A DNA stretch of 64,000 bases, taken from Thermotomaculum hydrothermale. Lineage in GTDB: Bacteria > Acidobacteriota > Holophagae > Thermotomaculales > Thermotomaculaceae. Made by a program: the position numbers and the translations under genes. Within the stretch, counting starts at the first letter, position 1. Each line of letters begins with the position of its first letter. Of the stretch, positions 1 through 64,000 are shown in pieces. The DNA lies in contig NZ_AP017470.1 in NCBI RefSeq assembly GCF_016592575.1, positions 1,510,501 to 1,574,500 on the forward strand. The letters run 5' to 3'. The notes below the pieces were generated by a model. That model saw nothing but the letters and a program-made list of their open reading frames with translations, did no database searches and was not told where the DNA came from.

Positions 1-1154
1 AAAGCAAGCCTTTTTCTTTCTCCATCGACTTCAAGAACAACCGCTTCAACCTCATCACCTAATTTAAAGTAATTCTGGGCATTTGAAATCTTCTTTGTCC
101 AGGAGATATCATTTATGTGAATAAGACCTTCAACACCAGGTTCAACCTCAACAAATGCACCGTAATTTTTAATATTAACAACCTTACCCTTAATCTTTGT
201 CCCCTGAGGATATTTTTCTTCTATATTTTTCCATGGGTCTTCCATCTTCTGTTTATACCCGAGTGAAATCTTTTCATTTTCCCTGTCAATTGAAAGAATA
301 ACCACCTCAACCTCATCACCTACCTGAAAGAAATCTGAGGGATGAGATACCTTACCCCACGAAATATCAGAGATATGAAGTAACCCATCAACACCGTCAA
401 GGTCAATAAAAACCCCGTAATCAGTAATATTTTTAACCCTACCCTGAACCAGGTCCCCCTCTTTTATTGAGGAAAGGAGTTTTTCTTTCTTTTTATTTAA
501 CTCATCCTGTACAAGCTCTATCCTTGAAACAACACAACTCTTTGGAGTGTATTTTATTACAAGAAAATCAAATTCCTTTCCTACATATTCAGAGTCTTCT
601 TTTCTAAGTCTTCTCACATCAACCCTTGATTGAGGCAAGAAAGCAATTTTTCCACCTAAATCAACATTAAAACCTTTATTTACAATCTCAGTAATCTTAC
701 CTTTGATTGGAGTCTTATTTCTATAAGCCTCTCTAATCTTCTCTTCAAACTTTCTTGCAAAAGCTTTTTTGAAAGATAGTCTTACTTCTTTATCTGTAAT
801 TTTATCTACAACAACTTCTATTTCATCTCCCTCTTTAGGAAGCTCGTTGCCTGTATCAATAAAATCGTTTACATTTACAACCCCTTCTACCTTGTGTCCT
901 ACATCTACATATACACTATCATCATTCAATGAAATTACCCTGCCCACAACAATCTGTCCCCTTGAAACTGAATTAGGTGAAGCGTCATGCTCTTCAAGAA
1001 GTTTTTCAAAAGATTCTTTTTCCTCTTTTTCTTCATTAGCTTTAGCCTCTTCTTTAGCAGGCTCTACTTTTTCAGAGGATTCCTCCTGAATCTTTTCGGT
1101 GACCTCCTTAATTTCTTTTGTTTCTTCTAATTTTTTTTCCTGTTCATTAACCAT
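1..1154 (-). CDS. rpsA: 30S ribosomal protein S1 (5' part, runs off left edge)
   Basis: Translating the minus strand from ATG at 1154 gives an open frame to the window edge (about 384 residues). An acidic Glu/Lys-rich N-terminus of about 60 residues is followed by successive S1 (OB-fold) RNA-binding repeats. These carry typical signatures such as GVFIDLDGVDGLLHISDISW and GAFVEVEPGVEGLIHINDIS. S1 binds mRNA leaders on the 30S subunit and helps start translation. A strong AGGGGGAA ribosome site lies a few bases upstream. The 3' end is missing, so total repeat number is unknown. Family assignment is secure; a shorter S1-domain protein is less likely given at least four repeats. Confidence 0.93.
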   Translation of the reverse strand, partial: MVNEQEKKLEETKEIKEVTEKIQEESSEKVEPAKEEAKANEEKEEKESFEKLLEEHDASPNSVSRGQIVVGRVISLNDDSVYVDVGHKVEGVVNVNDFIDTGNELPKEGDEIEVVVDKITDKEVRLSFKKAFARKFEEKIREAYRNKTPIKGKITEIVNKGFNVDLGGKIAFLPQSRVDVRRLRKEDSEYVGKEFDFLVIKYTPKSCVVSRIELVQDELNKKKEKLLSSIKEGDLVQGRVKNITDYGVFIDLDGVDGLLHISDISWGKVSHPSDFFQVGDEVEVVILSIDRENEKISLGYKQKMEDPWKNIEEKYPQGTKIKGKVVNIKNYGAFVEVEPGVEGLIHINDISWTKKISNAQNYFKLGDEVEAVVLEVDGERKRLA

Positions 1155-1216
1155 AATATTCCCCCTAAACCTGAATAAAAATACCGGAAAGCACAATGCT
1201 TCCAGGCTGATGGAAT

Positions 1217-1268
1217 ATTATAGCAATACCTTATATTTATTGCAAGTCAAATAACTATTTAATATAAT
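1217..1268. promoter_or_regulatory. Divergent promoter pair sharing one palindromic -35 (rpsA / ancestral nupC)
   Basis: TTGCAA at 1240-1245 is its own reverse complement. Rightward, 17 bp separate it from TATAAT at 1263-1268. Leftward, 17 bp separate it from TATAAT (minus strand) at 1217-1222. Both directions therefore read as near-consensus sigma-70 promoters using the same -35 hexamer. The left one would drive rpsA and the right one the nupC operon before the IS inserted downstream. Sequence matches are direct; promoter function is inferred. Confidence 0.72.
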
Positions 1269-1302
1269 ATTTGATGAATAGATTTTATTTAAGGAGTTAA
1301 TT

Positions 1303-1339
1303 TTGTATAGGTTAATATCTTTTTTGGGTATTTTTTTTA
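1303..1339 (+). pseudogene. Detached ancestral 5' end of nupC (TTG start)
   Basis: If the IS copy and one target duplication are removed, TTG at 1303 reads in frame into the transporter and gives an N-terminus MYRLISFLGIFF before the current Met13. That is the hydrophobic first helix expected in CNT transporters. An AAGGAG ribosome site at 1291-1296 sits 6 bases upstream of the TTG. This short piece is now separated from its gene by 1257 bp of IS. Confidence 0.75.
1332..1339. repeat. 8-bp target-site duplication of IS copy 1 (left)
   Basis: TTTTTTTA is repeated exactly at 2597-2604, directly outside both ends of the element. An 8-9 bp duplication is characteristic of IS256-family insertion. 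Confidence 0.85.
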
Positions 1340-1376
1340 GGCAGTGTAACATTAATTGTGTCAGGGAGAAAAAAAA

Positions 1377-1432
1377 CTCCTTTCGGGAAGGAGAGGTTAA
1401 AATAACCTCAGAAGAAAAATTCCCGAAAGGAG
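1377..1432 (+). promoter_or_regulatory. Transposase leader hairpin that buries the Shine-Dalgarno
   Basis: CTCCTTTCGGGAA (1377-1389) is perfectly complementary to TTCCCGAAAGGAG (1420-1432), which contains the transposase ribosome site. Inside it sits a second hairpin, GAGGTTA/TAACCTC (1393-1399, 1403-1409, loop AAA). A competing smaller stem CTCCTT/AAGGAG (1377-1382/1388-1393) would free the ribosome site. The same structure is present in IS copy 2. Function is inferred: repression of transposase translation from read-through transcripts. Confidence 0.68.
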
Positions 1433-1441
1433 GTACCACCA

Positions 1442-2575
1442 ATGAGTGATTTAATTTTCACTCAATTTAAAGAATTTTTCAAGAAAATGTTGCAGGAAAT
1501 GTTGTTGGAAGAGAGGGAAAGATACTTAAAAGAAGCAAGAGGCCAAACAAGGGCAAACGGTTATTATAAGCGAACGCCTAAAAGCTTTTTAGGAGAGATT
1601 GAATTGCAAATTCCAAGAACAAGAGACAGTCAGTTTAAGGTTAAATGGCTTCCCCAGAGAAAAAGGGTAATGTTTTTTCTTGAAGATATTGTGGAGGCAA
1701 TGTTTATAGCAGGAGTATCCACAAGAAAGACAGCAGGGGTAATTAAAAATCTCATAGGGGCTAACATATCCGCTCAATATGTAAGCAGGATAAGTGAAAT
1801 ATCTGAAGAAGTAATTGAAAAATGGAAAAACAGCAGATTAACAAAAACATACCCCGTGCTATACATAGACGCAACATACATTTCATTAAAAAGAGACAGT
1901 GTGGCAAAAGAGGCAGTATATGCAGTATTGGGCCTGTCTGAAGACGGTAAAAGAGAAATTTTAGGATACTTTCTTCCTGGAGGAAACGAAAAAGCATCCC
2001 TCTGGCAGGAAATATTCAGGGATTTAAAAGAAAGAGGCTTAAAAGGAGTAAAACTGATTATAAGTGATGATTTAACAGGTTTATCTGAAGCGATAAAAGA
2101 AGAATTTCCTGAGACTATGCACCAACTTTGTTGGTTTCACCTGAAAAGAAACATAAAAAACAGAGTAAGAAAACATCATTTTGAGAAAATAAAAGAAGAA
2201 TTAGACGAGATAATGAAATGCGAAAGCAGGGAAGAAGGGAAAACCAAACTTCTTGCATTTATTGAAAAATGGAAAAAGATATACAGGTTTTTAAAAAACA
2301 TTAAGGCAAAAGTTGATAACTATACATTCTTTCTCCTTGCCCCTGATGAGATAAGAAGTTACTTCAGAACAACAAACTGGATGGAAAGGTGTTTTAAAGA
2401 GTTAAAAGATTACATACGAATACGAGGATTTTTTCAAAATGAACAAAGTGCAGAGAAGTTTCTTTACATTTTCTTCACAGACAAGAATGAGAAGTATCAA
2501 TCAAGGAGTTTAAGGTATTCTTCTTCTTTTAATCGCTTTTTTTCTTCTCTTTCCCGGGAGGCTTCCCATGCCTGA
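1442..2575 (+). CDS. IS256-family (Mutator-type) transposase, copy 1
   Basis: This 377-residue DDE transposase cuts and joins the IS ends. Catalytic acidic residues appear as D143 (YIDATY), D209 (IISDD) and E315 (NWMERCFKE). The CWFHLKRN segment (230-237) is typical of the family. Length is slightly short for IS256 transposases (about 390-400) but complete. The protein is identical to copy 2, so at least one transposition is recent. A GGAGG site precedes the ATG but lies inside a hairpin stem. The stop codon overlaps an ATG (2568) that reads out of the element. Confidence 0.95.
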   Translation: MSDLIFTQFKEFFKKMLQEMLLEERERYLKEARGQTRANGYYKRTPKSFLGEIELQIPRTRDSQFKVKWLPQRKRVMFFLEDIVEAMFIAGVSTRKTAGVIKNLIGANISAQYVSRISEISEEVIEKWKNSRLTKTYPVLYIDATYISLKRDSVAKEAVYAVLGLSEDGKREILGYFLPGGNEKASLWQEIFRDLKERGLKGVKLIISDDLTGLSEAIKEEFPETMHQLCWFHLKRNIKNRVRKHHFEKIKEELDEIMKCESREEGKTKLLAFIEKWKKIYRFLKNIKAKVDNYTFFLLAPDEIRSYFRTTNWMERCFKELKDYIRIRGFFQNEQSAEKFLYIFFTDKNEKYQSRSLRYSSSFNRFFSSLSREASHA

Positions 2576-3773
2576 CACAATTAACTTGACATTACCTTTT
2601 TTTATGCTTTTTATTGCCTTTCTTTTATCCGAAAACAAGAAAGAAATAAAAATAAAACCTGTTGTAGGGGGAATATTACTTCAATTTGTCTTTGCCCTTT
2701 TAATTCTTAAAACAACAACAGGGAGGGAAATATTTCAACATATTGAGATTTATGTTTCTAAACTTATGGAGTTTTCAATTAAAGGGGCATCATTTGTGTT
2801 TGGCAAACTTGCTAACCAGAAGGATAAAAGTATCGGTTTTATTTTTGCCTTTCAGGTTCTGCCCACAGTAATCTTTTTCTCCTCAATTATGTCTATTCTT
2901 TATCACCTGAAAATTATGCAAAAAGTTGTAAAGGGAATGGCATGGGTAATGCAAAAAACAATGAAAATTTCAGGGGCTGAAAGCATGGCAGTTGCTGCAA
3001 ATTCTTTTATAGGCCAAACTGAAGCACCCCTTGTTATAGCACCTTATGTAAAAGACATGACAATATCTGAGCTTGCAACCTTAATGGTTGGAGGATTTGC
3101 CACAATAGCAGGATCAGTTTTAGTAGCTTATGTCAGTTTTGGAGTAAGTGCAGGTCACCTTGTAGCAGCAAGTATAATGTCAGCACCTGCTGCCGTTGTT
3201 ATAGCAAAAATAATCTACCCTGAAACAGAGGAACCAAAAACCCTTGATTTAAAACAGGTAGATATCCCTATCACAACCTCAAACATCATTGAAGCAGCAA
3301 GTGAGGGGGCAACAACAGGTATGAGGCTTGCTTTAAATATTGCTGCAATGCTTATTGCTTTTATAGCATTAATAGCTCTTGCAGACGCAATGTTAGGGGT
3401 TTTCGGATTATCTTTAAAAACAGTTTTAGGGTATATATTTTATCCCTTTGCCATTGCAATGGGAGTTCCTGTGGAAGACTGCGCTAAATTCGGATACCTG
3501 TTAGGCACCAAAGTTTCAATAAACGAGTTTGTTGCCTACCTTGAATTAGGGAAAATGATACAGGCCAAAGCACTTAGTCATAGAAGCGTGGTACTTGCAA
3601 CCTATGCGTTATGCGGGTTTGCAAACTTTTCATCAATAGCAATTCAAATAGGGGGCATAGGCGGGCTTGCCCCTGAAAGAAAAAAAGACCTTGCAAAAAT
3701 AGGGTTAAAGGCTATGATTGGTGGGGCGTTGGCCTCGTGGATTACGGCATGTATTGCCGGGATTTTAATTTAA
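2568..3773 (+). CDS. nupC: Concentrative nucleoside transporter (NupC/CNT family), N-terminus replaced by IS sequence
   Basis: A 401-residue inner-membrane protein that couples nucleoside uptake to an ion gradient. It has many hydrophobic helices and the CNT signature ESMAVAANSFIGQTEAPLVI (about residues 140-159). It is followed by purine nucleoside phosphorylase and cytidine deaminase, so uptake and salvage are linked. The current start ATG lies inside the right end of IS copy 1, with GGGAGG just upstream, and overlaps the transposase stop. Residues 1-10 come from the IS. The ancestral start was probably TTG at 1303. Length happens to be unchanged because the lost and gained segments are both 12 codons. 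Whether the hybrid protein inserts correctly in the membrane cannot be told from sequence. Confidence 0.92.
   Translation: MPDTINLTLPFFMLFIAFLLSENKKEIKIKPVVGGILLQFVFALLILKTTTGREIFQHIEIYVSKLMEFSIKGASFVFGKLANQKDKSIGFIFAFQVLPTVIFFSSIMSILYHLKIMQKVVKGMAWVMQKTMKISGAESMAVAANSFIGQTEAPLVIAPYVKDMTISELATLMVGGFATIAGSVLVAYVSFGVSAGHLVAASIMSAPAAVVIAKIIYPETEEPKTLDLKQVDIPITTSNIIEAASEGATTGMRLALNIAAMLIAFIALIALADAMLGVFGLSLKTVLGYIFYPFAIAMGVPVEDCAKFGYLLGTKVSINEFVAYLELGKMIQAKALSHRSVVLATYALCGFANFSSIAIQIGGIGGLAPERKKDLAKIGLKAMIGGALASWITACIAGILI
2597..2604. repeat. 8-bp target-site duplication of IS copy 1 (right)
   Basis: TTTTTTTA, identical to 1332-1339. Its final A is the first base of an in-frame ATG (codon 13 of the current nupC). 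Confidence 0.85.
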
Positions 3774-3787
3774 ATAGGGAGGAAAAT

Positions 3788-4597
3788 ATGGATTACATAA
3801 ACCTGTCCACACAAATTAAAGAAAAGGGAATTGACAATATTGATATTGCAGTGGTTTTAGGCTCCGGGTTGGGCTTTCTTGCCGATGAAGTTAAGGGAAA
3901 AACAATTGAATATGGAGAAATAAAAGGATTCCCCAAACCAACAGTTGAAGGGCACAGCGGCAAAATGGTTTTAGCTCAAATAGGGAATAAAAATGTATTG
4001 TTCTTTCAGGGAAGGTTTCACTTTTATGAAGGTTACTCTATGAAGGAAGTTGTTATTTTCCCGAGGATAGCAAAGCTTTTAGGAGCAAAACTATACCTAG
4101 TTACAAATGCAGCAGGCGGAATAAACTCTGAATTTAAACCAGGAGATTTGATGGTTATTAAAGACCACTTAAATTTAATGGGAACAAACCCTCTTATAGG
4201 AAAAAATCACAGTGAATTTGGACCAAGATTTCCTGATATGACTGATGCATACAGCCCTAATTTAAGAAAACTTTTATTTGAAATAGGAGACCAGTTGGGG
4301 ATAGAGCTTCAAAGCGGTGTTTATGCTGCATTAACTGGGCCAAGCTATGAAACACCTGCTGAAATAAAGATGCTTCAAGCATTAGGAGCAGACGCGGTGG
4401 GGATGTCAACCGTGCCTGAAGTTATTGCAGCGAGGCATGCAAACCTGAAAGTTTTAGGGGTATCCTGCATAACAAACTTAGCCGCTGGAGTTTCAGAAAA
4501 CCCTCTATCTCATGAGGAAGTGCTTGAAACCACTGAAAAAGTAAAGTATCATTTTGGTAAGTTAATAATGAAATTCTTAGAAACGGTGGAGTTATGA
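3788..4597 (+). CDS. punA: Purine nucleoside phosphorylase (trimeric class)
   Basis: Phosphorolysis of purine nucleosides to free base plus (deoxy)ribose-1-phosphate in the cytoplasm. The 269-residue product shows LGSGLG near residue 25, a GHSG phosphate-binding segment, TNAAGGIN, the LTGPSYETPAEI loop and VGMSTVPEVIAARH, all typical of the trimeric PNP/MTAP family. The start at 3788 is preferred over an in-frame ATG at 3737. It has GGGAGG about 6 bases upstream, and the earlier one lies inside nupC. Its stop overlaps the cdd start (ATGA). Inosine/guanosine specificity is the family norm; a methylthioadenosine enzyme is a weaker alternative. Confidence 0.93.
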   Translation: MDYINLSTQIKEKGIDNIDIAVVLGSGLGFLADEVKGKTIEYGEIKGFPKPTVEGHSGKMVLAQIGNKNVLFFQGRFHFYEGYSMKEVVIFPRIAKLLGAKLYLVTNAAGGINSEFKPGDLMVIKDHLNLMGTNPLIGKNHSEFGPRFPDMTDAYSPNLRKLLFEIGDQLGIELQSGVYAALTGPSYETPAEIKMLQALGADAVGMSTVPEVIAARHANLKVLGVSCITNLAAGVSENPLSHEEVLETTEKVKYHFGKLIMKFLETVEL

Positions 4598-4995
4598 GAA
4601 AGATTGAAGCGTTACAAATTCTTAAAAACATAATAAAAAAAGCATACTGTCCGTATTCAAATTTTCCTGTAGCTGCGCTTGTAGAAGACAATAACGGGGA
4701 ATATGCTACAGGAATTAACGTTGAGAATGCTTCTTTCGGCCTCACAGTATGCGCAGAAAGAATAGCAATGTTTAACTTTGTTGTTAACGGATTTAAAAAT
4801 CCCGTAAGGCTTTTTCTATATGCCCCTACTGAAGATTTTACCCCTCCTTGTGGAGCATGTAGACAGGTTTTAGCAGAGTTTAATCCTGATATGGAGATAA
4901 TTTTATTTAATAAAGAGGAAAATTTTACATCATATAAATTAAGTGAATTGCTGCCCCAATCTTTTAGTGGGGAGAATTTAAAGGGAAAACAATGA
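4594..4995 (+). CDS. cdd: Cytidine deaminase
   Basis: Zinc-dependent conversion of cytidine or deoxycytidine to (deoxy)uridine. The 133-residue protein is the length of the small tetrameric bacterial enzymes. Zinc ligands and catalytic Glu are visible: C53-A-E55 and P-C86-G-A-C89. It overlaps punA by 4 bases and the next gene starts 4 bases before its end, so it is translationally coupled in the salvage operon. Confidence 0.95.
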   Translation: MRKIEALQILKNIIKKAYCPYSNFPVAALVEDNNGEYATGINVENASFGLTVCAERIAMFNFVVNGFKNPVRLFLYAPTEDFTPPCGACRQVLAEFNPDMEIILFNKEENFTSYKLSELLPQSFSGENLKGKQ

Positions 4996-5525
4996 TTATT
5001 CAATGTCCTGAGTGTTTGAAGAAGTATAAATTTGACGAATCAAAATTTGAGGGAAAACCTAAAAAAAAGGTTAAGTGCCCCCATTGCGGAACAATTTTTG
5101 AAATAACAAACCCTGTAACAAAAAAGCAGGTTGATGACTCAACAAAGGTGTCAACAAGCAACAAAAAACTGAAAGAGATTCAAAAGGCTTTAAAAAATAA
5201 ATCTTTTAAAGAGAATAAGTACTCTCTCGCTGTGCTTGAAGGACCCCTTGCAGGGAAAATACTGCCTATAACAAAACCAGTTGTTTCAATAGGTAGAGCA
5301 AAGGCAGATATAAACATACCTGACCCGGAAATTTCACGAATTCACTGTGAAATTGTAATATTACCTGACAAAGTCTTACTCAGAGATTTAAATTCAACAA
5401 ATGGAACATATTTTGATAATTTGAAGATAACAGAAGTAGAGATTGGGAATAGAGATGAGTTCACCATTGGAGACACCACCCTAATGTTAATAATCACCCC
5501 TAAAAATTCCCCTGAAGAAGTATGA
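4992..5525 (+). CDS. Zinc-ribbon plus FHA domain protein
   Basis: Residues 1-37 form an MJ0042-type zinc ribbon with two CPxC pairs (CPEC, CPHC). After a Lys-rich linker, about residues 75-170 form a forkhead-associated domain with GRAKADI, SRIHCE and LNSTNGTYFDN, the phosphothreonine-binding signature. FHA domains recognise phosphothreonine, so the protein is probably a signalling adaptor. It is cytoplasmic with no membrane segment. It overlaps cdd (4 bases) and ddl (4 bases). No Ser/Thr kinase lies nearby, so the partner is unknown. Confidence 0.85.
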   Translation: MIIQCPECLKKYKFDESKFEGKPKKKVKCPHCGTIFEITNPVTKKQVDDSTKVSTSNKKLKEIQKALKNKSFKENKYSLAVLEGPLAGKILPITKPVVSIGRAKADINIPDPEISRIHCEIVILPDKVLLRDLNSTNGTYFDNLKITEVEIGNRDEFTIGDTTLMLIITPKNSPEEV

Positions 5526-6517
5526 TAAAAACTGCAATTGTCTTTGGCGGAAAAAGCCCTGAACATCCAATATCAATTCTGTCTGCAAAGGCTGTTTACA
5601 AAAACATTGACAGAGAAAAGTTCGATGTATCCCTCATTGCCATTACAAAAAATGGAGATTTTTTCTCTGGAGAAGGTGCTTTTGAATTTTTAGAAAATGG
5701 AGACAAATCAAAGGTCAAACAGGTTGACTGTGGAATATTCAAATTATTTGATGTAATTTTCCCGGTTCTTCACGGGCCTTATGGAGAAGACGGAACAATC
5801 CAGGGGATGCTTGATTTTCTGGGAGTGCCCTATGTAGGTTGCGGAGTTGAAGCCTCGGCAATCGCCATGCACAAGGGAATTTCCAGAGACCTATTTAAAA
5901 TAGCCCAAATACCTCAACCAGAATACATCTACTTGACAAAAAAAGAAAAGGAGCAAGGCTTAAAAGATGCACTTGAAAAATTAAATTTCCCATTATTCGT
6001 TAAGCCATGCAGAGGTGGATCAAGTATAGGAATAACAAAGGTAAAGCATGCTGAAAAATTTAAGGATGCTGTAGAGCTTGCCTTTCAGTACGATAGTGAA
6101 GTAATTGTGGAAGAGGGGATAAGTGTAACAAAAGAACTGGAAGTAGCAGTTTTAGGGAACCACAACCTTATAATTTCTCCTCCAGGGGCTTTAATACCTG
6201 GTGATGAATTTTACACATATGAAGACAAATATGTTGAAACAAAAACAAAATTCTCTATTCCTGCAAAAATTCCCAAAGAAGTTGAAATAAAAATAAAGTC
6301 ATATGCAGAAAAAGCGTTTAAAGTTGTAAAAGGTAAAGGTATGGCGAGAATAGATTTCCTATATGATGAAAATGAAAACAAAGTATTTTTAAATGAAATA
6401 AACACAATTCCCGGCTTTACCGAAATCTCAATGTATCCCAAACTTATGGCTCTTTGCGGATTTACTTTTAAAAAACTCACCACAAAACTCATTGAATTAG
6501 CTTTAGAAAATGATTGA
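5522..6517 (+). CDS. ddl: D-alanine--D-alanine ligase
   Basis: ATP-dependent joining of two D-Ala for peptidoglycan precursor synthesis. The 331-residue ATP-grasp protein has N-terminal FGGKSPEHPISI, PVLHGPYGEDGTIQG, PLFVKPCRGGSSIGI (ATP-binding lid region) and the C-terminal FLNEINTIPGFT metal-binding motif. Length and motif order are normal. It overlaps the FHA gene by 4 bases and rsmG by 8. Placement with rsmG is not a classic dcw cluster, so expression is probably tied to the salvage operon upstream. Confidence 0.95.
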   Translation: MIKTAIVFGGKSPEHPISILSAKAVYKNIDREKFDVSLIAITKNGDFFSGEGAFEFLENGDKSKVKQVDCGIFKLFDVIFPVLHGPYGEDGTIQGMLDFLGVPYVGCGVEASAIAMHKGISRDLFKIAQIPQPEYIYLTKKEKEQGLKDALEKLNFPLFVKPCRGGSSIGITKVKHAEKFKDAVELAFQYDSEVIVEEGISVTKELEVAVLGNHNLIISPPGALIPGDEFYTYEDKYVETKTKFSIPAKIPKEVEIKIKSYAEKAFKVVKGKGMARIDFLYDENENKVFLNEINTIPGFTEISMYPKLMALCGFTFKKLTTKLIELALEND

Positions 6518-7097
6518 CAACTACATAGACTGGCTGGAATCAAAAAACATAGTATTAAATAATGACCAAAAAGACAATCTAAATAGATACACAAACCTTG
6601 TTAATTACTGGAACAAAAAAGTGAATATAACAGCTGCAAAAGATTTAAAGGAGATTGTTGAAAGACATATTTTAGATTCTTTAATGCCTCTAATTGTGGG
6701 CTTTGACAATGAAAAGAGCGTAATTGACCTTGGAAGTGGTGGAGGTTTTCCTGCTATACCACTTGCTATAATACTTAAAGAAACTAAATTCCTATTAGTG
6801 GAAAAAGTAACAAAAAAATGCGCTTTTTTAAAAAGGGTAAAGAGAGAGTTAAACCTTAAAAATATAGAAGTTGAAAACTCTCTTTTTGAAGAGATAGACT
6901 ATACTGTACCCCAGACAATGATAACCAGAGCAGTAAAAATTGATAAGAAAATTGAAACATATTGCAAAGAAAAAGGTATAAAAAAACTGTATTCCTTCCA
7001 CTCAACAAAACCGGTAGGTGTGGATTTATATGCTGAGTATATCTTACCGGGGGAAAATAAAGTAAGGTATATAGCCAGAAGGGAGCTACATGGATAA
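6510..7097 (+). CDS. rsmG: 16S rRNA (guanine-527-N7)-methyltransferase
   Basis: SAM-dependent methylation of G527 of 16S rRNA. The 195-residue protein has the family pattern LVNYWNKKVNIT near residues 30-41, HILDSL and the SAM-binding DLGSGGGFPAIPLAI (about 72-86). It is slightly shorter than many RsmG proteins (about 205-240) at the C-terminus. It overlaps ddl by 8 bases and the kinase gene by 8 bases. Confidence 0.9.
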   Translation: MIDNYIDWLESKNIVLNNDQKDNLNRYTNLVNYWNKKVNITAAKDLKEIVERHILDSLMPLIVGFDNEKSVIDLGSGGGFPAIPLAIILKETKFLLVEKVTKKCAFLKRVKRELNLKNIEVENSLFEEIDYTVPQTMITRAVKIDKKIETYCKEKGIKKLYSFHSTKPVGVDLYAEYILPGENKVRYIARRELHG

Positions 7098-8547
7098 GAT
7101 AATCTCCAACATATCAATATTAAAAAGCATAGTAGAAAACTCGAAAGTAATAATAATGATAACAGATATAGAGGGTAAAATTTTGTATGTAAATAAATAC
7201 TTCACAGAGGTAACAGGCTATACAAGGAAAGAAGTATTAAACAAAAATCCCCGTTTTTTAAAATCGGGAGTTCTGCCTGAAAGTTTTTATAAAAAAATGT
7301 GGGGCACTATAACAAAAGGGAAAACCTGGCAGGGAACATTTATAAACAAAAAAAAGGACGGGACAATTTATTACGAAAATGCAACAATTTCTCCAGTTTT
7401 GAACGAAAACAAAGAAATAGAGTATTTCGTTGGCATAAAACATGAAGTAACGGAAAGAGAAAATTTAATAGACGAAACAACAAAAAATATATCCCATTTT
7501 ATCCCTTTAGGTGTTATTGTTACAGATTACGAGCATAAAATAGTTTTTATTAATGAAACTGCTTCAAAAATTTTTAATATTAAAAGGAAACAGGCTTTAA
7601 ACAAATATTTTGAAAAAATTTTCGAAATTAAAGATATTCACACTAACAAGAGAATTAATATTTATGACTTTGTGAAAAACACAAAAAAACCTTTAAAAAT
7701 TGACAAAATCATTTTTCAATTTGAGAAAAAATCTATAATCTCCGAATTGTTTATAACCAACATTATTAAACACAATAAAGTGTTTGGCCATGTTATCATG
7801 TTTAACGACATAACCTTTAAAGAGAAAAAAAGTGTTGAAACAATATACAAAGAAGACATAGAACAACTAAGTGTGTTCCTTATGGGTTTTACTCATGACT
7901 TTAACAATCTTCTTGCTATTGCATCAATGAAATTACAAACTGCAAAAATGCTAATTGATAAAGATTTAGAAAAGGCAAAAGAAAGAATTGATTATGTCGA
8001 AAAAACCATAGAAGAGATTGGCAATTTAATAAAAGATTTCTTTGAAACGGTTGCTTCTGTGCCTGTCGCTTCGCTGGTAAACATCAACAAATTAATAGAA
8101 AATATTATTTTTGAATTCGAAAAAAAATTCCCATTAGTAGAATTTAAAACAGAGTTTGAAAATGAGTTTACAATTTCTTTAGACAGAGAAAAAATATACT
8201 TTACTCTAAAATCAATTATTAAAAATGCAATAGAGGCGCAAGAGGAAAAAGGAGTTGTTGAAATTTCAGTAAAAGAAGCACCAAAAGAAGAAATCCTTTC
8301 CACTCCTCTGAAAAAAAACTCTTATATAAAAATTTCAATAAAAGATTACGGAAAAGGAATAAAAAAAGAGCACCTGCCACTACTGTTCACCCCATACTTT
8401 ACTACAAAAGATAGAACAAGTGAAAAAAAGACTGGGTTAAGCCTTGCAATATGCAATTTCAATATAAAAAAACAGGGTGGATATATCAAAGTTATAACAG
8501 AAGAAGGAAAGGGGAGTGAGTTTATAATTTATCTTCCTATAAAATAG
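7090..8547 (+). CDS. PAS-domain sensor histidine kinase (cytoplasmic)
   Basis: 485 residues without a clear membrane segment. N-terminal PAS/PAC (about 10-125) includes the GYTRKEVLNKNPRFLKSG pattern. A second PAS-like domain spans about 135-250. A dimerisation/phosphoacceptor region carries H269 in THDFNNLL. The ATPase domain shows the N box (IKNAIEAQ), GKG, an F box (FTPYFTTK) and GLSLAI. H-D-F-N-N is typical of NtrB-like kinases. The NtrC-type regulator begins 61 bases downstream and is the likely partner. The signal is unknown. Confidence 0.9.
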   Translation: MDKIISNISILKSIVENSKVIIMITDIEGKILYVNKYFTEVTGYTRKEVLNKNPRFLKSGVLPESFYKKMWGTITKGKTWQGTFINKKKDGTIYYENATISPVLNENKEIEYFVGIKHEVTERENLIDETTKNISHFIPLGVIVTDYEHKIVFINETASKIFNIKRKQALNKYFEKIFEIKDIHTNKRINIYDFVKNTKKPLKIDKIIFQFEKKSIISELFITNIIKHNKVFGHVIMFNDITFKEKKSVETIYKEDIEQLSVFLMGFTHDFNNLLAIASMKLQTAKMLIDKDLEKAKERIDYVEKTIEEIGNLIKDFFETVASVPVASLVNINKLIENIIFEFEKKFPLVEFKTEFENEFTISLDREKIYFTLKSIIKNAIEAQEEKGVVEISVKEAPKEEILSTPLKKNSYIKISIKDYGKGIKKEHLPLLFTPYFTTKDRTSEKKTGLSLAICNFNIKKQGGYIKVITEEGKGSEFIIYLPIK

Positions 8548-8608
8548 ACAATGAAGATTTTTAAAATATCTGTCATAATTTATTTATAAGAGAAATTGGA
8601 GTTAATAT

Positions 8609-10006
8609 ATGGATGGGAAACAAATTGTTATAGTTGAAGACGAAGCCACTTCCAGGCTTGCAATGGAAAAGGCTTTAAAAAAGAAAAATTACAATGTCAT
8701 TTCATTTGAAGACAGCATAAAAGCACTTGATTACATTAAAACAAATGCCTCATACATAGACCTTGTTATTACAGATTTCAGAATGCCTGGAATGAACGGG
8801 CTTGAATTAATCGGTGAGGTAACAAAATTACAATTTGACATAAGCATAATACTGGTTACTGCTTTTGGCAGCATTGAATCAGCTGTTGAGGCAATGAAGT
8901 TAGGAGCCGATGACTACCTTGCAAAACCTATTGATATGTTTGAACTTAGAAAAAGGGTTGAAAAGATAATAAACAACAAAAGATTAAAAAGAGAGGTTGA
9001 CAACCTTAAACAGAGGATTGACAAATTCTATTCATTTTCAAACATCATCGGCAAATCTCCTGAAATGAAGCGCCTTTTTGAAAAAATCCTCACAGTAGCT
9101 CCTACAGATGTTACAGTGTTAATCACAGGGGAAAGCGGAACGGGAAAAGAGTTGATAGCAAATGCAATACACCAGAATTCACCGAGAAAAAACAACCTAT
9201 TCCTTCCTATAAACTGTGCAGCAATACCCGGCGAAATACTTGAAAGCGAATTATTCGGACATGAAAAAGGGGCCTTCACAGGAGCAGTTTCCCAGAAAAT
9301 GGGTAAATTTGAATTAGCCTCAAACGGCACTCTGTTTCTTGACGAAATAGGGGAGATGAGCCTTGATTTGCAGGCTAAACTATTAAGGATTATAGAGCAG
9401 AAAGAGTTTATGAGGGTAGGCGGAAATAAACTGATAAAGGTTAAAACAAGGATAATCGCCGCAACAAACCAGAACCTTGAAGAACTTGTCAAAAGCGGAA
9501 AATTCAGGGAAGATTTATACTTCAGACTGAAGGTTGTTCACCTTAAAATCCCCCCACTAAGGGAAAGAAAGGGAGATATTCCCCTTCTTGTAAACCACTT
9601 TATAAAAAAATTTGGAGAAACACACAATAAAGAGGGGGTATCAATATCTCCTGATGCACTAAAAATCCTTGAACACTACCCATGGCCTGGAAATGTTAGA
9701 GAATTGCAAAATTTAATTGAAAGCCTTATTATTTTTTCAAATGGAGATATTATTGAACCTCAGCATCTACCTGAAGAAATTATCGAAAAATCAACATACA
9801 AAACAGAAATCAAACAACAACATATACCTGATTTAGAAGATTCGGTTATAATTAAATTAGGAGAACCTCTTGAAGAAATTGAAAAAAGGGTTATATTAAA
9901 AACATTGAGAAAGTTTAAAGGCAACAAAACACATACTGCTAAGGCACTTGGAATAGGACTTAGAACCCTTCATAGAAAATTAAAAGAATACGGAGAAGAA
10001 GGATGA
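8609..10006 (+). CDS. NtrC-family sigma-54-dependent response regulator
   Basis: 465 residues with all three NtrC modules. The receiver has phosphoacceptor D56 (VITDFRMPG) and K106. The AAA+ domain has Walker A GESGTGK (174-180) and the sigma-54 contact loop GAFTGA (221-226). A FIS-type helix-turn-helix lies at the C-terminus. It activates RNA polymerase holding sigma-54 at enhancer-dependent promoters. GGAG precedes the start. The cognate kinase lies directly upstream; the next gene overlaps by 4 bases. No TGGCAC-N5-TTGC type promoter was spotted nearby, so its targets are elsewhere. Confidence 0.95.
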   Translation: MDGKQIVIVEDEATSRLAMEKALKKKNYNVISFEDSIKALDYIKTNASYIDLVITDFRMPGMNGLELIGEVTKLQFDISIILVTAFGSIESAVEAMKLGADDYLAKPIDMFELRKRVEKIINNKRLKREVDNLKQRIDKFYSFSNIIGKSPEMKRLFEKILTVAPTDVTVLITGESGTGKELIANAIHQNSPRKNNLFLPINCAAIPGEILESELFGHEKGAFTGAVSQKMGKFELASNGTLFLDEIGEMSLDLQAKLLRIIEQKEFMRVGGNKLIKVKTRIIAATNQNLEELVKSGKFREDLYFRLKVVHLKIPPLRERKGDIPLLVNHFIKKFGETHNKEGVSISPDALKILEHYPWPGNVRELQNLIESLIIFSNGDIIEPQHLPEEIIEKSTYKTEIKQQHIPDLEDSVIIKLGEPLEEIEKRVILKTLRKFKGNKTHTAKALGIGLRTLHRKLKEYGEEG

Positions 10007-11421
10007 AAAAAGTAATTGTAGTAGACCCTGACAAAAAGTTCTGGAAGGATGTTGAAAAGGTTATTAACACAGATATCTGCGAAGTAATCTTTCTGGAAAA
10101 CGGACAAAGCCTCATGGGTAAACTTAAAGAAGAAGATTTTGATTTAATTATTCTAAACCTTGAACTCCCGGACAAAAATGGATTTATCTACTGCAACCAG
10201 ATTAAAAAAGATTCAAAATTAAAAAACATTCCTATAATAATAACCTCTTCTGAAAAGACACAACAGGACTTTGAACAGCACAAAAAACTTAAAGTTAGGG
10301 CAGATGAATACCTGCAAAAACCAATCTCAATAGCAACCCTTAAAAATACAATTAAAAACTTTCATCCTGACATAATTCTTGAACCTAAACTAAATAAGCA
10401 AAATAATCAAAAAGAAGAAACCCACATAAAAGTTGACGATTTTGACGAAGAAAACATCGATAAACTGCTTGATGAAACCTTTGTCGGACTTATTGAAGAA
10501 GAACCTAAACCTACTCCACCAAAAGAAAGTGTTGATAATTCAGATACTTCTGTACTCCAAAAACAAATAGAAGAACTTGTTGAAGAAAATATGACTCTAA
10601 AACAACAAATTGAGGAATTACAGGGGGGAACCGAAGGGGAAAAAATCCTTAAAGAAGAAAATGAGAAACTAAAAGAGGAAATAACACAATTAAAAGAGAA
10701 AATGAGAAATCTTGAGAAAGAAAGCGAAAGTGAACTTGAAAAAGAAAACCAGAAACTAAAAGGTGAAGTTGATGAACTTAAAAAGCAAATTGACAAAATG
10801 GAAGCTGAACTTAACCAGAAAAAAGAAGAATTAAAGGAATTGAATGTTCAACTAATTGCAACTCAAAAAGAAAAGGGCTTTTTAGAAAAAGAAAATAGAG
10901 AACATTTGATGAGTATAACAAGTTTGAAAGCAGACTTTGAAGAAAAACTGCATGAACAGGAAAACTTGATAAGCGCATTGCAAACAGAGAAAGAAAGTCT
11001 CTTTAACCAATTAAATGAGGCTACAAACGAGCTTGAAGAAAAGAACAAATTTATATTAACCTTGCAGGAAGAGTCCGCCAAACTAAAAGAAGATACAAAA
11101 ACCCTCAATCAAAAACTAAACTCAATGGAACAGGAATTAAACGAGCTTAGAGAGTTTAAAACTAACACTGAAAACCAGATAGTAGAACAAAACACCCTGA
11201 TTTCAAATCTGCAAAGAGATTTGAACATTGCAAGGGAGGCAAAATCTGCACTTGAAGAAACAGTTTTTGATTTAAAAGAAGAAACAAAAACAATTCAGAT
11301 GGAAGTTGAAAACAAAGCAAAAGAAAATGAGTTATTAAAACAGAAATTAAGCGAATCTGAAGAAAGAATAAGAAAGCTTGAAGAAAAGATAGAAAAAATA
11401 AGACAGATAACTTCTGAATAA
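10003..11421 (+). CDS. FrzS-like pseudoreceiver plus long coiled-coil protein
   Basis: Residues 1-125 are a receiver-fold domain, but the phosphoacceptor Asp is replaced by N52 (LIILNLELPDKNG). The HKKLKVRADEYLQKP segment closely resembles that of Myxococcus FrzS as I recall it. A linker with acidic and proline-rich parts (about 126-180) leads into almost 300 residues of continuous Glu/Lys/Leu heptads. FrzS is a polarly localised gliding-motility protein with the same layout. A structural or localisation role is therefore more likely than phosphotransfer. The gene is translationally coupled (ATGA) to the NtrC-type regulator. Confidence 0.8.
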   Translation: MKKVIVVDPDKKFWKDVEKVINTDICEVIFLENGQSLMGKLKEEDFDLIILNLELPDKNGFIYCNQIKKDSKLKNIPIIITSSEKTQQDFEQHKKLKVRADEYLQKPISIATLKNTIKNFHPDIILEPKLNKQNNQKEETHIKVDDFDEENIDKLLDETFVGLIEEEPKPTPPKESVDNSDTSVLQKQIEELVEENMTLKQQIEELQGGTEGEKILKEENEKLKEEITQLKEKMRNLEKESESELEKENQKLKGEVDELKKQIDKMEAELNQKKEELKELNVQLIATQKEKGFLEKENREHLMSITSLKADFEEKLHEQENLISALQTEKESLFNQLNEATNELEEKNKFILTLQEESAKLKEDTKTLNQKLNSMEQELNELREFKTNTENQIVEQNTLISNLQRDLNIAREAKSALEETVFDLKEETKTIQMEVENKAKENELLKQKLSESEERIRKLEEKIEKIRQITSE

Positions 11422-11441
11422 ATATAAAACGGAGAACAAAT

Positions 11442-12104
11442 ATGACGAAAAAGAACAAAAAAATCAAGCTCACCTTAATACCTTTGCTTGTGTTAGTATT
11501 AATGCTTTCAGGATGCAGGAAGAAAAAAGACGATATGGATTTTAGAATTGTTCTATCAAAACACTTTACAGCAATACACAAAAAAGATTACAAGGCTTTA
11601 GCCTCAACATTATACCTTTACGATGAAATACTAAACAGGTTTGGGGAAGAGGGGGCAAGCAAAATAGAGTTTAAAAAACAGATTGATTCAATATATGAGG
11701 ATTATAAAAAAGACCTTGAAAAGGGGGAGATAACCTTTGACCCCTATGGAATAAAAGCAGCAAAGATAATGGGATTGGGAAAGGGGTTTTACTATTTAAC
11801 GGTTAAATTTGAAATGAACAAAGAAGACGGATATATAATTCTGAAACACTCCTTTTCTTATGATAAATTTGACTACTCAATCTATCCATTGGGAACAAAA
11901 CTATTCTTTTTAGGCTGCCCACTGGGGAAGATTTACACCATAGTAAGAGGCCAGACATACAAGAAAAATACAAGGTTTTATTTAAAAGAAATCCAGACAA
12001 AGTGGTATTTCAAAAGGGATTTGAACAATAACTGGAAAATAGTTAAAATGGAAGTCTTGAAAGACACTGCAAAGTGTCAAAAGAGTTTTAGAATAAAGTA
12101 TTAA
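11442..12104 (+). CDS. Predicted lipoprotein, unknown function
   Basis: 220 residues with a type II signal peptide: positive start, hydrophobic stretch (about 9-22), then LSGC with lipidation at C25. The mature part is Lys-rich and mixed alpha/beta. An N-terminal helix with HFTAIHKKDYKAL is reminiscent of NTF2/DUF4440-like folds, followed by strands ending in WKIVKMEVLKD. GGAG precedes the start. It sits between the FrzS-like gene and the patatin gene. I do not recognise the family. Confidence 0.8.
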   Translation: MTKKNKKIKLTLIPLLVLVLMLSGCRKKKDDMDFRIVLSKHFTAIHKKDYKALASTLYLYDEILNRFGEEGASKIEFKKQIDSIYEDYKKDLEKGEITFDPYGIKAAKIMGLGKGFYYLTVKFEMNKEDGYIILKHSFSYDKFDYSIYPLGTKLFFLGCPLGKIYTIVRGQTYKKNTRFYLKEIQTKWYFKRDLNNNWKIVKMEVLKDTAKCQKSFRIKY

Positions 12105-12114
12105 AGGAAACAAA

Positions 12115-13041
12115 ATGAAATCAAAATTAGGAATATCGTTAGGCGGCGGAGCAGCAAGGGGATATGCACACTTAGGTGTGCTAAAAGTCCTTGAAGAAAA
12201 TGGAATTAAGCCATCTTTTATAACAGGCACATCAATGGGAGCAGTTTTAGGGGGGCTTTACGCTTACTTTGGAAACATTGAGGAAACAATAAACCACCTT
12301 GTTGAATTTCTGAAAACAACAGACACAATAAACCAGAAAATATATAAAGTTATAATTGAAAGCGAAAAAGAGCCTGTTAACTTTGTTGAAAACATAATGC
12401 AATTTGTTAGAAAAGGCATAATATACGGCAAAGCCTTAACTTCAAAATCAATGGTTCCTGAAGAAGTATTTAATAAAGTATTTGATAATTTAATTCCTGA
12501 TGTTAACATTGAAGACTTAAAAATCCCTTTCGGGGTAATCGTTACTGAGATTACCGAAGGGGAAGAATTAATGGTAACTAAGGGGAATTTGAAAAAGGCT
12601 TTGAAGGCTTCAAGTGCAATTCCTGGAGTTTACCCGCCCTTAATTGACGGGGATAAAATCTATATTGACGGTGGCTGGACAAACAAAAACCCTGTAAGGC
12701 CGTGCTATCAATTGGGGGCAAGCGAGGTTATTGCGGTATGCGTTGCAAGGGAACTTGAAGACACAAGCGACTTTCAAATAGGAATGGATTTGATAATAAG
12801 GTCAAATGCAGTATCAATGCACAGGCTGGGACAATTGCAAAAAGAAGAAGCATCACTGGTGCTTTACCCAAAAGTTGAGCATATACACTGGGCTGATTTT
12901 GCAAGGTATGAGGAAGGAATTGCAAGCGGTATAGAGTGTGCAAAAAATGAATTAAAAGAAATTAAAAAGATTTACGGAAGGAGCAAATGGACAGGATTGA
13001 TAAAATCAAAGAAAAAGTATATACGGGAAATCTCCCTATAA
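12115..13041 (+). CDS. Patatin-like phospholipase (RssA/NTE type)
   Basis: 308-residue lipid acyl hydrolase. The oxyanion motif GGGAARG (10-16), nucleophile elbow G-T-S40-M-G and catalytic DGG (IYIDGGWTNKNPV) form the Ser-Asp dyad of the patatin family. There is no signal peptide, so it is cytoplasmic or membrane-associated. An AAAGGAAA site precedes it. Its last 55 bases overlap the start of mqnC in another frame. Substrate is probably phospholipid; it is not known from the sequence. Confidence 0.9.
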   Translation: MKSKLGISLGGGAARGYAHLGVLKVLEENGIKPSFITGTSMGAVLGGLYAYFGNIEETINHLVEFLKTTDTINQKIYKVIIESEKEPVNFVENIMQFVRKGIIYGKALTSKSMVPEEVFNKVFDNLIPDVNIEDLKIPFGVIVTEITEGEELMVTKGNLKKALKASSAIPGVYPPLIDGDKIYIDGGWTNKNPVRPCYQLGASEVIAVCVARELEDTSDFQIGMDLIIRSNAVSMHRLGQLQKEEASLVLYPKVEHIHWADFARYEEGIASGIECAKNELKEIKKIYGRSKWTGLIKSKKKYIREISL

Positions 13042-14075
13042 GCGATAAAGAGGCTTTAACATTATTTGAATACAACAACCTGCTTGAAATCGGCCATTTA
13101 GCAGACAAAGTAAGGTGGCAAATCCACCCAGAAAAGGTTGCATCTTTTGTTATAGACAGAAACATAAACTATACAGACGGGTGTGTTACAGGTTGTAAAT
13201 TCTGCGGATTTCATAAAAAACCGGAAGAATGCACTACATTGGACTTTGACACATTGCTAAAAAAGGTGGAAGAAACAGTTAAACTTGAAGGCACAGGCAT
13301 ACTTTTACAGGGGGGAATGAACCCGCTATTACCCTACTCTTTTTACATTGATATGCTAAAAACTATAAAAAACGCATTCCCTCAAATTGACATACACGGT
13401 TTTTCTCCCCCTGAAATTCAGTACTTCTCAAAGCACTTTAACAAACCGGTGAAACAGATTTTAGAAGAATTTATTGAAGCAGGGCTTGACTCAATACCAG
13501 GGGGCGGGGCTGAGATACTTTCAGATAGGGTAAGGGAAAGGATAAGCCCTAAAAAATGCTCATCTGACGAATGGATTGAGGTAATGAGGGAAGCCCACAA
13601 ATTAGGCCTTAAAACAACAGCAACAATGATGTTTGGCACAGGGGAAAGTTTTGAAGATAGAATTGAACACTTTAGAAGAATAAGGGAATTACAGGAAGAA
13701 ACAGGCGGTTTTGTTGCATTTATTGCCTGGACTTATCAGATTTATAAAGGAAGGCTAATCCAGTTTGAAAACACGGCTTATGACTATCTTAAAACCATGT
13801 CAATTGCAAGGATTTACCTTCATAATGTACCAAACATTCAGGCTTCCTGGGTAACCCAGGGCAAGAAAATCGGGCAGGTTGGCCTGAAGTTCGGGGCAAA
13901 CGATTTAGGAAGCACAATGATTGAAGAAAATGTCGTAAAAAGCGTCGGGGTATCCCACACAATATCAAAAGAAGAGATAATAAGGCTAATCCACGACGCA
14001 GGATTTGATGCAGTGCAGAGAAGAAACACTTATGGATTTGTAAAAAAATACCCGAAAGAAAGAAAGGCTGTATGA
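12987..14075 (+). CDS. mqnC: Cyclic dehypoxanthinyl futalosine synthase (radical SAM)
   Basis: Menaquinone biosynthesis by the futalosine pathway. The 362-residue radical SAM protein has its 4Fe-4S ligands in C66-V-T-G-C70-K-F-C73. IPGGGAEIL, ISPKKC, TATMMFGTGE and QASWVTQGKK fit MqnC better than MqnE. The start has AAGGAG at good spacing even though it lies 55 bases inside the patatin gene. No other mqn genes are in the window. It overlaps the next gene by 4 bases. Confidence 0.9.
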   Translation: MDRIDKIKEKVYTGNLPISDKEALTLFEYNNLLEIGHLADKVRWQIHPEKVASFVIDRNINYTDGCVTGCKFCGFHKKPEECTTLDFDTLLKKVEETVKLEGTGILLQGGMNPLLPYSFYIDMLKTIKNAFPQIDIHGFSPPEIQYFSKHFNKPVKQILEEFIEAGLDSIPGGGAEILSDRVRERISPKKCSSDEWIEVMREAHKLGLKTTATMMFGTGESFEDRIEHFRRIRELQEETGGFVAFIAWTYQIYKGRLIQFENTAYDYLKTMSIARIYLHNVPNIQASWVTQGKKIGQVGLKFGANDLGSTMIEENVVKSVGVSHTISKEEIIRLIHDAGFDAVQRRNTYGFVKKYPKERKAV

Positions 14076-15634
14076 AAAAAATTCAAATATCAAACTTTAT
14101 TGCAAACTGGGGAATAAAAGAGGAAACAGCAGTAAAACAACTTGCAAAAAAATACGGAATAGACGAAAAATTTGTATCAATAAAAAAAAGGGCTCTTGAT
14201 GTTAGAGGAAAAAAACCAAAGGGGGTTTACACCTTTCACATTGAATATAACAAAGAAACGGAAAAATTGTTAACAAACCCAAACACAAAACTAATAGAGT
14301 ACAAAAGCCTTGAAGAAACAGTAAAAGAGATAAAACCAAAGAAAATTAAACCTGTAATTGTCGGTTTTGGACCGGCAGGGCTTTTTGCAGCACTAACCTT
14401 TGTTGAAGCAGGCATTGAACCGATTATTATTGAACGGGGGAAGCCTGTTGAAGAGAGAAGCAAAGATGTAAAAAACCTGTGGGAAAATTCAGTATTAAAC
14501 ACAAACAGCAACACACTCTTTGGAGAAGGGGGGGCAGGCACATTCTCAGACGGAAAACTTACAACAAGGATAAACCACCCTTACACAGACTTTATAATTG
14601 AGAAATTTGTTCAATTCGGCGCAAAGCAGAGAATAAAGATTGACGCAAAGCCTCACATAGGCACAGACAGGCTTATTAAAGTTTGCAAAAACGCAAGGGA
14701 ATACCTTATAAAAAAAGGTGCAAAGATTCACTTTAACCACACCTTTATTGATTTTGAACAAAAAAAAGACAAAATCTCAGTAAAAACAGACAAAGGGGAA
14801 TTTGAGGGAGACTTTCTATTTCTTGCAATAGGCCACTCTGCAAGGGATACCTATAAAATGCTATACCAAAAAGGAGTTGAATTAGAGCCAAAACCGTTTG
14901 CGGTTGGAAGCAGGGTTGAACACCCTCAAAATGTTATAGACGAAATAATGTACGGAAAAAACAAGAGAGACGATTACGGATTACCGCCTGCAAGCTATCA
15001 ATTTGCATGGAATGGCAAAGACGGAAGGGGGGCATACACCTTTTGCATGTGTCCAGGCGGGGAAGTAATACTCACGGTAAACGAAGAAAATACCCTCTGC
15101 GTAAACGGAATGAGCAACTCTAAAAGGAATTCCCCCTTTGCAAATGCTGCATTGGTTGCAAAAGTGCCTGTTAAAGCATACTTTAAAAACTCCCCATTAG
15201 ACGGAATAGACTTTCAAAGAGAGATTGAAGAAAAGGCATACTCACTTGGAATACCGGGATACATGGCACCGGCACAACACGGAATAGACTTTGTAAACGG
15301 GAAACTCTCAGGAAAAACAATCTCGTGTTCATACAGGCCAAAAACATACTCCTACCCTCTTCACGAATTACTCCCAGAATTTGTGGTAAAGGATATGAGA
15401 AACGGCTTAATAGAGTTTAACAAAAAAGCAAGGGGATTTCTGTCAAATGTAACAAACCTTATAGGGGTTGAAACAAGGACATCAGCCCCTTTGAGAATAA
15501 AGAGGGAAAAAGACTTTAAAAGCACATCACACAAAAGAATAATCCCAATAGGGGAAGGCTCAGGCTACGCAGGCGGCATAATGTCATCAGCCTTAGACGG
15601 GATAAAATCCGCACTAACAATTTTACAAAGTTAA
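14072..15634 (+). CDS. FAD-dependent oxidoreductase (COG2509-type dehydrogenase)
   Basis: 520 residues. A small N-terminal domain (about 1-90) precedes a Rossmann FAD-binding segment, IVGFGPAGLFAALTF (about 95-109). It continues with the FGEGGAGTFSDGKL motif and a C-terminal GEGSGYAGGIMSSALDGI flavin-contact motif. These are characteristic of the uncharacterised NAD(FAD)-utilising dehydrogenase family COG2509. Substrate is unknown. It is coupled to mqnC by ATGA overlap; a link to quinone chemistry is only contextual. Confidence 0.86.
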   Translation: MKKIQISNFIANWGIKEETAVKQLAKKYGIDEKFVSIKKRALDVRGKKPKGVYTFHIEYNKETEKLLTNPNTKLIEYKSLEETVKEIKPKKIKPVIVGFGPAGLFAALTFVEAGIEPIIIERGKPVEERSKDVKNLWENSVLNTNSNTLFGEGGAGTFSDGKLTTRINHPYTDFIIEKFVQFGAKQRIKIDAKPHIGTDRLIKVCKNAREYLIKKGAKIHFNHTFIDFEQKKDKISVKTDKGEFEGDFLFLAIGHSARDTYKMLYQKGVELEPKPFAVGSRVEHPQNVIDEIMYGKNKRDDYGLPPASYQFAWNGKDGRGAYTFCMCPGGEVILTVNEENTLCVNGMSNSKRNSPFANAALVAKVPVKAYFKNSPLDGIDFQREIEEKAYSLGIPGYMAPAQHGIDFVNGKLSGKTISCSYRPKTYSYPLHELLPEFVVKDMRNGLIEFNKKARGFLSNVTNLIGVETRTSAPLRIKREKDFKSTSHKRIIPIGEGSGYAGGIMSSALDGIKSALTILQS

Positions 15635-15746
15635 AAAATTATTAAGCATTTACCATAAAGGATTTTGATTTCTGAATAAAGTATTGTTTAAAGATAAAAT
15701 TTTAGTAATTTGAAGTTCAAAAAATCAACAAAAATGTTTGAATTAA

Positions 15747-15792
15747 TAAAATGGATTTATTAACCTTGCCTTTCTTGCTTAAAATGGATTTA
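15747..15792 (+). repeat. Pair of 13-bp direct repeats in the upstream region
   Basis: TAAAATGGATTTA occurs at 15747-15759 and again at 15780-15792, offset by 33 bp (about three helical turns). It lies upstream of the promoter for the AAA-ATPase-like gene. It may be an operator or chance in AT-rich DNA. Otherwise 15635-15857 holds nothing recognisable. Confidence 0.45.
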
Positions 15793-15820
15793 GGTTCATT
15801 TTATTGGTGCAAGGAGTTTG

Positions 15821-15829
15821 TGGTATAAT
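15821..15829 (+). promoter_or_regulatory. Extended -10 promoter for the AAA-ATPase-like gene
   Basis: TGGTATAAT is a perfect extended -10 (TGn plus TATAAT at 15824-15829), 28 bases before the start codon. The -35 candidate TTATTG (15801-15806, 17-bp spacer) is weak, as is common with extended -10 promoters. Confidence 0.6.
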
Positions 15830-15857
15830 TAATCAAAAGAAATTTTAGGATTTAGCA

Positions 15858-17408
15858 ATGAAAAAGCTTCCAATTGGATTGAATAGTCTGGAAAAAATAA
15901 TTAAAGGCAATTATGTTTATGTTGATAAAACAGAAAAGATTTATCAGTTGATTGACAATGGAAGCTATTACTTCCTTTCCCGTCCGAGAAGGTTTGGCAA
16001 AACATTAACAGTTGACACACTTAAAAACATCTTTGAGGGTAACAAGGAGATATTTGAAGGCTTATACATTTACGACAGGTGGGATTGGGATAAGAAGTAT
16101 CCTGTAATCAGGATAGATTTTAGCGAAATTTCTGCAGAAAATTCAAATACTCTTAAAGAATTGCTTTTAAGAAGGTTAAAGGAAATTGCAGAAGAGAAGG
16201 GAATAACCGATATTGATGTAAATCATCATGGATTTTATTTAAGAAGCCTTATTCATAATTTATTTAAAAAGCATAAGTTACCAGTTGTAATTTTAATAGA
16301 CGAGTACGATAAGCCTATTCTTGACAATATAGAGAATCCTGAAAAGGCAACAGAAATTCGCGACATACTTGCAGACTTTTACGGAGTACTAAAGGGATTA
16401 GATGAATACCTGAAGTTTGTGTTTTTAACAGGTGTTACCAAATTCAGCAAGGTAAATCTATTCAGCAAACTCAACAATCTTGAAGATATTACACTTGACC
16501 CCCGATACTCAACACTTTGTGGTTACACAGATGAAGAGTTAGAAAGATACTTTTCCGAATACCTTAAAAATGTTGACAGAAAACTGGTAAAACTCTGGTA
16601 CAACGGCTATTCATGGCTTGGGGAAAAGGTATACAACCCTTTTGATATACTTCTCTTTATCTCAAAAGGTTTTCAATTCCGCCCATATTGGTTTGAAACA
16701 GGCACGCCAACATTTCTATTAAAACTAATGAAAAAAAACAAATATTACATACCAGAACTTGAAAACATAGGGGTTACTGACAGTGTATTGGGAAGTTTTG
16801 ATGTATACACAATGAGAGTTGAAGCATTACTCTGGCAAACAGGATACTTAACCATAAAAGACACGGTAAAATTTGCAGCAAGGCAAAAATACATACTATC
16901 CTATCCCAATTTAGAGGTAAAGATATCCTTAAACGAAAGCATACTAAATTACCTCACATCCCTTGATGCAGCAACTTACGACAGAACCTCAAACGGAATA
17001 TACCAGAGTTTATTAAACGGAGACATAGAAAACCTGATTTCTAATTTAAAAACACTCTTTTCCTCAATCTCATACACAAACTTTACAAAGAACGAAATAG
17101 CCTCTTACGAAGGATACTATGCAAGCGTAATATACACATACTTCCATTCCCTTGGAGTTCAACCGATTGCAGAAGATGTAACAAGCAGGGGAAGAATAGA
17201 CTTAACCATAAAAATAGAAGACAAGGTTTATATCTTTGAATTCAAGGTAATAGAGGAAGAGAAGGACAACAAAAATCCCCTTGAACAGATAAAAGAGAAG
17301 AAATACTTTGAAAAACACAAAAATGAAGCTAATGAAATCTATCTTATAGGCATAAGTTTCAGCAAGGAAGAGAGAAATATAACTTCGTACAGTTGGGAAA
17401 GGGTTTAG
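15858..17408 (+). CDS. AAA-ATPase-like / PD-(D/E)XK nuclease family protein
   Basis: 516 residues. The N-terminal AAA-ATPase-like domain starts with the family signature YVDKTEKI...FLSRPRRFGKTL; the P-loop variant RRFGKTL is at about 44-50. Walker B is VVILIDEYDKPI. The C-terminal domain has R-I-D-L...YIFEFKV, the PD-(D/E)XK nuclease core. This family is often multicopy and spreads horizontally; its role is unsettled (proposed defence or mobile DNA). It has its own promoter and breaks the operon pattern of the genes before it. Both domains look intact. Confidence 0.88.
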   Translation: MKKLPIGLNSLEKIIKGNYVYVDKTEKIYQLIDNGSYYFLSRPRRFGKTLTVDTLKNIFEGNKEIFEGLYIYDRWDWDKKYPVIRIDFSEISAENSNTLKELLLRRLKEIAEEKGITDIDVNHHGFYLRSLIHNLFKKHKLPVVILIDEYDKPILDNIENPEKATEIRDILADFYGVLKGLDEYLKFVFLTGVTKFSKVNLFSKLNNLEDITLDPRYSTLCGYTDEELERYFSEYLKNVDRKLVKLWYNGYSWLGEKVYNPFDILLFISKGFQFRPYWFETGTPTFLLKLMKKNKYYIPELENIGVTDSVLGSFDVYTMRVEALLWQTGYLTIKDTVKFAARQKYILSYPNLEVKISLNESILNYLTSLDAATYDRTSNGIYQSLLNGDIENLISNLKTLFSSISYTNFTKNEIASYEGYYASVIYTYFHSLGVQPIAEDVTSRGRIDLTIKIEDKVYIFEFKVIEEEKDNKNPLEQIKEKKYFEKHKNEANEIYLIGISFSKEERNITSYSWERV

Positions 17409-17491
17409 AAGTTGTCCCGTCCTGAAAAAAGGGAATCTAACCTCACTCTTTTAACACACCCACACACTACACACCAAATTCAAACTTTCCT

Positions 17492-17519
17492 TTGCTAAAA
17501 ACAATGCAAGTGTTAAAAT
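17492..17519 (+). promoter_or_regulatory. Candidate promoter of the secreted repeat protein
   Basis: TTGCTA (17492-17497), a 16-bp spacer and TAAAAT (17514-17519), 31 bases before the start codon. A GGGAG ribosome site follows. Moderate match to the sigma-70 consensus. Confidence 0.45.
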
Positions 17520-17550
17520 TTTAATTAAAAAAACTCACAGGGAGAAAAAT

Positions 17551-19836
17551 ATGAAAACCTTGAAGCCTATTATAAAGAAAATAGCAATAATACTATTCTG
17601 CTTAAACCTGCTCATTCCTGTTAAAACCCTTGCCAATAATGACGCTTTTACTAATTATGTTTTACCAACCAAAGGTTATAAAACAGAAGTAGTCTTAGTA
17701 AACAATGATGTAAGGAATGAGAGTCCAAATCATTCAATGTTATATACTGCTTATGATAAAAATGGAAATGAATTAGCTCAAGTTTCTGATTTCATGGCTA
17801 CAGGTAGCAGGGTTATTCTTTCTCTTTCTGAGTTATTCCCTAGTCTTAATGTGGATGATATTGGTTTAGTTGAGATTGATAGTTCTAATAAGAATGATGC
17901 TTGGATTATTTATAGTAAAAAAGATGGTGATAATGTTCAAAAAGCAATGGTTAAAGCACCAATAGATGGTTCTAGTGTTGTTGATAATCTTCATTTCACT
18001 AATAATACTGGTTATTGGAATTTCTTATTCAACATTGCAAAAATAAATGATGCTGAAAGCACTGTTAGAGCAGTTGTTAATCCTAGTGGTGAAGAAGTGC
18101 TTCTTGATGGAAGCACTAATGTTTTTGGTTTTATTACTCCTAATTTAAGTTTGCCTTATAGTAGTGCTAGTATTAACATGAAGGATTTTTTTGGAGGAAT
18201 AGTTCCTGAAAATGCCACCTGGATGAGGGTTTATAGTGAGAAAATTCAACAAACAGCTATGGGAACCGTTGTTACTCCTGTTAATAACCTTGTTGTTATT
18301 AATCCATTCATGAAAACTAATGGTGAATCAGGAGGGGCTTTTGGTAAAGCAGAATCTTTTCGAGAATTATTCATACCTCACATAACAGTAAAAGATTATT
18401 TTTGGTGGACAGGATTAGTGTTAAACAATCCTAATGATGAGGTTGTTAAATTTGTTATTCAATATTATGATTCAAATGGAGTTCATTTAGATATTAATCC
18501 AAGCACACCAGCAATTGATGATTTTAAAGGAGAATTGCAACCTTTGGAAAAAATTGTTGGTTTAATAAATGATTTTGGCAGGCCTGATAACGCAGCTTTT
18601 GCAAGGGTTGTTGCTGAAAAACCAATTAAAGGAGGAGAATTATTCGGTGGAGAACCTAAAGGAGCTAATTGGCCAATAATGGCTGGGGTAAGCTTATTAT
18701 TACCGGGAACAGGCGGGTACTTAGCAGAAGTAACAGATATTGAAACTCCAACTCTAAGATATAACATTCCTATAGCTGAATCAAGAGCTTACACTGATAG
18801 TGAAGAAGGAGTTTGGACAGGAATAGCTATTGCTAACACTTCTAAAAGAGATCAAACAATAGTTTTTGAATACAAATCAAAATCAGGAGTAATATTAGCA
18901 ACTCAAAACTACACTATAAGAAGTATGAGTAAAGAAGCTATAACTGTTGAAGACTTATTAAAAATAGGTGGTTTAGAAGATATAAGAGGACAAGTAGGAA
19001 TGATAGATGTTGTTGCTAAACAAAACTTAGCTTCAATAACAGAGAATAGAGAAATCAATATTTACGCTTTACATGGTGGTAAACAAGCAGGTACAGGCAC
19101 TCATAACTGGATGATTGGAGAGGATGCTGTTAATAAGAGTCCTCTTGATGTTAAAATGTTCGTTGCTAATGAGACTAGAGGAATTGTTGATAGTTTAGAA
19201 GACATGCTTGGAAGCATGAATATTAAAGTTGAAGATAATGATGTAATATTAAGTCATGTAATAAGTACTTTGAGAGATACTAAGTACGGAGAAATAACAG
19301 GATATGACATTGTAGCTTACGATGATAACTGGAACGAAGTGGGAAACATAGCTTCAATAAGAAGAGGTTTACAATTACCTTCAAGTTCTGATAAACCTTA
19401 TTATGTAAACTATGATACTACTAGTCCTGTTCAAGATGGTACTTGTCCTTATGGTACTTTTAAGTTAGGTATTGTTGTTCATTCTACTATTAATGGTATT
19501 GAGCAGAGTTGGGTTTATAGAATCCCTGATAAAACAATAACTAGAAGCCCAGAGCAAAACCTTACGATTGTTAATGCCTACGACATACTTAAAAACGAGG
19601 ATGCCAGACGAGAGTTAGGAGATATTTTGTCAAGAGATGATGTTACTTTTGGTGGCAATAACGTTCATTTGGATTCTGAAACAATTTATCAAGGATTAAC
19701 CAATTATGTTGATGGTGATTTATCTAATAATGAAGATGTTGATCCTAATGGTGCTAAACTTAATAAAATAGGAAATAAATTTTATTTTAATTTAGAAGAT
19801 TCTAATGGTACTTTTTATTCGGTAATGTCAAGTTAA
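17551..19836 (+). CDS. Secreted beta-rich repeat protein, C-terminus cut by IS copy 2
   Basis: 761 residues as it stands. An N-terminal signal peptide (about 1-28, likely cleavage after LA before NN) leads to about four diverged units. Each has the theme strand-N-P/D-N-strand-YDxNG-strand, for example VLNNPNDEVVKFVIQYYDSN and IAIANTSKRDQTIVFEYKSK. The units suggest Ig-like or related beta-sandwich modules. The last four codons and stop come from the IS. Removing the IS and one duplication extends the frame 28 codons beyond residue 757 to a stop at 21171-21173, giving 785 residues. Codon choice (many GTT, GGT, ACT, AAT) looks unlike neighbouring genes, which suggests transfer. Function is unknown; cell-surface or exported substrate is plausible. 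Confidence 0.78.
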   Translation: MKTLKPIIKKIAIILFCLNLLIPVKTLANNDAFTNYVLPTKGYKTEVVLVNNDVRNESPNHSMLYTAYDKNGNELAQVSDFMATGSRVILSLSELFPSLNVDDIGLVEIDSSNKNDAWIIYSKKDGDNVQKAMVKAPIDGSSVVDNLHFTNNTGYWNFLFNIAKINDAESTVRAVVNPSGEEVLLDGSTNVFGFITPNLSLPYSSASINMKDFFGGIVPENATWMRVYSEKIQQTAMGTVVTPVNNLVVINPFMKTNGESGGAFGKAESFRELFIPHITVKDYFWWTGLVLNNPNDEVVKFVIQYYDSNGVHLDINPSTPAIDDFKGELQPLEKIVGLINDFGRPDNAAFARVVAEKPIKGGELFGGEPKGANWPIMAGVSLLLPGTGGYLAEVTDIETPTLRYNIPIAESRAYTDSEEGVWTGIAIANTSKRDQTIVFEYKSKSGVILATQNYTIRSMSKEAITVEDLLKIGGLEDIRGQVGMIDVVAKQNLASITENREINIYALHGGKQAGTGTHNWMIGEDAVNKSPLDVKMFVANETRGIVDSLEDMLGSMNIKVEDNDVILSHVISTLRDTKYGEITGYDIVAYDDNWNEVGNIASIRRGLQLPSSSDKPYYVNYDTTSPVQDGTCPYGTFKLGIVVHSTINGIEQSWVYRIPDKTITRSPEQNLTIVNAYDILKNEDARRELGDILSRDDVTFGGNNVHLDSETIYQGLTNYVDGDLSNNEDVDPNGAKLNKIGNKFYFNLEDSNGTFYSVMSS
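19813..19820. repeat. 8-bp target-site duplication of IS copy 2 (left)
   Basis: TTTTATTC, repeated exactly at 21078-21085 just outside the element. Confidence 0.88.
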
Positions 19837-19841
19837 TTGTG

Positions 19842-20975
19842 TCAGGCATGGGAAGCCTCCCGGGAAAGAGAAGAAAAAAAGCGATTAAAAGAAGAAGAAT
19901 ACCTTAAACTCCTTGATTGATACTTCTCATTCTTGTCTGTGAAGAAAATGTAAAGAAACTTCTCTGCACTTTGTTCATTTTGAAAAAATCCTCGTATTCG
20001 TATGTAATCTTTTAACTCTTTAAAACACCTTTCCATCCAGTTTGTTGTTCTGAAGTAACTTCTTATCTCATCAGGGGCAAGGAGAAAGAATGTATAGTTA
20101 TCAACTTTTGCCTTAATGTTTTTTAAAAACCTGTATATCTTTTTCCATTTTTCAATAAATGCAAGAAGTTTGGTTTTCCCTTCTTCCCTGCTTTCGCATT
20201 TCATTATCTCGTCTAATTCTTCTTTTATTTTCTCAAAATGATGTTTTCTTACTCTGTTTTTTATGTTTCTTTTCAGGTGAAACCAACAAAGTTGGTGCAT
20301 AGTCTCAGGAAATTCTTCTTTTATCGCTTCAGATAAACCTGTTAAATCATCACTTATAATCAGTTTTACTCCTTTTAAGCCTCTTTCTTTTAAATCCCTG
20401 AATATTTCCTGCCAGAGGGATGCTTTTTCGTTTCCTCCAGGAAGAAAGTATCCTAAAATTTCTCTTTTACCGTCTTCAGACAGGCCCAATACTGCATATA
20501 CTGCCTCTTTTGCCACACTGTCTCTTTTTAATGAAATGTATGTTGCGTCTATGTATAGCACGGGGTATGTTTTTGTTAATCTGCTGTTTTTCCATTTTTC
20601 AATTACTTCTTCAGATATTTCACTTATCCTGCTTACATATTGAGCGGATATGTTAGCCCCTATGAGATTTTTAATTACCCCTGCTGTCTTTCTTGTGGAT
20701 ACTCCTGCTATAAACATTGCCTCCACAATATCTTCAAGAAAAAACATTACCCTTTTTCTCTGGGGAAGCCATTTAACCTTAAACTGACTGTCTCTTGTTC
20801 TTGGAATTTGCAATTCAATCTCTCCTAAAAAGCTTTTAGGCGTTCGCTTATAATAACCGTTTGCCCTTGTTTGGCCTCTTGCTTCTTTTAAGTATCTTTC
20901 CCTCTCTTCCAACAACATTTCCTGCAACATTTTCTTGAAAAATTCTTTAAATTGAGTGAAAATTAAATCACTCAT
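19842..20975 (-). CDS. IS256-family (Mutator-type) transposase, copy 2
   Basis: 377 residues, identical in sequence to the transposase at 1442-2575, with the same D143, D209 and E315. No frameshift or missing end, so the element appears intact. It is transcribed against the gene it interrupts. The outward ATG at its right end here reads only about 15 codons before a stop, so no fusion is formed on this side. Confidence 0.95.
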   Translation of the reverse strand: MSDLIFTQFKEFFKKMLQEMLLEERERYLKEARGQTRANGYYKRTPKSFLGEIELQIPRTRDSQFKVKWLPQRKRVMFFLEDIVEAMFIAGVSTRKTAGVIKNLIGANISAQYVSRISEISEEVIEKWKNSRLTKTYPVLYIDATYISLKRDSVAKEAVYAVLGLSEDGKREILGYFLPGGNEKASLWQEIFRDLKERGLKGVKLIISDDLTGLSEAIKEEFPETMHQLCWFHLKRNIKNRVRKHHFEKIKEELDEIMKCESREEGKTKLLAFIEKWKKIYRFLKNIKAKVDNYTFFLLAPDEIRSYFRTTNWMERCFKELKDYIRIRGFFQNEQSAEKFLYIFFTDKNEKYQSRSLRYSSSFNRFFSSLSREASHA

Positions 20976-20984
20976 TGGTGGTAC

Positions 20985-21040
20985 CTCCTTTCGGGAATTT
21001 TTCTTCTGAGGTTATTTTAACCTCTCCTTCCCGAAAGGAG
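20985..21040 (-). promoter_or_regulatory. Transposase leader hairpin, copy 2
   Basis: Same nested inverted repeats as in copy 1. The outer 13-bp stem covers the transposase ribosome site (CTCCTTTCGGGAA here on the plus strand next to the start). The inner stem is GAGGTTA/TAACCTC. Confidence 0.65.
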
Positions 21041-21077
21041 TTTTTTTTCTCCCTGACACAATTAATGTTACACTGCC

Positions 21078-21173
21078 TTTTATTCCACTTATAATTTATT
21101 ATCTGAGAAAGTTGAATATTTATTACAATCAACTTTTGAAAAATATGGTGCTCAATTTGTTATTGATAATTAA
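21078..21173 (+). pseudogene. Detached C-terminal end of the secreted repeat protein gene
   Basis: Starts with the right target duplication. Joined in frame to codon 757 of the gene at 17551, it encodes 28 more residues (beginning STYNLLSEKVEYLL) and a TAA stop at 21171-21173. It has no start codon of its own and is silent unless the IS excises precisely. Confidence 0.82.
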
Positions 21174-21200
21174 TGACTAACTTTTTATTTTCTGCTTTTA

Positions 21201-21608
21201 CTATTCGCTCGGCACTGTTTTTGTTTGAATGTCAAACTCAGGCGGGTCAAACATGTGTTGCTTTACAGCGCATAGGTTTGCCGCGTGAATCAGGGCTTTT
21301 TTGTACTTTTCAGGAAAGTCTTCAGGCAGTTGAATTTCAATTGTAATCTTTGATATCATTCTCTTTTTCGGGTCAAATTCGTGTTTTTGAACAAGTTTTA
21401 TATTTTTATAGTCAAGCCCCCTCTGTTCGCAGAAAGAAAGTACATATATCCCTGCGCATGCGCCTATTGATGCAAGGAAGTAATCAAATGGGGCAGGCGC
21501 TTCCCCGTTTCCCCCCGCAAACACAGGCTGGTCTGTTTTTATTAAAAATCCCCTGTATTTTACATCAACCCTTTTTCCAACTCCGGGAAATACAATTTCC
21601 ATATCCAT
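21201..21608 (-). CDS. OsmC/Ohr-like protein
   Basis: 135 residues. It has the OsmC fold pattern: GEAPAPFDYFLASIGACAG with the first conserved Cys, then the second Cys in HAANLCAVKQ. OsmC/Ohr relatives use two Cys to reduce organic hydroperoxides; this clade (YhfA-like) is less well characterised. The start at 21608 is preferred to an upstream in-frame ATG because AGGAGG lies 6-7 bases before it and it then follows the TPR gene's stop by 10 bases. It is the last gene of the secretion operon, probably by co-transcription rather than function. Confidence 0.83.
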   Translation of the reverse strand: MDMEIVFPGVGKRVDVKYRGFLIKTDQPVFAGGNGEAPAPFDYFLASIGACAGIYVLSFCEQRGLDYKNIKLVQKHEFDPKKRMISKITIEIQLPEDFPEKYKKALIHAANLCAVKQHMFDPPEFDIQTKTVPSE

Positions 21609-21618
21609 TTTCAGCCTC

Positions 21619-24387
21619 CTATTTGTTTTTTTCTTCAAGTTCCTTCAGTTTCTTTCTTGCAAATTCCCCCTGAACCTGACCTTTGTATGCGTCTGCTATC
21701 TTTTTATAAAGTTTAATTGCATCGTCGTAATATCCTAACTTTTCGCATATCTTTGCTGCGTTAAACCTTGCAGTTGTTGACCACATTAACTCTTTCGGGT
21801 GGAGATAGGTTACTGAAAGGTAATTTTCAAGGGCTTTGTTTAAGTCTCCCAAAGTTTCATAGCATTCTGCAATGTAAAAGGTAACCTCAGCCTTTGAATC
21901 CTCGTCTTTCAAGAGGGGTAATATTTTCAAAAACTCGTCCAATGCCTCTTTTGTTTTGCCGTTTTTCTGCAAAAACAGTGCAATCCTTATCCTCTCGTCT
22001 AACTGTTGTACATCCTGCGGTAAATTTTTCAAATACTCAAGATAGTTTTCAACAGCCTTTGTTGTTTGCCCTGTTTGTTCGTAACAAATTCCAAGGTAAT
22101 AATAAACAGCAAAGAGTAATTTCTCTATGTTTTTGTCCCTGTGCTTTAACACTTCTTCAAAGTAATCTGCCGCCTTTGAGTACTCCTTGTTGTTAAAGTG
22201 TATTAAGCCTAACTTATAGCAGGATAAAGTATAGTATTCGCTGTCAGGGAAGGTTTCAACAATTTTCTTTAAATATTTTACAGGGGGGTTTTTAAGGGTT
22301 TCAAAGAGAAAATAGTATGCCTTGTCAACTCCCTTTGCCTCAGGATAGTTTTCAACAGCCATTTTGTAAAAGTAAACCGCTTTTGCAATGTTTCCCTTTT
22401 GCCTGTACTTTTCCGCCTTTTTCAACAATCCCTGCACTCCGTGGAATTCTTCAGGGTTGTTTTTTATGTACTCCGGCTCATTTTCCATAATAAGCAGGTA
22501 TTCCCCTGTCTTTTCAACTATCGGCTCAAGCTCAATTAAGGCTAATTTCCTGACTGTATCCTCCTTTGAAGAAAGTTCAAGTACCTTAACAAGGTATAGT
22601 TTTTTCATATTTTCATCACTCTGTTTTAAGGCGGAAAGGTATATCAAGCGGGGGTTTTCAGATTTTAATGCTAAATTAAAGGCATCATCTTTTTTATCAG
22701 CATAGATTAAAGAAAAGTAAAGGGTGTCTTTGTTGTCTCCCGCAATTTTTTTTGCCTCTTCAACCTTCCCAGTTTTTGCTAAAGAATAGGCGTATAATTT
22801 TTTCAAATATCCTTCAGGTTTCAGTTTTGAAAAATGGCTAACGGCAGATTTAAAATCACCGTTTAAGTATTCTGCAAGGGCAAGGAGAGTTAAGATTTTT
22901 TTATCCTGTTTTTTAAACCTCTCTTTTATTAAATCGACTGTATCTTTGTACATTCCATTTCTGAAGTAACTTTCAGCAAGGTAATAGTTTGCTGAGTTTA
23001 CAAGGGGTGAATCCTGATAGTTTAGAATAATGTTTTCAAAAGATTTTATTGCCTCAGGGTAATTTCCCCTGTCAAGCATAAGCTTGCCGTAAACAAAGTA
23101 AGCGTCGTCTGTTACAGGTGAGGTTTTCCCGTACTTTTTGAGAAAATCTGCAAGCATTGTAAGTGCCTTTTCTTTGTCCCCGTTGTATAAGGTGCACTTT
23201 ATCCTGTTTAAAAGGGCAATTGAAGAGAATGCCCCCTCCGGATTTTTCTCAATACACTTGTTGTAAAAAAGCAGGGCATTGTCCATATCGTTCAGTTTTG
23301 TAAGATAATACTCTGCAAGCTTAAAGTAATCCTTGTGGGTGTCTGAAACCAATGCGTATTTTCTTAAAAAACCAACAGCCTTATTGTACATTCTCAAATT
23401 GTCAAAAACCTTAAAGGAAAGCAAATAGAATTCTTTATCTTCAATATAGGATTTTTTTTCAACAAGGTTTGAAGCATCTAACAAATCCCCTCTGTCTAAC
23501 AAAAGGGATAATTGAAAGTTTGTTCTCTCCTCATCAGTTGGGGTTGGCAAAGGAATTAACTGCCTGAATAATGCAAATGCTTCCTTTAATTTGGCTGATT
23601 GCACAAGGGTATGCACAGCAAAAAAGCCGTCTTCCCTGTCTTTGTTTCTTGAAAAGTATTTGTATGCAATGTCGTACTTTTTCTTTCCGTAATAGACAAG
23701 GCCTAAATACCTGTTTAACAGAGGGTCTTTAAAACCTTCCTTTTCAAGTTTTTTAAGTATCTTTTCCGCTTTTCCAAATTTTTTATAGTGGTAATAGGAA
23801 ATTGCAAGCTTCAGCCTCACTTTATTATCAAATTTTAGTTTCAAAAATGAGTTGTAATTTGATATAGCATCCTTAAAAGCGTCTCTCTTAAAGGACAAAT
23901 CCCCTTTCAAAAGGTAATACTGGGAAACAAGGTTTTTATCAATGCCTTTTAGGGATTTAAAATCTATGGCAATCTTTGAAAAAACTTTATCAACAGATTT
24001 GAAGTCATTTTCAAAGTAATAGGCATAGGCATTAAAAAGCAAGGCTCTAAAACAGGTATTATCCTTTTTTTGAGTGCAGAATTTATTGTAAAACTCATCT
24101 GCAACTGTGTGGATTTTAGTGTAGTCCCTCGTTGCCATAAGGGTATCAAAGTAAAGGGAATAAACCTGTTTTAAATCAGGAGATTGAGGATTGTTTTGCA
24201 AAAATGTTTCTATTTTGGTTTTTGCAATATTAAAGGCCCCGTCTCTAACAAGGCCTTTAATTATCTTTAAATCATTGTTTGTTTGCGAAAATCCTGAAAG
24301 AGAAAAAAACAATACAATTAAAGCAACTAAATTAGTAAGCCTGATAAATCTCCCTTTTGAATTTTTCAATCTCTCTTTTAAAATCAT
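21619..24387 (-). CDS. Large TPR-repeat protein, exported or membrane-anchored
   Basis: 922 residues. A hydrophobic segment at about 17-34 ending LSGFSQ resembles a signal peptide. The rest is a near-continuous run of tetratricopeptide repeats, with typical helices such as AIKSFENIILNYQDSPLVNS and ALENYLSVTYLHP. Such solenoids hold multi-protein assemblies together; a periplasmic position beside the secretin is plausible. The start overlaps gspD by 56 bases, with GAGAGG upstream. Its place directly after gspD suggests an accessory factor for secretin or substrate handling, but this is context only. Confidence 0.8.
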   Translation of the reverse strand: MILKERLKNSKGRFIRLTNLVALIVLFFSLSGFSQTNNDLKIIKGLVRDGAFNIAKTKIETFLQNNPQSPDLKQVYSLYFDTLMATRDYTKIHTVADEFYNKFCTQKKDNTCFRALLFNAYAYYFENDFKSVDKVFSKIAIDFKSLKGIDKNLVSQYYLLKGDLSFKRDAFKDAISNYNSFLKLKFDNKVRLKLAISYYHYKKFGKAEKILKKLEKEGFKDPLLNRYLGLVYYGKKKYDIAYKYFSRNKDREDGFFAVHTLVQSAKLKEAFALFRQLIPLPTPTDEERTNFQLSLLLDRGDLLDASNLVEKKSYIEDKEFYLLSFKVFDNLRMYNKAVGFLRKYALVSDTHKDYFKLAEYYLTKLNDMDNALLFYNKCIEKNPEGAFSSIALLNRIKCTLYNGDKEKALTMLADFLKKYGKTSPVTDDAYFVYGKLMLDRGNYPEAIKSFENIILNYQDSPLVNSANYYLAESYFRNGMYKDTVDLIKERFKKQDKKILTLLALAEYLNGDFKSAVSHFSKLKPEGYLKKLYAYSLAKTGKVEEAKKIAGDNKDTLYFSLIYADKKDDAFNLALKSENPRLIYLSALKQSDENMKKLYLVKVLELSSKEDTVRKLALIELEPIVEKTGEYLLIMENEPEYIKNNPEEFHGVQGLLKKAEKYRQKGNIAKAVYFYKMAVENYPEAKGVDKAYYFLFETLKNPPVKYLKKIVETFPDSEYYTLSCYKLGLIHFNNKEYSKAADYFEEVLKHRDKNIEKLLFAVYYYLGICYEQTGQTTKAVENYLEYLKNLPQDVQQLDERIRIALFLQKNGKTKEALDEFLKILPLLKDEDSKAEVTFYIAECYETLGDLNKALENYLSVTYLHPKELMWSTTARFNAAKICEKLGYYDDAIKLYKKIADAYKGQVQGEFARKKLKELEEKNK

Positions 24388-26380
24388 TTGTCAACCTCTC
24401 AGTATCCGAGTAATCATAAATTACATGCGGAGTTATAATTATTATCAATTCACTCTTTTTTCTTGAAGTGCTTTTGTTTTTAAAAAGATACTTAACAAGC
24501 GGTAGTTTGTTTAAACCTGGCACTTCAGAGGATGAATCAACCTTACTCTCCTGAATTAACCCACCAAGCAAAACAGACTTCCCGTCAGGCACATTTACAA
24601 TTGTGGTAAGGCTTCTGTCCTTTATGGGAGGGTTCTGTTCAGGACTTGCCGGTGTTCCCGGGGTTGAATAAGTCTGGTTTATTTCAAGCCTAACTACTCC
24701 GTTTGAACTGATAGAAGGTTTAACCTTTAATTGAATACCTGTTGACAGGTATTGATAGCTGTTTGCAGCGTAAAAGGGGTTTACATTTGTTGTTCCACCT
24801 GTCACAGTTGCAGGAGTTTGAACAGAGTTTGCCCTTACGGAAATCTGCTCACCTACCTTAATAGTTGCAGATTCATTATCAAGAACAAGAATGTGAGGGG
24901 TGGATAGAACATTTGTTCTGCTTTTCATTACATTTGAATTCAAAACACTGTCCAAAACAAACCTATCAAAAATAAATGAGTATGAGCCCTGCAATGCGTT
25001 CTTAGTTTCAGGATAATTTAACTGCCATGCTGGCGTATGAAGATTAGAAACATCGCCGAGCAAATTCTTATGGGTTAAAGCCCAGCCAAAGCCATATGAA
25101 AATTGATTATCAAGTGCAAGGTCAAGTATCATCACCTCTATTAAAACCTGTTTTTTGGGAACATCAAGTTTTTTCAAGGTTTTTTCAATAATCTTGTAAT
25201 CCCTTTTGGTGCATTTGAATATTATTGAATTGTTTGTTTCATCTGTAATCATACTTAAACCGCCTTTTAAAACAGGCTTAAGTTCACCTTTTCCAGCTTT
25301 GTTTGTGTAAGTTTTTTGCTCGTCTGAATAGAGCTCCTTCAATATGTTTGATAAATCCTTTGCATCTGAGTTTTCACAGTGATAGACAAATATCTGGGCT
25401 TCTCCCCTTTCGCTTTCCCTTTCAAACTTTTTAGCCCAATACTTAACCTCATCTGAAATTTCTTTAACAGATGTTATGCAGAGCAAAGCATTTAAGTCCT
25501 TTATGGTAAGTAAATAGTATTTATCTTTTGATAAGCCAGGATACCCTTCTAAAATCTTCTGAATATTGTCTCTTACATTGTCTGCATCTGCATTTTCAAA
25601 TTTAATTAAGGTTGTATTCATCTGCTTAAAGATGTTTATATCAAATATTTTCACCATCTCTAAAATTCTTCTAACATAGGGCTTTCTGTCAATAACAACC
25701 ATATAGGAAAGTGCAGGGTCTTCTATTATCTTTCCTGAAGATGACAAAAACTCTTTAGAAATATTTGCCATATCCTTTGGTGCAATAAAATGAAGGGGGA
25801 CAACCTGAGCAACCACATCTTCCCCTCTCAATGCCGGGGAAATAACATTACCATATGTTAATGGAGCGCTTGATTTTACAACAGAGTCTTTTGCAAGGGA
25901 AAAGTATTTGACTCCGTCCCTATCTACCATTGCAACATCGTATATGGAAAGGAGAAGGTTTAATAAGTCATCTATTTCCTGATCTTTTACAACAGTGTTA
26001 ATTTTAATATTTATACCTTTGTCCGGGACAGACGGGTCTATAACATAATTCCATTTTTTGTAATCTGCTATAACCTTAATCACTTCTCTTAAAGAGGCAT
26101 CTTCAAAATTCAAAACAGGAGCCTCTCCCTTTTCAGTTTTAGTTTTAGAGATTTTTGCTCCACTCATTGGTTTTGAAATAATTGATTTAAAGGCCTGCCC
26201 TTTTCCTCTGTCTTCAATAGAAAAGTTAGATTTTTCTTTTTCAACAGCAATCATCTCTCCGCTTTGTTCTTTTGGTTTATGTTTTTTAGAGTCATCAAAT
26301 AATACAGTTTTTGGTGGTGCACTTACCTTTGCACATGAAACTGTTAAAATAATTGAAAAGATTAGTAATAACTTCTTCAT
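24332..26380 (-). CDS. gspD: Type II secretion secretin GspD (lipoprotein)
   Basis: 682 residues forming the outer-membrane channel. The signal peptide ends in a lipobox (TVSC, Cys at about 17), so the subunit may reach the outer membrane by its own lipid. N-domains begin with LNFEDASLREVIKVIADYKK and continue through several N1-type repeats. The C-terminal secretin core has VPGLNKLPLVKYLFK and ELIIIITPHVI. Length fits GspD. It follows the GspC-like gene by 9 bases. Confidence 0.93.
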   Translation of the reverse strand: MKKLLLIFSIILTVSCAKVSAPPKTVLFDDSKKHKPKEQSGEMIAVEKEKSNFSIEDRGKGQAFKSIISKPMSGAKISKTKTEKGEAPVLNFEDASLREVIKVIADYKKWNYVIDPSVPDKGINIKINTVVKDQEIDDLLNLLLSIYDVAMVDRDGVKYFSLAKDSVVKSSAPLTYGNVISPALRGEDVVAQVVPLHFIAPKDMANISKEFLSSSGKIIEDPALSYMVVIDRKPYVRRILEMVKIFDINIFKQMNTTLIKFENADADNVRDNIQKILEGYPGLSKDKYYLLTIKDLNALLCITSVKEISDEVKYWAKKFERESERGEAQIFVYHCENSDAKDLSNILKELYSDEQKTYTNKAGKGELKPVLKGGLSMITDETNNSIIFKCTKRDYKIIEKTLKKLDVPKKQVLIEVMILDLALDNQFSYGFGWALTHKNLLGDVSNLHTPAWQLNYPETKNALQGSYSFIFDRFVLDSVLNSNVMKSRTNVLSTPHILVLDNESATIKVGEQISVRANSVQTPATVTGGTTNVNPFYAANSYQYLSTGIQLKVKPSISSNGVVRLEINQTYSTPGTPASPEQNPPIKDRSLTTIVNVPDGKSVLLGGLIQESKVDSSSEVPGLNKLPLVKYLFKNKSTSRKKSELIIIITPHVIYDYSDTERLTNDFKREIEKFKREIYQAY

Positions 26381-26389
26381 ACCCTCTCC

Positions 26390-27121
26390 TTAAAATGGCG
26401 TATTTGTTCTTTTTCCTTGCGTTTTATTGGGAGTCGGTTTTGAAAGCCTACCTCCCCCTACAAATGGGTTAGAGCGTTGACTCCCTGAACTTCCAACATT
26501 TGTTTTTCTTCTATGATTGGTATTTTTATTTCTTGAAGTAGGCCTTAAAACCCTTGTAGGTTTTACTTTTGAAGTAACGGGCCTACGTCTATTAAATGTA
26601 GGTCTGGGTTTCATAAAAGGCTTTTTAGGTTTAACCTTTTTTGTTGACTTTACAGGCGACCTTGACACAACTTGAGAAGTTGTTTTTGGTGGAGGTGTAT
26701 AAGTTGTTCTTGGACTTCCTCCAGAATAGCCTCTTGATTTTTTTGCTTTAAGTTTTGTATCAGGATAAAGCTTGTACTGTTTTCCATCAAATACAAGAAT
26801 AACATAGTCAGGTGTAATCTCTTTTAGTGAGGCATCTGCAAACTTTTCTCCTACAGAGTGGTATTTGCTAATCTTTCTCTTTTTCTCTTTGTCGTAATAT
26901 GTAAAAATTGCTTTTTTGTAGTCATTAATTACAACAATTCCATCAAGCACAGGTATATTACTTGGAAGTTTTACTTCTTTTTCAGTGTCTACTTCCTCAC
27001 CAGCTTCTTCTGTATAACCTCTGTCCGGATCAAACAGGTTGCCTTTTTTTATTAAATCAACATTCTGTGAATAAGCCTGAAAAGAAAAAATTATCAATAA
27101 TGCTAAAATAAAGCCTTTCAT
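26390..27121 (-). CDS. GspC/PilP-like clamp protein with polybasic tail
   Basis: 243 residues. N-terminal hydrophobic segment/signal (about 1-18), then LFDPDRGY and a small domain (about 48-125: IPVLDGIVVINDYKKAIFTY...) resembling the homology region of GspC or PilP, which links the inner-membrane platform to the secretin. From about residue 130 the protein is low-complexity: Pro, Arg, Lys, Ser and Thr, strongly basic and probably disordered. Such a tail is not usual for GspC. It overlaps gspM by 4 bases and precedes gspD. The GspC role rests on position and weak similarity. Confidence 0.68.
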   Translation of the reverse strand: MKGFILALLIIFSFQAYSQNVDLIKKGNLFDPDRGYTEEAGEEVDTEKEVKLPSNIPVLDGIVVINDYKKAIFTYYDKEKKRKISKYHSVGEKFADASLKEITPDYVILVFDGKQYKLYPDTKLKAKKSRGYSGGSPRTTYTPPPKTTSQVVSRSPVKSTKKVKPKKPFMKPRPTFNRRRPVTSKVKPTRVLRPTSRNKNTNHRRKTNVGSSGSQRSNPFVGGGRLSKPTPNKTQGKRTNTPF

Positions 27122-27711
27122 TTTTTGCCTCCACTTTGTTTATCCTTGCTGTCCTCTGTTAATTGAATAATTCCCTTTACAGATACCACTGCTTCTATTC
27201 CCCTGTAATACCTTATAATTACTGATTCAGCATAAAGGTAATGCTCGTCTCTTTCAATATCATTAAGAAAATCTATAATGTCAGGGTATTCACCTTTAAC
27301 AGTTACCCTTGCCTTAACAACCTTTAAACCATTTTCGTCCTTTGCCCTTTCCTTGTAAATCCTAACTATATTCAGGTTTCTATCTTTTGCATAATCTGTA
27401 ATGGTCTCTTCTAAAAAAACCTGTGCCAGCTCAATATTTTTTGACTGAATAAGTTTGGATTTTGAACTTTCATACTTCTTTTTCAAAGTATTAGCCTGTT
27501 TTAGCATTGATTTTGCTTCTTTTATCTTTTTCTCTATTTCAATCAAGTTTTTAGTGTATTTGATTTTCTGCGTTTTTAATTGATTGTAAGACTGATAGAG
27601 GGGATAAATTACAAGGTTAAAAAGAATAACAAATACAACAACAATCAGGCCTAACTTAATAGCTCTCTTTTCAGATTTTTTTAGCTTAATTTCCTTTAAC
27701 TTAGTAAACAA
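27118..27711 (-). CDS. gspM: GspM/PilO-like inner-membrane assembly protein
   Basis: 197 residues: short cytoplasmic Lys-rich start, one transmembrane helix (about 20-40), a coiled coil (about 42-90) and a ferredoxin-like C-terminal domain ending in strands. This is the PilO/GspM architecture; the protein pairs with GspL to hold the ATPase platform. The start is TTG with a GGGGG site about 5 bases upstream. It overlaps gspL by 11 bases. Confidence 0.78.
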   Translation of the reverse strand: MFTKLKEIKLKKSEKRAIKLGLIVVVFVILFNLVIYPLYQSYNQLKTQKIKYTKNLIEIEKKIKEAKSMLKQANTLKKKYESSKSKLIQSKNIELAQVFLEETITDYAKDRNLNIVRIYKERAKDENGLKVVKARVTVKGEYPDIIDFLNDIERDEHYLYAESVIIRYYRGIEAVVSVKGIIQLTEDSKDKQSGGKK

Positions 27712-28912
27712 CTTTCCCCCTGATTATAAAAATAGTGTAGTCTCCGCTTTCCCTTGAAGACTTTTTCTCTACATTTCTGAAATATTTTGAGTTATTTAAA
27801 GCCTTAACCACGGCATACACATCCTTTGCTTTGCCGTTTAACTCTAATTCCCCTCTAAAATTAATGCTAATTCTTGTTAAATAAGCATCTTTAGGAATTT
27901 TCCTTGTTAACTCTTCAAGAAGAATGAGAATCTTTTTCTTTTCTTTCTCAATCTTTGTAAAGTAATTCACCATAGTTTTCAATTCCTCAATATTGCCTGC
28001 TTTTTTCCTTAACTCAAGGGCAATTTTTTTCTTGGCTTCAAAGTTTGATTTTAAACCGTTGACTTCCTTTCTCAAAGTAAAATAGTCTTTTAGAAACATT
28101 CCAGAATAAATCACACAGGCAACAATTATTATGGAGGCAATAATATACCTCCACCACCTTCTAATTACTTTCCTCTCTTTAGGAGGCAAATAATTTACAA
28201 TAGGCAATGTTTTTGAATCTATAAGGAAACAAAAATCGTCAGCAAAGTTTATTTCTTTCTCAAGGAAAACACAATTGTCACACTCTTTGCCTTCAAACTC
28301 TTTTCCAAAAAAATAGATTTTGGTTTCTTCCTCAACCCTTTCTGATGATAAAAACCTGTTTGCAATAGTCTCAACATTAATCCCTTCCCTGTCTTTTACC
28401 TTTAAAAAAGAAACAGGAAAACCATCTTTGAATAAAAACCCCAATATGTATCCATCTCTTTTAAAAATAGCAAGCCCGTCCTTTACCTGGTTTTTGAGTG
28501 CATGGGATATTAAAATCATCTGATAGGGAATAATACCGCTTAATGTATGGGTATGGTTGTAAAAATGAGTTCTTAATTCTTCATAATCTTTAGATTTCAA
28601 CACCCCTATAAGCACCTTTAACTTGCCCTTTTCCTTAACAAAAGAATAATCAATCTTTAATTCAACATCTGAAGGCTCATTTTCTTTTACAAAGTTTTTA
28701 ACTATCTCATCAACATGCTCCTCTGCCGCAGCTGGAAGGATAAGAGAATACATGACTGAGTACTCAACTGGCACAAACCCAAAAGTGTAAAAGGTATCAT
28801 CAACCTCATCTTCATCAACAAATGAAACTGTATTGTCCTTTTTAAAGGCTATATCAATGTCTTTGTAAATTAGCCTGAATCTTTTCTTAATAAGTTTTTC
28901 TAAAAATTCCAT
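27701..28912 (-). CDS. gspL: GspL/PilN-like inner-membrane platform protein
   Basis: 403 residues. The cytoplasmic part (about 1-245) corresponds in position to the actin-like domain of GspL/PilM but is diverged. It is followed by one membrane helix (about 254-272) and a periplasmic coiled coil plus PilN-like domain (KIPKDAYLTRISINFRGELE). GspL recruits the GspE ATPase to the membrane. It overlaps gspK by 13 bases. Assignment rests on order, topology and the PilN-like end. Confidence 0.78.
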   Translation of the reverse strand: MEFLEKLIKKRFRLIYKDIDIAFKKDNTVSFVDEDEVDDTFYTFGFVPVEYSVMYSLILPAAAEEHVDEIVKNFVKENEPSDVELKIDYSFVKEKGKLKVLIGVLKSKDYEELRTHFYNHTHTLSGIIPYQMILISHALKNQVKDGLAIFKRDGYILGFLFKDGFPVSFLKVKDREGINVETIANRFLSSERVEEETKIYFFGKEFEGKECDNCVFLEKEINFADDFCFLIDSKTLPIVNYLPPKERKVIRRWWRYIIASIIIVACVIYSGMFLKDYFTLRKEVNGLKSNFEAKKKIALELRKKAGNIEELKTMVNYFTKIEKEKKKILILLEELTRKIPKDAYLTRISINFRGELELNGKAKDVYAVVKALNNSKYFRNVEKKSSRESGDYTIFIIRGKVVY

Positions 28913-29826
28913 TCTCTTATCTCCAATAGTTTCGGAAGTGTGGATTCAAAACTATAAACTTCTTCAAGGGAATAGTTTAAATTCCCTATCTTTACCTCAC
29001 CTTTAAAGCTAATTATAGATGGTCTTGTGTCTATTGTAAAATATTTAGTTATCTGATTTATTGTTTCACTATCAAGTATCTCATTTAACTCTGTCATACT
29101 CTTAAAAGGCTCACTCTCTCTTCTTTCAATAATTCTATCAATTGTTTCCTGGTCAATTCCAAATACTTTAAACATATCAGGAGAACAGGTATTTATATCC
29201 GCCTTTGAACCTGTATCGTATAAGGTAAAAATATTCTTTAATCCTGGATAATTGTCTGTGCCGTAGTACATTTCAGGGGTAATCCCCTTTATTAAAAGCA
29301 ATTCTTTTAAGTTCTCGATAGGTTTGTTTTTTGTGTAATAGGGGTAATCAAGACTGGTATAGTATGAGTCTTCTGCCCCGTGTAAATTTTCAAGGTTATC
29401 GGCATCCTGCCAGTCCTGAATTGAAGAGATAATTGCCACTGCGTCTTCCTCGCTTTCAACATAGTTCATGAAAATTTGTTTCAGTAATTCTGGACGGGCA
29501 TTCTTTAAAGAAAGTTTGGAAGAAACAGGAATTTCTTTTACTTTTACCTTAACACCGTTAACTTCATACTCGTATACAGTTTTTCTTTTTTCTTCTTCTG
29601 TCAAATCTTTAAGCCTTGGCTTTATTAAATGATAGTATAAAGCCCTTTGAATTGCCCCGTGAATTGTGATAAAACCCTCGGTTTTCATTTTTACAAAGGC
29701 ATTATTCCTTACGCTAACCTTTACCCTTAAAGATAAAATTGCAGATATAATAGCAATAGCGGCAACAATCCATATAACAATAATTAAAATAGCCCCTTTT
29801 TCATTTTTCTTTTTAGAGCAATCCAC
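28900..29826 (-). CDS. gspK: Type II secretion minor pseudopilin GspK
   Basis: About 308 residues from GTG at 29826. A helix KGAILIIVIWIVAAIAI follows a short basic leader. The large globular part has helix-hairpin-helix-like repeats (GSKADINTCSPDMFKVFGID) typical of the GspK tip pseudopilin, which caps the pseudopilus. An in-frame GTG at 29853 is possible, but 29826 has AAAGGAG at 6-base spacing. No Glu+5 after the cleavage site, as is usual for GspK. It overlaps gspJ. Confidence 0.88.
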   Translation of the reverse strand: MDCSKKKNEKGAILIIVIWIVAAIAIISAILSLRVKVSVRNNAFVKMKTEGFITIHGAIQRALYYHLIKPRLKDLTEEEKRKTVYEYEVNGVKVKVKEIPVSSKLSLKNARPELLKQIFMNYVESEEDAVAIISSIQDWQDADNLENLHGAEDSYYTSLDYPYYTKNKPIENLKELLLIKGITPEMYYGTDNYPGLKNIFTLYDTGSKADINTCSPDMFKVFGIDQETIDRIIERRESEPFKSMTELNEILDSETINQITKYFTIDTRPSIISFKGEVKIGNLNYSLEEVYSFESTLPKLLEIREWNF

Positions 29827-30442
29827 CTGACACTCCTTTGCTGTCTTTTCCACCCTTTAAATAAGAGAATACAGTTATCTCCTGGCCGCTTTTTAAAACA
29901 ATGTCCATTCTAACAGCTATCAATACCTTTGCCCTGTTTAAGCTCTTTTCATACCTGTTTTCCCATACAGAGCCCTTTCTTTTTGTTCTGTCATTTGTAA
30001 GGTAAAAAATTTTGAAATCATCAACATCTTTCCAGAGAGTCATTTTAACAGGCTCTGGAATAACCGCATCAGGCCTATCAAAGAAAAATGGAGTCTCTTC
30101 CATTATTAAATTTTTTTCATTATCCAGATAAATCTTTGTGGTAACAGGAAAGTAAGGCACTTTTACAGAATAAAAACTGATAAAAAGTATTGAGTCCTCC
30201 TGCCCGTCAAAGTACTTTTCAGGGTCTTTAACAGCCTTATACTGGTACAATTCGTCTAACTTTTTTGAAAGAAGGATATAGAGGTTGTTAATTTTATAGT
30301 TTTGAGACATTCTATCTTCAGCTTTTTTCCAGTTTAAAACTACTCCGCCAAATATCTGAAAAATAGTTACGGTTATAATGCCAGTAATTGCTATGGCAAT
30401 TATTAGCTCTACAAGGGTAAACCCTTTATTTTTTTGTTTCAA
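29813..30442 (-). CDS. gspJ: Type II secretion pseudopilin GspJ
   Basis: 209 residues. Prepilin leader MKQKNKG then FTLVELIIAIAITGIITVTI, with cleavage after Gly and Glu at +5. GspJ forms the tip complex with GspI and GspK. The start is TTG at 30442. The best ribosome site (GGGGAGG) is better spaced for an in-frame ATT six bases further upstream, so the true initiation codon is uncertain. It overlaps both neighbours. Confidence 0.87.
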   Translation of the reverse strand: MKQKNKGFTLVELIIAIAITGIITVTIFQIFGGVVLNWKKAEDRMSQNYKINNLYILLSKKLDELYQYKAVKDPEKYFDGQEDSILFISFYSVKVPYFPVTTKIYLDNEKNLIMEETPFFFDRPDAVIPEPVKMTLWKDVDDFKIFYLTNDRTKRKGSVWENRYEKSLNRAKVLIAVRMDIVLKSGQEITVFSYLKGGKDSKGVSGGLL

Positions 30443-30836
30443 ATAAATGGTAAGCCTCCCCTTTGTAAACAGACTTTCCTGTATTTTTGTCTTTAACCGT
30501 AATGTTTATCTTCAAAGCATCAATTCCTATAAGTCTGACATCGTAATCCTCAACAAAAGGCGCCTTTTCAAATTCAAAAATATACCTGAATCTTGAGTCT
30601 TCAAAAGTGTAGCTATCTGAATCATCGTAATCTTCAGCTGTAATCGGCAAATTCTTCTTCCTTATTGCTTCAGTAAAGTAAAACTTTAGATTGTAAGAGT
30701 ATCTTGTTGAAGCAGAAGATTTCCCGAGAGAGTATAAACTCTGGGAAAAATACCTTAAAACAGCAACAGAAGCAATTGCCAGTATAGCAACTGCAACCAT
30801 AATTTCAACAAGGGTAAATCCTGCATTCTTTCTCAT
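30426..30836 (-). CDS. gspI: Type II secretion pseudopilin GspI
   Basis: 136 residues with leader MRKNAG and FTLVEIMVAVAILAIASVAV. Cleavage by the prepilin peptidase is expected after Gly6. Short globular domain of GspI size. It is third in the pseudopilin block G-H-I-J-K, whose order supports the assignment. It starts 2 bases after gspH ends and overlaps gspJ by 17 bases. Confidence 0.87.
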   Translation of the reverse strand: MRKNAGFTLVEIMVAVAILAIASVAVLRYFSQSLYSLGKSSASTRYSYNLKFYFTEAIRKKNLPITAEDYDDSDSYTFEDSRFRYIFEFEKAPFVEDYDVRLIGIDALKINITVKDKNTGKSVYKGEAYHLFETKK

Positions 30837-30838
30837 AA

Positions 30839-31288
30839 CTAATCTTTTTTCAACTCAATTTCCCCTGTGTACAAGTCAAAGGAATAATTGTATTTGTCAA
30901 AAACAATCGTAATTGTATAGAAGGACGCAGGAAGTATTGCAATGGATTTAACCTTCTTCCCATTCATCTTTAATTCTTTAACCCCATCTATGGATTTTTT
31001 AGGTTTTTTCCCATCTAAAAGCAAACTCCCATTATTGCCTAAACTAACAATTTTTGCCCTTCTATCAAACCTTGATAGGATAAGGGCCCTCTTAAAAAAA
31101 AGCTCAAGATAAGCCTTTTCCCTCTGTGATTTTATAGACTCCATCCCTTTTTTAAAATATGGATAAACTACTGCACTCATGATGGCGATAATAATCAACA
31201 CCACCATGAGTTCCATTAAGGTAAAGCCTTTATTCCTGCTGCCATGAAGTGATATCGGCGTTGTTGCCTTCTCCACCCTCTGCTCCAT
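30839..31288 (-). CDS. gspH: Type II secretion pseudopilin GspH
   Basis: 149 residues. The prepilin motif RNKG/FTLMELMVVLIIIAIM lies at about residue 18-36, so the leader is about 21 residues, longer than usual. The start sits inside gspG (59-base overlap) and no better-placed start was found; GTG at codon 5 is an alternative. GspH joins the major pseudopilin to the tip complex. Confidence 0.85.
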   Translation of the reverse strand: MEQRVEKATTPISLHGSRNKGFTLMELMVVLIIIAIMSAVVYPYFKKGMESIKSQREKAYLELFFKRALILSRFDRRAKIVSLGNNGSLLLDGKKPKKSIDGVKELKMNGKKVKSIAILPASFYTITIVFDKYNYSFDLYTGEIELKKD

Positions 31289-31652
31289 CTGCTCCGTAAG
31301 ATATTATGTCGTAATCCCTTCCATCCTGACCAGGGCATTTGTAAACATAATCATTTCCCCATGGGTCTTTTGGTACACCCTTTTTAAGGTACGGGCCCTT
31401 CCAGTTTTTGATATTCTCAGGCTTTTTAACAAGAGCCTCAAGCCCTTCCTCGTTTGTAGGATACCTACCTGTGTCAATGTAAAACATATCAAGCGCGCTC
31501 TCAAAAGCTGAAATCTGGTTTTTCGCTGCAGTTCTTCTGGATTCGTCCACCCTTTTGAAAAACTTAGGTGCAACAAACCCGGCAAGCAAAGCAATGATAA
31601 TCATAACGACCATCAATTCCACAAGGGTAAAACCTCTGTTATTCCTTCTCAT
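31230..31652 (-). CDS. gspG: Type II secretion major pseudopilin GspG
   Basis: 140 residues. Leader MRRNNRG, then FTLVELMVVMIIIALLAGFV with Glu+5. The conserved GspG body includes YPTNEEGLEALV, GPYLKKGVPKDPWGNDYVY and the acidic C-terminal calcium-loop region (GADGAEGGEGNNADITSW). It forms the pseudopilus shaft. A GGAGGG site precedes the start. Confidence 0.95.
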   Translation of the reverse strand: MRRNNRGFTLVELMVVMIIIALLAGFVAPKFFKRVDESRRTAAKNQISAFESALDMFYIDTGRYPTNEEGLEALVKKPENIKNWKGPYLKKGVPKDPWGNDYVYKCPGQDGRDYDIISYGADGAEGGEGNNADITSWQQE

Positions 31653-31670
31653 ATAGCCCTCCGTTTATTT

Positions 31671-32903
31671 TTAAAAAGGTGCTTCGTTAATTGAAAAAAT
31701 AGCCATAAGCATTGAGCCAACAATCAAGCCAACAACAATTCCCATTATTAAAATCAGCGCTGGCTCAAACAGTGACACAAAAGCCTTTATTGACTTTTTT
31801 ATATTTTCCTGAAAAATCTCCCCTACTTTAAGCATCATTTTGCCCAATGTGCCTGACTCCTCACCCACCTGAATAAGGTGTACCGCAAGAGGGGGGAAAA
31901 TACCTGCATCCCTCATTGGCCTCGCAACCCCTTCTCCCTTTTTAGCACCCTTGATTACAGGCTCAAAAGCCTCTCTAATCAGGGTATTTGAAATTATCTC
32001 CCTTACAATGTTCAAAGCCTGAATTAAAGGAACTGCACTTGTAATTAAAATCCCTGCTGTGGATGCAAGCCTTGCAGTTTCAGATTCAATGACAAGCCTT
32101 TTTATTACAGGTAATTTTAAAAGTATTTCGTCTCTCTTTCTCCTTCCCTTTTCTGTTGAAACCCACTTTTTATATCCAAACCAGATTAAAAAGATAAAAA
32201 GTATAATGAGCCATTTGTAGGTGACAAAAAAATCTGAAATATCCATCATTATTTGAGTGGGGACAGGGAGTTCCTGCCCCATTGATTCAAATATCTCCTG
32301 GAATTTAGGTAAAACATAACCAACAAGTATTCCAACAGTCAACACACCAACAACAAGCAACAGTGCAGGATAAATCAAAGATGATATTACATATGATTTT
32401 AATTCCTCTTTCTGCCTTAAATAATCAAGCAATTGCTCCATAACAATATCAACTACCCCTGCTGACTCCCCTGCTTTAATCATATTTACATACAACTTGG
32501 AAAAGAAGTCCGGGAATTTCTCCATTGCTTCAGCAAGGGATTTACCTGAGTTTACATCTTTCAAAAGTGAAGACGCTATATCCCTCATTATTTCTGTTTC
32601 AGAAAGCTCCACCATTAAACTTAAACTCTTGTCTATAGGCAATCCGGAACGAAGCAAAACGGCAAGTTTTTCAGTGAAGAGTAAAACATCAGAGGATTTT
32701 GTCTTCTTTTTTCTTCTGAAAAAAGAGGTTAAATCAAGGTTTCTTATCCCTTCTGTTGATATGGATTGGTTGTCGGAAACTGAAATAGGGATAAAACCCA
32801 TTGAGGCAACTTTTTTCTTTGCTTCTTCAAGGGAAGAAGCGTCTACCTCTCCCTCTTTTATCTCACCAACCCTTGTGGACGCCTTATAGTAAAACTTTGC
32901 CAT
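31671..32903 (-). CDS. gspF: Type II secretion inner-membrane protein GspF
   Basis: 410 residues of the PilC/GspF family. Two homologous cytoplasmic helical domains each precede membrane helices (about 175-200, 225-245 and 380-402). Typical motifs are FTEKLAVLLRSGLPIDKSL and the second-copy LASTAGILITSAVPLIQAL. It forms the platform that couples GspE ATP hydrolysis to pseudopilus extension. Start 2 bases after gspE. Confidence 0.95.
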   Translation of the reverse strand: MAKFYYKASTRVGEIKEGEVDASSLEEAKKKVASMGFIPISVSDNQSISTEGIRNLDLTSFFRRKKKTKSSDVLLFTEKLAVLLRSGLPIDKSLSLMVELSETEIMRDIASSLLKDVNSGKSLAEAMEKFPDFFSKLYVNMIKAGESAGVVDIVMEQLLDYLRQKEELKSYVISSLIYPALLLVVGVLTVGILVGYVLPKFQEIFESMGQELPVPTQIMMDISDFFVTYKWLIILFIFLIWFGYKKWVSTEKGRRKRDEILLKLPVIKRLVIESETARLASTAGILITSAVPLIQALNIVREIISNTLIREAFEPVIKGAKKGEGVARPMRDAGIFPPLAVHLIQVGEESGTLGKMMLKVGEIFQENIKKSIKAFVSLFEPALILIMGIVVGLIVGSMLMAIFSINEAPF

Positions 32904-32904
32904 A

Positions 32905-34578
32905 CTACTCTTCCTGAGTTACCCTTAAAACCTCTTCAGGTGTTGTAATTCCCTGAATAACCTTTAAGAAACCATCTTCTCTTAAAGTTCTCATACCGTT
33001 CTTTCTTGCATAAGCCTTCAATTTAGGGGTATCAGGTTTTTCAAGAATCATTTTCCTAACATTTTCGTCTATCATAAACAGCTCAAAAATAGCCATTCTT
33101 CCAACATAACCTGTAAAGTTACACTCTTTGCAACCTTCTGCGGTATAAACCTCTGGCAACTCCCCATATTTTGAAGGGTCAATCCCAAAATCTAACAGGT
33201 GTTCTTTGGTTAATTTTATCTTTTTCCTGCAATTTTTACATACAACCCTTACAAGCCTCTGGGCAAGCACACCTATCAAAGTTGAAGAAATAAGGTAATC
33301 TTCAACCCCCATATCTAAAAGCCTTGTCACTGCTCCGCATGCATCGTTGGTATGCAAGGTTGAAAGCACCAAATGCCCTGTTAGAGATGCCTGAATTGCA
33401 ATTTCCGCCGTTTCCTTATCCCTTATCTCACCAACAAGTATAATATCCGGATCCTGCCTTAAAATTGTTCTCAAACCAGAGGCAAATGTTAGCCCAACCT
33501 GGGGGTTAACATGTATCTGATTTACACCCTCTAACTGGTATTCAACAGGGTCTTCAACTGTTATTATCTTTTTTTCAGGAGAATTAAGCCTGTTTAATAC
33601 AGCATAAAGGGTTGTGGTTTTACCTGAACCTGTTGGCCCTGTAACAAGGATAATTCCGTGAGGCTTTTTTATCAATGTTTCAAACTTTTTATAGGTATCT
33701 GGCGGGAAACCCAATTTCCCCAAATCAAACAGTTTTATGCTTCCTTTATCTAAAATTCTCATAACAACAGACTCTCCGTGAAGGGTTGGCACAGTTGACA
33801 CACGAAGGTCTATCTCTTTTCCTAAAACCCTTAAATTTATCCTTCCGTCCTGAGGAACCCTTTTTTCTGCAATATCAAGCTTTGACATAATCTTTATTCT
33901 TGAAATAACAGCAGGTGCAATACTCCTCGGCGGGTTGTCAACATCGTGGAGAACCCCATCAATTCTAAACCTTATTCTTAAAATCTTTTCAAACGGCTCA
34001 ACATGAATATCTGAAGCCTTCATCTCAACAGCCTTTGAAATCATCTGATTAACAAGCCTGATAACCGGTGCCTCTGATGCTAAATCTTTTAACTGCTCAA
34101 TATTGTCTTCATCTATTTCCCCTAAAACACCTGTTTCGTCAATAGCCTGCTCTTCTGCGTAAACCTTTTTTAAAGCGTCTAAAATCTCTGACTCAACCCC
34201 AAGATAGGGAACAACATCAACATTTAAAAGCGTTTCTAATGAAGCAATTGTCTCAAAATCAAATGGGTCATCCATAATAACCTCAAGGGTTGATTCAGTT
34301 TTCTTTAATGGAAATATTAGTTTGTTTTTTAAATATTCGTAAGATAATTCCTCTATCTTTTCAATTTGCTCAACATCGGGGAAACTTTCTCCAAAATAGG
34401 ACTTTATTCCTGTTTGCTCAACAAGAGCATCAACGAGGTCTTTTTCAGTGATATATCCTAAACTTAGAAGAATTTTACCTATTTTTTGTCCATTGTCCTT
34501 CTGGAGGATTAAAGCCCTGTCTATATCTGTTTTCTCTACCTTGCCCTTATCAATTAGTATTTCACCAAGCTTTTTCAT
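32905..34578 (-). CDS. gspE: Type II secretion ATPase GspE
   Basis: 557-residue assembly ATPase. N-terminal GspE/PilB N-domains (about 1-150) are followed by Walker A GPTGSGKTTTLY, the Asp and His boxes, Walker B IILVGEIRDKETAEIA, and a tetracysteine zinc motif (CKNC...CKEC). It powers pseudopilus growth at the cytoplasmic face. It is the first gene of the gsp operon, with a good promoter just upstream and an AGGTG ribosome site. Confidence 0.96.
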   Translation of the reverse strand: MKKLGEILIDKGKVEKTDIDRALILQKDNGQKIGKILLSLGYITEKDLVDALVEQTGIKSYFGESFPDVEQIEKIEELSYEYLKNKLIFPLKKTESTLEVIMDDPFDFETIASLETLLNVDVVPYLGVESEILDALKKVYAEEQAIDETGVLGEIDEDNIEQLKDLASEAPVIRLVNQMISKAVEMKASDIHVEPFEKILRIRFRIDGVLHDVDNPPRSIAPAVISRIKIMSKLDIAEKRVPQDGRINLRVLGKEIDLRVSTVPTLHGESVVMRILDKGSIKLFDLGKLGFPPDTYKKFETLIKKPHGIILVTGPTGSGKTTTLYAVLNRLNSPEKKIITVEDPVEYQLEGVNQIHVNPQVGLTFASGLRTILRQDPDIILVGEIRDKETAEIAIQASLTGHLVLSTLHTNDACGAVTRLLDMGVEDYLISSTLIGVLAQRLVRVVCKNCRKKIKLTKEHLLDFGIDPSKYGELPEVYTAEGCKECNFTGYVGRMAIFELFMIDENVRKMILEKPDTPKLKAYARKNGMRTLREDGFLKVIQGITTPEEVLRVTQEE

Positions 34579-34621
34579 AACACCTCATATGACGGTATTT
34601 TTTATTAAATAGTTCTTAAAA

Positions 34622-34650
34622 ATAATATCAGGATTAAAGGTTTTTTTCAA
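34622..34650 (-). promoter_or_regulatory. Promoter of the gsp operon
   Basis: On the minus strand, TTGAAA (34645-34650), a 17-bp spacer and TATTAT (34622-34627). The predicted start of transcription is about 35 bases before gspE. The -35 lies inside an AT palindrome (34632-34666). Confidence 0.62.
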
Positions 34651-34666
34651 AAAAAAGAGTTTAATC
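34632..34666. repeat. AT-only palindrome between the SLOG gene and the gsp promoter
   Basis: GATTAAA (34632-34638) and TTTAATC (34660-34666) enclose a T7/A8 inverted pair, covering the stop codon of the upstream gene and the gsp -35. It could be a weak terminator, an operator or both. Confidence 0.4.
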
Positions 34667-35125
34667 TGAAAGAAAGGATTTTATAAGGTTGTAAGTTAGA
34701 TTATAAATTTCTGGAGATATTGATTGCCTTGGCCCAGCAACACTTAGAACTTCAATGCTATTTTGCTCAACAAATCTTTTTAATAAAAGTTTTGCATTCT
34801 GAATATCTGTTTTTGAAAGGTCTATAATTAAAATAGGTTTCCCTGTTTTTTCAGCGTAGTCAATAGTTAACCTTGTTCCATTTCCCATTTTCCCGTTGTG
34901 TATAATTACAGTACCATCTGAGTGTTCAATATTCTTTTTTGTTCTTGCTGAATAATCTTTACTATCTAACTCTTTAAATTCACTGTAAGTTAAAGGGATT
35001 TTCCCGTCTTCAGCAAGCCTTCCTTGAGGGATATAGCCACCGTAGGAAAAATTACAGTCAATTGCAACATCAACAGCAGCCCTATCAACCCCTGTCTGGC
35101 CACCTGAAACAATCCTTTTAAGCAT
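34661..35125 (-). CDS. SLOG/YpsA-like 'putative molybdenum carrier' protein
   Basis: 154 residues. N-terminal IVSGGQTGVDRAAVDVAI is the Rossmann-like nucleotide-binding signature of this SLOG subgroup. HSDGTVIIHNG and GTRLTIDYAEKTGKP follow. Relatives are annotated as molybdenum-cofactor carriers from structural similarity; the true ligand is not established. The start at 35125 (GAGGAAAAC upstream) is used because an earlier in-frame ATG lies in the tRNA-Leu gene. Confidence 0.85.
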   Translation of the reverse strand: MLKRIVSGGQTGVDRAAVDVAIDCNFSYGGYIPQGRLAEDGKIPLTYSEFKELDSKDYSARTKKNIEHSDGTVIIHNGKMGNGTRLTIDYAEKTGKPILIIDLSKTDIQNAKLLLKRFVEQNSIEVLSVAGPRQSISPEIYNLTYNLIKSFLSD

Positions 35126-35164
35126 GTTTTCCTCTTTGATTGTAAAAATGCGGGGATAAAAAAA

Positions 35165-35251
35165 TGGTGCCCAGGGCGGGATTCGAACCCGCACGCCCAA
35201 CAGAGCACCACCCCCTCAAGATGGCGTGTCTGCCAATTCCACCACCTGGGC
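35165..35251 (-). tRNA. tRNA-Leu (anticodon GAG)
   Basis: 87 bases on the minus strand. Acceptor GCCCAGG pairs with CCTGGGC, followed by an encoded ACCA end. The anticodon stem CCATC/GGTGG holds loop TTGAGGG, anticodon GAG (35215-35217 on the plus strand). The long variable arm and T-arm GCGGG/CCCGC with TTCGAAT fit a class II leucine tRNA. Confidence 0.95.
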
Positions 35252-35275
35252 ACGCATCAAAAATCAGCGATAAGA

Positions 35276-35304
35276 ATTTTATCTTAATCGCCTTTTAATT
35301 GCAA
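35276..35304 (-). promoter_or_regulatory. Promoter of tRNA-Leu
   Basis: Minus strand TTGCAA (35299-35304), 17-bp spacer, TAAAAT (35276-35281). It is placed about 25 bases before the tRNA and abuts the secG stop codon. Confidence 0.6.
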
Positions 35305-35305
35305 G

Positions 35306-35779
35306 TTATTTTTTAGCCTTATCTGCCTCTTTTTGATCTTTTTTTTGCTCTACTTCAGCTTTAGTTTTTTTAGCATTTTTCTGATTAACTGTTGCCTCTT
35401 TTGCACTACCTTCTTTTGCTTTACTCTCCTCTTTAACCTCACCCTGTTTTTTGTCAGGAGTAATAGCTCCCTCTTTCTTTTTAGGTTTTTCTACCTGAGT
35501 CTCCTGAACAGCAACCTTTGGATTAATCGATTGAAGGATAGACTTCCTTTCCCTTGTTTTTAAAACAGCAAGAGAAAGTGAAGTGACTGCAAAAATAACA
35601 GTTAACACAACAGTTGCCTTGGTTAAGAAAGGAGCCGCTCCTGCTCCCCCGAACACGCTTTGAGAACCACCGCCGCCTAACGCTGAAACAACATCTCCAC
35701 CTTTACCGTCCTGCAAAAGGATAACAACCATTAAAAGAATTGAGACAATTACATGAATTACAAGCACAAATGTGTACAA
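35306..35779 (-). CDS. secG: Protein translocase subunit SecG with charged tail
   Basis: 157 residues. Residues 1-75 are a typical SecG: first helix VLVIHVIVSILLMVVILLQ, the GGDVVSALGGGGSQSVFGG loop, and a second helix ending near 73. The remaining 80 residues are a Lys/Glu/Ala-rich hydrophilic extension, longer than most SecG tails. SecG assists SecYE protein export. The start is TTG with GGAGG 7 bases upstream; it begins 2 bases after tpiA. Confidence 0.9.
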   Translation of the reverse strand: MYTFVLVIHVIVSILLMVVILLQDGKGGDVVSALGGGGSQSVFGGAGAAPFLTKATVVLTVIFAVTSLSLAVLKTRERKSILQSINPKVAVQETQVEKPKKKEGAITPDKKQGEVKEESKAKEGSAKEATVNQKNAKKTKAEVEQKKDQKEADKAKK

Positions 35780-35781
35780 CT

Positions 35782-36543
35782 TTATACCTCCATACCTATC
35801 TTAATTATTTCCGCAAAAGATTGAGCTTTAAGGCTTGCTCCGCCTATCAATGCTCCGTCAATCTGGTCAACCTGTAACAAACTTTTTGCGTTCTCTGGTT
35901 TTACGCTGCCGCCGTAAAGAATTCTAATTTCGTCGGCAACTATGGAATTATACAACTCTTTTATCCTTTTGCGAATAAAAAAATGAGCATCCCTTGCAAT
36001 TTCAGGGGTTGCAGTCTTCCCTGTGCCTATTGCCCACACAGGCTCATAGGCAATAATTACCCTTTTTGCCTCATCAGGGGTTAAATTATTGAATGCTGAA
36101 TCAACCTGCTCTTTCAATACAGTCTCTGTTTTTTCATCCTCTCTCTCTTTAAGGGTTTCCCCTACGCATAAAATAGGAATAAATCCCTCATTAAGAGCCT
36201 TTTTCAGCTTTTTTGCAATTAAATCGTTTGTTTCTCCAAAGATGTGCCTTCTTTCACTGTGTCCCAAAATTACAAAATCAACATTTAACTCTTTTAAAAA
36301 TTGAGGGGAAATCTCTCCTGTAAAAGCGCCTTTATCCTCAAAATACATATTTTGAGCACCAATTAAAACCCTCTTTGTCCTGCAAACCTCAACAGCCTTG
36401 GGAATTGAGGTAAATGGAGGCGCTATTGCTATATCAACCTTTTCGTAGTTTGAAACAAGGTTAAACAGTTCATTAAAGAAATCTTCAGTATCTTTAACCC
36501 CATTATGCATTTTCCAGTTTCCTGCAATAAACAATTTTCTCAT
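35782..36543 (-). CDS. tpiA: Triose-phosphate isomerase
   Basis: 253 residues interconverting dihydroxyacetone phosphate and glyceraldehyde-3-phosphate. Visible catalytic parts: N-K at the start (AGNWKMHN), His in ILGHSERRHIFGE, Glu in AYEPVWAIGTGKTA, and phosphate-binding YGGSVKPEN and GGASL. Normal length. It sits in a gap-pgk-tpiA-secG run with 7-8 base gaps. Confidence 0.97.
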   Translation of the reverse strand: MRKLFIAGNWKMHNGVKDTEDFFNELFNLVSNYEKVDIAIAPPFTSIPKAVEVCRTKRVLIGAQNMYFEDKGAFTGEISPQFLKELNVDFVILGHSERRHIFGETNDLIAKKLKKALNEGFIPILCVGETLKEREDEKTETVLKEQVDSAFNNLTPDEAKRVIIAYEPVWAIGTGKTATPEIARDAHFFIRKRIKELYNSIVADEIRILYGGSVKPENAKSLLQVDQIDGALIGGASLKAQSFAEIIKIGMEV

Positions 36544-36550
36544 ATTAACC

Positions 36551-37735
36551 TCACTTATCAGATAACACTTCTATTCCAGGTAATTTTTTGCCAGCAAGGT
36601 ACTCTAAAGATGCTCCCCCACCTGTGGAAACATGGGAAATTTTATCAAAAACTCCAGCTTTTTTTACAGCTGCGGCACTATCTCCCCCACCAACTATAGA
36701 CACACACTCAGATTCAGCAATGGCATTTGCAATGGCAATTGTGCCTGCTGAGAAGCTATCTATCTCAAAAATTCCCATAGGTCCATTCCACACAACAGTT
36801 TTCGCACCTTTGATAACCTCTTTAAACTTAACTATGGTTTCAGGGCCAATATCAACCCCCATAAACCCTTCAGGGATTTTTTCGTCAAGGGTAATCTCAA
36901 CCTTCCCATCCTCAATTTTGTCGGTAATTACATGGTCAACAGGAAGAAAAATATCTATCCCCTTTTCTTTTGCCTTATTCATATATTGTTCTGCAAGCTC
37001 CACCATTTCCATTTCAAGGATAGACTTTCCTATTTCAACACCCTTTGCCTTTAAAAATGTGTATGCCATTGCGCCGCCGATAAGTATTGAATCAACCTTG
37101 TTTAAAAGGTTTTCAATTACCGGGATTTTGTCTGAAACCTTTGCCCCCCCTAAAATAGCAATGTATGGCTTTTCAGGGTTTGCAAGTACATTTTCAAAAT
37201 AGTGAATTTCCTTTTCAACAAGAAAACCTGCAACAGGTTTTTCGTAAAGTGTAGGTAAAACATAAACAGATGCGTCTTTTCTATGACATGTTCCAAAGGC
37301 ATCGTTCACATATAAATCAGATAGTTTTCTTAACTCTTTTGCAAATTCAGGGTCACTTTTCTTTTCCCCCTTTTCAAACCTTAAATTCTCTATTAAAAGA
37401 ATCTGTCCCTCTTTTAACTCCTGCGACTTTTTAACAACCTCTTCCCCTATAACCTTCTCTGAATAGAACACATTATCACCAAATTCACTTTTTAACCTTA
37501 AAAAAACAGGCTTCATAGAATAGTCTTCTTCAAAGCCTTCCCCTTTAGGCCTTCCTCTGTGGGATGCAAGGATAATCTTTGCTCCTTTTTCAAGTGCATA
37601 GTTGATTGTGGGAAGTGCGCTTACTATTCTATTGTCGTCAGTAACCACCCCGTTTTTTACGGGGACATTAAAATCAACCCTTATAAAGACCCTTTTACCT
37701 TTTAAATCAAGGTCTTTAATAGTTGCCTTAGACAT
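36551..37735 (-). CDS. pgk: Phosphoglycerate kinase
   Basis: 394 residues; transfers phosphate between 1,3-bisphosphoglycerate and ADP. Shows RVDFNVP, SHRGRPKG, AFGTCHRKDAS, LGGAKVSDKI, NGPMGIFE and a C-terminal GGGDSAAAV nucleotide loop. Full length. Second gene of the glycolytic operon. Confidence 0.97.
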   Translation of the reverse strand: MSKATIKDLDLKGKRVFIRVDFNVPVKNGVVTDDNRIVSALPTINYALEKGAKIILASHRGRPKGEGFEEDYSMKPVFLRLKSEFGDNVFYSEKVIGEEVVKKSQELKEGQILLIENLRFEKGEKKSDPEFAKELRKLSDLYVNDAFGTCHRKDASVYVLPTLYEKPVAGFLVEKEIHYFENVLANPEKPYIAILGGAKVSDKIPVIENLLNKVDSILIGGAMAYTFLKAKGVEIGKSILEMEMVELAEQYMNKAKEKGIDIFLPVDHVITDKIEDGKVEITLDEKIPEGFMGVDIGPETIVKFKEVIKGAKTVVWNGPMGIFEIDSFSAGTIAIANAIAESECVSIVGGGDSAAAVKKAGVFDKISHVSTGGGASLEYLAGKKLPGIEVLSDK

Positions 37736-37742
37736 CTCCCCC

Positions 37743-38750
37743 TCACTTTTTCATCATATAAACAATTAAGTCTTTTACCCTTGTTGAATAACCCATTTCA
37801 TTGTCATACCAGGAGAGTACTTTAATTAAAGTGCCATCAATTACCTTGGTAAAGGAAGCATCAACAGTTGATGAAGCCTGGCATCCATTGTAATCTACAG
37901 AAACAAGCTCTTCTTCTGAATATGCAAGAATCCCTTTTAATTTTCCTTCGGCTGCCTCTTTAAAAACTTTGTTAACCTCTTCAGTTGTGGTTGGCTTTTC
38001 AACATCAAAAACAACATCTACAAGCGAAACATTTGGGGTTGGCACCCTTACTGCAAGCCCGTCAAGTTTTCCTTTAAGGTGGGGCAGTACAAGCCCAACA
38101 GCCTTTGCTGCACCAGTTGTGGTTGGAATCATGCTCATTGCAGCAGCCCTCGCCCTTCTTAAATCCTTGTGAGGCAAATCAAGTATTCTCTGGTCGTTTG
38201 TGTATGAGTGAACAGTTGTAAGCCAGCCTCTTTTAACCTTGAAGTTTTCATCAATAACCTTTACAACAGGTGCCAAACAATTTGTTGTACAGGAAGCGTT
38301 TGAAACAATGTTAATGTCGTCGGTTAAGGTTTCTTCGTTTACCCCTAAAACAACTGTATGAACACCCTCTCCCTTTGCCGGTGCAGATAACACAACCTTC
38401 TTCGCTCCCCTTGCAAAGTGAACCTCAAGGTATTTCTTTTCTCTAAAAATTCCAGTGGATTCTAATACAACATCAACGCCAAATTCCCCCCATTTGAGGT
38501 TGTTTAAATCCCTCTCAGCCGTAACTATAATCTTTTTACCGTTAACTATAATGCCGTCTTCCACAGCCTCAACAGTTCCGTCAAACCTGCCGTGAACTGA
38601 ATCGTGTTTTAAAAGATGGGCTAAAGTAAATGGGTCCATTAAATCGTTGATAGCAACAACATCAATATTGCAATCCTTATCAGCATAGATTGCCCTGAAT
38701 ACACACCTTCCAATTCTTCCAAAACCGTTAATTCCTAATTTGATAGTCAT
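37743..38750 (-). CDS. gap: Glyceraldehyde-3-phosphate dehydrogenase
   Basis: 335 residues. NAD-binding GINGFGRIGRCVFRA, catalytic Cys in SNASCTTNCLAPV, and the C-terminal WYDNEMGYSTRVKDL. Asp-Leu at the NAD pocket (AINDLMDP) suggests NAD rather than NADP use. First gene of the gap-pgk-tpiA-secG operon, with a promoter overlapping the end of recR. Confidence 0.97.
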   Translation of the reverse strand: MTIKLGINGFGRIGRCVFRAIYADKDCNIDVVAINDLMDPFTLAHLLKHDSVHGRFDGTVEAVEDGIIVNGKKIIVTAERDLNNLKWGEFGVDVVLESTGIFREKKYLEVHFARGAKKVVLSAPAKGEGVHTVVLGVNEETLTDDINIVSNASCTTNCLAPVVKVIDENFKVKRGWLTTVHSYTNDQRILDLPHKDLRRARAAAMSMIPTTTGAAKAVGLVLPHLKGKLDGLAVRVPTPNVSLVDVVFDVEKPTTTEEVNKVFKEAAEGKLKGILAYSEEELVSVDYNGCQASSTVDASFTKVIDGTLIKVLSWYDNEMGYSTRVKDLIVYMMKK

Positions 38751-38795
38751 ATTACACCTCTTTCAATTTTTATGTACAAAAATTCCATTCACTTA

Positions 38796-38825
38796 ATTAT
38801 AAAAGATAAAAAAACATTTATTCAA
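38796..38825 (-). promoter_or_regulatory. Promoter of the gap-pgk-tpiA-secG operon
   Basis: Minus strand TTGAAT (38820-38825), 18-bp spacer, TATAAT (38796-38801). The -35 is inside the last codons of recR. Confidence 0.55.
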
Positions 38826-39426
38826 GGATTATCCTTCTTCTACCTTCAAGGGCTTTTATCATTGTTATCTCGTCAGCATAGCCAATATGCCCACCTGCAG
38901 GGATTCCCAATGCTATCCTTGACACAACTGCATCTGTATCCTGAAGCAACCTTGCTATGTAAATTGCAGTTGCTTCACCTGAAACATCAGGGTCTGTGGC
39001 AATAATCACCTCTCTTATCCCCTCATTTTTAACCCTTTTCACAAGGTAATCTATACCCAACTCCTCTGCGCCAATCCCCTCAATAGGTGAAATGCTTCCG
39101 TGAAGTATAAAGTAAATTCCCCTATACTCCCCTGCCCTCTCAATTGCAAAAAAGTCTTCCGGCTGCTCAACCACACAGATTATATTTTTTTCTCTTGAAG
39201 GTGAAGAACAAATATCGCACACATCAGACTCGGAAAAATTCCTGCACTTTGAACAATATTTAACATTCATAACCATATCTTTAATGCTTTCCGCAAGCTC
39301 AATCGAATCTTTTTTGCTTCTCCTCAAAAGAGACATAGCAAGCCTTTCTGCTGTTTTTACCCCAATTCCTGGAAGCTTTTGCAAATTTTCTATTACCCTT
39401 TTAATTTTTAAAGGATAGCCTCTCAT
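38818..39426 (-). CDS. recR: Recombination mediator protein RecR
   Basis: 202 residues. Helix-hairpin-helix (LPGIGVKTAERLAM), a C4 zinc finger (CSKCRNFSESDVCDIC), and a Toprim domain (IICVVEQPEDFFAIER, ATDPDVSGEATAIYIA). With RecO and RecF it loads RecA on gapped DNA. The start codon overlaps the TPR gene stop (TAATG). The usual dnaX-ybaB neighbours are absent. Confidence 0.96.
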   Translation of the reverse strand: MRGYPLKIKRVIENLQKLPGIGVKTAERLAMSLLRRSKKDSIELAESIKDMVMNVKYCSKCRNFSESDVCDICSSPSREKNIICVVEQPEDFFAIERAGEYRGIYFILHGSISPIEGIGAEELGIDYLVKRVKNEGIREVIIATDPDVSGEATAIYIARLLQDTDAVVSRIALGIPAGGHIGYADEITMIKALEGRRRIILE

Positions 39427-40583
39427 TACTCCACCAGATACTTTAATTGTTTTTTCAAGTCTTCCCTGTCAGACTTTTCTGCAATCTTTTCAGCAAGCTT
39501 TATTGCCTCAGGGTCTTTCGTTTCTTTAATTAGATGCAAAAGCAATTCAAGCCCCTCATTATGCTTATTCAATTGAGAGTATGAATAAGCAAGGGGGATA
39601 GCCATTTCAGGCGGAAAGACAAAGTATCCCATACGGGCATACATTTCTTTTAAACTTCCTAAATAATCAACACACTTTTTATATTCTTTCTTCTGAAAGT
39701 AAAGCAACCCAGCAGTCGCTATCAACTCCCTGTCAGGGTTAAGTTTGTCCATTATCTCAAACCCATATTCAACAAGCTCTTCACTTCTTTCTAAATTATC
39801 TCTTTCAAGGTATATACTTGCAGCTAACTTAACAACATCAAGGTAATTTCCACCTACATCAAGCACTTTTTCAATTAAATCATCCTCTTTTTCAAGCCTT
39901 CTTGTTAATTCAAGGTACTCGCATAGCATTGCTTCTGTAAATTCATCTTTTTTCTCATTAAACATAGTATTAAAAATCTCAAAAGCCTTTTCATAATCCT
40001 CTTTTAAGGAAAAATATAACACCTTCATATAGTTTGAAGCGTAAGAATCAGGGAACTCCTCAATTTTTTCAGCCTTATCAAGATTGCCACGATTAATCTC
40101 AATGCATATTTTTTTTAATTCATCATTTTCTTCTAATTCTTTCTTTATAAAATCAGGGTAATGCTCTGAAATAATCTCAAAATATTCATCATCTTCAACA
40201 TCTTCGTAAACATATTCCCTTTTACTTCCCCTTTGTAATTCAAGTTCTCCCATCTCAATTTCCCTGATAATATTTTCAGCCTCTTCTTTTACACCTTTAT
40301 CCACTGCATATTTTATGCATGTTTCCGCAAAACCGACTGCTTCATCAAAATCCTCAGCCTCAAAGTAAGCCTTTGCAAGCTCAAGGTTTTTTTCTGCAAG
40401 CCTTTTCTTGCATTCTTCAATCTTTTCTTCAACTTTTTCCTTCAAAGATTGTTCGCAATCCTTTTCAAGTGCCTTTTCAAAGTTTATCAAAGCATTGTAA
40501 AAGTCTTGCTTGTGGAAAAGCTTTTCTCCCTTTTGTTTATAAAATTCACAATCTTTCTCTCTAAACAGTCCAAATAGTGACAT
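39426..40583 (-). CDS. Tetratricopeptide-like repeat protein
   Basis: 385 residues, acidic and helical. TPR-like units appear at the N-terminus (FYNALINFEKALEKDCEQ) and through the C-terminal half (IATAGLLYFQKKEYKKCVDY, AIPLAYSYSQLNKHNEGL). No signal peptide or membrane helix, so it is cytoplasmic. It shares an operon with recR by one-base overlap, which need not mean a repair role. Function unknown. Confidence 0.8.
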   Translation of the reverse strand: MSLFGLFREKDCEFYKQKGEKLFHKQDFYNALINFEKALEKDCEQSLKEKVEEKIEECKKRLAEKNLELAKAYFEAEDFDEAVGFAETCIKYAVDKGVKEEAENIIREIEMGELELQRGSKREYVYEDVEDDEYFEIISEHYPDFIKKELEENDELKKICIEINRGNLDKAEKIEEFPDSYASNYMKVLYFSLKEDYEKAFEIFNTMFNEKKDEFTEAMLCEYLELTRRLEKEDDLIEKVLDVGGNYLDVVKLAASIYLERDNLERSEELVEYGFEIMDKLNPDRELIATAGLLYFQKKEYKKCVDYLGSLKEMYARMGYFVFPPEMAIPLAYSYSQLNKHNEGLELLLHLIKETKDPEAIKLAEKIAEKSDREDLKKQLKYLVE

Positions 40584-40613
40584 TTCTCACCTCATTAATA
40601 TTTTTCAAGTTTT

Positions 40614-40641
40614 AGTATAATATCTGGAACAAATATTGCAA
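40614..40641 (-). promoter_or_regulatory. Promoter of the TPR-recR operon
   Basis: Minus strand TTGCAA (40636-40641), 16-bp spacer, TATACT (40614-40619), about 30 bases before the start codon. The divergent lipoprotein gene has no equally good match. Confidence 0.5.
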
Positions 40642-40674
40642 AATAGTTTTTTAGAATAGATAAAAGGAGGCAAT

Positions 40675-42006
40675 ATGAAAGACAAAAACTTGATTTTACT
40701 TGCTTTTGCGGTTTTACTATTAATTTTCAACCTGTCCTGTTCTTCGGACAGTGTTTATATTGACGGGGGAGTGGTAATAGGAGGAGACGATGATTTTATA
40801 TGCGACATCTCCTCTGGATTCAGCTTTGTAGGTGCATCAATTAACTCAAAGGGGGAATGGGTTGCATGCGGCTCAAAGGGGATCGCATACGGCAATGGCT
40901 CAAGGTTCGATTACCACATTATCTCAATGAATACAGGGCCAAAAGAGTTTGATAAAATAGTGTCCCTAAATGATTACGGTGAATTTATTGCAGTATTTGA
41001 TACAGGGATATATTACGGAGATTTAACAGGCTATCTTGTTCAGCTTGACTCTTCAAGTCAGGGGGAATACCTTTCAGCAAAAATAAACAACAATGGGCTA
41101 TGGGTTGTGTCATCAGACGAAGGTGTATTAATAGGAATTGCAGACCAGACTCCGGTATTTTTAGACTATGTTGCAAATGAAGGGGAGCCTACCAAGCTTG
41201 CCTTAAACAATTACGATGAATTTGTTGTTGCCGGGAGTTTGCAGGTTTTATACGGCAATGTTGATGAAGATGGCAATGTAAATCTATACTCATCAGACCC
41301 TGTTTCTGTTTATTACGACATGCCCGGGGTTGATATAAATACATTCGGAAATTTTATTGCAACTGGAAGTATTCAAACAATATTAGGAAATGCAAGTGAA
41401 ACAAACAATAAAACCGCCAAAGTTTTAAGGAAAAAAGAGGTTAAGGTTGATTTATCAAAATTTAAAGATATCCCGATAGCTGTAAGTTCAATTAAGAAAA
41501 GCACAAAGTCAAAATTAAAATTAAACTACCATTACACCCCGCTTTTCAAAAAATTAAAAACAAGAAAAGCTATAAAAGACATAAAAGCACTTGTTGAATA
41601 CCATTCAGCAGATATTAATAATTATGGAGACATTATTGCCTCTGGGTACGATTACCTTATAGTAAACGACCAGAACTACTCTCCAGTAACAGCACAGAAT
41701 GAAATGGTTGGAGTTGCAATTGACAATAACGGAAATTGGGTTGCTGTTGGAACATATGGCCTTTACTATAATAATTCAAAGATATACGATGCTATGAACT
41801 CAGGGGATTACCTATCTTTCAGCATGGATGAAAACGGGAACTTTATCTGTGCCACAAGCAAATCAGTTTATACATACTCTTACTCCCAGGATGCACTTTC
41901 TGACCAGGGGCCTGTTGCAGACTTAAACTATCCTGTAGCCGCTGACATAAATAACGGCAGATGGATTTCTGTTGGAAACTATGGAGTATTACTCTGGAAT
42001 TATTAA
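40675..42006 (+). CDS. Lipoprotein with about nine beta-propeller-like repeats
   Basis: 443 residues. Signal peptide with lipobox ending at C22 (FNLSC). The mature protein repeats a motif of the form I/L-N-x-x-G-x-W/F-V/I-A-x-G-x-x-G-x-x-Y-G about nine times. Examples are INSKGEWVACGSKGIAYG, INTFGNFIATGSIQTILG and IDNNGNWVAVGTYGLYYN. A Lys-rich insertion lies in the middle (about 245-305). The period of about 45 residues suggests a propeller at the cell surface or periplasm. AAAGGAGG precedes the start. I know no named family; ligand unknown. Confidence 0.78.
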   Translation: MKDKNLILLAFAVLLLIFNLSCSSDSVYIDGGVVIGGDDDFICDISSGFSFVGASINSKGEWVACGSKGIAYGNGSRFDYHIISMNTGPKEFDKIVSLNDYGEFIAVFDTGIYYGDLTGYLVQLDSSSQGEYLSAKINNNGLWVVSSDEGVLIGIADQTPVFLDYVANEGEPTKLALNNYDEFVVAGSLQVLYGNVDEDGNVNLYSSDPVSVYYDMPGVDINTFGNFIATGSIQTILGNASETNNKTAKVLRKKEVKVDLSKFKDIPIAVSSIKKSTKSKLKLNYHYTPLFKKLKTRKAIKDIKALVEYHSADINNYGDIIASGYDYLIVNDQNYSPVTAQNEMVGVAIDNNGNWVAVGTYGLYYNNSKIYDAMNSGDYLSFSMDENGNFICATSKSVYTYSYSQDALSDQGPVADLNYPVAADINNGRWISVGNYGVLLWNY

Positions 42007-42037
42007 TTTAGAAAATCCTATTTTAAAAGGGGATTCG

Positions 42038-43360
42038 CTAATCCTTTAACAAAACAAGGTTGCGAATTCCCTTTTTGTATATCTGATGAAAATAGATATT
42101 TGCCGCTGCCCTTCCTAAAATAAAAGAAAGTGCCGCAGCGTGCGCTCCAATTAAATTCATTTTTAGAAAAACAAGCATTAAAACCACAATTGATACAAAC
42201 TCAACAATTGTGCCATATGTTATATGCCTCGTTAAAGCAGCATTTACAAGAACACTTCTCTGCCATGAGATTAAAATGCTTAAAGCAGGCAATAGAACAA
42301 GAATGGATGCGGTTTGAACTGCAAGGGGTATTAAGTCTGGCGACAATCCGGCTACCTTCTGAAACCATAAATATCTTGCAGGGGTAAGCATTATTGCAGC
42401 AAGGGTAAAAGAAACAATTACCGAAAGCATAAAAACAAATGTTTTCAATGTGTTAAAGTTTTCGTCATCGTATTTCATTAAAGCAACACCCACTTCCTGG
42501 AAAGAAAGCCCCATGCTCCTAAAGATAAAAATAAAAGAGGTAACAACAGGCAAAACCGCAAGGGAATCAAGGGCAAGCCTGCTTTTTGCAACAAAAAAGG
42601 TAACAATAGGCTGAACACCTAAGGCAATAAAAGAGGTTAAAGCAAGGGGGATATAAAAAGTTGCCAGATAACCATAGGTAAGATTAAAATCACTTTCTGT
42701 TTTTAAAACTCTATCTTTTATAATTTCGTAAGTCATTGCATATATAACAAATGCCTCAAAAATCACAGCAAAGGAAAGAGATATTGCGCCAACATAAACA
42801 CCTTTAAAATTGGTAAAATTTGCAAGTAAAAGGGTTGAAATTATGACAGTTAGAATCCTGATTACAGTACCATAAGCAATTCTTTTTGTTTTATTGTTTG
42901 CAATTAGAATTCCCTGATAAAACCTTCTAAAACCAATTGCCGCAGGCCAGGGGAGTAATAAAGCAGTTGCATGGTATACAAGAATGGCAAGTCTTTTTTC
43001 CAGCCCCATAAGGGTAATGGTAATAAAATTAAAAACCTTAGGGATTAGAACAATCCCCATAATTAAAGTGATTAAAAAGTTTAAAAGAAAGGTAAAATTA
43101 CGCAATTTTTTATAAGATTGCCTGTTTTTCACAAGTGCTGTTGAGGCTGTCATAAGCATAATAATTGGCGCTTCAACTATTAAAGCAAAAGAAAACGCAA
43201 TTCCGTATGCAGCAAGGTTATATTTAGCATCACTTAACCTTGCAATTACAGCTGTAGTGTATGGCCCCTCAAAAGACATCATAAGCCATGTCAGGGCAAT
43301 TGGGAACCAGAATTTGAATATATACTTTAAAGTCAACTCACCTTTTTTCATCAAAATCAA
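42038..43360 (-). CDS. Multidrug/oligosaccharide-lipid (MATE/flippase-like) membrane protein
   Basis: 440 residues with about 12 hydrophobic helices in two similar halves, each starting with a loop ahead of F/Y-x-P-I/L-A-L-T (FWFPIALTW; FYIPLALTS). This layout fits the MOP superfamily. It lacks strong MATE-, MurJ- or Wzx-specific motifs that I can place, and ANKH-like exporters are another option. Convergent with the repeat lipoprotein gene. Substrate unknown. Confidence 0.75.
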   Translation of the reverse strand: MILMKKGELTLKYIFKFWFPIALTWLMMSFEGPYTTAVIARLSDAKYNLAAYGIAFSFALIVEAPIIMLMTASTALVKNRQSYKKLRNFTFLLNFLITLIMGIVLIPKVFNFITITLMGLEKRLAILVYHATALLLPWPAAIGFRRFYQGILIANNKTKRIAYGTVIRILTVIISTLLLANFTNFKGVYVGAISLSFAVIFEAFVIYAMTYEIIKDRVLKTESDFNLTYGYLATFYIPLALTSFIALGVQPIVTFFVAKSRLALDSLAVLPVVTSFIFIFRSMGLSFQEVGVALMKYDDENFNTLKTFVFMLSVIVSFTLAAIMLTPARYLWFQKVAGLSPDLIPLAVQTASILVLLPALSILISWQRSVLVNAALTRHITYGTIVEFVSIVVLMLVFLKMNLIGAHAAALSFILGRAAANIYFHQIYKKGIRNLVLLKD

Positions 43361-43471
43361 ATTAACATATCAATTTCAATAAAGAAACAAAAAATATAAA
43401 ACCCGTATAAACAAATTTCTAATATTCCCTATTACTTTCTTTTGCTTTTATTTCTAACCAGATAATAGTTC

Positions 43472-43500
43472 TTGACTTAATTCTTTTTTTATCCAATAAT
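43472..43500 (+). promoter_or_regulatory. Strong promoter upstream of the helical-repeat gene
   Basis: TTGACT (43472-43477), 17-bp spacer, AATAAT (43495-43500); five of six matches in each box. Transcription would start near 43507, giving a leader of about 55 bases that contains two hairpins. Confidence 0.65.
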
Positions 43501-43506
43501 TTAAAA

Positions 43507-43555
43507 AGGTAGAAATACCTCCTTGCAATCTGGCAGGTTTTACCTGCCCTTTTTT
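43507..43555 (+). terminator. Attenuator-like leader: small hairpin plus terminator directly before a start codon
   Basis: Hairpin 1 is AGGTA-GAAA-TACCT (43507-43520). Hairpin 2 is GGCAGGT-TTT-ACCTGCC (43532-43548), a 7-bp GC-rich stem followed by CTTTTTT (43549-43555). The next ATG is at 43561. TACCT occurs in both hairpins, so AGGTA could pair with either, allowing alternative folds. There is no upstream plus-strand gene to terminate; either regulated attenuation or a roughly 50-base small RNA would explain it. Confidence 0.65.
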
Positions 43556-43560
43556 ATTGG

Positions 43561-45330
43561 ATGGTTAATATGGAACTATTTGAAAGCCTGTCTCAGATTG
43601 AGCAATCCTACTTAAAAGTTTTAAATCAAATGAGAAGACAGGATTTTTCCGACAAAGAGTTAGGTTTCGTCCTTAATGTAGCAAGGTTTACTTCATCCCC
43701 TATTTTGCTTGCCTTTATTATGGCCTGTCCAAAGTGGTACAACAGGCCTGAGATAAAAGAAGTGCTTTCCCACCACGAGTTGATACCATCAGGTTTAAAA
43801 AATTACTTTAGAAAGGTTTTAAGTGTTATTGACCTTTTCAAACAGGCGGGGCAATCTCAAAACCAAGAGGAGAAAGAAAAATTACTCTTAAGAGCAAAAC
43901 TGATAATTGATCATCTAATGGATATAGACAAAGAATTTCTCAAAAAATACCTTACAAAATCATTAACTGAAAAGGGTTGCCCAGAGACAGACGAAGCTTT
44001 TCTAAAAAAGGTTCAAGAGGTCTACGAAAACTACTTCCAGAAAGAAGAATCGCTCTCAATAGATGAAAAAACTATAGAAGAGAAAATTATAAAGGCAAAA
44101 ACCTCTACGGACTCTAAAGAGTTGATGGCTCTTGCTTTAGATCCTGATAGAAGGGTATGGGAAACAGCTATATCTAACAGATACCTTGAGGAAAAAGAGA
44201 TAATTGAAGTTTTAAATAAAACTGATAAATCTGAAGTAATTACCTATATTTTCAACACTCCAAGGTGGTTTTTCAAAGAATCGGTGAGGAAAGCTATTGA
44301 AAATCATAGTGCAACTCCTGAAGCTGTTAAATTTTCTATAAGGAAGAGTGAACATGTGTTAACACTGTTTGAAAAACTTTCAAAACTAAAGAGAAATATT
44401 TCAGAAAGGGATAAAACAATAGAATTAATTGTTGATGAACTAAAAACCTGCTCTGAGCTTGAACTTCAATACATTACCGTTGGTGTTAAGAGAAGATGGC
44501 CTAACTTGCTCAACATTATAAAGATTGTTTACAACTTTATGGATAAAAAGGGGTTGTTTGAGAGAGAGACAATTGAAAAAGAAATTGAATTAAGCCAGAA
44601 ACTTGAAGAATCAGATATATTTAAACTTATCCAGAGAGCAGCCTTTTCTAATGACCCGAAAGAATTGGAAATGCTAATAAACTATAATGATTTAAATGTA
44701 TTTAGGAATGCCCTTGCAAATCCCAACTTAAAAAGAGAAAACTTAATCCCTTTTATTCATTCTTTTAATACAAGAAAGCTTTTAATTCTTGCTAATTCAC
44801 CGAAATGGAATAAAGACATAAAAGTTATCTCAACAATGCTACATAACAAAAACCTCCCTGAACAATATGGGCTAAAGTTTGTAAAGGAATTAACAGATTT
44901 AAAAGACTTGCTTGATGTTTTAAGAGATAAAAAGATTGCCTCTATTGAAATCAAAAATGTTGCATACTCTACCCTTTTGAAAAAATTTAATGAAATGTCC
45001 AACTATGAAAAGGCAAAGTTTATTATTGATACAAACGGAGAAATTTTTAGAGAGCTGTGGAGTGTTATATTTAACGATGAAAAACTGCTCGAAACTCTTC
45101 TTACAGAATTTAAGCCAGGAGAAGATGTTGTGGCAAGAATAGTACACTCAAGGCTTACTCCTGTATCTATTCTAAAATTAATTATAGAAAAAGGAATTCA
45201 TTTAGACAATATAGCAGTGGTAATTGAATTTTTCTCAAACCCCAAAACTGGCTTATCCTTGCAGGAGCAATTATTAAATAAAATAAGCCCTGAAATAAAA
45301 GAACAATTAAAAAAGAGAAATTTGATTTAA
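43561..45330 (+). CDS. Helical-repeat (HEAT/leucine-rich-variant-like) protein
   Basis: 589 residues, almost all helical, with no signal peptide. Repeating two-helix units contain patterns such as ALDPDRRVWETAISN, FNTPRWFFKESVRKAI and ALANPNLKRENLIPFI, similar to HEAT or LRV repeats. A charged coiled segment lies at about 150-185. Such scaffolds bind proteins. The ATG at 43570 is an alternative start. No clear ribosome site separates the start from the terminator hairpin, so expression is probably controlled by that leader. Function unknown. Confidence 0.75.
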   Translation: MVNMELFESLSQIEQSYLKVLNQMRRQDFSDKELGFVLNVARFTSSPILLAFIMACPKWYNRPEIKEVLSHHELIPSGLKNYFRKVLSVIDLFKQAGQSQNQEEKEKLLLRAKLIIDHLMDIDKEFLKKYLTKSLTEKGCPETDEAFLKKVQEVYENYFQKEESLSIDEKTIEEKIIKAKTSTDSKELMALALDPDRRVWETAISNRYLEEKEIIEVLNKTDKSEVITYIFNTPRWFFKESVRKAIENHSATPEAVKFSIRKSEHVLTLFEKLSKLKRNISERDKTIELIVDELKTCSELELQYITVGVKRRWPNLLNIIKIVYNFMDKKGLFERETIEKEIELSQKLEESDIFKLIQRAAFSNDPKELEMLINYNDLNVFRNALANPNLKRENLIPFIHSFNTRKLLILANSPKWNKDIKVISTMLHNKNLPEQYGLKFVKELTDLKDLLDVLRDKKIASIEIKNVAYSTLLKKFNEMSNYEKAKFIIDTNGEIFRELWSVIFNDEKLLETLLTEFKPGEDVVARIVHSRLTPVSILKLIIEKGIHLDNIAVVIEFFSNPKTGLSLQEQLLNKISPEIKEQLKKRNLI

Positions 45331-48300
45331 TCACTCAAACTTTCAAAAATTACTCTTTTAAAATCTTCAAGCAGATAAGGTTTAGGCAGAACATTTACAA
45401 AACCCAGCTTTTTAAACTGAGACATGGCAGCTGAATGTGCATAACCGCTTGAGACAACAACCTTTACATCAGGGTCAATTTTCTTTAACTCTTTTAATGT
45501 TTCCTCTCCACCCATCCCACCAACAACTGTTAAATCAACAAAAACAATATCAAACCTTTCACCTCTATTAAGTGCATCTTTATACTCTTTTACAGCGTCT
45601 TCTCCATTGGCAACACATACTATGTTGCAATTTAAAGCATATGCAAAATCCTCGGCAACATCCCTTACATCTTCTTCATCATCCATAAAAAGTATGTTCA
45701 AGCTTGAAAAATCAAAATCCTCTATAGTCTCTTTCCCACCTTTTTTGAGAACACTATGGGGAACATCTTTCTCTTCAATTTTTACAATTTTTGGTTTAGG
45801 TTTTTCCTCTAACCCTTCTTTTACAGGCAAATAAATATGAAAAATTGCTCCACCTGATGGATTATTTTCAGCGGTTATATATCCTTCATGTTTTGAAATT
45901 ACAGAATATGCAACTGCAAGACCCAGCCCTGTACCGTATTTTTTGGTTGTAAAGTAAGGCTCAAAAATTCTTTCAAGAATCTCATGGGGAATACCTGGGC
46001 CATTATCTTCAATCGTTATATGAATATATTTTAGATATTTCTCTTTTAATGGCAATGAAGCATACTTTTTTTTATCGTAGAAAAAGTTTTCTGCTTTTAT
46101 TGTAATTGTTCCTTTGTTTTTTAAAACATCCCTTGCATTGGTAAAAATATTATTAAAAACCTGTTCCAGCTGAGTGGGATCTGCTTCAATTGGATACAGA
46201 TCAGGAGCAATTTCAAAAATTGTCTTTATTGAACTGCCTGCAAGGAAAAGATTTGCCATATTTTTCAGAAATTCTCCCACATTTTCAATTTTCTTTTTTA
46301 TTGGTGCTCCTCCTTTGGCAAAAGTCAAAAGCCTTTGAGCCAATCCTGTTGCCTTCTTTAAAGAAATTTGTGCCCTTTCAAGAATAGGTTTTAAATCATC
46401 AGACGCCTTAATCAAAGCTAATTCAATATTACCCTGCAAAACTTGTAGTAAATTGTTAAAATCGTGTGCAATACCAGCAGCAAGGGTAGCCAGTGATTCA
46501 AGTTTCTTCTGTTTTACAATTTCTCTTTTGTAAATCTCATGTTCGGTAATATCACTTATTACTACAATACCCCCTAAAATTTTTTGATTAATCCTGACAG
46601 GAGAGCCTGAAACAGCGACAAAAAGCTCATCTCCATTATCTTTATAAAGAAAAAGCTTATCATTCTGATAACCTTCAATAATTTCTTTAAAACTCAGGGA
46701 AACTTTCTTAATTTCCCTTGTGCCTAATTCATCCTCAAAATAAAAAGAAAGCACCTCGTTGCAATTCAGGCCTACAAGATCCTTCTCTTTCTGGTTAAAC
46801 AATTTTTCCGCAGCCTTGTTCACTATACTTACTCTTCCCTTTTCGTCAAGGACAACAACTCCTTCCGCAATGCTTCGTAAAGTTGCGGCAAGCTTTTCTT
46901 TTTCCTGTTTTAGCCCTTCCTGGTAAACCTTTCTTGGGGTTATATCAATGGCAGTACCTAATGCTAATTTTCTATTTTTTATCTCTATGTGATCAGCAAC
47001 AAATTCAATCCATCTCACTTTGCCGTCTTTTCTTACAATCCTGAACTCGTATGATTGCGGGACTTCGTCTCCTTCTAACCTCTTTAATCCCCTTTCTTTC
47101 ACAAGCATCTGTTCTTCCGGGTGAACAACCTCCCAGAAATGCATTTTTAACATCTCTTCTTCTGAATAGCCTAATATCTGACATGTTGCTGGATTCACAT
47201 ATTCAAAATACTCGCTATAAAGGAAAACAGCAGCTTTGGTATTTTCTGCAAAAGCCCTGAACTTCTCTTCACTTTCCTTTAATTTTTCCTGCAATTTTAC
47301 CTCTTCGTCTATATCATGCACAAGGGCAATAAAATATTTTTCACCCTTTAAAACCACCACACTTAATCTGACAAATATCCAGAATGACCTTCCATCTTTG
47401 GATTTTGCAATCCAACGAAAGCTGGTTAACCCATTTTTTAATGCTTCCTCTAAATAATTTTTAAACAGGTTTTTTGAAAATGTTTCATCACTTAAATCCA
47501 TAACATTCATATTTTTTAATTTTTCTTCTGAATATTTAAACATTTCAACAAAGCTTTCATTTACCTGGAGGATATTCCCCCCTGAATCCATTAAAACAAA
47601 CCCATCAGGCATCGATTTTAATAGTATGCTTAACTCCTCATTAACCTCGCTTAATTCATCCTCCCTGCTTTTTATTGCATTTACCATCTTTTCTATCTCA
47701 TTTAGAAGTTTTCCAAATTCTCTAAATTTCACATCTCGACCAATAGCATCATACTCATACTTACCCTTTTCAACCTCCTCAATAGCATCACTTAATATTT
47801 CAAATGGAACTAATATATAATTTTTAATTAAATACCTGCTTCCTATTAACATAATGATTGTAAGCACAACAATCAAACATAGCATTAGCAATATATAAGA
47901 ATTGACAAAACTCTTTAACCTTTCTTTAGAATAAAGAATCTCCACAGCACCTATTTTTTTATTATTAAAAAAAACAGGCTTAATAATTTTTTTACTCAAT
48001 TCTGCGGGAATTGCCTCTTTAGAATATGGAGAAACCCAGGAAATAACAGTTTTACCAGCATCATCAAAAACACTAACTGCATACACATCTTTGTTTTCTG
48101 CAAAAACCTGAGTATATCTCCCTACTGCGTCAAAATCATAACTCCAAAGGGGATATGCAATTACATTTGCAAAAGATTCAGCATAACTGTTAATCTCCTT
48201 TAAAAATGTTTTATTCTTTTGAAAATATGAAACCCCCATAAAAAGAAAACCGCTTATGGTAAAAGCAACAAGTATTTGAACAAGGTAGGCTACTGAAAAT

Positions 48301-48335
48301 TTATTGAGAATAGAAGGGACTTTGCTCTTTTTCAT
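45327..48335 (-). CDS. Multi-PAS hybrid histidine kinase with receiver domain
   Basis: About 1002 residues. Order: transmembrane helix (about 13-33), periplasmic sensor, second helix (about 145-168), HAMP linker, three PAS/PAC domains (about 230-610), phosphoacceptor H624 in AHDFNNLL, ATPase domain (DNGPGIP, FEPYFTTKKYGTGLGLAVAY) and a C-terminal receiver (FMDDEEDVRD, IVFVDLTVVGGMGG, LPKPY). Hybrid kinases pass phosphate His-Asp internally and need an output partner, none adjacent. Start 48335 (ATG, GAGGTG upstream) is preferred to GTG at 48341. It overlaps the convergent gene by 4 bases. Confidence 0.93.
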   Translation of the reverse strand: MKKSKVPSILNKFSVAYLVQILVAFTISGFLFMGVSYFQKNKTFLKEINSYAESFANVIAYPLWSYDFDAVGRYTQVFAENKDVYAVSVFDDAGKTVISWVSPYSKEAIPAELSKKIIKPVFFNNKKIGAVEILYSKERLKSFVNSYILLMLCLIVVLTIIMLIGSRYLIKNYILVPFEILSDAIEEVEKGKYEYDAIGRDVKFREFGKLLNEIEKMVNAIKSREDELSEVNEELSILLKSMPDGFVLMDSGGNILQVNESFVEMFKYSEEKLKNMNVMDLSDETFSKNLFKNYLEEALKNGLTSFRWIAKSKDGRSFWIFVRLSVVVLKGEKYFIALVHDIDEEVKLQEKLKESEEKFRAFAENTKAAVFLYSEYFEYVNPATCQILGYSEEEMLKMHFWEVVHPEEQMLVKERGLKRLEGDEVPQSYEFRIVRKDGKVRWIEFVADHIEIKNRKLALGTAIDITPRKVYQEGLKQEKEKLAATLRSIAEGVVVLDEKGRVSIVNKAAEKLFNQKEKDLVGLNCNEVLSFYFEDELGTREIKKVSLSFKEIIEGYQNDKLFLYKDNGDELFVAVSGSPVRINQKILGGIVVISDITEHEIYKREIVKQKKLESLATLAAGIAHDFNNLLQVLQGNIELALIKASDDLKPILERAQISLKKATGLAQRLLTFAKGGAPIKKKIENVGEFLKNMANLFLAGSSIKTIFEIAPDLYPIEADPTQLEQVFNNIFTNARDVLKNKGTITIKAENFFYDKKKYASLPLKEKYLKYIHITIEDNGPGIPHEILERIFEPYFTTKKYGTGLGLAVAYSVISKHEGYITAENNPSGGAIFHIYLPVKEGLEEKPKPKIVKIEEKDVPHSVLKKGGKETIEDFDFSSLNILFMDDEEDVRDVAEDFAYALNCNIVCVANGEDAVKEYKDALNRGERFDIVFVDLTVVGGMGGEETLKELKKIDPDVKVVVSSGYAHSAAMSQFKKLGFVNVLPKPYLLEDFKRVIFESLSD

Positions 48336-48355
48336 TCTCACCTCTTAGTAATTAA

Positions 48356-48383
48356 ATAATACTATCTATTTATTTTTTTTCAA
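48356..48383 (-). promoter_or_regulatory. Promoter of the hybrid kinase gene
   Basis: Minus strand TTGAAA (48378-48383), 16-bp spacer, TATTAT (48356-48361), close to the start codon. Confidence 0.5.
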
Positions 48384-48483
48384 CATTCAAATAACACAAG
48401 AACTCTACCCATTGTGGCAAATTGCAAAAAGCTCTTTATTATGCTAATCTTTTTTAAGAGATGATAGCAACGGAGGGAGTAAT

Positions 48484-48930
48484 ATGGCTGTAAAATTATT
48501 TGAGGAAGGATTATCACTGCTTGCAAAAAAGGATTATAAAAAAGCTATGGAAAAATTTAATAAAACTGTTGAACAAACAGATAATCTTCAACTTGTAGCA
48601 AAATGCAAAAGTTTTATTAACTTATGTAAAGAAAAAATTAAAGAAACAGAAAAAAAGAATGAAGAGATCGATTACGGATACGCTGTTTACCTTATAAACA
48701 ACGGGAAATTTGAAGAAAGCAAGGAGATACTTGAAGAAACATTTAAAAAGAAAAAAGATAAAACCGATACCTATTATTATCTTTACGCAATAGCAGAAGC
48801 AGGAAGCAACAATCATGTAAATGCCAAAAAATATTTACAAAAAGCAATAAGTCACAATCCATCTATTATTCATTTAGCCCTAAAAGAACCTTTATTAAAA
48901 GACATTGCGGTAAAAATAGCGGAGAAATAA
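48484..48930 (+). CDS. Small TPR protein upstream of glmU
   Basis: 148 residues. Two or three TPR units: FEEGLSLLAKKDYKKAMEKF near the start, and AVYLINNGKFEESKEILEET in the centre. Cytoplasmic, with strong GGAGGG before the start. It ends one base before the glmU start codon, so the two are co-translated. Its relation to GlmU is unknown. Confidence 0.82.
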   Translation: MAVKLFEEGLSLLAKKDYKKAMEKFNKTVEQTDNLQLVAKCKSFINLCKEKIKETEKKNEEIDYGYAVYLINNGKFEESKEILEETFKKKKDKTDTYYYLYAIAEAGSNNHVNAKKYLQKAISHNPSIIHLALKEPLLKDIAVKIAEK

Positions 48931-48931
48931 A

Positions 48932-50308
48932 ATGACAATTAAATGGCTTATTCTTGCCGCAGGAGAAGGGAAGAGGATGAAATCCTCAATCCCCAAGGTT
49001 TTCCATAAAGTAGCAGGGATTCCTATACTTTTTAGAATATTAAGAATAGGGGAAAGCTTAAGAATTAAAACAGGAGTGGTTTTAGGCAAAAATATTAACA
49101 AAGCAAAAGAATTTTTACAAAACATTCCTGTGGAGCTATTTGAACAAAAGGAGAGATTGGGAACTGCCCACGCAGTAATGTGCGCTTCTGAATTTTACTC
49201 TAATCCAGAAGGGTACACTTTAATTACTCCAGGGGATATACCGCTTTTAGAAAAAGAGGATATAGAAAACTTTATAACATTCACTTTGGAAAGGGATACC
49301 GATGCTTCCATTCTGGCGTTTTATACTAAAAACCCTGCAGGATACGGAAGGGTTTTTGAAAAAGACGGAGAGTTTTTCAACATAATTGAAGAAAAAGACG
49401 CAAATGAAGAAGAGAAGAAAAACAATCTGGTAAATTCAGGAATCTACCTCTTTAAAAATTCCCTTTTAACTCAATATTTAAAAGAGATATCAAACAATAA
49501 TGCGCAGGGGGAATACTATTTAACAGATTTACCTGCAATACTTAAACATAAAAACTATTCGGTTGTGGTTTACAAAACAGAAAAGGAAGAAAATTTTTAC
49601 GGTGTAAACGATAGAAAACAATTAGCAGATGCTGACAGAATAGCTATACACAGAAATATAGAAAAGCATTTGGCAAACGGTGTAACAATTTATCAACCTG
49701 AAACTGTAAGGATAGAGGATAATGTTGAAATAGGAAATGACACAATAATCTACCCGGGAGTAATTGTTGAACAGGGAAGTAAAATTGGTAAAAACTGTGT
49801 TTTAAAATCTGGTTGTGTAATTATTGAAAGTTTAATAGGGAACAATACTACAATTCTTGAATACTCTCATTTAGAAGGAGCTAAAATCTCCTCTAACTGT
49901 TCAATTGGACCTTTTGCAAGGCTGAGGCCTGGAACAGAAATTGAGACCAATGTTAAGGTTGGAAACTTTGTGGAAACAAAAAAAGCAATACTTAAAAATG
50001 GAGTAAAAGCTTCTCATCTTTCATACCTGGGAGATTGTGAAATAGGAGAAAACACAAATATAGGAGCAGGAACAATTACCTGCAACTACGACGGTGAGAA
50101 AAAACACAAAACAATTATAGGAAAAAATTGCTTCATAGGAAGCGATACTCAACTTGTTGCCCCGGTGAAAATAGGAGATTTTTCATACATAGGTGCTGGC
50201 TCAACAATAACAAACAATGTCCCTGAGTGTAGTCTTGCTTTATCAAGGGCAAAACAAAAGGTAATAGAAGGCTGGCCTAAAAAAAAGGGTAAAAAATGCC
50301 ACAATTAA
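48932..50308 (+). CDS. glmU: Bifunctional UDP-GlcNAc pyrophosphorylase / glucosamine-1-phosphate acetyltransferase
   Basis: 458 residues making UDP-GlcNAc for peptidoglycan and LPS. The N-terminal uridyltransferase has LILAAGEGKRMKSSIPKV, LGTAHAV and TPGDIPLL. The C-terminal left-handed beta helix has hexapeptide repeats and the acetyltransferase signature GPFARLRPG, plus LSYLGDCEIG and GAGTITCNYDG. Full length. It overlaps the DUF4388 gene by 13 bases. Confidence 0.96.
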   Translation: MTIKWLILAAGEGKRMKSSIPKVFHKVAGIPILFRILRIGESLRIKTGVVLGKNINKAKEFLQNIPVELFEQKERLGTAHAVMCASEFYSNPEGYTLITPGDIPLLEKEDIENFITFTLERDTDASILAFYTKNPAGYGRVFEKDGEFFNIIEEKDANEEEKKNNLVNSGIYLFKNSLLTQYLKEISNNNAQGEYYLTDLPAILKHKNYSVVVYKTEKEENFYGVNDRKQLADADRIAIHRNIEKHLANGVTIYQPETVRIEDNVEIGNDTIIYPGVIVEQGSKIGKNCVLKSGCVIIESLIGNNTTILEYSHLEGAKISSNCSIGPFARLRPGTEIETNVKVGNFVETKKAILKNGVKASHLSYLGDCEIGENTNIGAGTITCNYDGEKKHKTIIGKNCFIGSDTQLVAPVKIGDFSYIGAGSTITNNVPECSLALSRAKQKVIEGWPKKKGKKCHN

Positions 50309-51390
50309 AAGGCTCTTTAGAATTAATGGGAATTGCTGATGCAATGCAATTCCTGTCTGTAAGTGGCGACACAGGTGTTTTAAAAATTACAAATTATAAA
50401 GAAACCAAAAAGGTTTATTTTAAAAATGGAAAAATTATAGCAACTGCTTCAGAAAACCCAAACGAATACCTGGGACAATTCCTAATAAGTTATGGAATAA
50501 TTACAGAAAAGGGGTTAAAAGAAGCCATAGATGCACAAAAAGAAAAAAAAATGATGTTAGGCAAGATGCTTGTTGAAGAAGGAATTGTTAGCGAAGAAAA
50601 AATGAAAGCCTTTATTAAAACAAAAATAGAAGAAACCATATACAGTGCTTTTACATGGGAAGAAGGGGAATACGAGTTTGTCCCTGGAGAAACTATTGAA
50701 CTTGATATGCTGGAGGTAGAGGTAGATCCTAACGCAGTTATCTTAGAAGCAGCCAGAAGGGTTGACGAATGGGAGAGGATAAGAAAGGTAATTCCTTCAA
50801 GAGATTACATTCCAGTTATTATCTTTGACAAAGTTGTTGACTCTTTACCTCTTTCTCCCAACCATGCCAAACTTTTGAGAGCCATAAACGGGAAAAAAAG
50901 TGTTGAAAATATTGCAATGGAATTCCGCTCTCCTGAATTTTATGTGTTTAAAAACCTTTTTGATTGCTACCAGAATGGTTATATAAAGTTTAAAAAACCA
51001 GGCGAAATAGACCTTTCGCTCGCCAAAAAAAGCATTAGAAACAAAGTTTTTAAATTAATAGAACAGGGTTCATTTTTAGAAGCATTTACACTTATTGAAG
51101 TACTATCCTTTAAATACAGAGACCCCAAGCTTGCAAACGATTTAAACAAAGTACTCCAGAAAAAGGTTGAGGAAATTGTGGGAGACGGAAGCAAAATACC
51201 AAAATTAACAAAAACAATTAATGAAATTGCTGCAATGACTTTTTCACCTGAAGAGGGATTTTTAATTTCAAGGATTAATGGAAGCTGGGACATAAACTCA
51301 ATTATTAAAATTTCTCCAATAAAGGAAAACAAAGCAAGAACAATATTTGCTGAACTTTATCAAAAAGGTATAATTAAGTTTGATGGATAA
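50296..51390 (+). CDS. DUF4388 (PATAN-type) domain protein
   Basis: 364 residues. Residues 1-110 have the DUF4388 pattern: LKGSLELMGIADAMQFLSVS, GVLKI and VYFKNGKIIATAS. A middle section (FLISYGIITEKGLKEAI, MLVEEGIVSEEKM) resembles the N-domain of GspE/PilB proteins. Then two winged-helix-like repeats (SPNHAKLLRAINGKKSVENI; SPEEGFLISRINGSWDI). These proteins often occur beside signalling or motility genes and may be adaptors. It overlaps neighbours on both sides. Confidence 0.83.
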   Translation: MPQLKGSLELMGIADAMQFLSVSGDTGVLKITNYKETKKVYFKNGKIIATASENPNEYLGQFLISYGIITEKGLKEAIDAQKEKKMMLGKMLVEEGIVSEEKMKAFIKTKIEETIYSAFTWEEGEYEFVPGETIELDMLEVEVDPNAVILEAARRVDEWERIRKVIPSRDYIPVIIFDKVVDSLPLSPNHAKLLRAINGKKSVENIAMEFRSPEFYVFKNLFDCYQNGYIKFKKPGEIDLSLAKKSIRNKVFKLIEQGSFLEAFTLIEVLSFKYRDPKLANDLNKVLQKKVEEIVGDGSKIPKLTKTINEIAAMTFSPEEGFLISRINGSWDINSIIKISPIKENKARTIFAELYQKGIIKFDG

Positions 51391-52423
51391 GAAAGATGTT
51401 TTAAAGGATTTAGAGTTTGAAAATCCTGTTGAGATTAGAAATATAGAAGAACTACCTAAAAAAAACAGGAACTATATCTATGTGTTAATTATAGTTTTAC
51501 TTATAGCAGGGATAGCATTTTTAGGATACAGAGAATTTACCCGCCAGAATGAAATTAATAAATTAAAAAAGCAAATAGAAGTTTTAAATAAAAAATTGTC
51601 CCAGAAAGAAAATGAATTGGCAGAAATCTCACAAAAACTTGAAAATATTCAGTCTGTTTTCTCAAAAACAAGCAAAAACAAAAAAGAATTGCTAAAAAAC
51701 ATAACCAGACTTGAAAGCCAGGTAAAAGAACAAAAGAAAAAAGTTAAAAAATTATCAAAGAAAATAACCAGCCTCCAAAATGAATTAAAAAGGCTTGAAA
51801 ACAAAAATAAAAAATTAGAAACTGAAAAGAAAAAACTTGAGAAAATAGTTGAAGAGAAAGACAAAATGATTGCAAAAAAGGATAAAGAAATAAAAGAGAT
51901 TTCCAACAAACTTGAACAGCAATCAATAACCTTAAAAAACCTTAGAGAAACATTCTCAATGGAGTCAACTGCTTCAAAAAAACTCATTTCAGAGTTAATT
52001 TCTGAACAAAAGAAAAACCAAAAACTATTAAAAGAAAACCTTGAATTAAAAACTAAAATTGAAAAACTTAACAAAAAGATTTATAAACTTGAGACAGTAG
52101 AAGAAGGGGATCTGGTGCCCTCTTCAGAGATGCTCACCCTTGCCAAACCATTAATATCTATGCCTGCAAAAATAAAAACGAGGGGACTGTTTTCAAAGGT
52201 TAAAGGTTTTGCAGTTGTAAACGCACTAATAGACGAATATGGAAAAGTAAAAAATGCTTATTTTATTTCTTCAAATATCCCTGAAGACAAAGTGGACAGG
52301 GGAATTTTAATAAACAGGGTATTAACAACTGTGAAAAAGTGGAAATTCTCCCCACCCCTTTATAAGGGGAAAACAGCAGTTAAAACCTGGCAGCCTGTAA
52401 TTGTCCCTGTTGAAAGTGAATAA
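51383..52423 (+). CDS. Membrane-anchored coiled-coil protein with TonB-like C-terminus
   Basis: About 346 residues. One membrane helix (about 30-47), a long Lys/Glu coiled coil (about 55-225), then a C-terminal domain (about 255-345) with ALIDEYGKVKNAYFISS and VLTTVKKWKFSPPLYKGK. That pattern is typical of TonB/energy-transducer C-terminal domains. It would reach into the periplasm. No ExbB/ExbD nearby, so a true TonB role is doubtful. The start is ATG at 51383; a TTG directly before it is possible. Confidence 0.75.
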   Translation: MDKKDVLKDLEFENPVEIRNIEELPKKNRNYIYVLIIVLLIAGIAFLGYREFTRQNEINKLKKQIEVLNKKLSQKENELAEISQKLENIQSVFSKTSKNKKELLKNITRLESQVKEQKKKVKKLSKKITSLQNELKRLENKNKKLETEKKKLEKIVEEKDKMIAKKDKEIKEISNKLEQQSITLKNLRETFSMESTASKKLISELISEQKKNQKLLKENLELKTKIEKLNKKIYKLETVEEGDLVPSSEMLTLAKPLISMPAKIKTRGLFSKVKGFAVVNALIDEYGKVKNAYFISSNIPEDKVDRGILINRVLTTVKKWKFSPPLYKGKTAVKTWQPVIVPVESE

Positions 52424-53119
52424 TCATCTATCAATAACCATTGCCAAAGTTAAAAAATAAACTTTTTCCGCTATTTCTTCTCTTTTTAACAATTTTGAAA
52501 TTCTATTTACCGTTGCCCCTGTTGTAAACACATCGTCAACCAAAAGCAGACTTTTATACTGATGTTTGCTCCTTACCCTGAAAAAACTCTTTACAATTTT
52601 TCTCCTCTCTGAAGCTGTTTTTGTTGATGACAAAAGCTTTTTAAAAGGTTTTCTAGTGAAAACCAATTTTTTTAACGGAATTCCCAGACTGCTTGATAAA
52701 ATTTTCCCGATCTCCCTGGGAACTGAATATCCTCTTTTCAAATAATGGTAAATTGAAGAAGGAACATAAGTTAAAACCTCAATCTCCTTATCTTGCAAAA
52801 ACTCGTGTATTTGTAAATTAAAAGATTCAAGGATTTTCAGATATTCAATTTTATCCTTAAACTTTATACTATGAATAAGCGCTTTCCCACAATCATTATA
52901 GGGGAACAGAAAAAATCCCCCGTCAAACTCCCTCTTTTCTTTAAAACACCTTCCGCATATATTTGAACCAGAAGGCAAAGGAAAAGAGCAATACTTACAC
53001 CTTGATTCAAACTCAACTTTAGTTAAAGACCCAAGACATTCTTCACATAGACCAAATTTAATTCTCTTTACCACCTTTTTACAGCAATAACATTCAGGAT
53101 AAATTATCTTTTCAAGCAT
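52424..53119 (-). CDS. ComF family phosphoribosyltransferase-like protein
   Basis: 231 residues. N-terminal zinc-finger Cys pairs (CYCC, CEEC, CKYC, CGRC) and the C-terminal PRPP-binding loop LLLVDDVFTTGATV identify the ComF family. Members are linked to DNA uptake or nucleic-acid metabolism. It converges with the coiled-coil gene, the two stop codons being directly adjacent. Activity is not established for the family. Confidence 0.9.
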   Translation of the reverse strand: MLEKIIYPECYCCKKVVKRIKFGLCEECLGSLTKVEFESRCKYCSFPLPSGSNICGRCFKEKREFDGGFFLFPYNDCGKALIHSIKFKDKIEYLKILESFNLQIHEFLQDKEIEVLTYVPSSIYHYLKRGYSVPREIGKILSSSLGIPLKKLVFTRKPFKKLLSSTKTASERRKIVKSFFRVRSKHQYKSLLLVDDVFTTGATVNRISKLLKREEIAEKVYFLTLAMVIDR

Positions 53120-53184
53120 GTAAAAATTATAAAAAAAGTATTAGAAGATTAAAACAAAAATGAGGCTAAAAAGAAAAGAAATGT

Positions 53185-53865
53185 TTAACCGAAAAGCCTG
53201 TTTAAACTATTTTCAAGCTCAGAAACTTTATCTCCATTGTATTTTTTCAAAATTATATTTTTAAACTTATCAATATCTCCGCTGTACAGACTCTGAGCAA
53301 TGTCAAGAACAGAGTTTGCGTTTACTCCAAAAAAAGGGGAAATTGCAAGCAAAACCTTGTCCCTTTCAACATTACCGATAAAAACACCCTTTTTCCCTGC
53401 CTTAAAATTCAGAGAGTTAGCTATTATAAACCTTACCTTATGCTCTATCACTACCCTCAAATTCTCGTCAAGGTCATTTAAAAGGTTTGAAACAAACGCC
53501 TCAATATCTGGAGAATTATTTACGGCATCATTCCATATAACATTCATAGCCGCACCAAAATAAGGAGCAATTATATCTACAATTTTTGCCTTTAATTCTT
53601 CAGGAAAGTAAAATTTAAAGGCGGTAGTTTGTTTAACCTCTTTAAGCTTAGCTCCCTCTTTCAATCTGTTTAAAACAAAATCATGAAACTCGGAAATTAG
53701 CTGATTTAAATCCTGGCTTTCTTCAACCTTTTTTTTAAGTTTTTTTAACGCTTTACCGTCTTTAAAGATATTGCATATAATTGTTCCTGTTGCCTTGTAA
53801 TACTCAGTTTGCACATGGAAAACACTGTTGCCGAACTGTAAATTATCATTGTAAGAAACAACCAT
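53185..53865 (-). CDS. Uncharacterised 'HVQTE' motif protein A
   Basis: 226 residues, soluble. The first 35 residues (NDNLQFGNSVFHVQTEYYKATGTIICNIFKDG is the region) match those of the gene at 56303, including F-H-V-Q-T-E, and probably form one beta-rich module. The rest is helical and unlike the second protein. GGGAGG precedes the start. It lies just downstream of the GH57 gene. I do not recognise a function. Confidence 0.75.
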   Translation of the reverse strand: MVVSYNDNLQFGNSVFHVQTEYYKATGTIICNIFKDGKALKKLKKKVEESQDLNQLISEFHDFVLNRLKEGAKLKEVKQTTAFKFYFPEELKAKIVDIIAPYFGAAMNVIWNDAVNNSPDIEAFVSNLLNDLDENLRVVIEHKVRFIIANSLNFKAGKKGVFIGNVERDKVLLAISPFFGVNANSVLDIAQSLYSGDIDKFKNIILKKYNGDKVSELENSLNRLFG

Positions 53866-53933
53866 AAATGCCTCCCATTAATATTTTAACACAAGAAAAA
53901 AAATGATTAAAAAACAAAAAAAAATAAGAACAA

Positions 53934-56057
53934 TTAAAAATTGATTAAAAATCTTTCAAAGGGAGGAAAAGTTATGCCTGTTTCAAAAAAGCCAAATTCA
54001 GGAATTCTTGTTTCTTTCATTCCCATAACACTTAATGCAAACTTCAGTGTATCCCTACCCTCAAAGTTAAAAACATCTCCATTAATTTCTATTTCAACCA
54101 CTTTATCCACTCCAACCTTTGCAAAAAACTCAGTATTTTCAAAATCTCTCCCCTTTGAAATAGAAAGAGGAACTTTAAAAACGCCCTGAGTTAAAGGAAA
54201 ATTGAGACAAAAAAAGTTTTTGTCCTGCAAAAAAAGTTTTATTGATTCTACTTTATCTCTTAAAGCAATAAGAAAATAAATGTTTTTTAAATCCTGGCCA
54301 AACATTATTTTTTCAACAGGTGTTTCACCCTCAAACATTGCCCCCCCTTTACCTTGAGGGGTAAACTCTCCTGCCCCATTCCATTCAAAGAAGTTTGTAA
54401 TTTCCCCATCTATGTCGGGAGAGATAAGAGAAACAGGCATTTTCGGTTTTGGCAATGATGTAGGCTTCTTTATAGGTGTTTTTAAAAATACAGGAACCTC
54501 TTCCCCTAAAAACCTGTACACATTTGACAGATGTTTTAAAAATAACAAATCAAACTTCTCCTGACCCTTTACCTTAAAATCATCTCCATACCACCAGAAC
54601 CAATCGCTACCCTCGGCTACCATCAACTCTTTTTTAGCCTTTTCAAGTAATACCTCATCTTCAAAACCTTTTGACTTCTCTTCAAAAAAGGCAGCAGTCC
54701 TTCCCAAATAAGACCATGCAGTATTCATTTCGTGATGCCCTATCCATATAGCAAAATTTGCATTAATCCATGAACCAGGCCAGATTGACTCTAAACGTTC
54801 TCCCCTAAAGCTTTCAACAACCTGATAAAAGGTTGAAGTTTCTGCAAAATTACTCCCCTCAATTCCTTCAAAGAGAGAAAAAAGAAAGTTTACCGCTAAA
54901 TCAGGATAAAACTCCCATGGATTTTCCCCGTCAAAGATAACAGGAACAATAACACCTTTATCCTTGTTAAAATTATAAATTTTCTCAATATGGGCTAAAA
55001 AATCCTTTACCGCATCATCTACTTTGAAATTGTAATAAACAAAGCCTATTTTGTCTGAAATCTCTCTATCTCTGAAAAAACACGACAATTTATCTCTAAA
55101 ACTATACGGTTTGTATAAAAACTCAAACTTATGCCTGTTTCCAAACCCACTCTTTTTTAAAATCTCTTCATCTGTTGCAATCCACTTTAACCCACAATCT
55201 GAAATCAATTCAAGGGCATCGTCTGAAACTGAGCCTTCAGACGGCCACATACCATAAGGCTTCTCTCCGAAAACCTCTTCAAAAAGCCTGATACCCTCAG
55301 TTACATGCATCCTTGCATGCTCAGGATATGAAAACTTTGGAGGAAAAGGTTTGTCAGGCAAACTAATTTTTCCAATATCAGAATCAATAATGAGGGGTAA
55401 AATAGGGTGAAAATAAGGGGAAATTGAAATCTCTATCTTTCCCTCTTTTAAAAGCTTTCTATAAAGGGGAATAATCCTTTTTAAAACCTTAAATTGAATA
55501 TCAACTATAAGCCTTATATCTTCTATTGAATAATTGCCCTGTTTCTCAAAAAGAGTTTTAAGCTCTTTAAACTCCCTTCTTGCAGCAAAACCAAACCATG
55601 AAAGGTTGAACAATGCCTGCAAATCCCTTAAATCTGAGTTTGTAAAATAGGAAAGCCTTTTCCTTAATTCATCCAAATCATCTGAGTCTCCCCTCAATTC
55701 AAAAAGCCTCTTGTAATTGGAATTAGGCTCAATAAAGTTTTTAAAATTCACCGAGAAAAAGTTGTCTATAAGAAAAAGTTTCTCATTATCACTCATTAAA
55801 GCAGGGTCTTTAAGTGTTAAATCAAGGTACAAATCACTTATCTTTCCCTCAGAATAAAGATTTATTTGCTCTATCAATGAGGGCACAAGGTTGACTGTTA
55901 TTTTAGTATTTTTAAGTTTATCAATAAGATAGGGGATATCATAATACCCCTTAATCCCGTGAAGCCTTACCCATGGCATTATAGCCTTTCCTTCTGCTAT
56001 ATCCACATAGTATGGCTGGTGCATATGAAATAAAAAAAGAATCTTTGCTTTACCCAT
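53934..56057 (-). CDS. Glycoside hydrolase family 57 enzyme
   Basis: 707 residues. The GH57 barrel has H11-M-H13-Q-P near the start, nucleophile E274 in GMWPSEGSVS, and acid D376 in IFDGENPWE. The C-terminal third (from about 540) is beta-rich, with IDGEITNFFEWNGAGEF, and may bind sugar. The family acts on alpha-glucans (amylopullulanase, 4-alpha-glucanotransferase, branching). No signal peptide, so intracellular glycogen or maltodextrin metabolism is likely. The exact activity cannot be told. Confidence 0.9.
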   Translation of the reverse strand: MGKAKILFLFHMHQPYYVDIAEGKAIMPWVRLHGIKGYYDIPYLIDKLKNTKITVNLVPSLIEQINLYSEGKISDLYLDLTLKDPALMSDNEKLFLIDNFFSVNFKNFIEPNSNYKRLFELRGDSDDLDELRKRLSYFTNSDLRDLQALFNLSWFGFAARREFKELKTLFEKQGNYSIEDIRLIVDIQFKVLKRIIPLYRKLLKEGKIEISISPYFHPILPLIIDSDIGKISLPDKPFPPKFSYPEHARMHVTEGIRLFEEVFGEKPYGMWPSEGSVSDDALELISDCGLKWIATDEEILKKSGFGNRHKFEFLYKPYSFRDKLSCFFRDREISDKIGFVYYNFKVDDAVKDFLAHIEKIYNFNKDKGVIVPVIFDGENPWEFYPDLAVNFLFSLFEGIEGSNFAETSTFYQVVESFRGERLESIWPGSWINANFAIWIGHHEMNTAWSYLGRTAAFFEEKSKGFEDEVLLEKAKKELMVAEGSDWFWWYGDDFKVKGQEKFDLLFLKHLSNVYRFLGEEVPVFLKTPIKKPTSLPKPKMPVSLISPDIDGEITNFFEWNGAGEFTPQGKGGAMFEGETPVEKIMFGQDLKNIYFLIALRDKVESIKLFLQDKNFFCLNFPLTQGVFKVPLSISKGRDFENTEFFAKVGVDKVVEIEINGDVFNFEGRDTLKFALSVMGMKETRIPEFGFFETGITFPPFERFLINF

Positions 56058-56241
56058 CTACCACTCCTAACATTGCCATTTTATTATACCGCGATTAAAA
56101 AAATAATGACATTTCTGGTTGTTGTTAAAAAAGCTAATTAAAAAACATAAAAAAATCAACCAGGAAAAACACCGCACAACCGGAAATTGTTTATTTTTTA
56201 ATGATAGACATATCTCCCACATACCATAACCTTTTTTATTA

Positions 56242-56270
56242 TTTACATTCAAAACAAATAAATCTATAAT
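56242..56270 (+). promoter_or_regulatory. Promoter of the HVQTE protein B gene
   Basis: TTTACA (56242-56247), 17-bp spacer, TATAAT (56265-56270), 33 bases before the start codon. The 56058-56302 region also holds a minus-strand TATAAT in front of the GH57 gene (about 56084-56089) and otherwise nothing recognisable. Confidence 0.65.
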
Positions 56271-56302
56271 AAGTTAGATAAAAGTTTTTGCGAAGGGGAA
56301 GC

Positions 56303-56950
56303 ATGATTACAGGGTTTAATACTGATGTAAAGCACGCAGGCAAGGTGTTTCATGTGCAGACTGAAGACAAGGGAATAAATAACCCCCGCATAGAAACCCT
56401 TATCTATGTTGGCGGACAGATTCTTGACTCTATAAGGCAGGATTACTCTGACAAGATAAAAGATGGATATAATGAAGACTTGATAACTCAAATGATGGAA
56501 GAGCAACACCAGAAGGTTATAAGGGATATTAAAACCGGAAAGTACGATACAGACAATGAAGAGATTGAAAACATTATTTCAAATAAAAACCTTGATGATG
56601 TTGTTCTTGAATACCTGCTTGCCACAACCTTCAAAGATGATTTAGTGCTTCTTTTAGATGAAGAGGGAATGGAATTTTACGACAATTCAGATGTTGAAAT
56701 TACTGTAAACGCTTACAACAGAGAGTCTTACAATGGAATTCCAAAAACAAAAATTTTAATTAAGATTTTAAGCCTTGATACAAACCCAGCTCTCCTTGCA
56801 GAGGGGTATACAGATAATGATGGGAAATTTAAAGCAAAGTTTAAAATTCCTGAATTACCAGATGGAGTTTATACCCTGCTTATTGAGGGGGAGCATCCTG
56901 AAATAGGCAAATCCCAGATTAAGTACATAATCAAGAAAAAGAGGAAGTAA
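56303..56950 (+). CDS. Uncharacterised 'HVQTE' motif protein B
   Basis: 215 residues. N-terminal module with VFHVQTED and a helical middle (about 50-105). The C-terminal Ig-like or carboxypeptidase-regulatory-like domain (about 125-210) contains YTDNDGKFKAKFKIPELPDG. The start at 56303 is chosen for its AGGGGA site; an in-frame TTG at 56288 is unlikely. Its stop overlaps the next start (TAATG). Function unknown. Confidence 0.78.
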   Translation: MITGFNTDVKHAGKVFHVQTEDKGINNPRIETLIYVGGQILDSIRQDYSDKIKDGYNEDLITQMMEEQHQKVIRDIKTGKYDTDNEEIENIISNKNLDDVVLEYLLATTFKDDLVLLLDEEGMEFYDNSDVEITVNAYNRESYNGIPKTKILIKILSLDTNPALLAEGYTDNDGKFKAKFKIPELPDGVYTLLIEGEHPEIGKSQIKYIIKKKRK

Positions 56951-57354
56951 TGACAAAAGAAAAACTTGAGTTTGAAGACTATAAATACCTGATTTTTGCG
57001 TGGCTTTTTCCTGGATTGGGGCATTACCTTTTAGGATTAAAGAAAAAGGCCTACATTTTAGGCGGAATTGTAATCTTTATGATAGCATACGGCCTTTACT
57101 TAAAAGGGCATATTTACACCCCCTCAGACCAGTTGCAATTATTTCAATTAGGCTCTTTATTTGAATTGGGGATGGGGCCTGTTTACTTTATACTTTCCTT
57201 CACTCCATTGAGAGAGGGTGTTGTTAAATCCTTCACCTTTGAATACGGCACTTCATTTATTCTTACAGGGGCTATTCTAAATTACTTTGCAATAATTGAT
57301 GTTGCAGACCATATTTTAGGAAGGCATAAAGACTCAATCTGGGAAGAGAAATAA
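56950..57354 (+). CDS. Small polytopic membrane protein (DUF6677-like)
   Basis: 134 residues with about four hydrophobic helices. LFPGLGHYLLGLKKKA near the start resembles TM2/DUF6677-type proteins. Translationally coupled to HVQTE protein B. Function unknown; family name is from memory and not checked. Confidence 0.72.
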   Translation: MTKEKLEFEDYKYLIFAWLFPGLGHYLLGLKKKAYILGGIVIFMIAYGLYLKGHIYTPSDQLQLFQLGSLFELGMGPVYFILSFTPLREGVVKSFTFEYGTSFILTGAILNYFAIIDVADHILGRHKDSIWEEK

Positions 57355-57408
57355 AAGTTTAAAAAAAAGTAAAAATTTGCCTCAAATCAAAAATCTATCC
57401 TTTTTCTG

Positions 57409-57417
57409 TGCTATAAT
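57409..57417 (+). promoter_or_regulatory. Extended -10 promoter of the mrp gene
   Basis: TGCTATAAT: TGn followed by TATAAT (57412-57417), 32 bases before the start codon. No good -35. Confidence 0.5.
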
Positions 57418-57449
57418 CAATCGGAAAATTTAGTATTCTGGAGGTTCAA

Positions 57450-58490
57450 ATGGTTAAAGTTTCAAGAATAGACATTTATGAAAAGTTAGATAAAGTTATT
57501 ATCCCGGGCGCAAATGTTTCGCTTGTAAAATATAAGGGGATTAGAGGCCTTGAAATTGACGAAGACGGAAATGTTGACATCAAAGTTGAGGTACCAAAGC
57601 AGGCTGAAAACAATTTAAAAGAGCTTGAAGAAAGTGTTGTTAAAGCAATAAAATCTGTTGAAAATGTGAAAGAGGTTAAGGTTAATATCTCTGTCAACGA
57701 AAAGCCTTACGGTACAGTTGAGTTTAAAAACCTTATCCCAAATGTAAAATTCCCCATACTTATAGGAAGCGGCAAAGGCGGAGTTGGGAAATCAACTGTA
57801 TCATCAAACCTTGCAATAGCAATGGCAAAATTAGGGCATAAAGTTGGGCTTTTAGACGCTGATTTTTACGGCCCAAGCATTGCTATGATGTTTGGCATAA
57901 AGGAAGAGCCTGTTGTAAATGAAAAAGAAAAACTTGTACCCTTTGAAAAATTCGGGGTAAAGGTTATGTCTTTAGGCTTTCTTTTAGAAGAGGATACCCC
58001 GGTAATCTGGAGAGGCCCTCTCTTAATGAAGGCATTGACACAGTTTCTTGAAGATGTGGAATGGGGAGAACTTGATTACCTTTTAATAGACCTGCCTCCT
58101 GGAACCGGAGACATTCAACTATCCCTTGCGCAAAATGTTAAGGTAAAGGGGGCAATAGCAGTTACCACTCCTCAGGATGTTGCGCTTTTAGATGTTAAAA
58201 AGGCTGTTACAATGTTTGAAAAATTAAACATTCCAGTTATGGGTGTTATTGAGAATATGAGTTACTTTATCTGCCACAACTGCGGAACAAAGCACTTTAT
58301 TTTCAGTGGAAATGAGATGGATACTGGTGATAAATTAGGGCTTCCTGTTTTAGGAAGAATACCAATTGACTCTGCTATTAGAGAAGGTGGCGATAAAGGA
58401 TTGCCAATAGTAGTTGGGTACCCTGAATCCCCTGTTACAAAGGAATTTTTAGAAACGGCAAAGATAATTGCGGAGAAAAGCGGTTTATAA
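57450..58490 (+). CDS. mrp: Mrp/NBP35-type iron-sulfur carrier ATPase
   Basis: 346 residues. An N-terminal MIP18-like domain (about 1-90) is followed by the deviant Walker A GSGKGGVGKST (106-116), DADFYGPSI, DLPPGTGD and a C-terminal CxxC (FICHNCGT) that binds a shared 4Fe-4S cluster in the dimer. It carries and delivers Fe-S clusters to apo-proteins. Fits the organism's Fe-S enzymes such as MqnC. Full length. Confidence 0.94.
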   Translation: MVKVSRIDIYEKLDKVIIPGANVSLVKYKGIRGLEIDEDGNVDIKVEVPKQAENNLKELEESVVKAIKSVENVKEVKVNISVNEKPYGTVEFKNLIPNVKFPILIGSGKGGVGKSTVSSNLAIAMAKLGHKVGLLDADFYGPSIAMMFGIKEEPVVNEKEKLVPFEKFGVKVMSLGFLLEEDTPVIWRGPLLMKALTQFLEDVEWGELDYLLIDLPPGTGDIQLSLAQNVKVKGAIAVTTPQDVALLDVKKAVTMFEKLNIPVMGVIENMSYFICHNCGTKHFIFSGNEMDTGDKLGLPVLGRIPIDSAIREGGDKGLPIVVGYPESPVTKEFLETAKIIAEKSGL

Positions 58491-58496
58491 TATAAT
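58468..58496 (+). promoter_or_regulatory. Promoter of tRNA-Sec
   Basis: TTGCGG (58468-58473), 17-bp spacer, TATAAT (58491-58496), 24 bases before the tRNA 5' end. Confidence 0.45.
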
Positions 58497-58519
58497 TTAC
58501 TGAAAGGTTTATACCTTAC

Positions 58520-58617
58520 GGAAGCGAATGGGGGCTGGTGTCCCCCCCGGTCTTCAAAACCGGTGGGCCTATACGGGGGTATAGGTCGGTGGGTTCGATT
58601 CCCACGCGCTTCCGCCA
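58520..58617 (+). tRNA. selC: Selenocysteine tRNA (anticodon TCA)
   Basis: 98 bases. Acceptor GGAAGCG/CGCTTCC with encoded G-CCA, a long D stem (GGGGG/CCCCC), anticodon stem CCGGT/ACCGG with loop CTTCAAA (anticodon TCA, 58554-58556), a long variable arm (CCTATAC/GTATAGG) and T arm GTGGG/CCCAC. These are diagnostic of tRNA-Sec, which reads UGA with SelB. The organism should therefore encode selA, selB, selD and at least one selenoprotein outside the window. Confidence 0.97.
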
Positions 58618-58638
58618 TTTTAATCCCAGAGGTTTAAT

Positions 58639-59493
58639 ATGAAAAAAACATTTTTATGGATTCTTGCTTTTTTGATTACAGTAACCCTTGCCATATATCA
58701 AAAAAGAACAGGGCCAACCTACCCTGTTTCAGGGCATTTAAAGATTGACGGCGTAAAAATTGACTATACCTTTAACAGAAGCCACGGGGGGCCTGGAGAC
58801 CAGGAGGTAAGCATTTTCCTTGAAGGGGACAAACCTATCTCAGCCTATCTTGTTTACAAAAGGTACAGGGTTAAAGAAGACTGGGTGGAAGTGAAAATGC
58901 AAAAAATAGGCAAAAATTACACAGCATTTTTGCCCCACCAGCCACCAGCAGGAAAGTTAGAATACTATGTTAAGGTAAATATTGACGGAAAGTACTACAG
59001 TATCCCTGCAAAAAGCGTGGTTACCAGGTTTAAGGGTGCCGTGCCATTATACATTCTCATTCCCCACATAATCTTTATGTTTTCTTCATTACTGTTGTGT
59101 GTAAGGATTGGGCTTGCTTTAATATTCAAAGAGCCATACAAAAACCTTGTTTACACCTGTGTGGGATTATTCTTCATTGGTGGGTTAATTTTAGGCCCAA
59201 TTGTTCAAAAATTTGCCTTTGGGGAATTGTGGACAGGCATTCCCTTTGGCTGGGATTTAACTGACAATAAAACACTTATTGCCTTTTTATTCTGGCTTCC
59301 GGCACTTTTCTTTTTAAAGAGAGAATACTCAAAGAGAAGCATTGTCTCAACAGCAATAGCCATAATTGTAATGTTTTCAATATATCTAATCCCCCACTCT
59401 GTCTGGGGTTCTGAATTTGATTACTCAAAGAATCAGATAACAACAGGAAAGAAACCTGCTGTTATTGAAACAAATGAAGGGGAAAACCAATGA
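58639..59493 (+). CDS. Membrane protein with periplasmic beta domain
   Basis: 284 residues. N-terminal helix (about 4-20), then a beta-rich periplasmic domain (about 30-130) with YPVSGHLKIDGVKIDYTFNR and LPHQPPAGKLEYYVKVNIDG. Three or four more helices follow (about 138-160, 167-188, 210-225, 236-252). Orthologues exist in several phyla, as far as I recall, without assigned function. It overlaps the epimerase gene by 4 bases. Confidence 0.75.
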   Translation: MKKTFLWILAFLITVTLAIYQKRTGPTYPVSGHLKIDGVKIDYTFNRSHGGPGDQEVSIFLEGDKPISAYLVYKRYRVKEDWVEVKMQKIGKNYTAFLPHQPPAGKLEYYVKVNIDGKYYSIPAKSVVTRFKGAVPLYILIPHIIFMFSSLLLCVRIGLALIFKEPYKNLVYTCVGLFFIGGLILGPIVQKFAFGELWTGIPFGWDLTDNKTLIAFLFWLPALFFLKREYSKRSIVSTAIAIIVMFSIYLIPHSVWGSEFDYSKNQITTGKKPAVIETNEGENQ

Positions 59494-60461
59494 AAATACT
59501 TGTTACAGGGTGTGCCGGCTTTATTGGAAGCCAGACTGCAAAACTTTTTCTTGAAAACGGGTATGAGGTAATTGGTGTTGATAATTTAAACGATTACTAT
59601 GACCCTAAATTGAAGGAGTACAGGCTAAAATTTTTGAAAGAGCACAACAACTTTACCTTTTACAAGCTTGACATTGAAAAAACAGAGGATGTAAACAGCC
59701 TTTTTGAAAATCATAAAATAACTCACATAGTAAACCTTGCTGCAAGGGCCGGGGTGCGCTATTCAATTGAAAACCCCTATGTTTATTCCCTGACAAACAC
59801 TTACGGTACATTAAACCTTCTTGAAGCAGGGAAAAAAAAGGGTATTGAAAAGTTTGTACTTGCTTCAACATCTTCCCTTTATGCCGGCCAGAAAATGCCA
59901 TTTAAAGAGGATTTACCGGTAAACGAACCAATTTCTCCCTATGCTGCATCAAAAAAGGGTGCTGAGGCAATGTGCTATTCATACCATCATCTTTACGGCG
60001 TTGACACAACAATATTGAGATACTTCACAGTTTACGGGCCTGCTGGCAGGCCTGATATGGCATACTTCAGGTTTATTTACTGGATAGACAACAATATGCC
60101 AATAACTCTCTTTGGAGACGGCACACAAAGCAGGGATTTTACCTTTATAACCGACATAGCAAGGGGCACATTTAAAGCAACCTTAACAAAAACAGGCTAT
60201 GAAATTATAAATTTGGGAAACGACAACCCGAAAAAGTTAAACTATATGATTGAATTGATAGAAAAGGGGTTAAACAAAAAGACTAAAATTGATTACAAAC
60301 CATTCCACAAAGCAGATATGAAAGACACCTGGGCAAATGTTGAAAAGGCGAAAGAGATTTTAAACTGGCAGGCTAAAGTTAGCCTTGAAGAGGGAATAGA
60401 AAAAACGGTTAAGTGGTATATTGAAAACAGAGATTTTGTTAATTCCCTGGAGATAAAATGA
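59490..60461 (+). CDS. NAD-dependent sugar epimerase (UDP-glucuronate 4-epimerase-like)
   Basis: 323-residue extended SDR enzyme. NAD-binding G7-x-x-G10-x-x-G13, catalytic Y151-x-x-x-K155, and VDNLNDYYDPKLKEYRL, which is typical of the UDP-glucuronate/galacturonate 4-epimerase group. It makes nucleotide sugars for surface polysaccharide. Coupled to both neighbours by 4-base overlaps. UDP-glucose 4-epimerase is the main alternative. Confidence 0.88.
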   Translation: MKILVTGCAGFIGSQTAKLFLENGYEVIGVDNLNDYYDPKLKEYRLKFLKEHNNFTFYKLDIEKTEDVNSLFENHKITHIVNLAARAGVRYSIENPYVYSLTNTYGTLNLLEAGKKKGIEKFVLASTSSLYAGQKMPFKEDLPVNEPISPYAASKKGAEAMCYSYHHLYGVDTTILRYFTVYGPAGRPDMAYFRFIYWIDNNMPITLFGDGTQSRDFTFITDIARGTFKATLTKTGYEIINLGNDNPKKLNYMIELIEKGLNKKTKIDYKPFHKADMKDTWANVEKAKEILNWQAKVSLEEGIEKTVKWYIENRDFVNSLEIK

Positions 60462-61159
60462 GTACACCGATTTTTCGCTTTGAAAATGTTTATCTTGAAA
60501 AGGAAAACAAAACAATTCTTGAAAATATAAACCTTGAAATTTATCCCAATGAATTTTTTGTAATTTTAGGTGAAAACGGAAGCGGTAAATCATCCCTTTT
60601 AAAACTATTCAACAGGCTTGAAATAAACACAAAGGGAAAAATATTCTTTAAAGACAGGCCAATTGAGGAAATTCCAATTCACGAGTTGAGAGAAAGGGTG
60701 ATTATGATTTTGCAGGGGGCAACACTTTTTGAGGGAAAGGTAAAAAATGTGCTTGAAACATATATTGAAAAATTAAAATTGAAATACACTCCGAAACAGA
60801 TACTTGACATAATGGGGCTTGATTACTCAAACCTTGAAAAGAAAACGGAAAATCTATCAGGGGGAGAGGGGCAATTAATAGCAATATCCCTTGCAATAGC
60901 AAAAGACCCTGAAGTTTTACTTCTTGACGAAATAACATCAGCCTTGTCAATTACAATGGGAGCTTTGGTTAGAAAAAAAATGAAAGAGTTGCAAAAGCAG
61001 GGAAAAACAATTATCTGTATAACCCACAACATGGAAAATGCTGTTGAGGTTGGGGAAAGAGGGGTATTCTTAAAAGACGGGCAAATTGTAAAGATGGGGA
61101 AAATCAAAGAGTTAATTGAATGCTTTGGAAAGGATGAATCACAATGTACGAAAAGGTAA
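60458..61159 (+). CDS. fetA: ABC transporter ATP-binding protein (FetA-like)
   Basis: 233 residues. Walker A GENGSGKSS, Q-loop (MILQGATLF), signature LSGGEGQ and Walker B VLLLDEITSAL. The overlapping downstream permease is of the FetB/UPF0014 family, so the pair is an iron (or metal) exporter of the FetAB type that protects against iron overload or peroxide. The 16-base overlap with fetB shows tight coupling. Confidence 0.88.
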   Translation: MSTPIFRFENVYLEKENKTILENINLEIYPNEFFVILGENGSGKSSLLKLFNRLEINTKGKIFFKDRPIEEIPIHELRERVIMILQGATLFEGKVKNVLETYIEKLKLKYTPKQILDIMGLDYSNLEKKTENLSGGEGQLIAISLAIAKDPEVLLLDEITSALSITMGALVRKKMKELQKQGKTIICITHNMENAVEVGERGVFLKDGQIVKMGKIKELIECFGKDESQCTKR

Positions 61160-61887
61160 TATATTCAGCAGTATTACTCATCCTTGCAATTGCAGTATCA
61201 TACTTTAATAGATTAAAGGCAGAAAAAGATTTAATTGTTGGCGGAATCAGGGCGGCAATTCAACTTGTAATAATAGGCTATATCCTTCATTACATATTTG
61301 ACCTTAACAAACTCTGGGCACAGTTGCTTCTTCTATTTGTAATGAGCCTTATTGCTGCACACACAGCAAAGGGAAGGGCAAAGGAGGTAAAAAACGCAGG
61401 GCTGTTTTCCTTTATTGGAATTGTATGCGGAACAACGGTTTCAATAGGCTTGCTTCTTGCCGTTGGGTTTATAAAACCAGAGCCAAAATTCCTTATCCCT
61501 TTAGGGGGAATGGTAATAGGCAATACAATGACGGCATCTGCCCTTGCACTTGACAGGTTTCACAGTGAGTTAAAATCAAATCTGCCTAAAATACTCTTTG
61601 CACTATCCCTTGGAATGAGCACAAGCGACGCTTCAGTTTTTTATGTTAGAAAATCAATCAAAGCGGCAATGACACCGATAATAAATACATTAAAGATTGT
61701 CGGGATTATTCAGTTGCCCGGCGCAATGACCGGAATGCTTATTGCCGGCGCTTCCCCGATGAAGGCTGCAATGTTTCAACTGGTAATTATGTATATGATT
61801 GCATCTGCAGTAAGCATTGGAAGTTCTGTTGCACTTTTAATTGCAAGGAAAAAACTCTTTTACAAAGACATTACGGTAAACATATAA
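61144..61887 (+). CDS. fetB: ABC transporter permease FetB (UPF0014 family)
   Basis: 247 residues with about seven membrane helices. Family motifs are GGIRAAIQLVIIGYIL, IPLGGMVIGNTMTA, and QLPGAMTGMLIAGASPMKAA near the C-terminus. Partner of the ATPase just upstream. The family was earlier called YbbM/UPF0014. Confidence 0.92.
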   Translation: MYEKVIYSAVLLILAIAVSYFNRLKAEKDLIVGGIRAAIQLVIIGYILHYIFDLNKLWAQLLLLFVMSLIAAHTAKGRAKEVKNAGLFSFIGIVCGTTVSIGLLLAVGFIKPEPKFLIPLGGMVIGNTMTASALALDRFHSELKSNLPKILFALSLGMSTSDASVFYVRKSIKAAMTPIINTLKIVGIIQLPGAMTGMLIAGASPMKAAMFQLVIMYMIASAVSIGSSVALLIARKKLFYKDITVNI

Positions 61888-61888
61888 A

Positions 61889-62611
61889 ATGGAAGAAAAA
61901 AAAGACAGGATATTCCAGGTTGAAAAAATAGAAAGCGATTTCAGATTTGACAGAGAGGTTGCAAACATATTTGACGATATGCTTAACCGCTCAATTCCCT
62001 TTTACCGACAGGTTATAGAGGCAACAGGGGAAATCCTCTTAAAAACAATGCCTGACAATCCAAAGATTTACGATTTAGGCTGCTCAACAGGCAACACATT
62101 GATTTACCTTGCCTCTATTTTAAAAGACAAGAAACCTGAACTTATAGGAGTTGACAACTCAAGGGATATGGTTGAGAAGGCAAGGGAAAAGGCAAAGGCT
62201 TACAACAAAAAGATAGAATTTGTGGTTTCAGACATTGAAAAGATTGAAATTAAAAACGCAGATGCGGTAATTATGAATTACACACTTCAATTTATAAGGC
62301 CTTTGAAAAGGCCGCAGATAATTGAAAAAATTTACAACGGACTAAAAGAAAATGGAATTTTTATACTGAGTGAAAAGGTGATATTTGAACACCCAAAACT
62401 AAATAGAAACTTTGTTGAAATATACTATAACTTCAAGAAAAAACAGGGCTATTCAGAGCTTGAAATTGCAAAAAAAAGGGAAGCACTTGAAAATGTATTA
62501 ATCCCCTTCACAATTAACGAGAACATTCAACTCCTCAAAAACGCAGGCTTCTCTTACACCACCCCCTTCTTCCAGTGGATAAACTTCACCTCATTCATTG
62601 GGATAAAGTAA
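61889..62611 (+). CDS. cmoA: Carboxy-S-adenosyl-L-methionine synthase
   Basis: 240 residues. Converts SAM and prephenate to carboxy-SAM, used by CmoB to make 5-oxyacetyl-uridine at tRNA position 34. The N-terminal FRFDREVANIFDDMLNRSIPFY and the SAM-binding DLGCSTGNTLIYLA are characteristic of CmoA. No cmoB follows in the window. It starts one base after fetB ends. Confidence 0.93.
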   Translation: MEEKKDRIFQVEKIESDFRFDREVANIFDDMLNRSIPFYRQVIEATGEILLKTMPDNPKIYDLGCSTGNTLIYLASILKDKKPELIGVDNSRDMVEKAREKAKAYNKKIEFVVSDIEKIEIKNADAVIMNYTLQFIRPLKRPQIIEKIYNGLKENGIFILSEKVIFEHPKLNRNFVEIYYNFKKKQGYSELEIAKKREALENVLIPFTINENIQLLKNAGFSYTTPFFQWINFTSFIGIK

Positions 62612-62719
62612 AAAACCAAAAAGATAACATTCTGATTTTTTTATTGGTGCTACATTTCTAACACTTTAAAGCAGTCTTCTTTTTCTTTTTTATTTGCACT
62701 ATAAACAAAAATATTTCTG

Positions 62720-64000
62720 TCACTCACCCCAAACTTTATCAATTACTTTTTTAATCTTTTCTTCATAGGTTTTTATAAGCTTGCGGCAGCCATCTATCAC
62801 TTTTCGCTCTGCTTCTATTTTTCCCACAATACGCTGCTGTACTTTCAACGGGGGGAGGGGGATAATTAAATTTTTTACATCGTTCGAGTTTATACTAGGA
62901 TATGCCCCTTTTCCCATTTTTTTTATCATTTGATTAATGATAAATTCAGAATATATACAGCTAAAAAGGTATTCTGGTATGATATAGTTCTTACTTCTCA
63001 ATACAGCAAAACCTGTTGATGCTACTATCTTCTGAGGCAAATTTTTAAGAATAGTAAAAGCTTTTAAATTTGGCCGAACGGTTGACAATAAAACATCATT
63101 TTCTTTCACTATTCTTCTTGCACGACTGGGGGCATTCTTGGTTAAAATTCTGTTATCAAAAGAAACCTTACCTGTTCCATTTTCTACTGAATTAATGTCA
63201 ATATAAATAACTTCACAATCACCATATAAATCATAAGGATTTGCTGATTCTGGATTTATCTCACATACTTCTCCCAGTTTTACCATTGGCCAGCCGTCGG
63301 AGAGTTCTTCTTTTTTTTCTGGGTGCTGAGCAAGGTATTCTTTTAACTCCTCGTCAAGATAGCCTTCTACATCAGGCTTCCAGTTGTCTATCACCTGCTT
63401 GCAGCCATCAATAATCTTCTGGTAGCCTTCTATCTCTGATACAATCTCCTTCTGTACTTCAAGGGGAGGAAGAGGAATATAAAGGTTTGAAAATTCAGAT
63501 ATCCAATACCTTTTATGCTGAGTTGTATCAATATTAATTTTTTGCATTATATAAAATGCATACTTAATATTAATTCTTTCAGTAGCTAATAAAATTTTCA
63601 TCGCAGATGATTTCACTTTAAAAGGGAAATCAACAAATTTTCTTGCTGTAGTAAAATCATCAAAAATAATTACTGGTAATTTTTCTTTTGGAAAGATACC
63701 ATCTTCTTCATTTGTATAACCAAGTATAAAAGTTTTACCTGCAGTAAGTACTGGTGTTTTAAATTCATTGCTATAATTTTCAGATTTAACAATATAGTTA
63801 GCAGGCTGTTCATAAATTAATACATCTCCTAATTTCACCATTGGCCATTTCTGATTTATCCGTTTTTCTATTACTCTATATCTGTCGCCGGTTAGGTTAT
63901 AATCGCCATTTTCGGCAAGTTTTTCTTTCTTTACCAGCAGGGCTGAGCAGGGGTTTTCATCTGGATTAAACTCGTCAACCTTCCCACTTATCACCTTTTC
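62720..64000 (-). CDS. Type I restriction-modification specificity (HsdS) region, open at right edge, probable HsdM-HsdS fusion
   Basis: At least 426 codons; the frame stays open to the window edge, and the GTG at 63994 need not be a start. The N-terminal part (NPCSALLVKKEKLAENGDYN, then LTGDRYR) looks like the C-terminus of an HsdM methylase. Two target-recognition halves follow, each starting WPMVKLG and ending IPLPPLxVQ plus a helical spacer (IIDGCKQVIDNWK; VIDGCRKLIKTYE). HsdS sets the DNA site recognised by the complex. The repeated halves suit domain swapping. GspE-like or other neighbours are unrelated. Confidence 0.85.
   Translation of the reverse strand, partial: EKVISGKVDEFNPDENPCSALLVKKEKLAENGDYNLTGDRYRVIEKRINQKWPMVKLGDVLIYEQPANYIVKSENYSNEFKTPVLTAGKTFILGYTNEEDGIFPKEKLPVIIFDDFTTARKFVDFPFKVKSSAMKILLATERINIKYAFYIMQKINIDTTQHKRYWISEFSNLYIPLPPLEVQKEIVSEIEGYQKIIDGCKQVIDNWKPDVEGYLDEELKEYLAQHPEKKEELSDGWPMVKLGEVCEINPESANPYDLYGDCEVIYIDINSVENGTGKVSFDNRILTKNAPSRARRIVKENDVLLSTVRPNLKAFTILKNLPQKIVASTGFAVLRSKNYIIPEYLFSCIYSEFIINQMIKKMGKGAYPSINSNDVKNLIIPLPPLKVQQRIVGKIEAERKVIDGCRKLIKTYEEKIKKVIDKVWGE

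Follow-up and report, generated by a model that had tools for sequence, protein, structure and literature searches.

A 49-nt leader RNA that ends in an intrinsic terminator precedes the gene of a solenoid protein, and promoter, leader and terminator are conserved as one unit in front of this gene, the arrangement expected of transcription attenuators in general. On balance, the leader seems to be a 5′ transcription attenuator with an H1-H2 antiterminator, the default product of which is an RNA of about 49 nt. From the sequence we infer both termination in vivo and regulated read-through. The features lie in the window, which is the whole 64,000-nt stretch of DNA that was analysed:

43472-43477, forward strand: -35 element TTGACT, of which TTGAC is unchanged in all nine family genomes
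43495-43500, forward strand: -10 element AATAAT, separated from the -35 element by a 17-nt spacer
43507-43520, forward strand: hairpin H1, AGGUA-GNRA-UACCU, constant save for the R of the tetraloop
43516-43529, forward strand: UACCUCCUUGCAAU, made of the 3′ arm of H1 and the linker, unchanging in the family alignment
43522-43537, forward strand: alternative hairpin H2, CUUGC/GCAGG with loop AAUNNG or AAUUG, a candidate antiterminator
43532-43555, forward strand: intrinsic terminator, GGCAGGU-NNN-ACCUGCC followed by U6, arms constant save for the closing U-A pair
43559-43564, forward strand: likely Shine-Dalgarno sequence GGATGG, between terminator and ATG
43570-45330, forward strand: gene of the solenoid protein, 586 residues, all-helical

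The promoter is of the sigma-70 type, and its -10 equivalents (AATAAT, TATGAT or TATTAT) are found 6-7 nt upstream of the leader in each of the nine genomes. Because the -10 box sits 6-7 nt before H1, the transcript is predicted to start at about 43506-43507, at or just before H1, and to measure about 49 nt when terminated. An earlier note on this DNA had described a TTGACT-N17-AATAAT promoter, which is present at 43472-43477 and 43495-43500, as well as a GNRA-capped hairpin, a 7-bp GC stem and a T6 tract. These are likewise present: H1 at 43507-43520 (AGGTA-GAAA-TACCT in the DNA of the window), the terminator stem GGCAGGT-TTT-ACCTGCC at 43532-43548, with five G-C pairs out of seven, and the T6 tract at 43550-43555. 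In a simple scan, promoter-like matches (12 observed, 11.7 expected) and terminator-like matches (4 observed, 2.7 expected) both occur at chance level, and conservation must therefore carry the argument. A stricter scan of the 64-kb window retains two intergenic terminator-like sites, 43532 on the forward strand and 58728 on the reverse strand; canonical intrinsic terminators are very rare throughout positions 1-64000. The hairpin at 58728 lies near a selenocysteine tRNA gene (58520-58613; Rfam RF01852, 76 bits), on the opposite strand.

The start codon had been placed at 43561, six bases past the terminator, with no ribosome site between the two. Both points had to be revised. Orthologues begin with the ATG that corresponds to 43570 (protein identity of 77-89% in the genus of the window and mostly 44-45% in the sister genus), and the purine-rich GGATGG at 43559-43564 separates terminator and ATG. 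Its counterparts are GGAAGG or GGACGG in the genus of the window and AAAGGGG in the sister genus. Only 10-14 nt extend from the U-tract to the ATG, too few to hold a second promoter. With this constraint, and with the terminator placed between the conserved promoter and the open reading frame, transcription of the gene is expected to rely on read-through. Within the leader, no start codon preceded by a ribosome site, such as a leader peptide would require, was seen.

Conservation was assessed in nine genomes of the family, which belong to two genera; the named copies are from Acidobacteria MAGs, and the genome of the window is a single contig of 2.3 Mb. A covariance model finds one strong copy of the leader (74-81 bits) in each of the nine, and its best other matches do not exceed 28 bits among 93 genomes of the class and 396 sampled genomes of the phylum. 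The 28-bit phylum match (L066) is a different terminator. A search for extra copies within the genome returned just the one leader, and the weak model matches that were inspected are plain terminators or coding-like sequence. The exact core pattern, searched in 84,980 species genomes, occurs only in the eight relatives and in one further genome, from Bacteroidetes (L085), where it was discarded as a chance match antisense to a coding gene. Viral contigs yielded no occurrence of the pattern, and similarity to plasmids and phages was limited to short chance matches. The gene behind the leader is the same in all nine genomes, and H1 starts 60-63 nt ahead of its ATG. When the two genera are compared, the leader has a mean identity of 0.90 and the first 240 nt of the gene one of 0.56; the value falls to 0.40 in the 40-nt promoter block and to 0.19 in the adjoining 100 nt upstream. 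One other family of the class, presumably Holophagaceae, also carries the gene; there the orthologue (about 22-27% identity) lies directly behind another open reading frame, without the leader.

The leader appears as an undescribed and strongly conserved RNA of a little-studied acidobacterial lineage, for which we found no RNA work. The statement that it matches no riboswitch class held, as no Rfam 15 family reaches its gathering cut-off. The best sub-threshold match is sroB (RF00368), also known as ChiX; it is similar in size and order of elements, and at 21.3 bits (cut-off 44, E 1.6) is far under the family threshold and probably a chance resemblance. The earlier proposal of either a new attenuator or a small RNA of roughly 50 nt gains from the single-copy conserved leader, the promoter start at H1 and the terminator before the open reading frame, which do not separate the two.

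Within the leader, 41 of the 50 alignment columns are invariant, loop and linker bases included. The variable positions are the R of the GNRA tetraloop (GAAA or GAGA across genomes), the base before H1, two linker bases beside the terminator, the terminator loop and the base after the terminator stem. The closing U-A pair of the terminator is lost in two genomes, and all other paired bases are invariant in both genera. The earlier note had made its reading hang on conservation of the stems, and these are all but invariant. No covariation was seen in the family alignment because the stems hardly vary, and the folds therefore rest on energy and placement. The arms of H2 (CUUGC, 43522-43526; GCAGG, 43533-43537) are fully paired in all sequences. 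In the predicted folds, H2 makes use of the 5′ arm of the terminator, so that the two are mutually exclusive. When growing prefixes of the leader are folded, H1 forms, then H2, and the terminator displaces H2 once its 3′ arm is made; the predicted energies are -4.5 kcal/mol for H2 versus -11.3 kcal/mol for the terminator. Random linkers fold as well as H2 in 3-9% of cases. Another antiterminator, suggested earlier and formed by AGGUA of H1 with UACCU of the terminator, was abandoned, as its terminator-side bases are lost in other genomes. An outer stem of ATCCAATAA and TTATTGGAT (43491-43499 with 43554-43562) improves the fold of a longer strand; it was dropped because the left arm coincides with the -10 region, before the predicted start, and because the sister genus lacks the stem.

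The attenuator would operate as follows. RNA polymerase would start at about 43506, and the nascent RNA would fold H1. Either H2, as antiterminator, or the terminator would then form. By default the far more stable terminator would win, releasing the RNA of about 49 nt, whereas stabilization of H1-H2, or any other block of the terminator, would permit read-through into the gene of the solenoid protein. The trigger might be a small molecule, a protein or a second RNA, or else the product of the gene itself.

Near-invariant terminator arms are not needed by ordinary terminators, and as a feature of the sequence they argue for the attenuator. Since both these arms and the linker are invariant, a specific competing interaction is favored over a fixed leak, and an attenuator with an H1-H2 antiterminator over other readings. 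Against it, H2 is weak in the folding models and could be a chance helix, constitutive leaky termination would look alike, and the seed of a trans-acting RNA would also show invariant sequence. We consider it quite unlikely that the terminator is simply constitutive and leaky, keeping expression of the downstream gene low in an unregulated manner. The default folding does favor termination and there is no known trigger, but a stem and a U-tract would suffice for this purpose, not 41 invariant columns out of 50 with loop and linker among them. Less likely still, to the point of being very improbable, is that a repressor binds the conserved block as a DNA operator. The palindromes AGGTA-N4-TACCT, at +1, and TTGCAA are indeed at an operator-like position beside the promoter. 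However, the loop is GNRA throughout (GAAA or GAGA), every genome has the terminator with its U-tract exactly at the end of the element, and the columns that vary lie in predicted loops of the RNA, in the linker or beside the terminator stem.

A more serious rival, though we hold it to be clearly the less probable one, is that the main product is a trans-acting sRNA of about 49 nt that blocks the ribosome sites of other mRNAs, with the gene fed by leaky read-through. The 3′ arm of H1 and the linker together spell an anti-Shine-Dalgarno sequence, and ACCUCCUU, the textbook anti-Shine-Dalgarno sequence, is partly hidden in H1. The layout of an sRNA would comprise a protective 5′ hairpin, UACCUCCUUGCAAU as anti-Shine-Dalgarno seed and a terminator tail suited to binding by Hfq. 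The linker and the anti-Shine-Dalgarno stretch are invariant, as this reading would have it, and Hfq is encoded, above the curated cut-off, in seven of the nine genomes. Moreover, each of the four sister-genus genomes has a small gene for a predicted secreted protein with CCAATTGCAAGGAGGT across its ribosome site. This sequence is a perfect complement of the leader over 16-17 nt, with changed flanking bases, and the duplex is predicted at about -29 kcal/mol. In these four loci (L090-L093) it lies some 20 nt ahead of the gene start, for example at L090:1480-1500, and the gene is directly behind a TPR/HEAT-like gene. No such target gene turned up in the genus of the window, however, and among the genomes compared we saw no further ribosome-site match to TTGCAAGGAG that recurs. 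A 12-nt perfect anti-Shine-Dalgarno match at the ribosome site of sufU (NifU/SufU-like) in the genome of the window (L080, 2277081) was set aside, as it has no exact repeat in relatives. Anti-Shine-Dalgarno sequences also match ribosome sites generally, and the sRNA reading leaves the invariant terminator arms and the tie to one gene unexplained. The attenuator and sRNA roles may both be true. A class of dual-function leader RNAs, with a non-ANTAR dual-hairpin antiterminator in cis and, in trans, an anti-Shine-Dalgarno seed opened through a toehold that shuts other ribosome sites, is nonetheless an improbable reading in our estimate; under it the solenoid protein would be controlled, possibly by autoregulation if it binds RNA.

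The predicted folds of the leader resemble the RNA targets of the ANTAR proteins EutV, AmiR and NasR, which are tandem short hairpins, the second of which overlaps the 5′ arm of an intrinsic terminator, with hexanucleotide loops that carry A at position 1 and G at position 4 (PMC3369931). The leader similarly has two short hairpins, the second overlapping a terminator before a gene. Unlike these targets, it has a GNRA loop in H1 (read as the hexaloop AGAAAU, it lacks G4), and the H2 loop, AAUNNG or AAUUG, has C or U at position 4. An ANTAR-domain gene was detected in none of the nine family genomes; of 99 genomes from the phylum, 9 were positive in the same search. The RAT antiterminators of BglG, SacY and LicT also use an alternative hairpin that overlaps the terminator, but each is a single stem-loop of 29-30 nt (PMC3369931), whereas the leader packs two short hairpins and a terminator within 49 nt. 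Short RNAs that arise from the leader of a downstream gene are also known from E. coli, which is another lineage: ChiZ and IspZ come from 5′-UTRs and function in trans as sRNA sponges (PMC7815308). The anti-Shine-Dalgarno sRNAs αr14/NfeR1 of rhizobia share an ultraconserved anti-Shine-Dalgarno motif with the leader; they differ in having three hairpins with CCUCCUCCC in unpaired regions (PMC10746234), whereas here a single ACCUCCUU, partly within H1, belongs to the leader of a gene.

No Pfam or NCBIfam family was assigned to the solenoid protein. Its structural model is an all-helical solenoid (mean pLDDT 85.4, pTM 0.42). PUF RNA-binding domains top the list of structural matches, with Z-scores of about 8, and HEAT and armadillo proteins are also present. 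We did not derive a function from these matches, as Z-scores up to 8 are the background of helical repeats; because the PUF match does not rise above this background, autoregulation is only an idea. Downstream, the end of the gene overlaps by a few bases a convergent gene for a 1,004-residue multi-PAS hybrid histidine kinase (45327-48341, reverse strand), and the end of a similar kinase adjoins the solenoid gene in L004. Upstream of the promoter lies a divergent gene for a MATE-family transporter (42038-43360, reverse strand).

A terminator leader so compact, at about 49 nt, and so invariant points to a specific binding partner. Once found, this partner would define a new antitermination or sRNA system and would give a first clue to the role of the solenoid protein.
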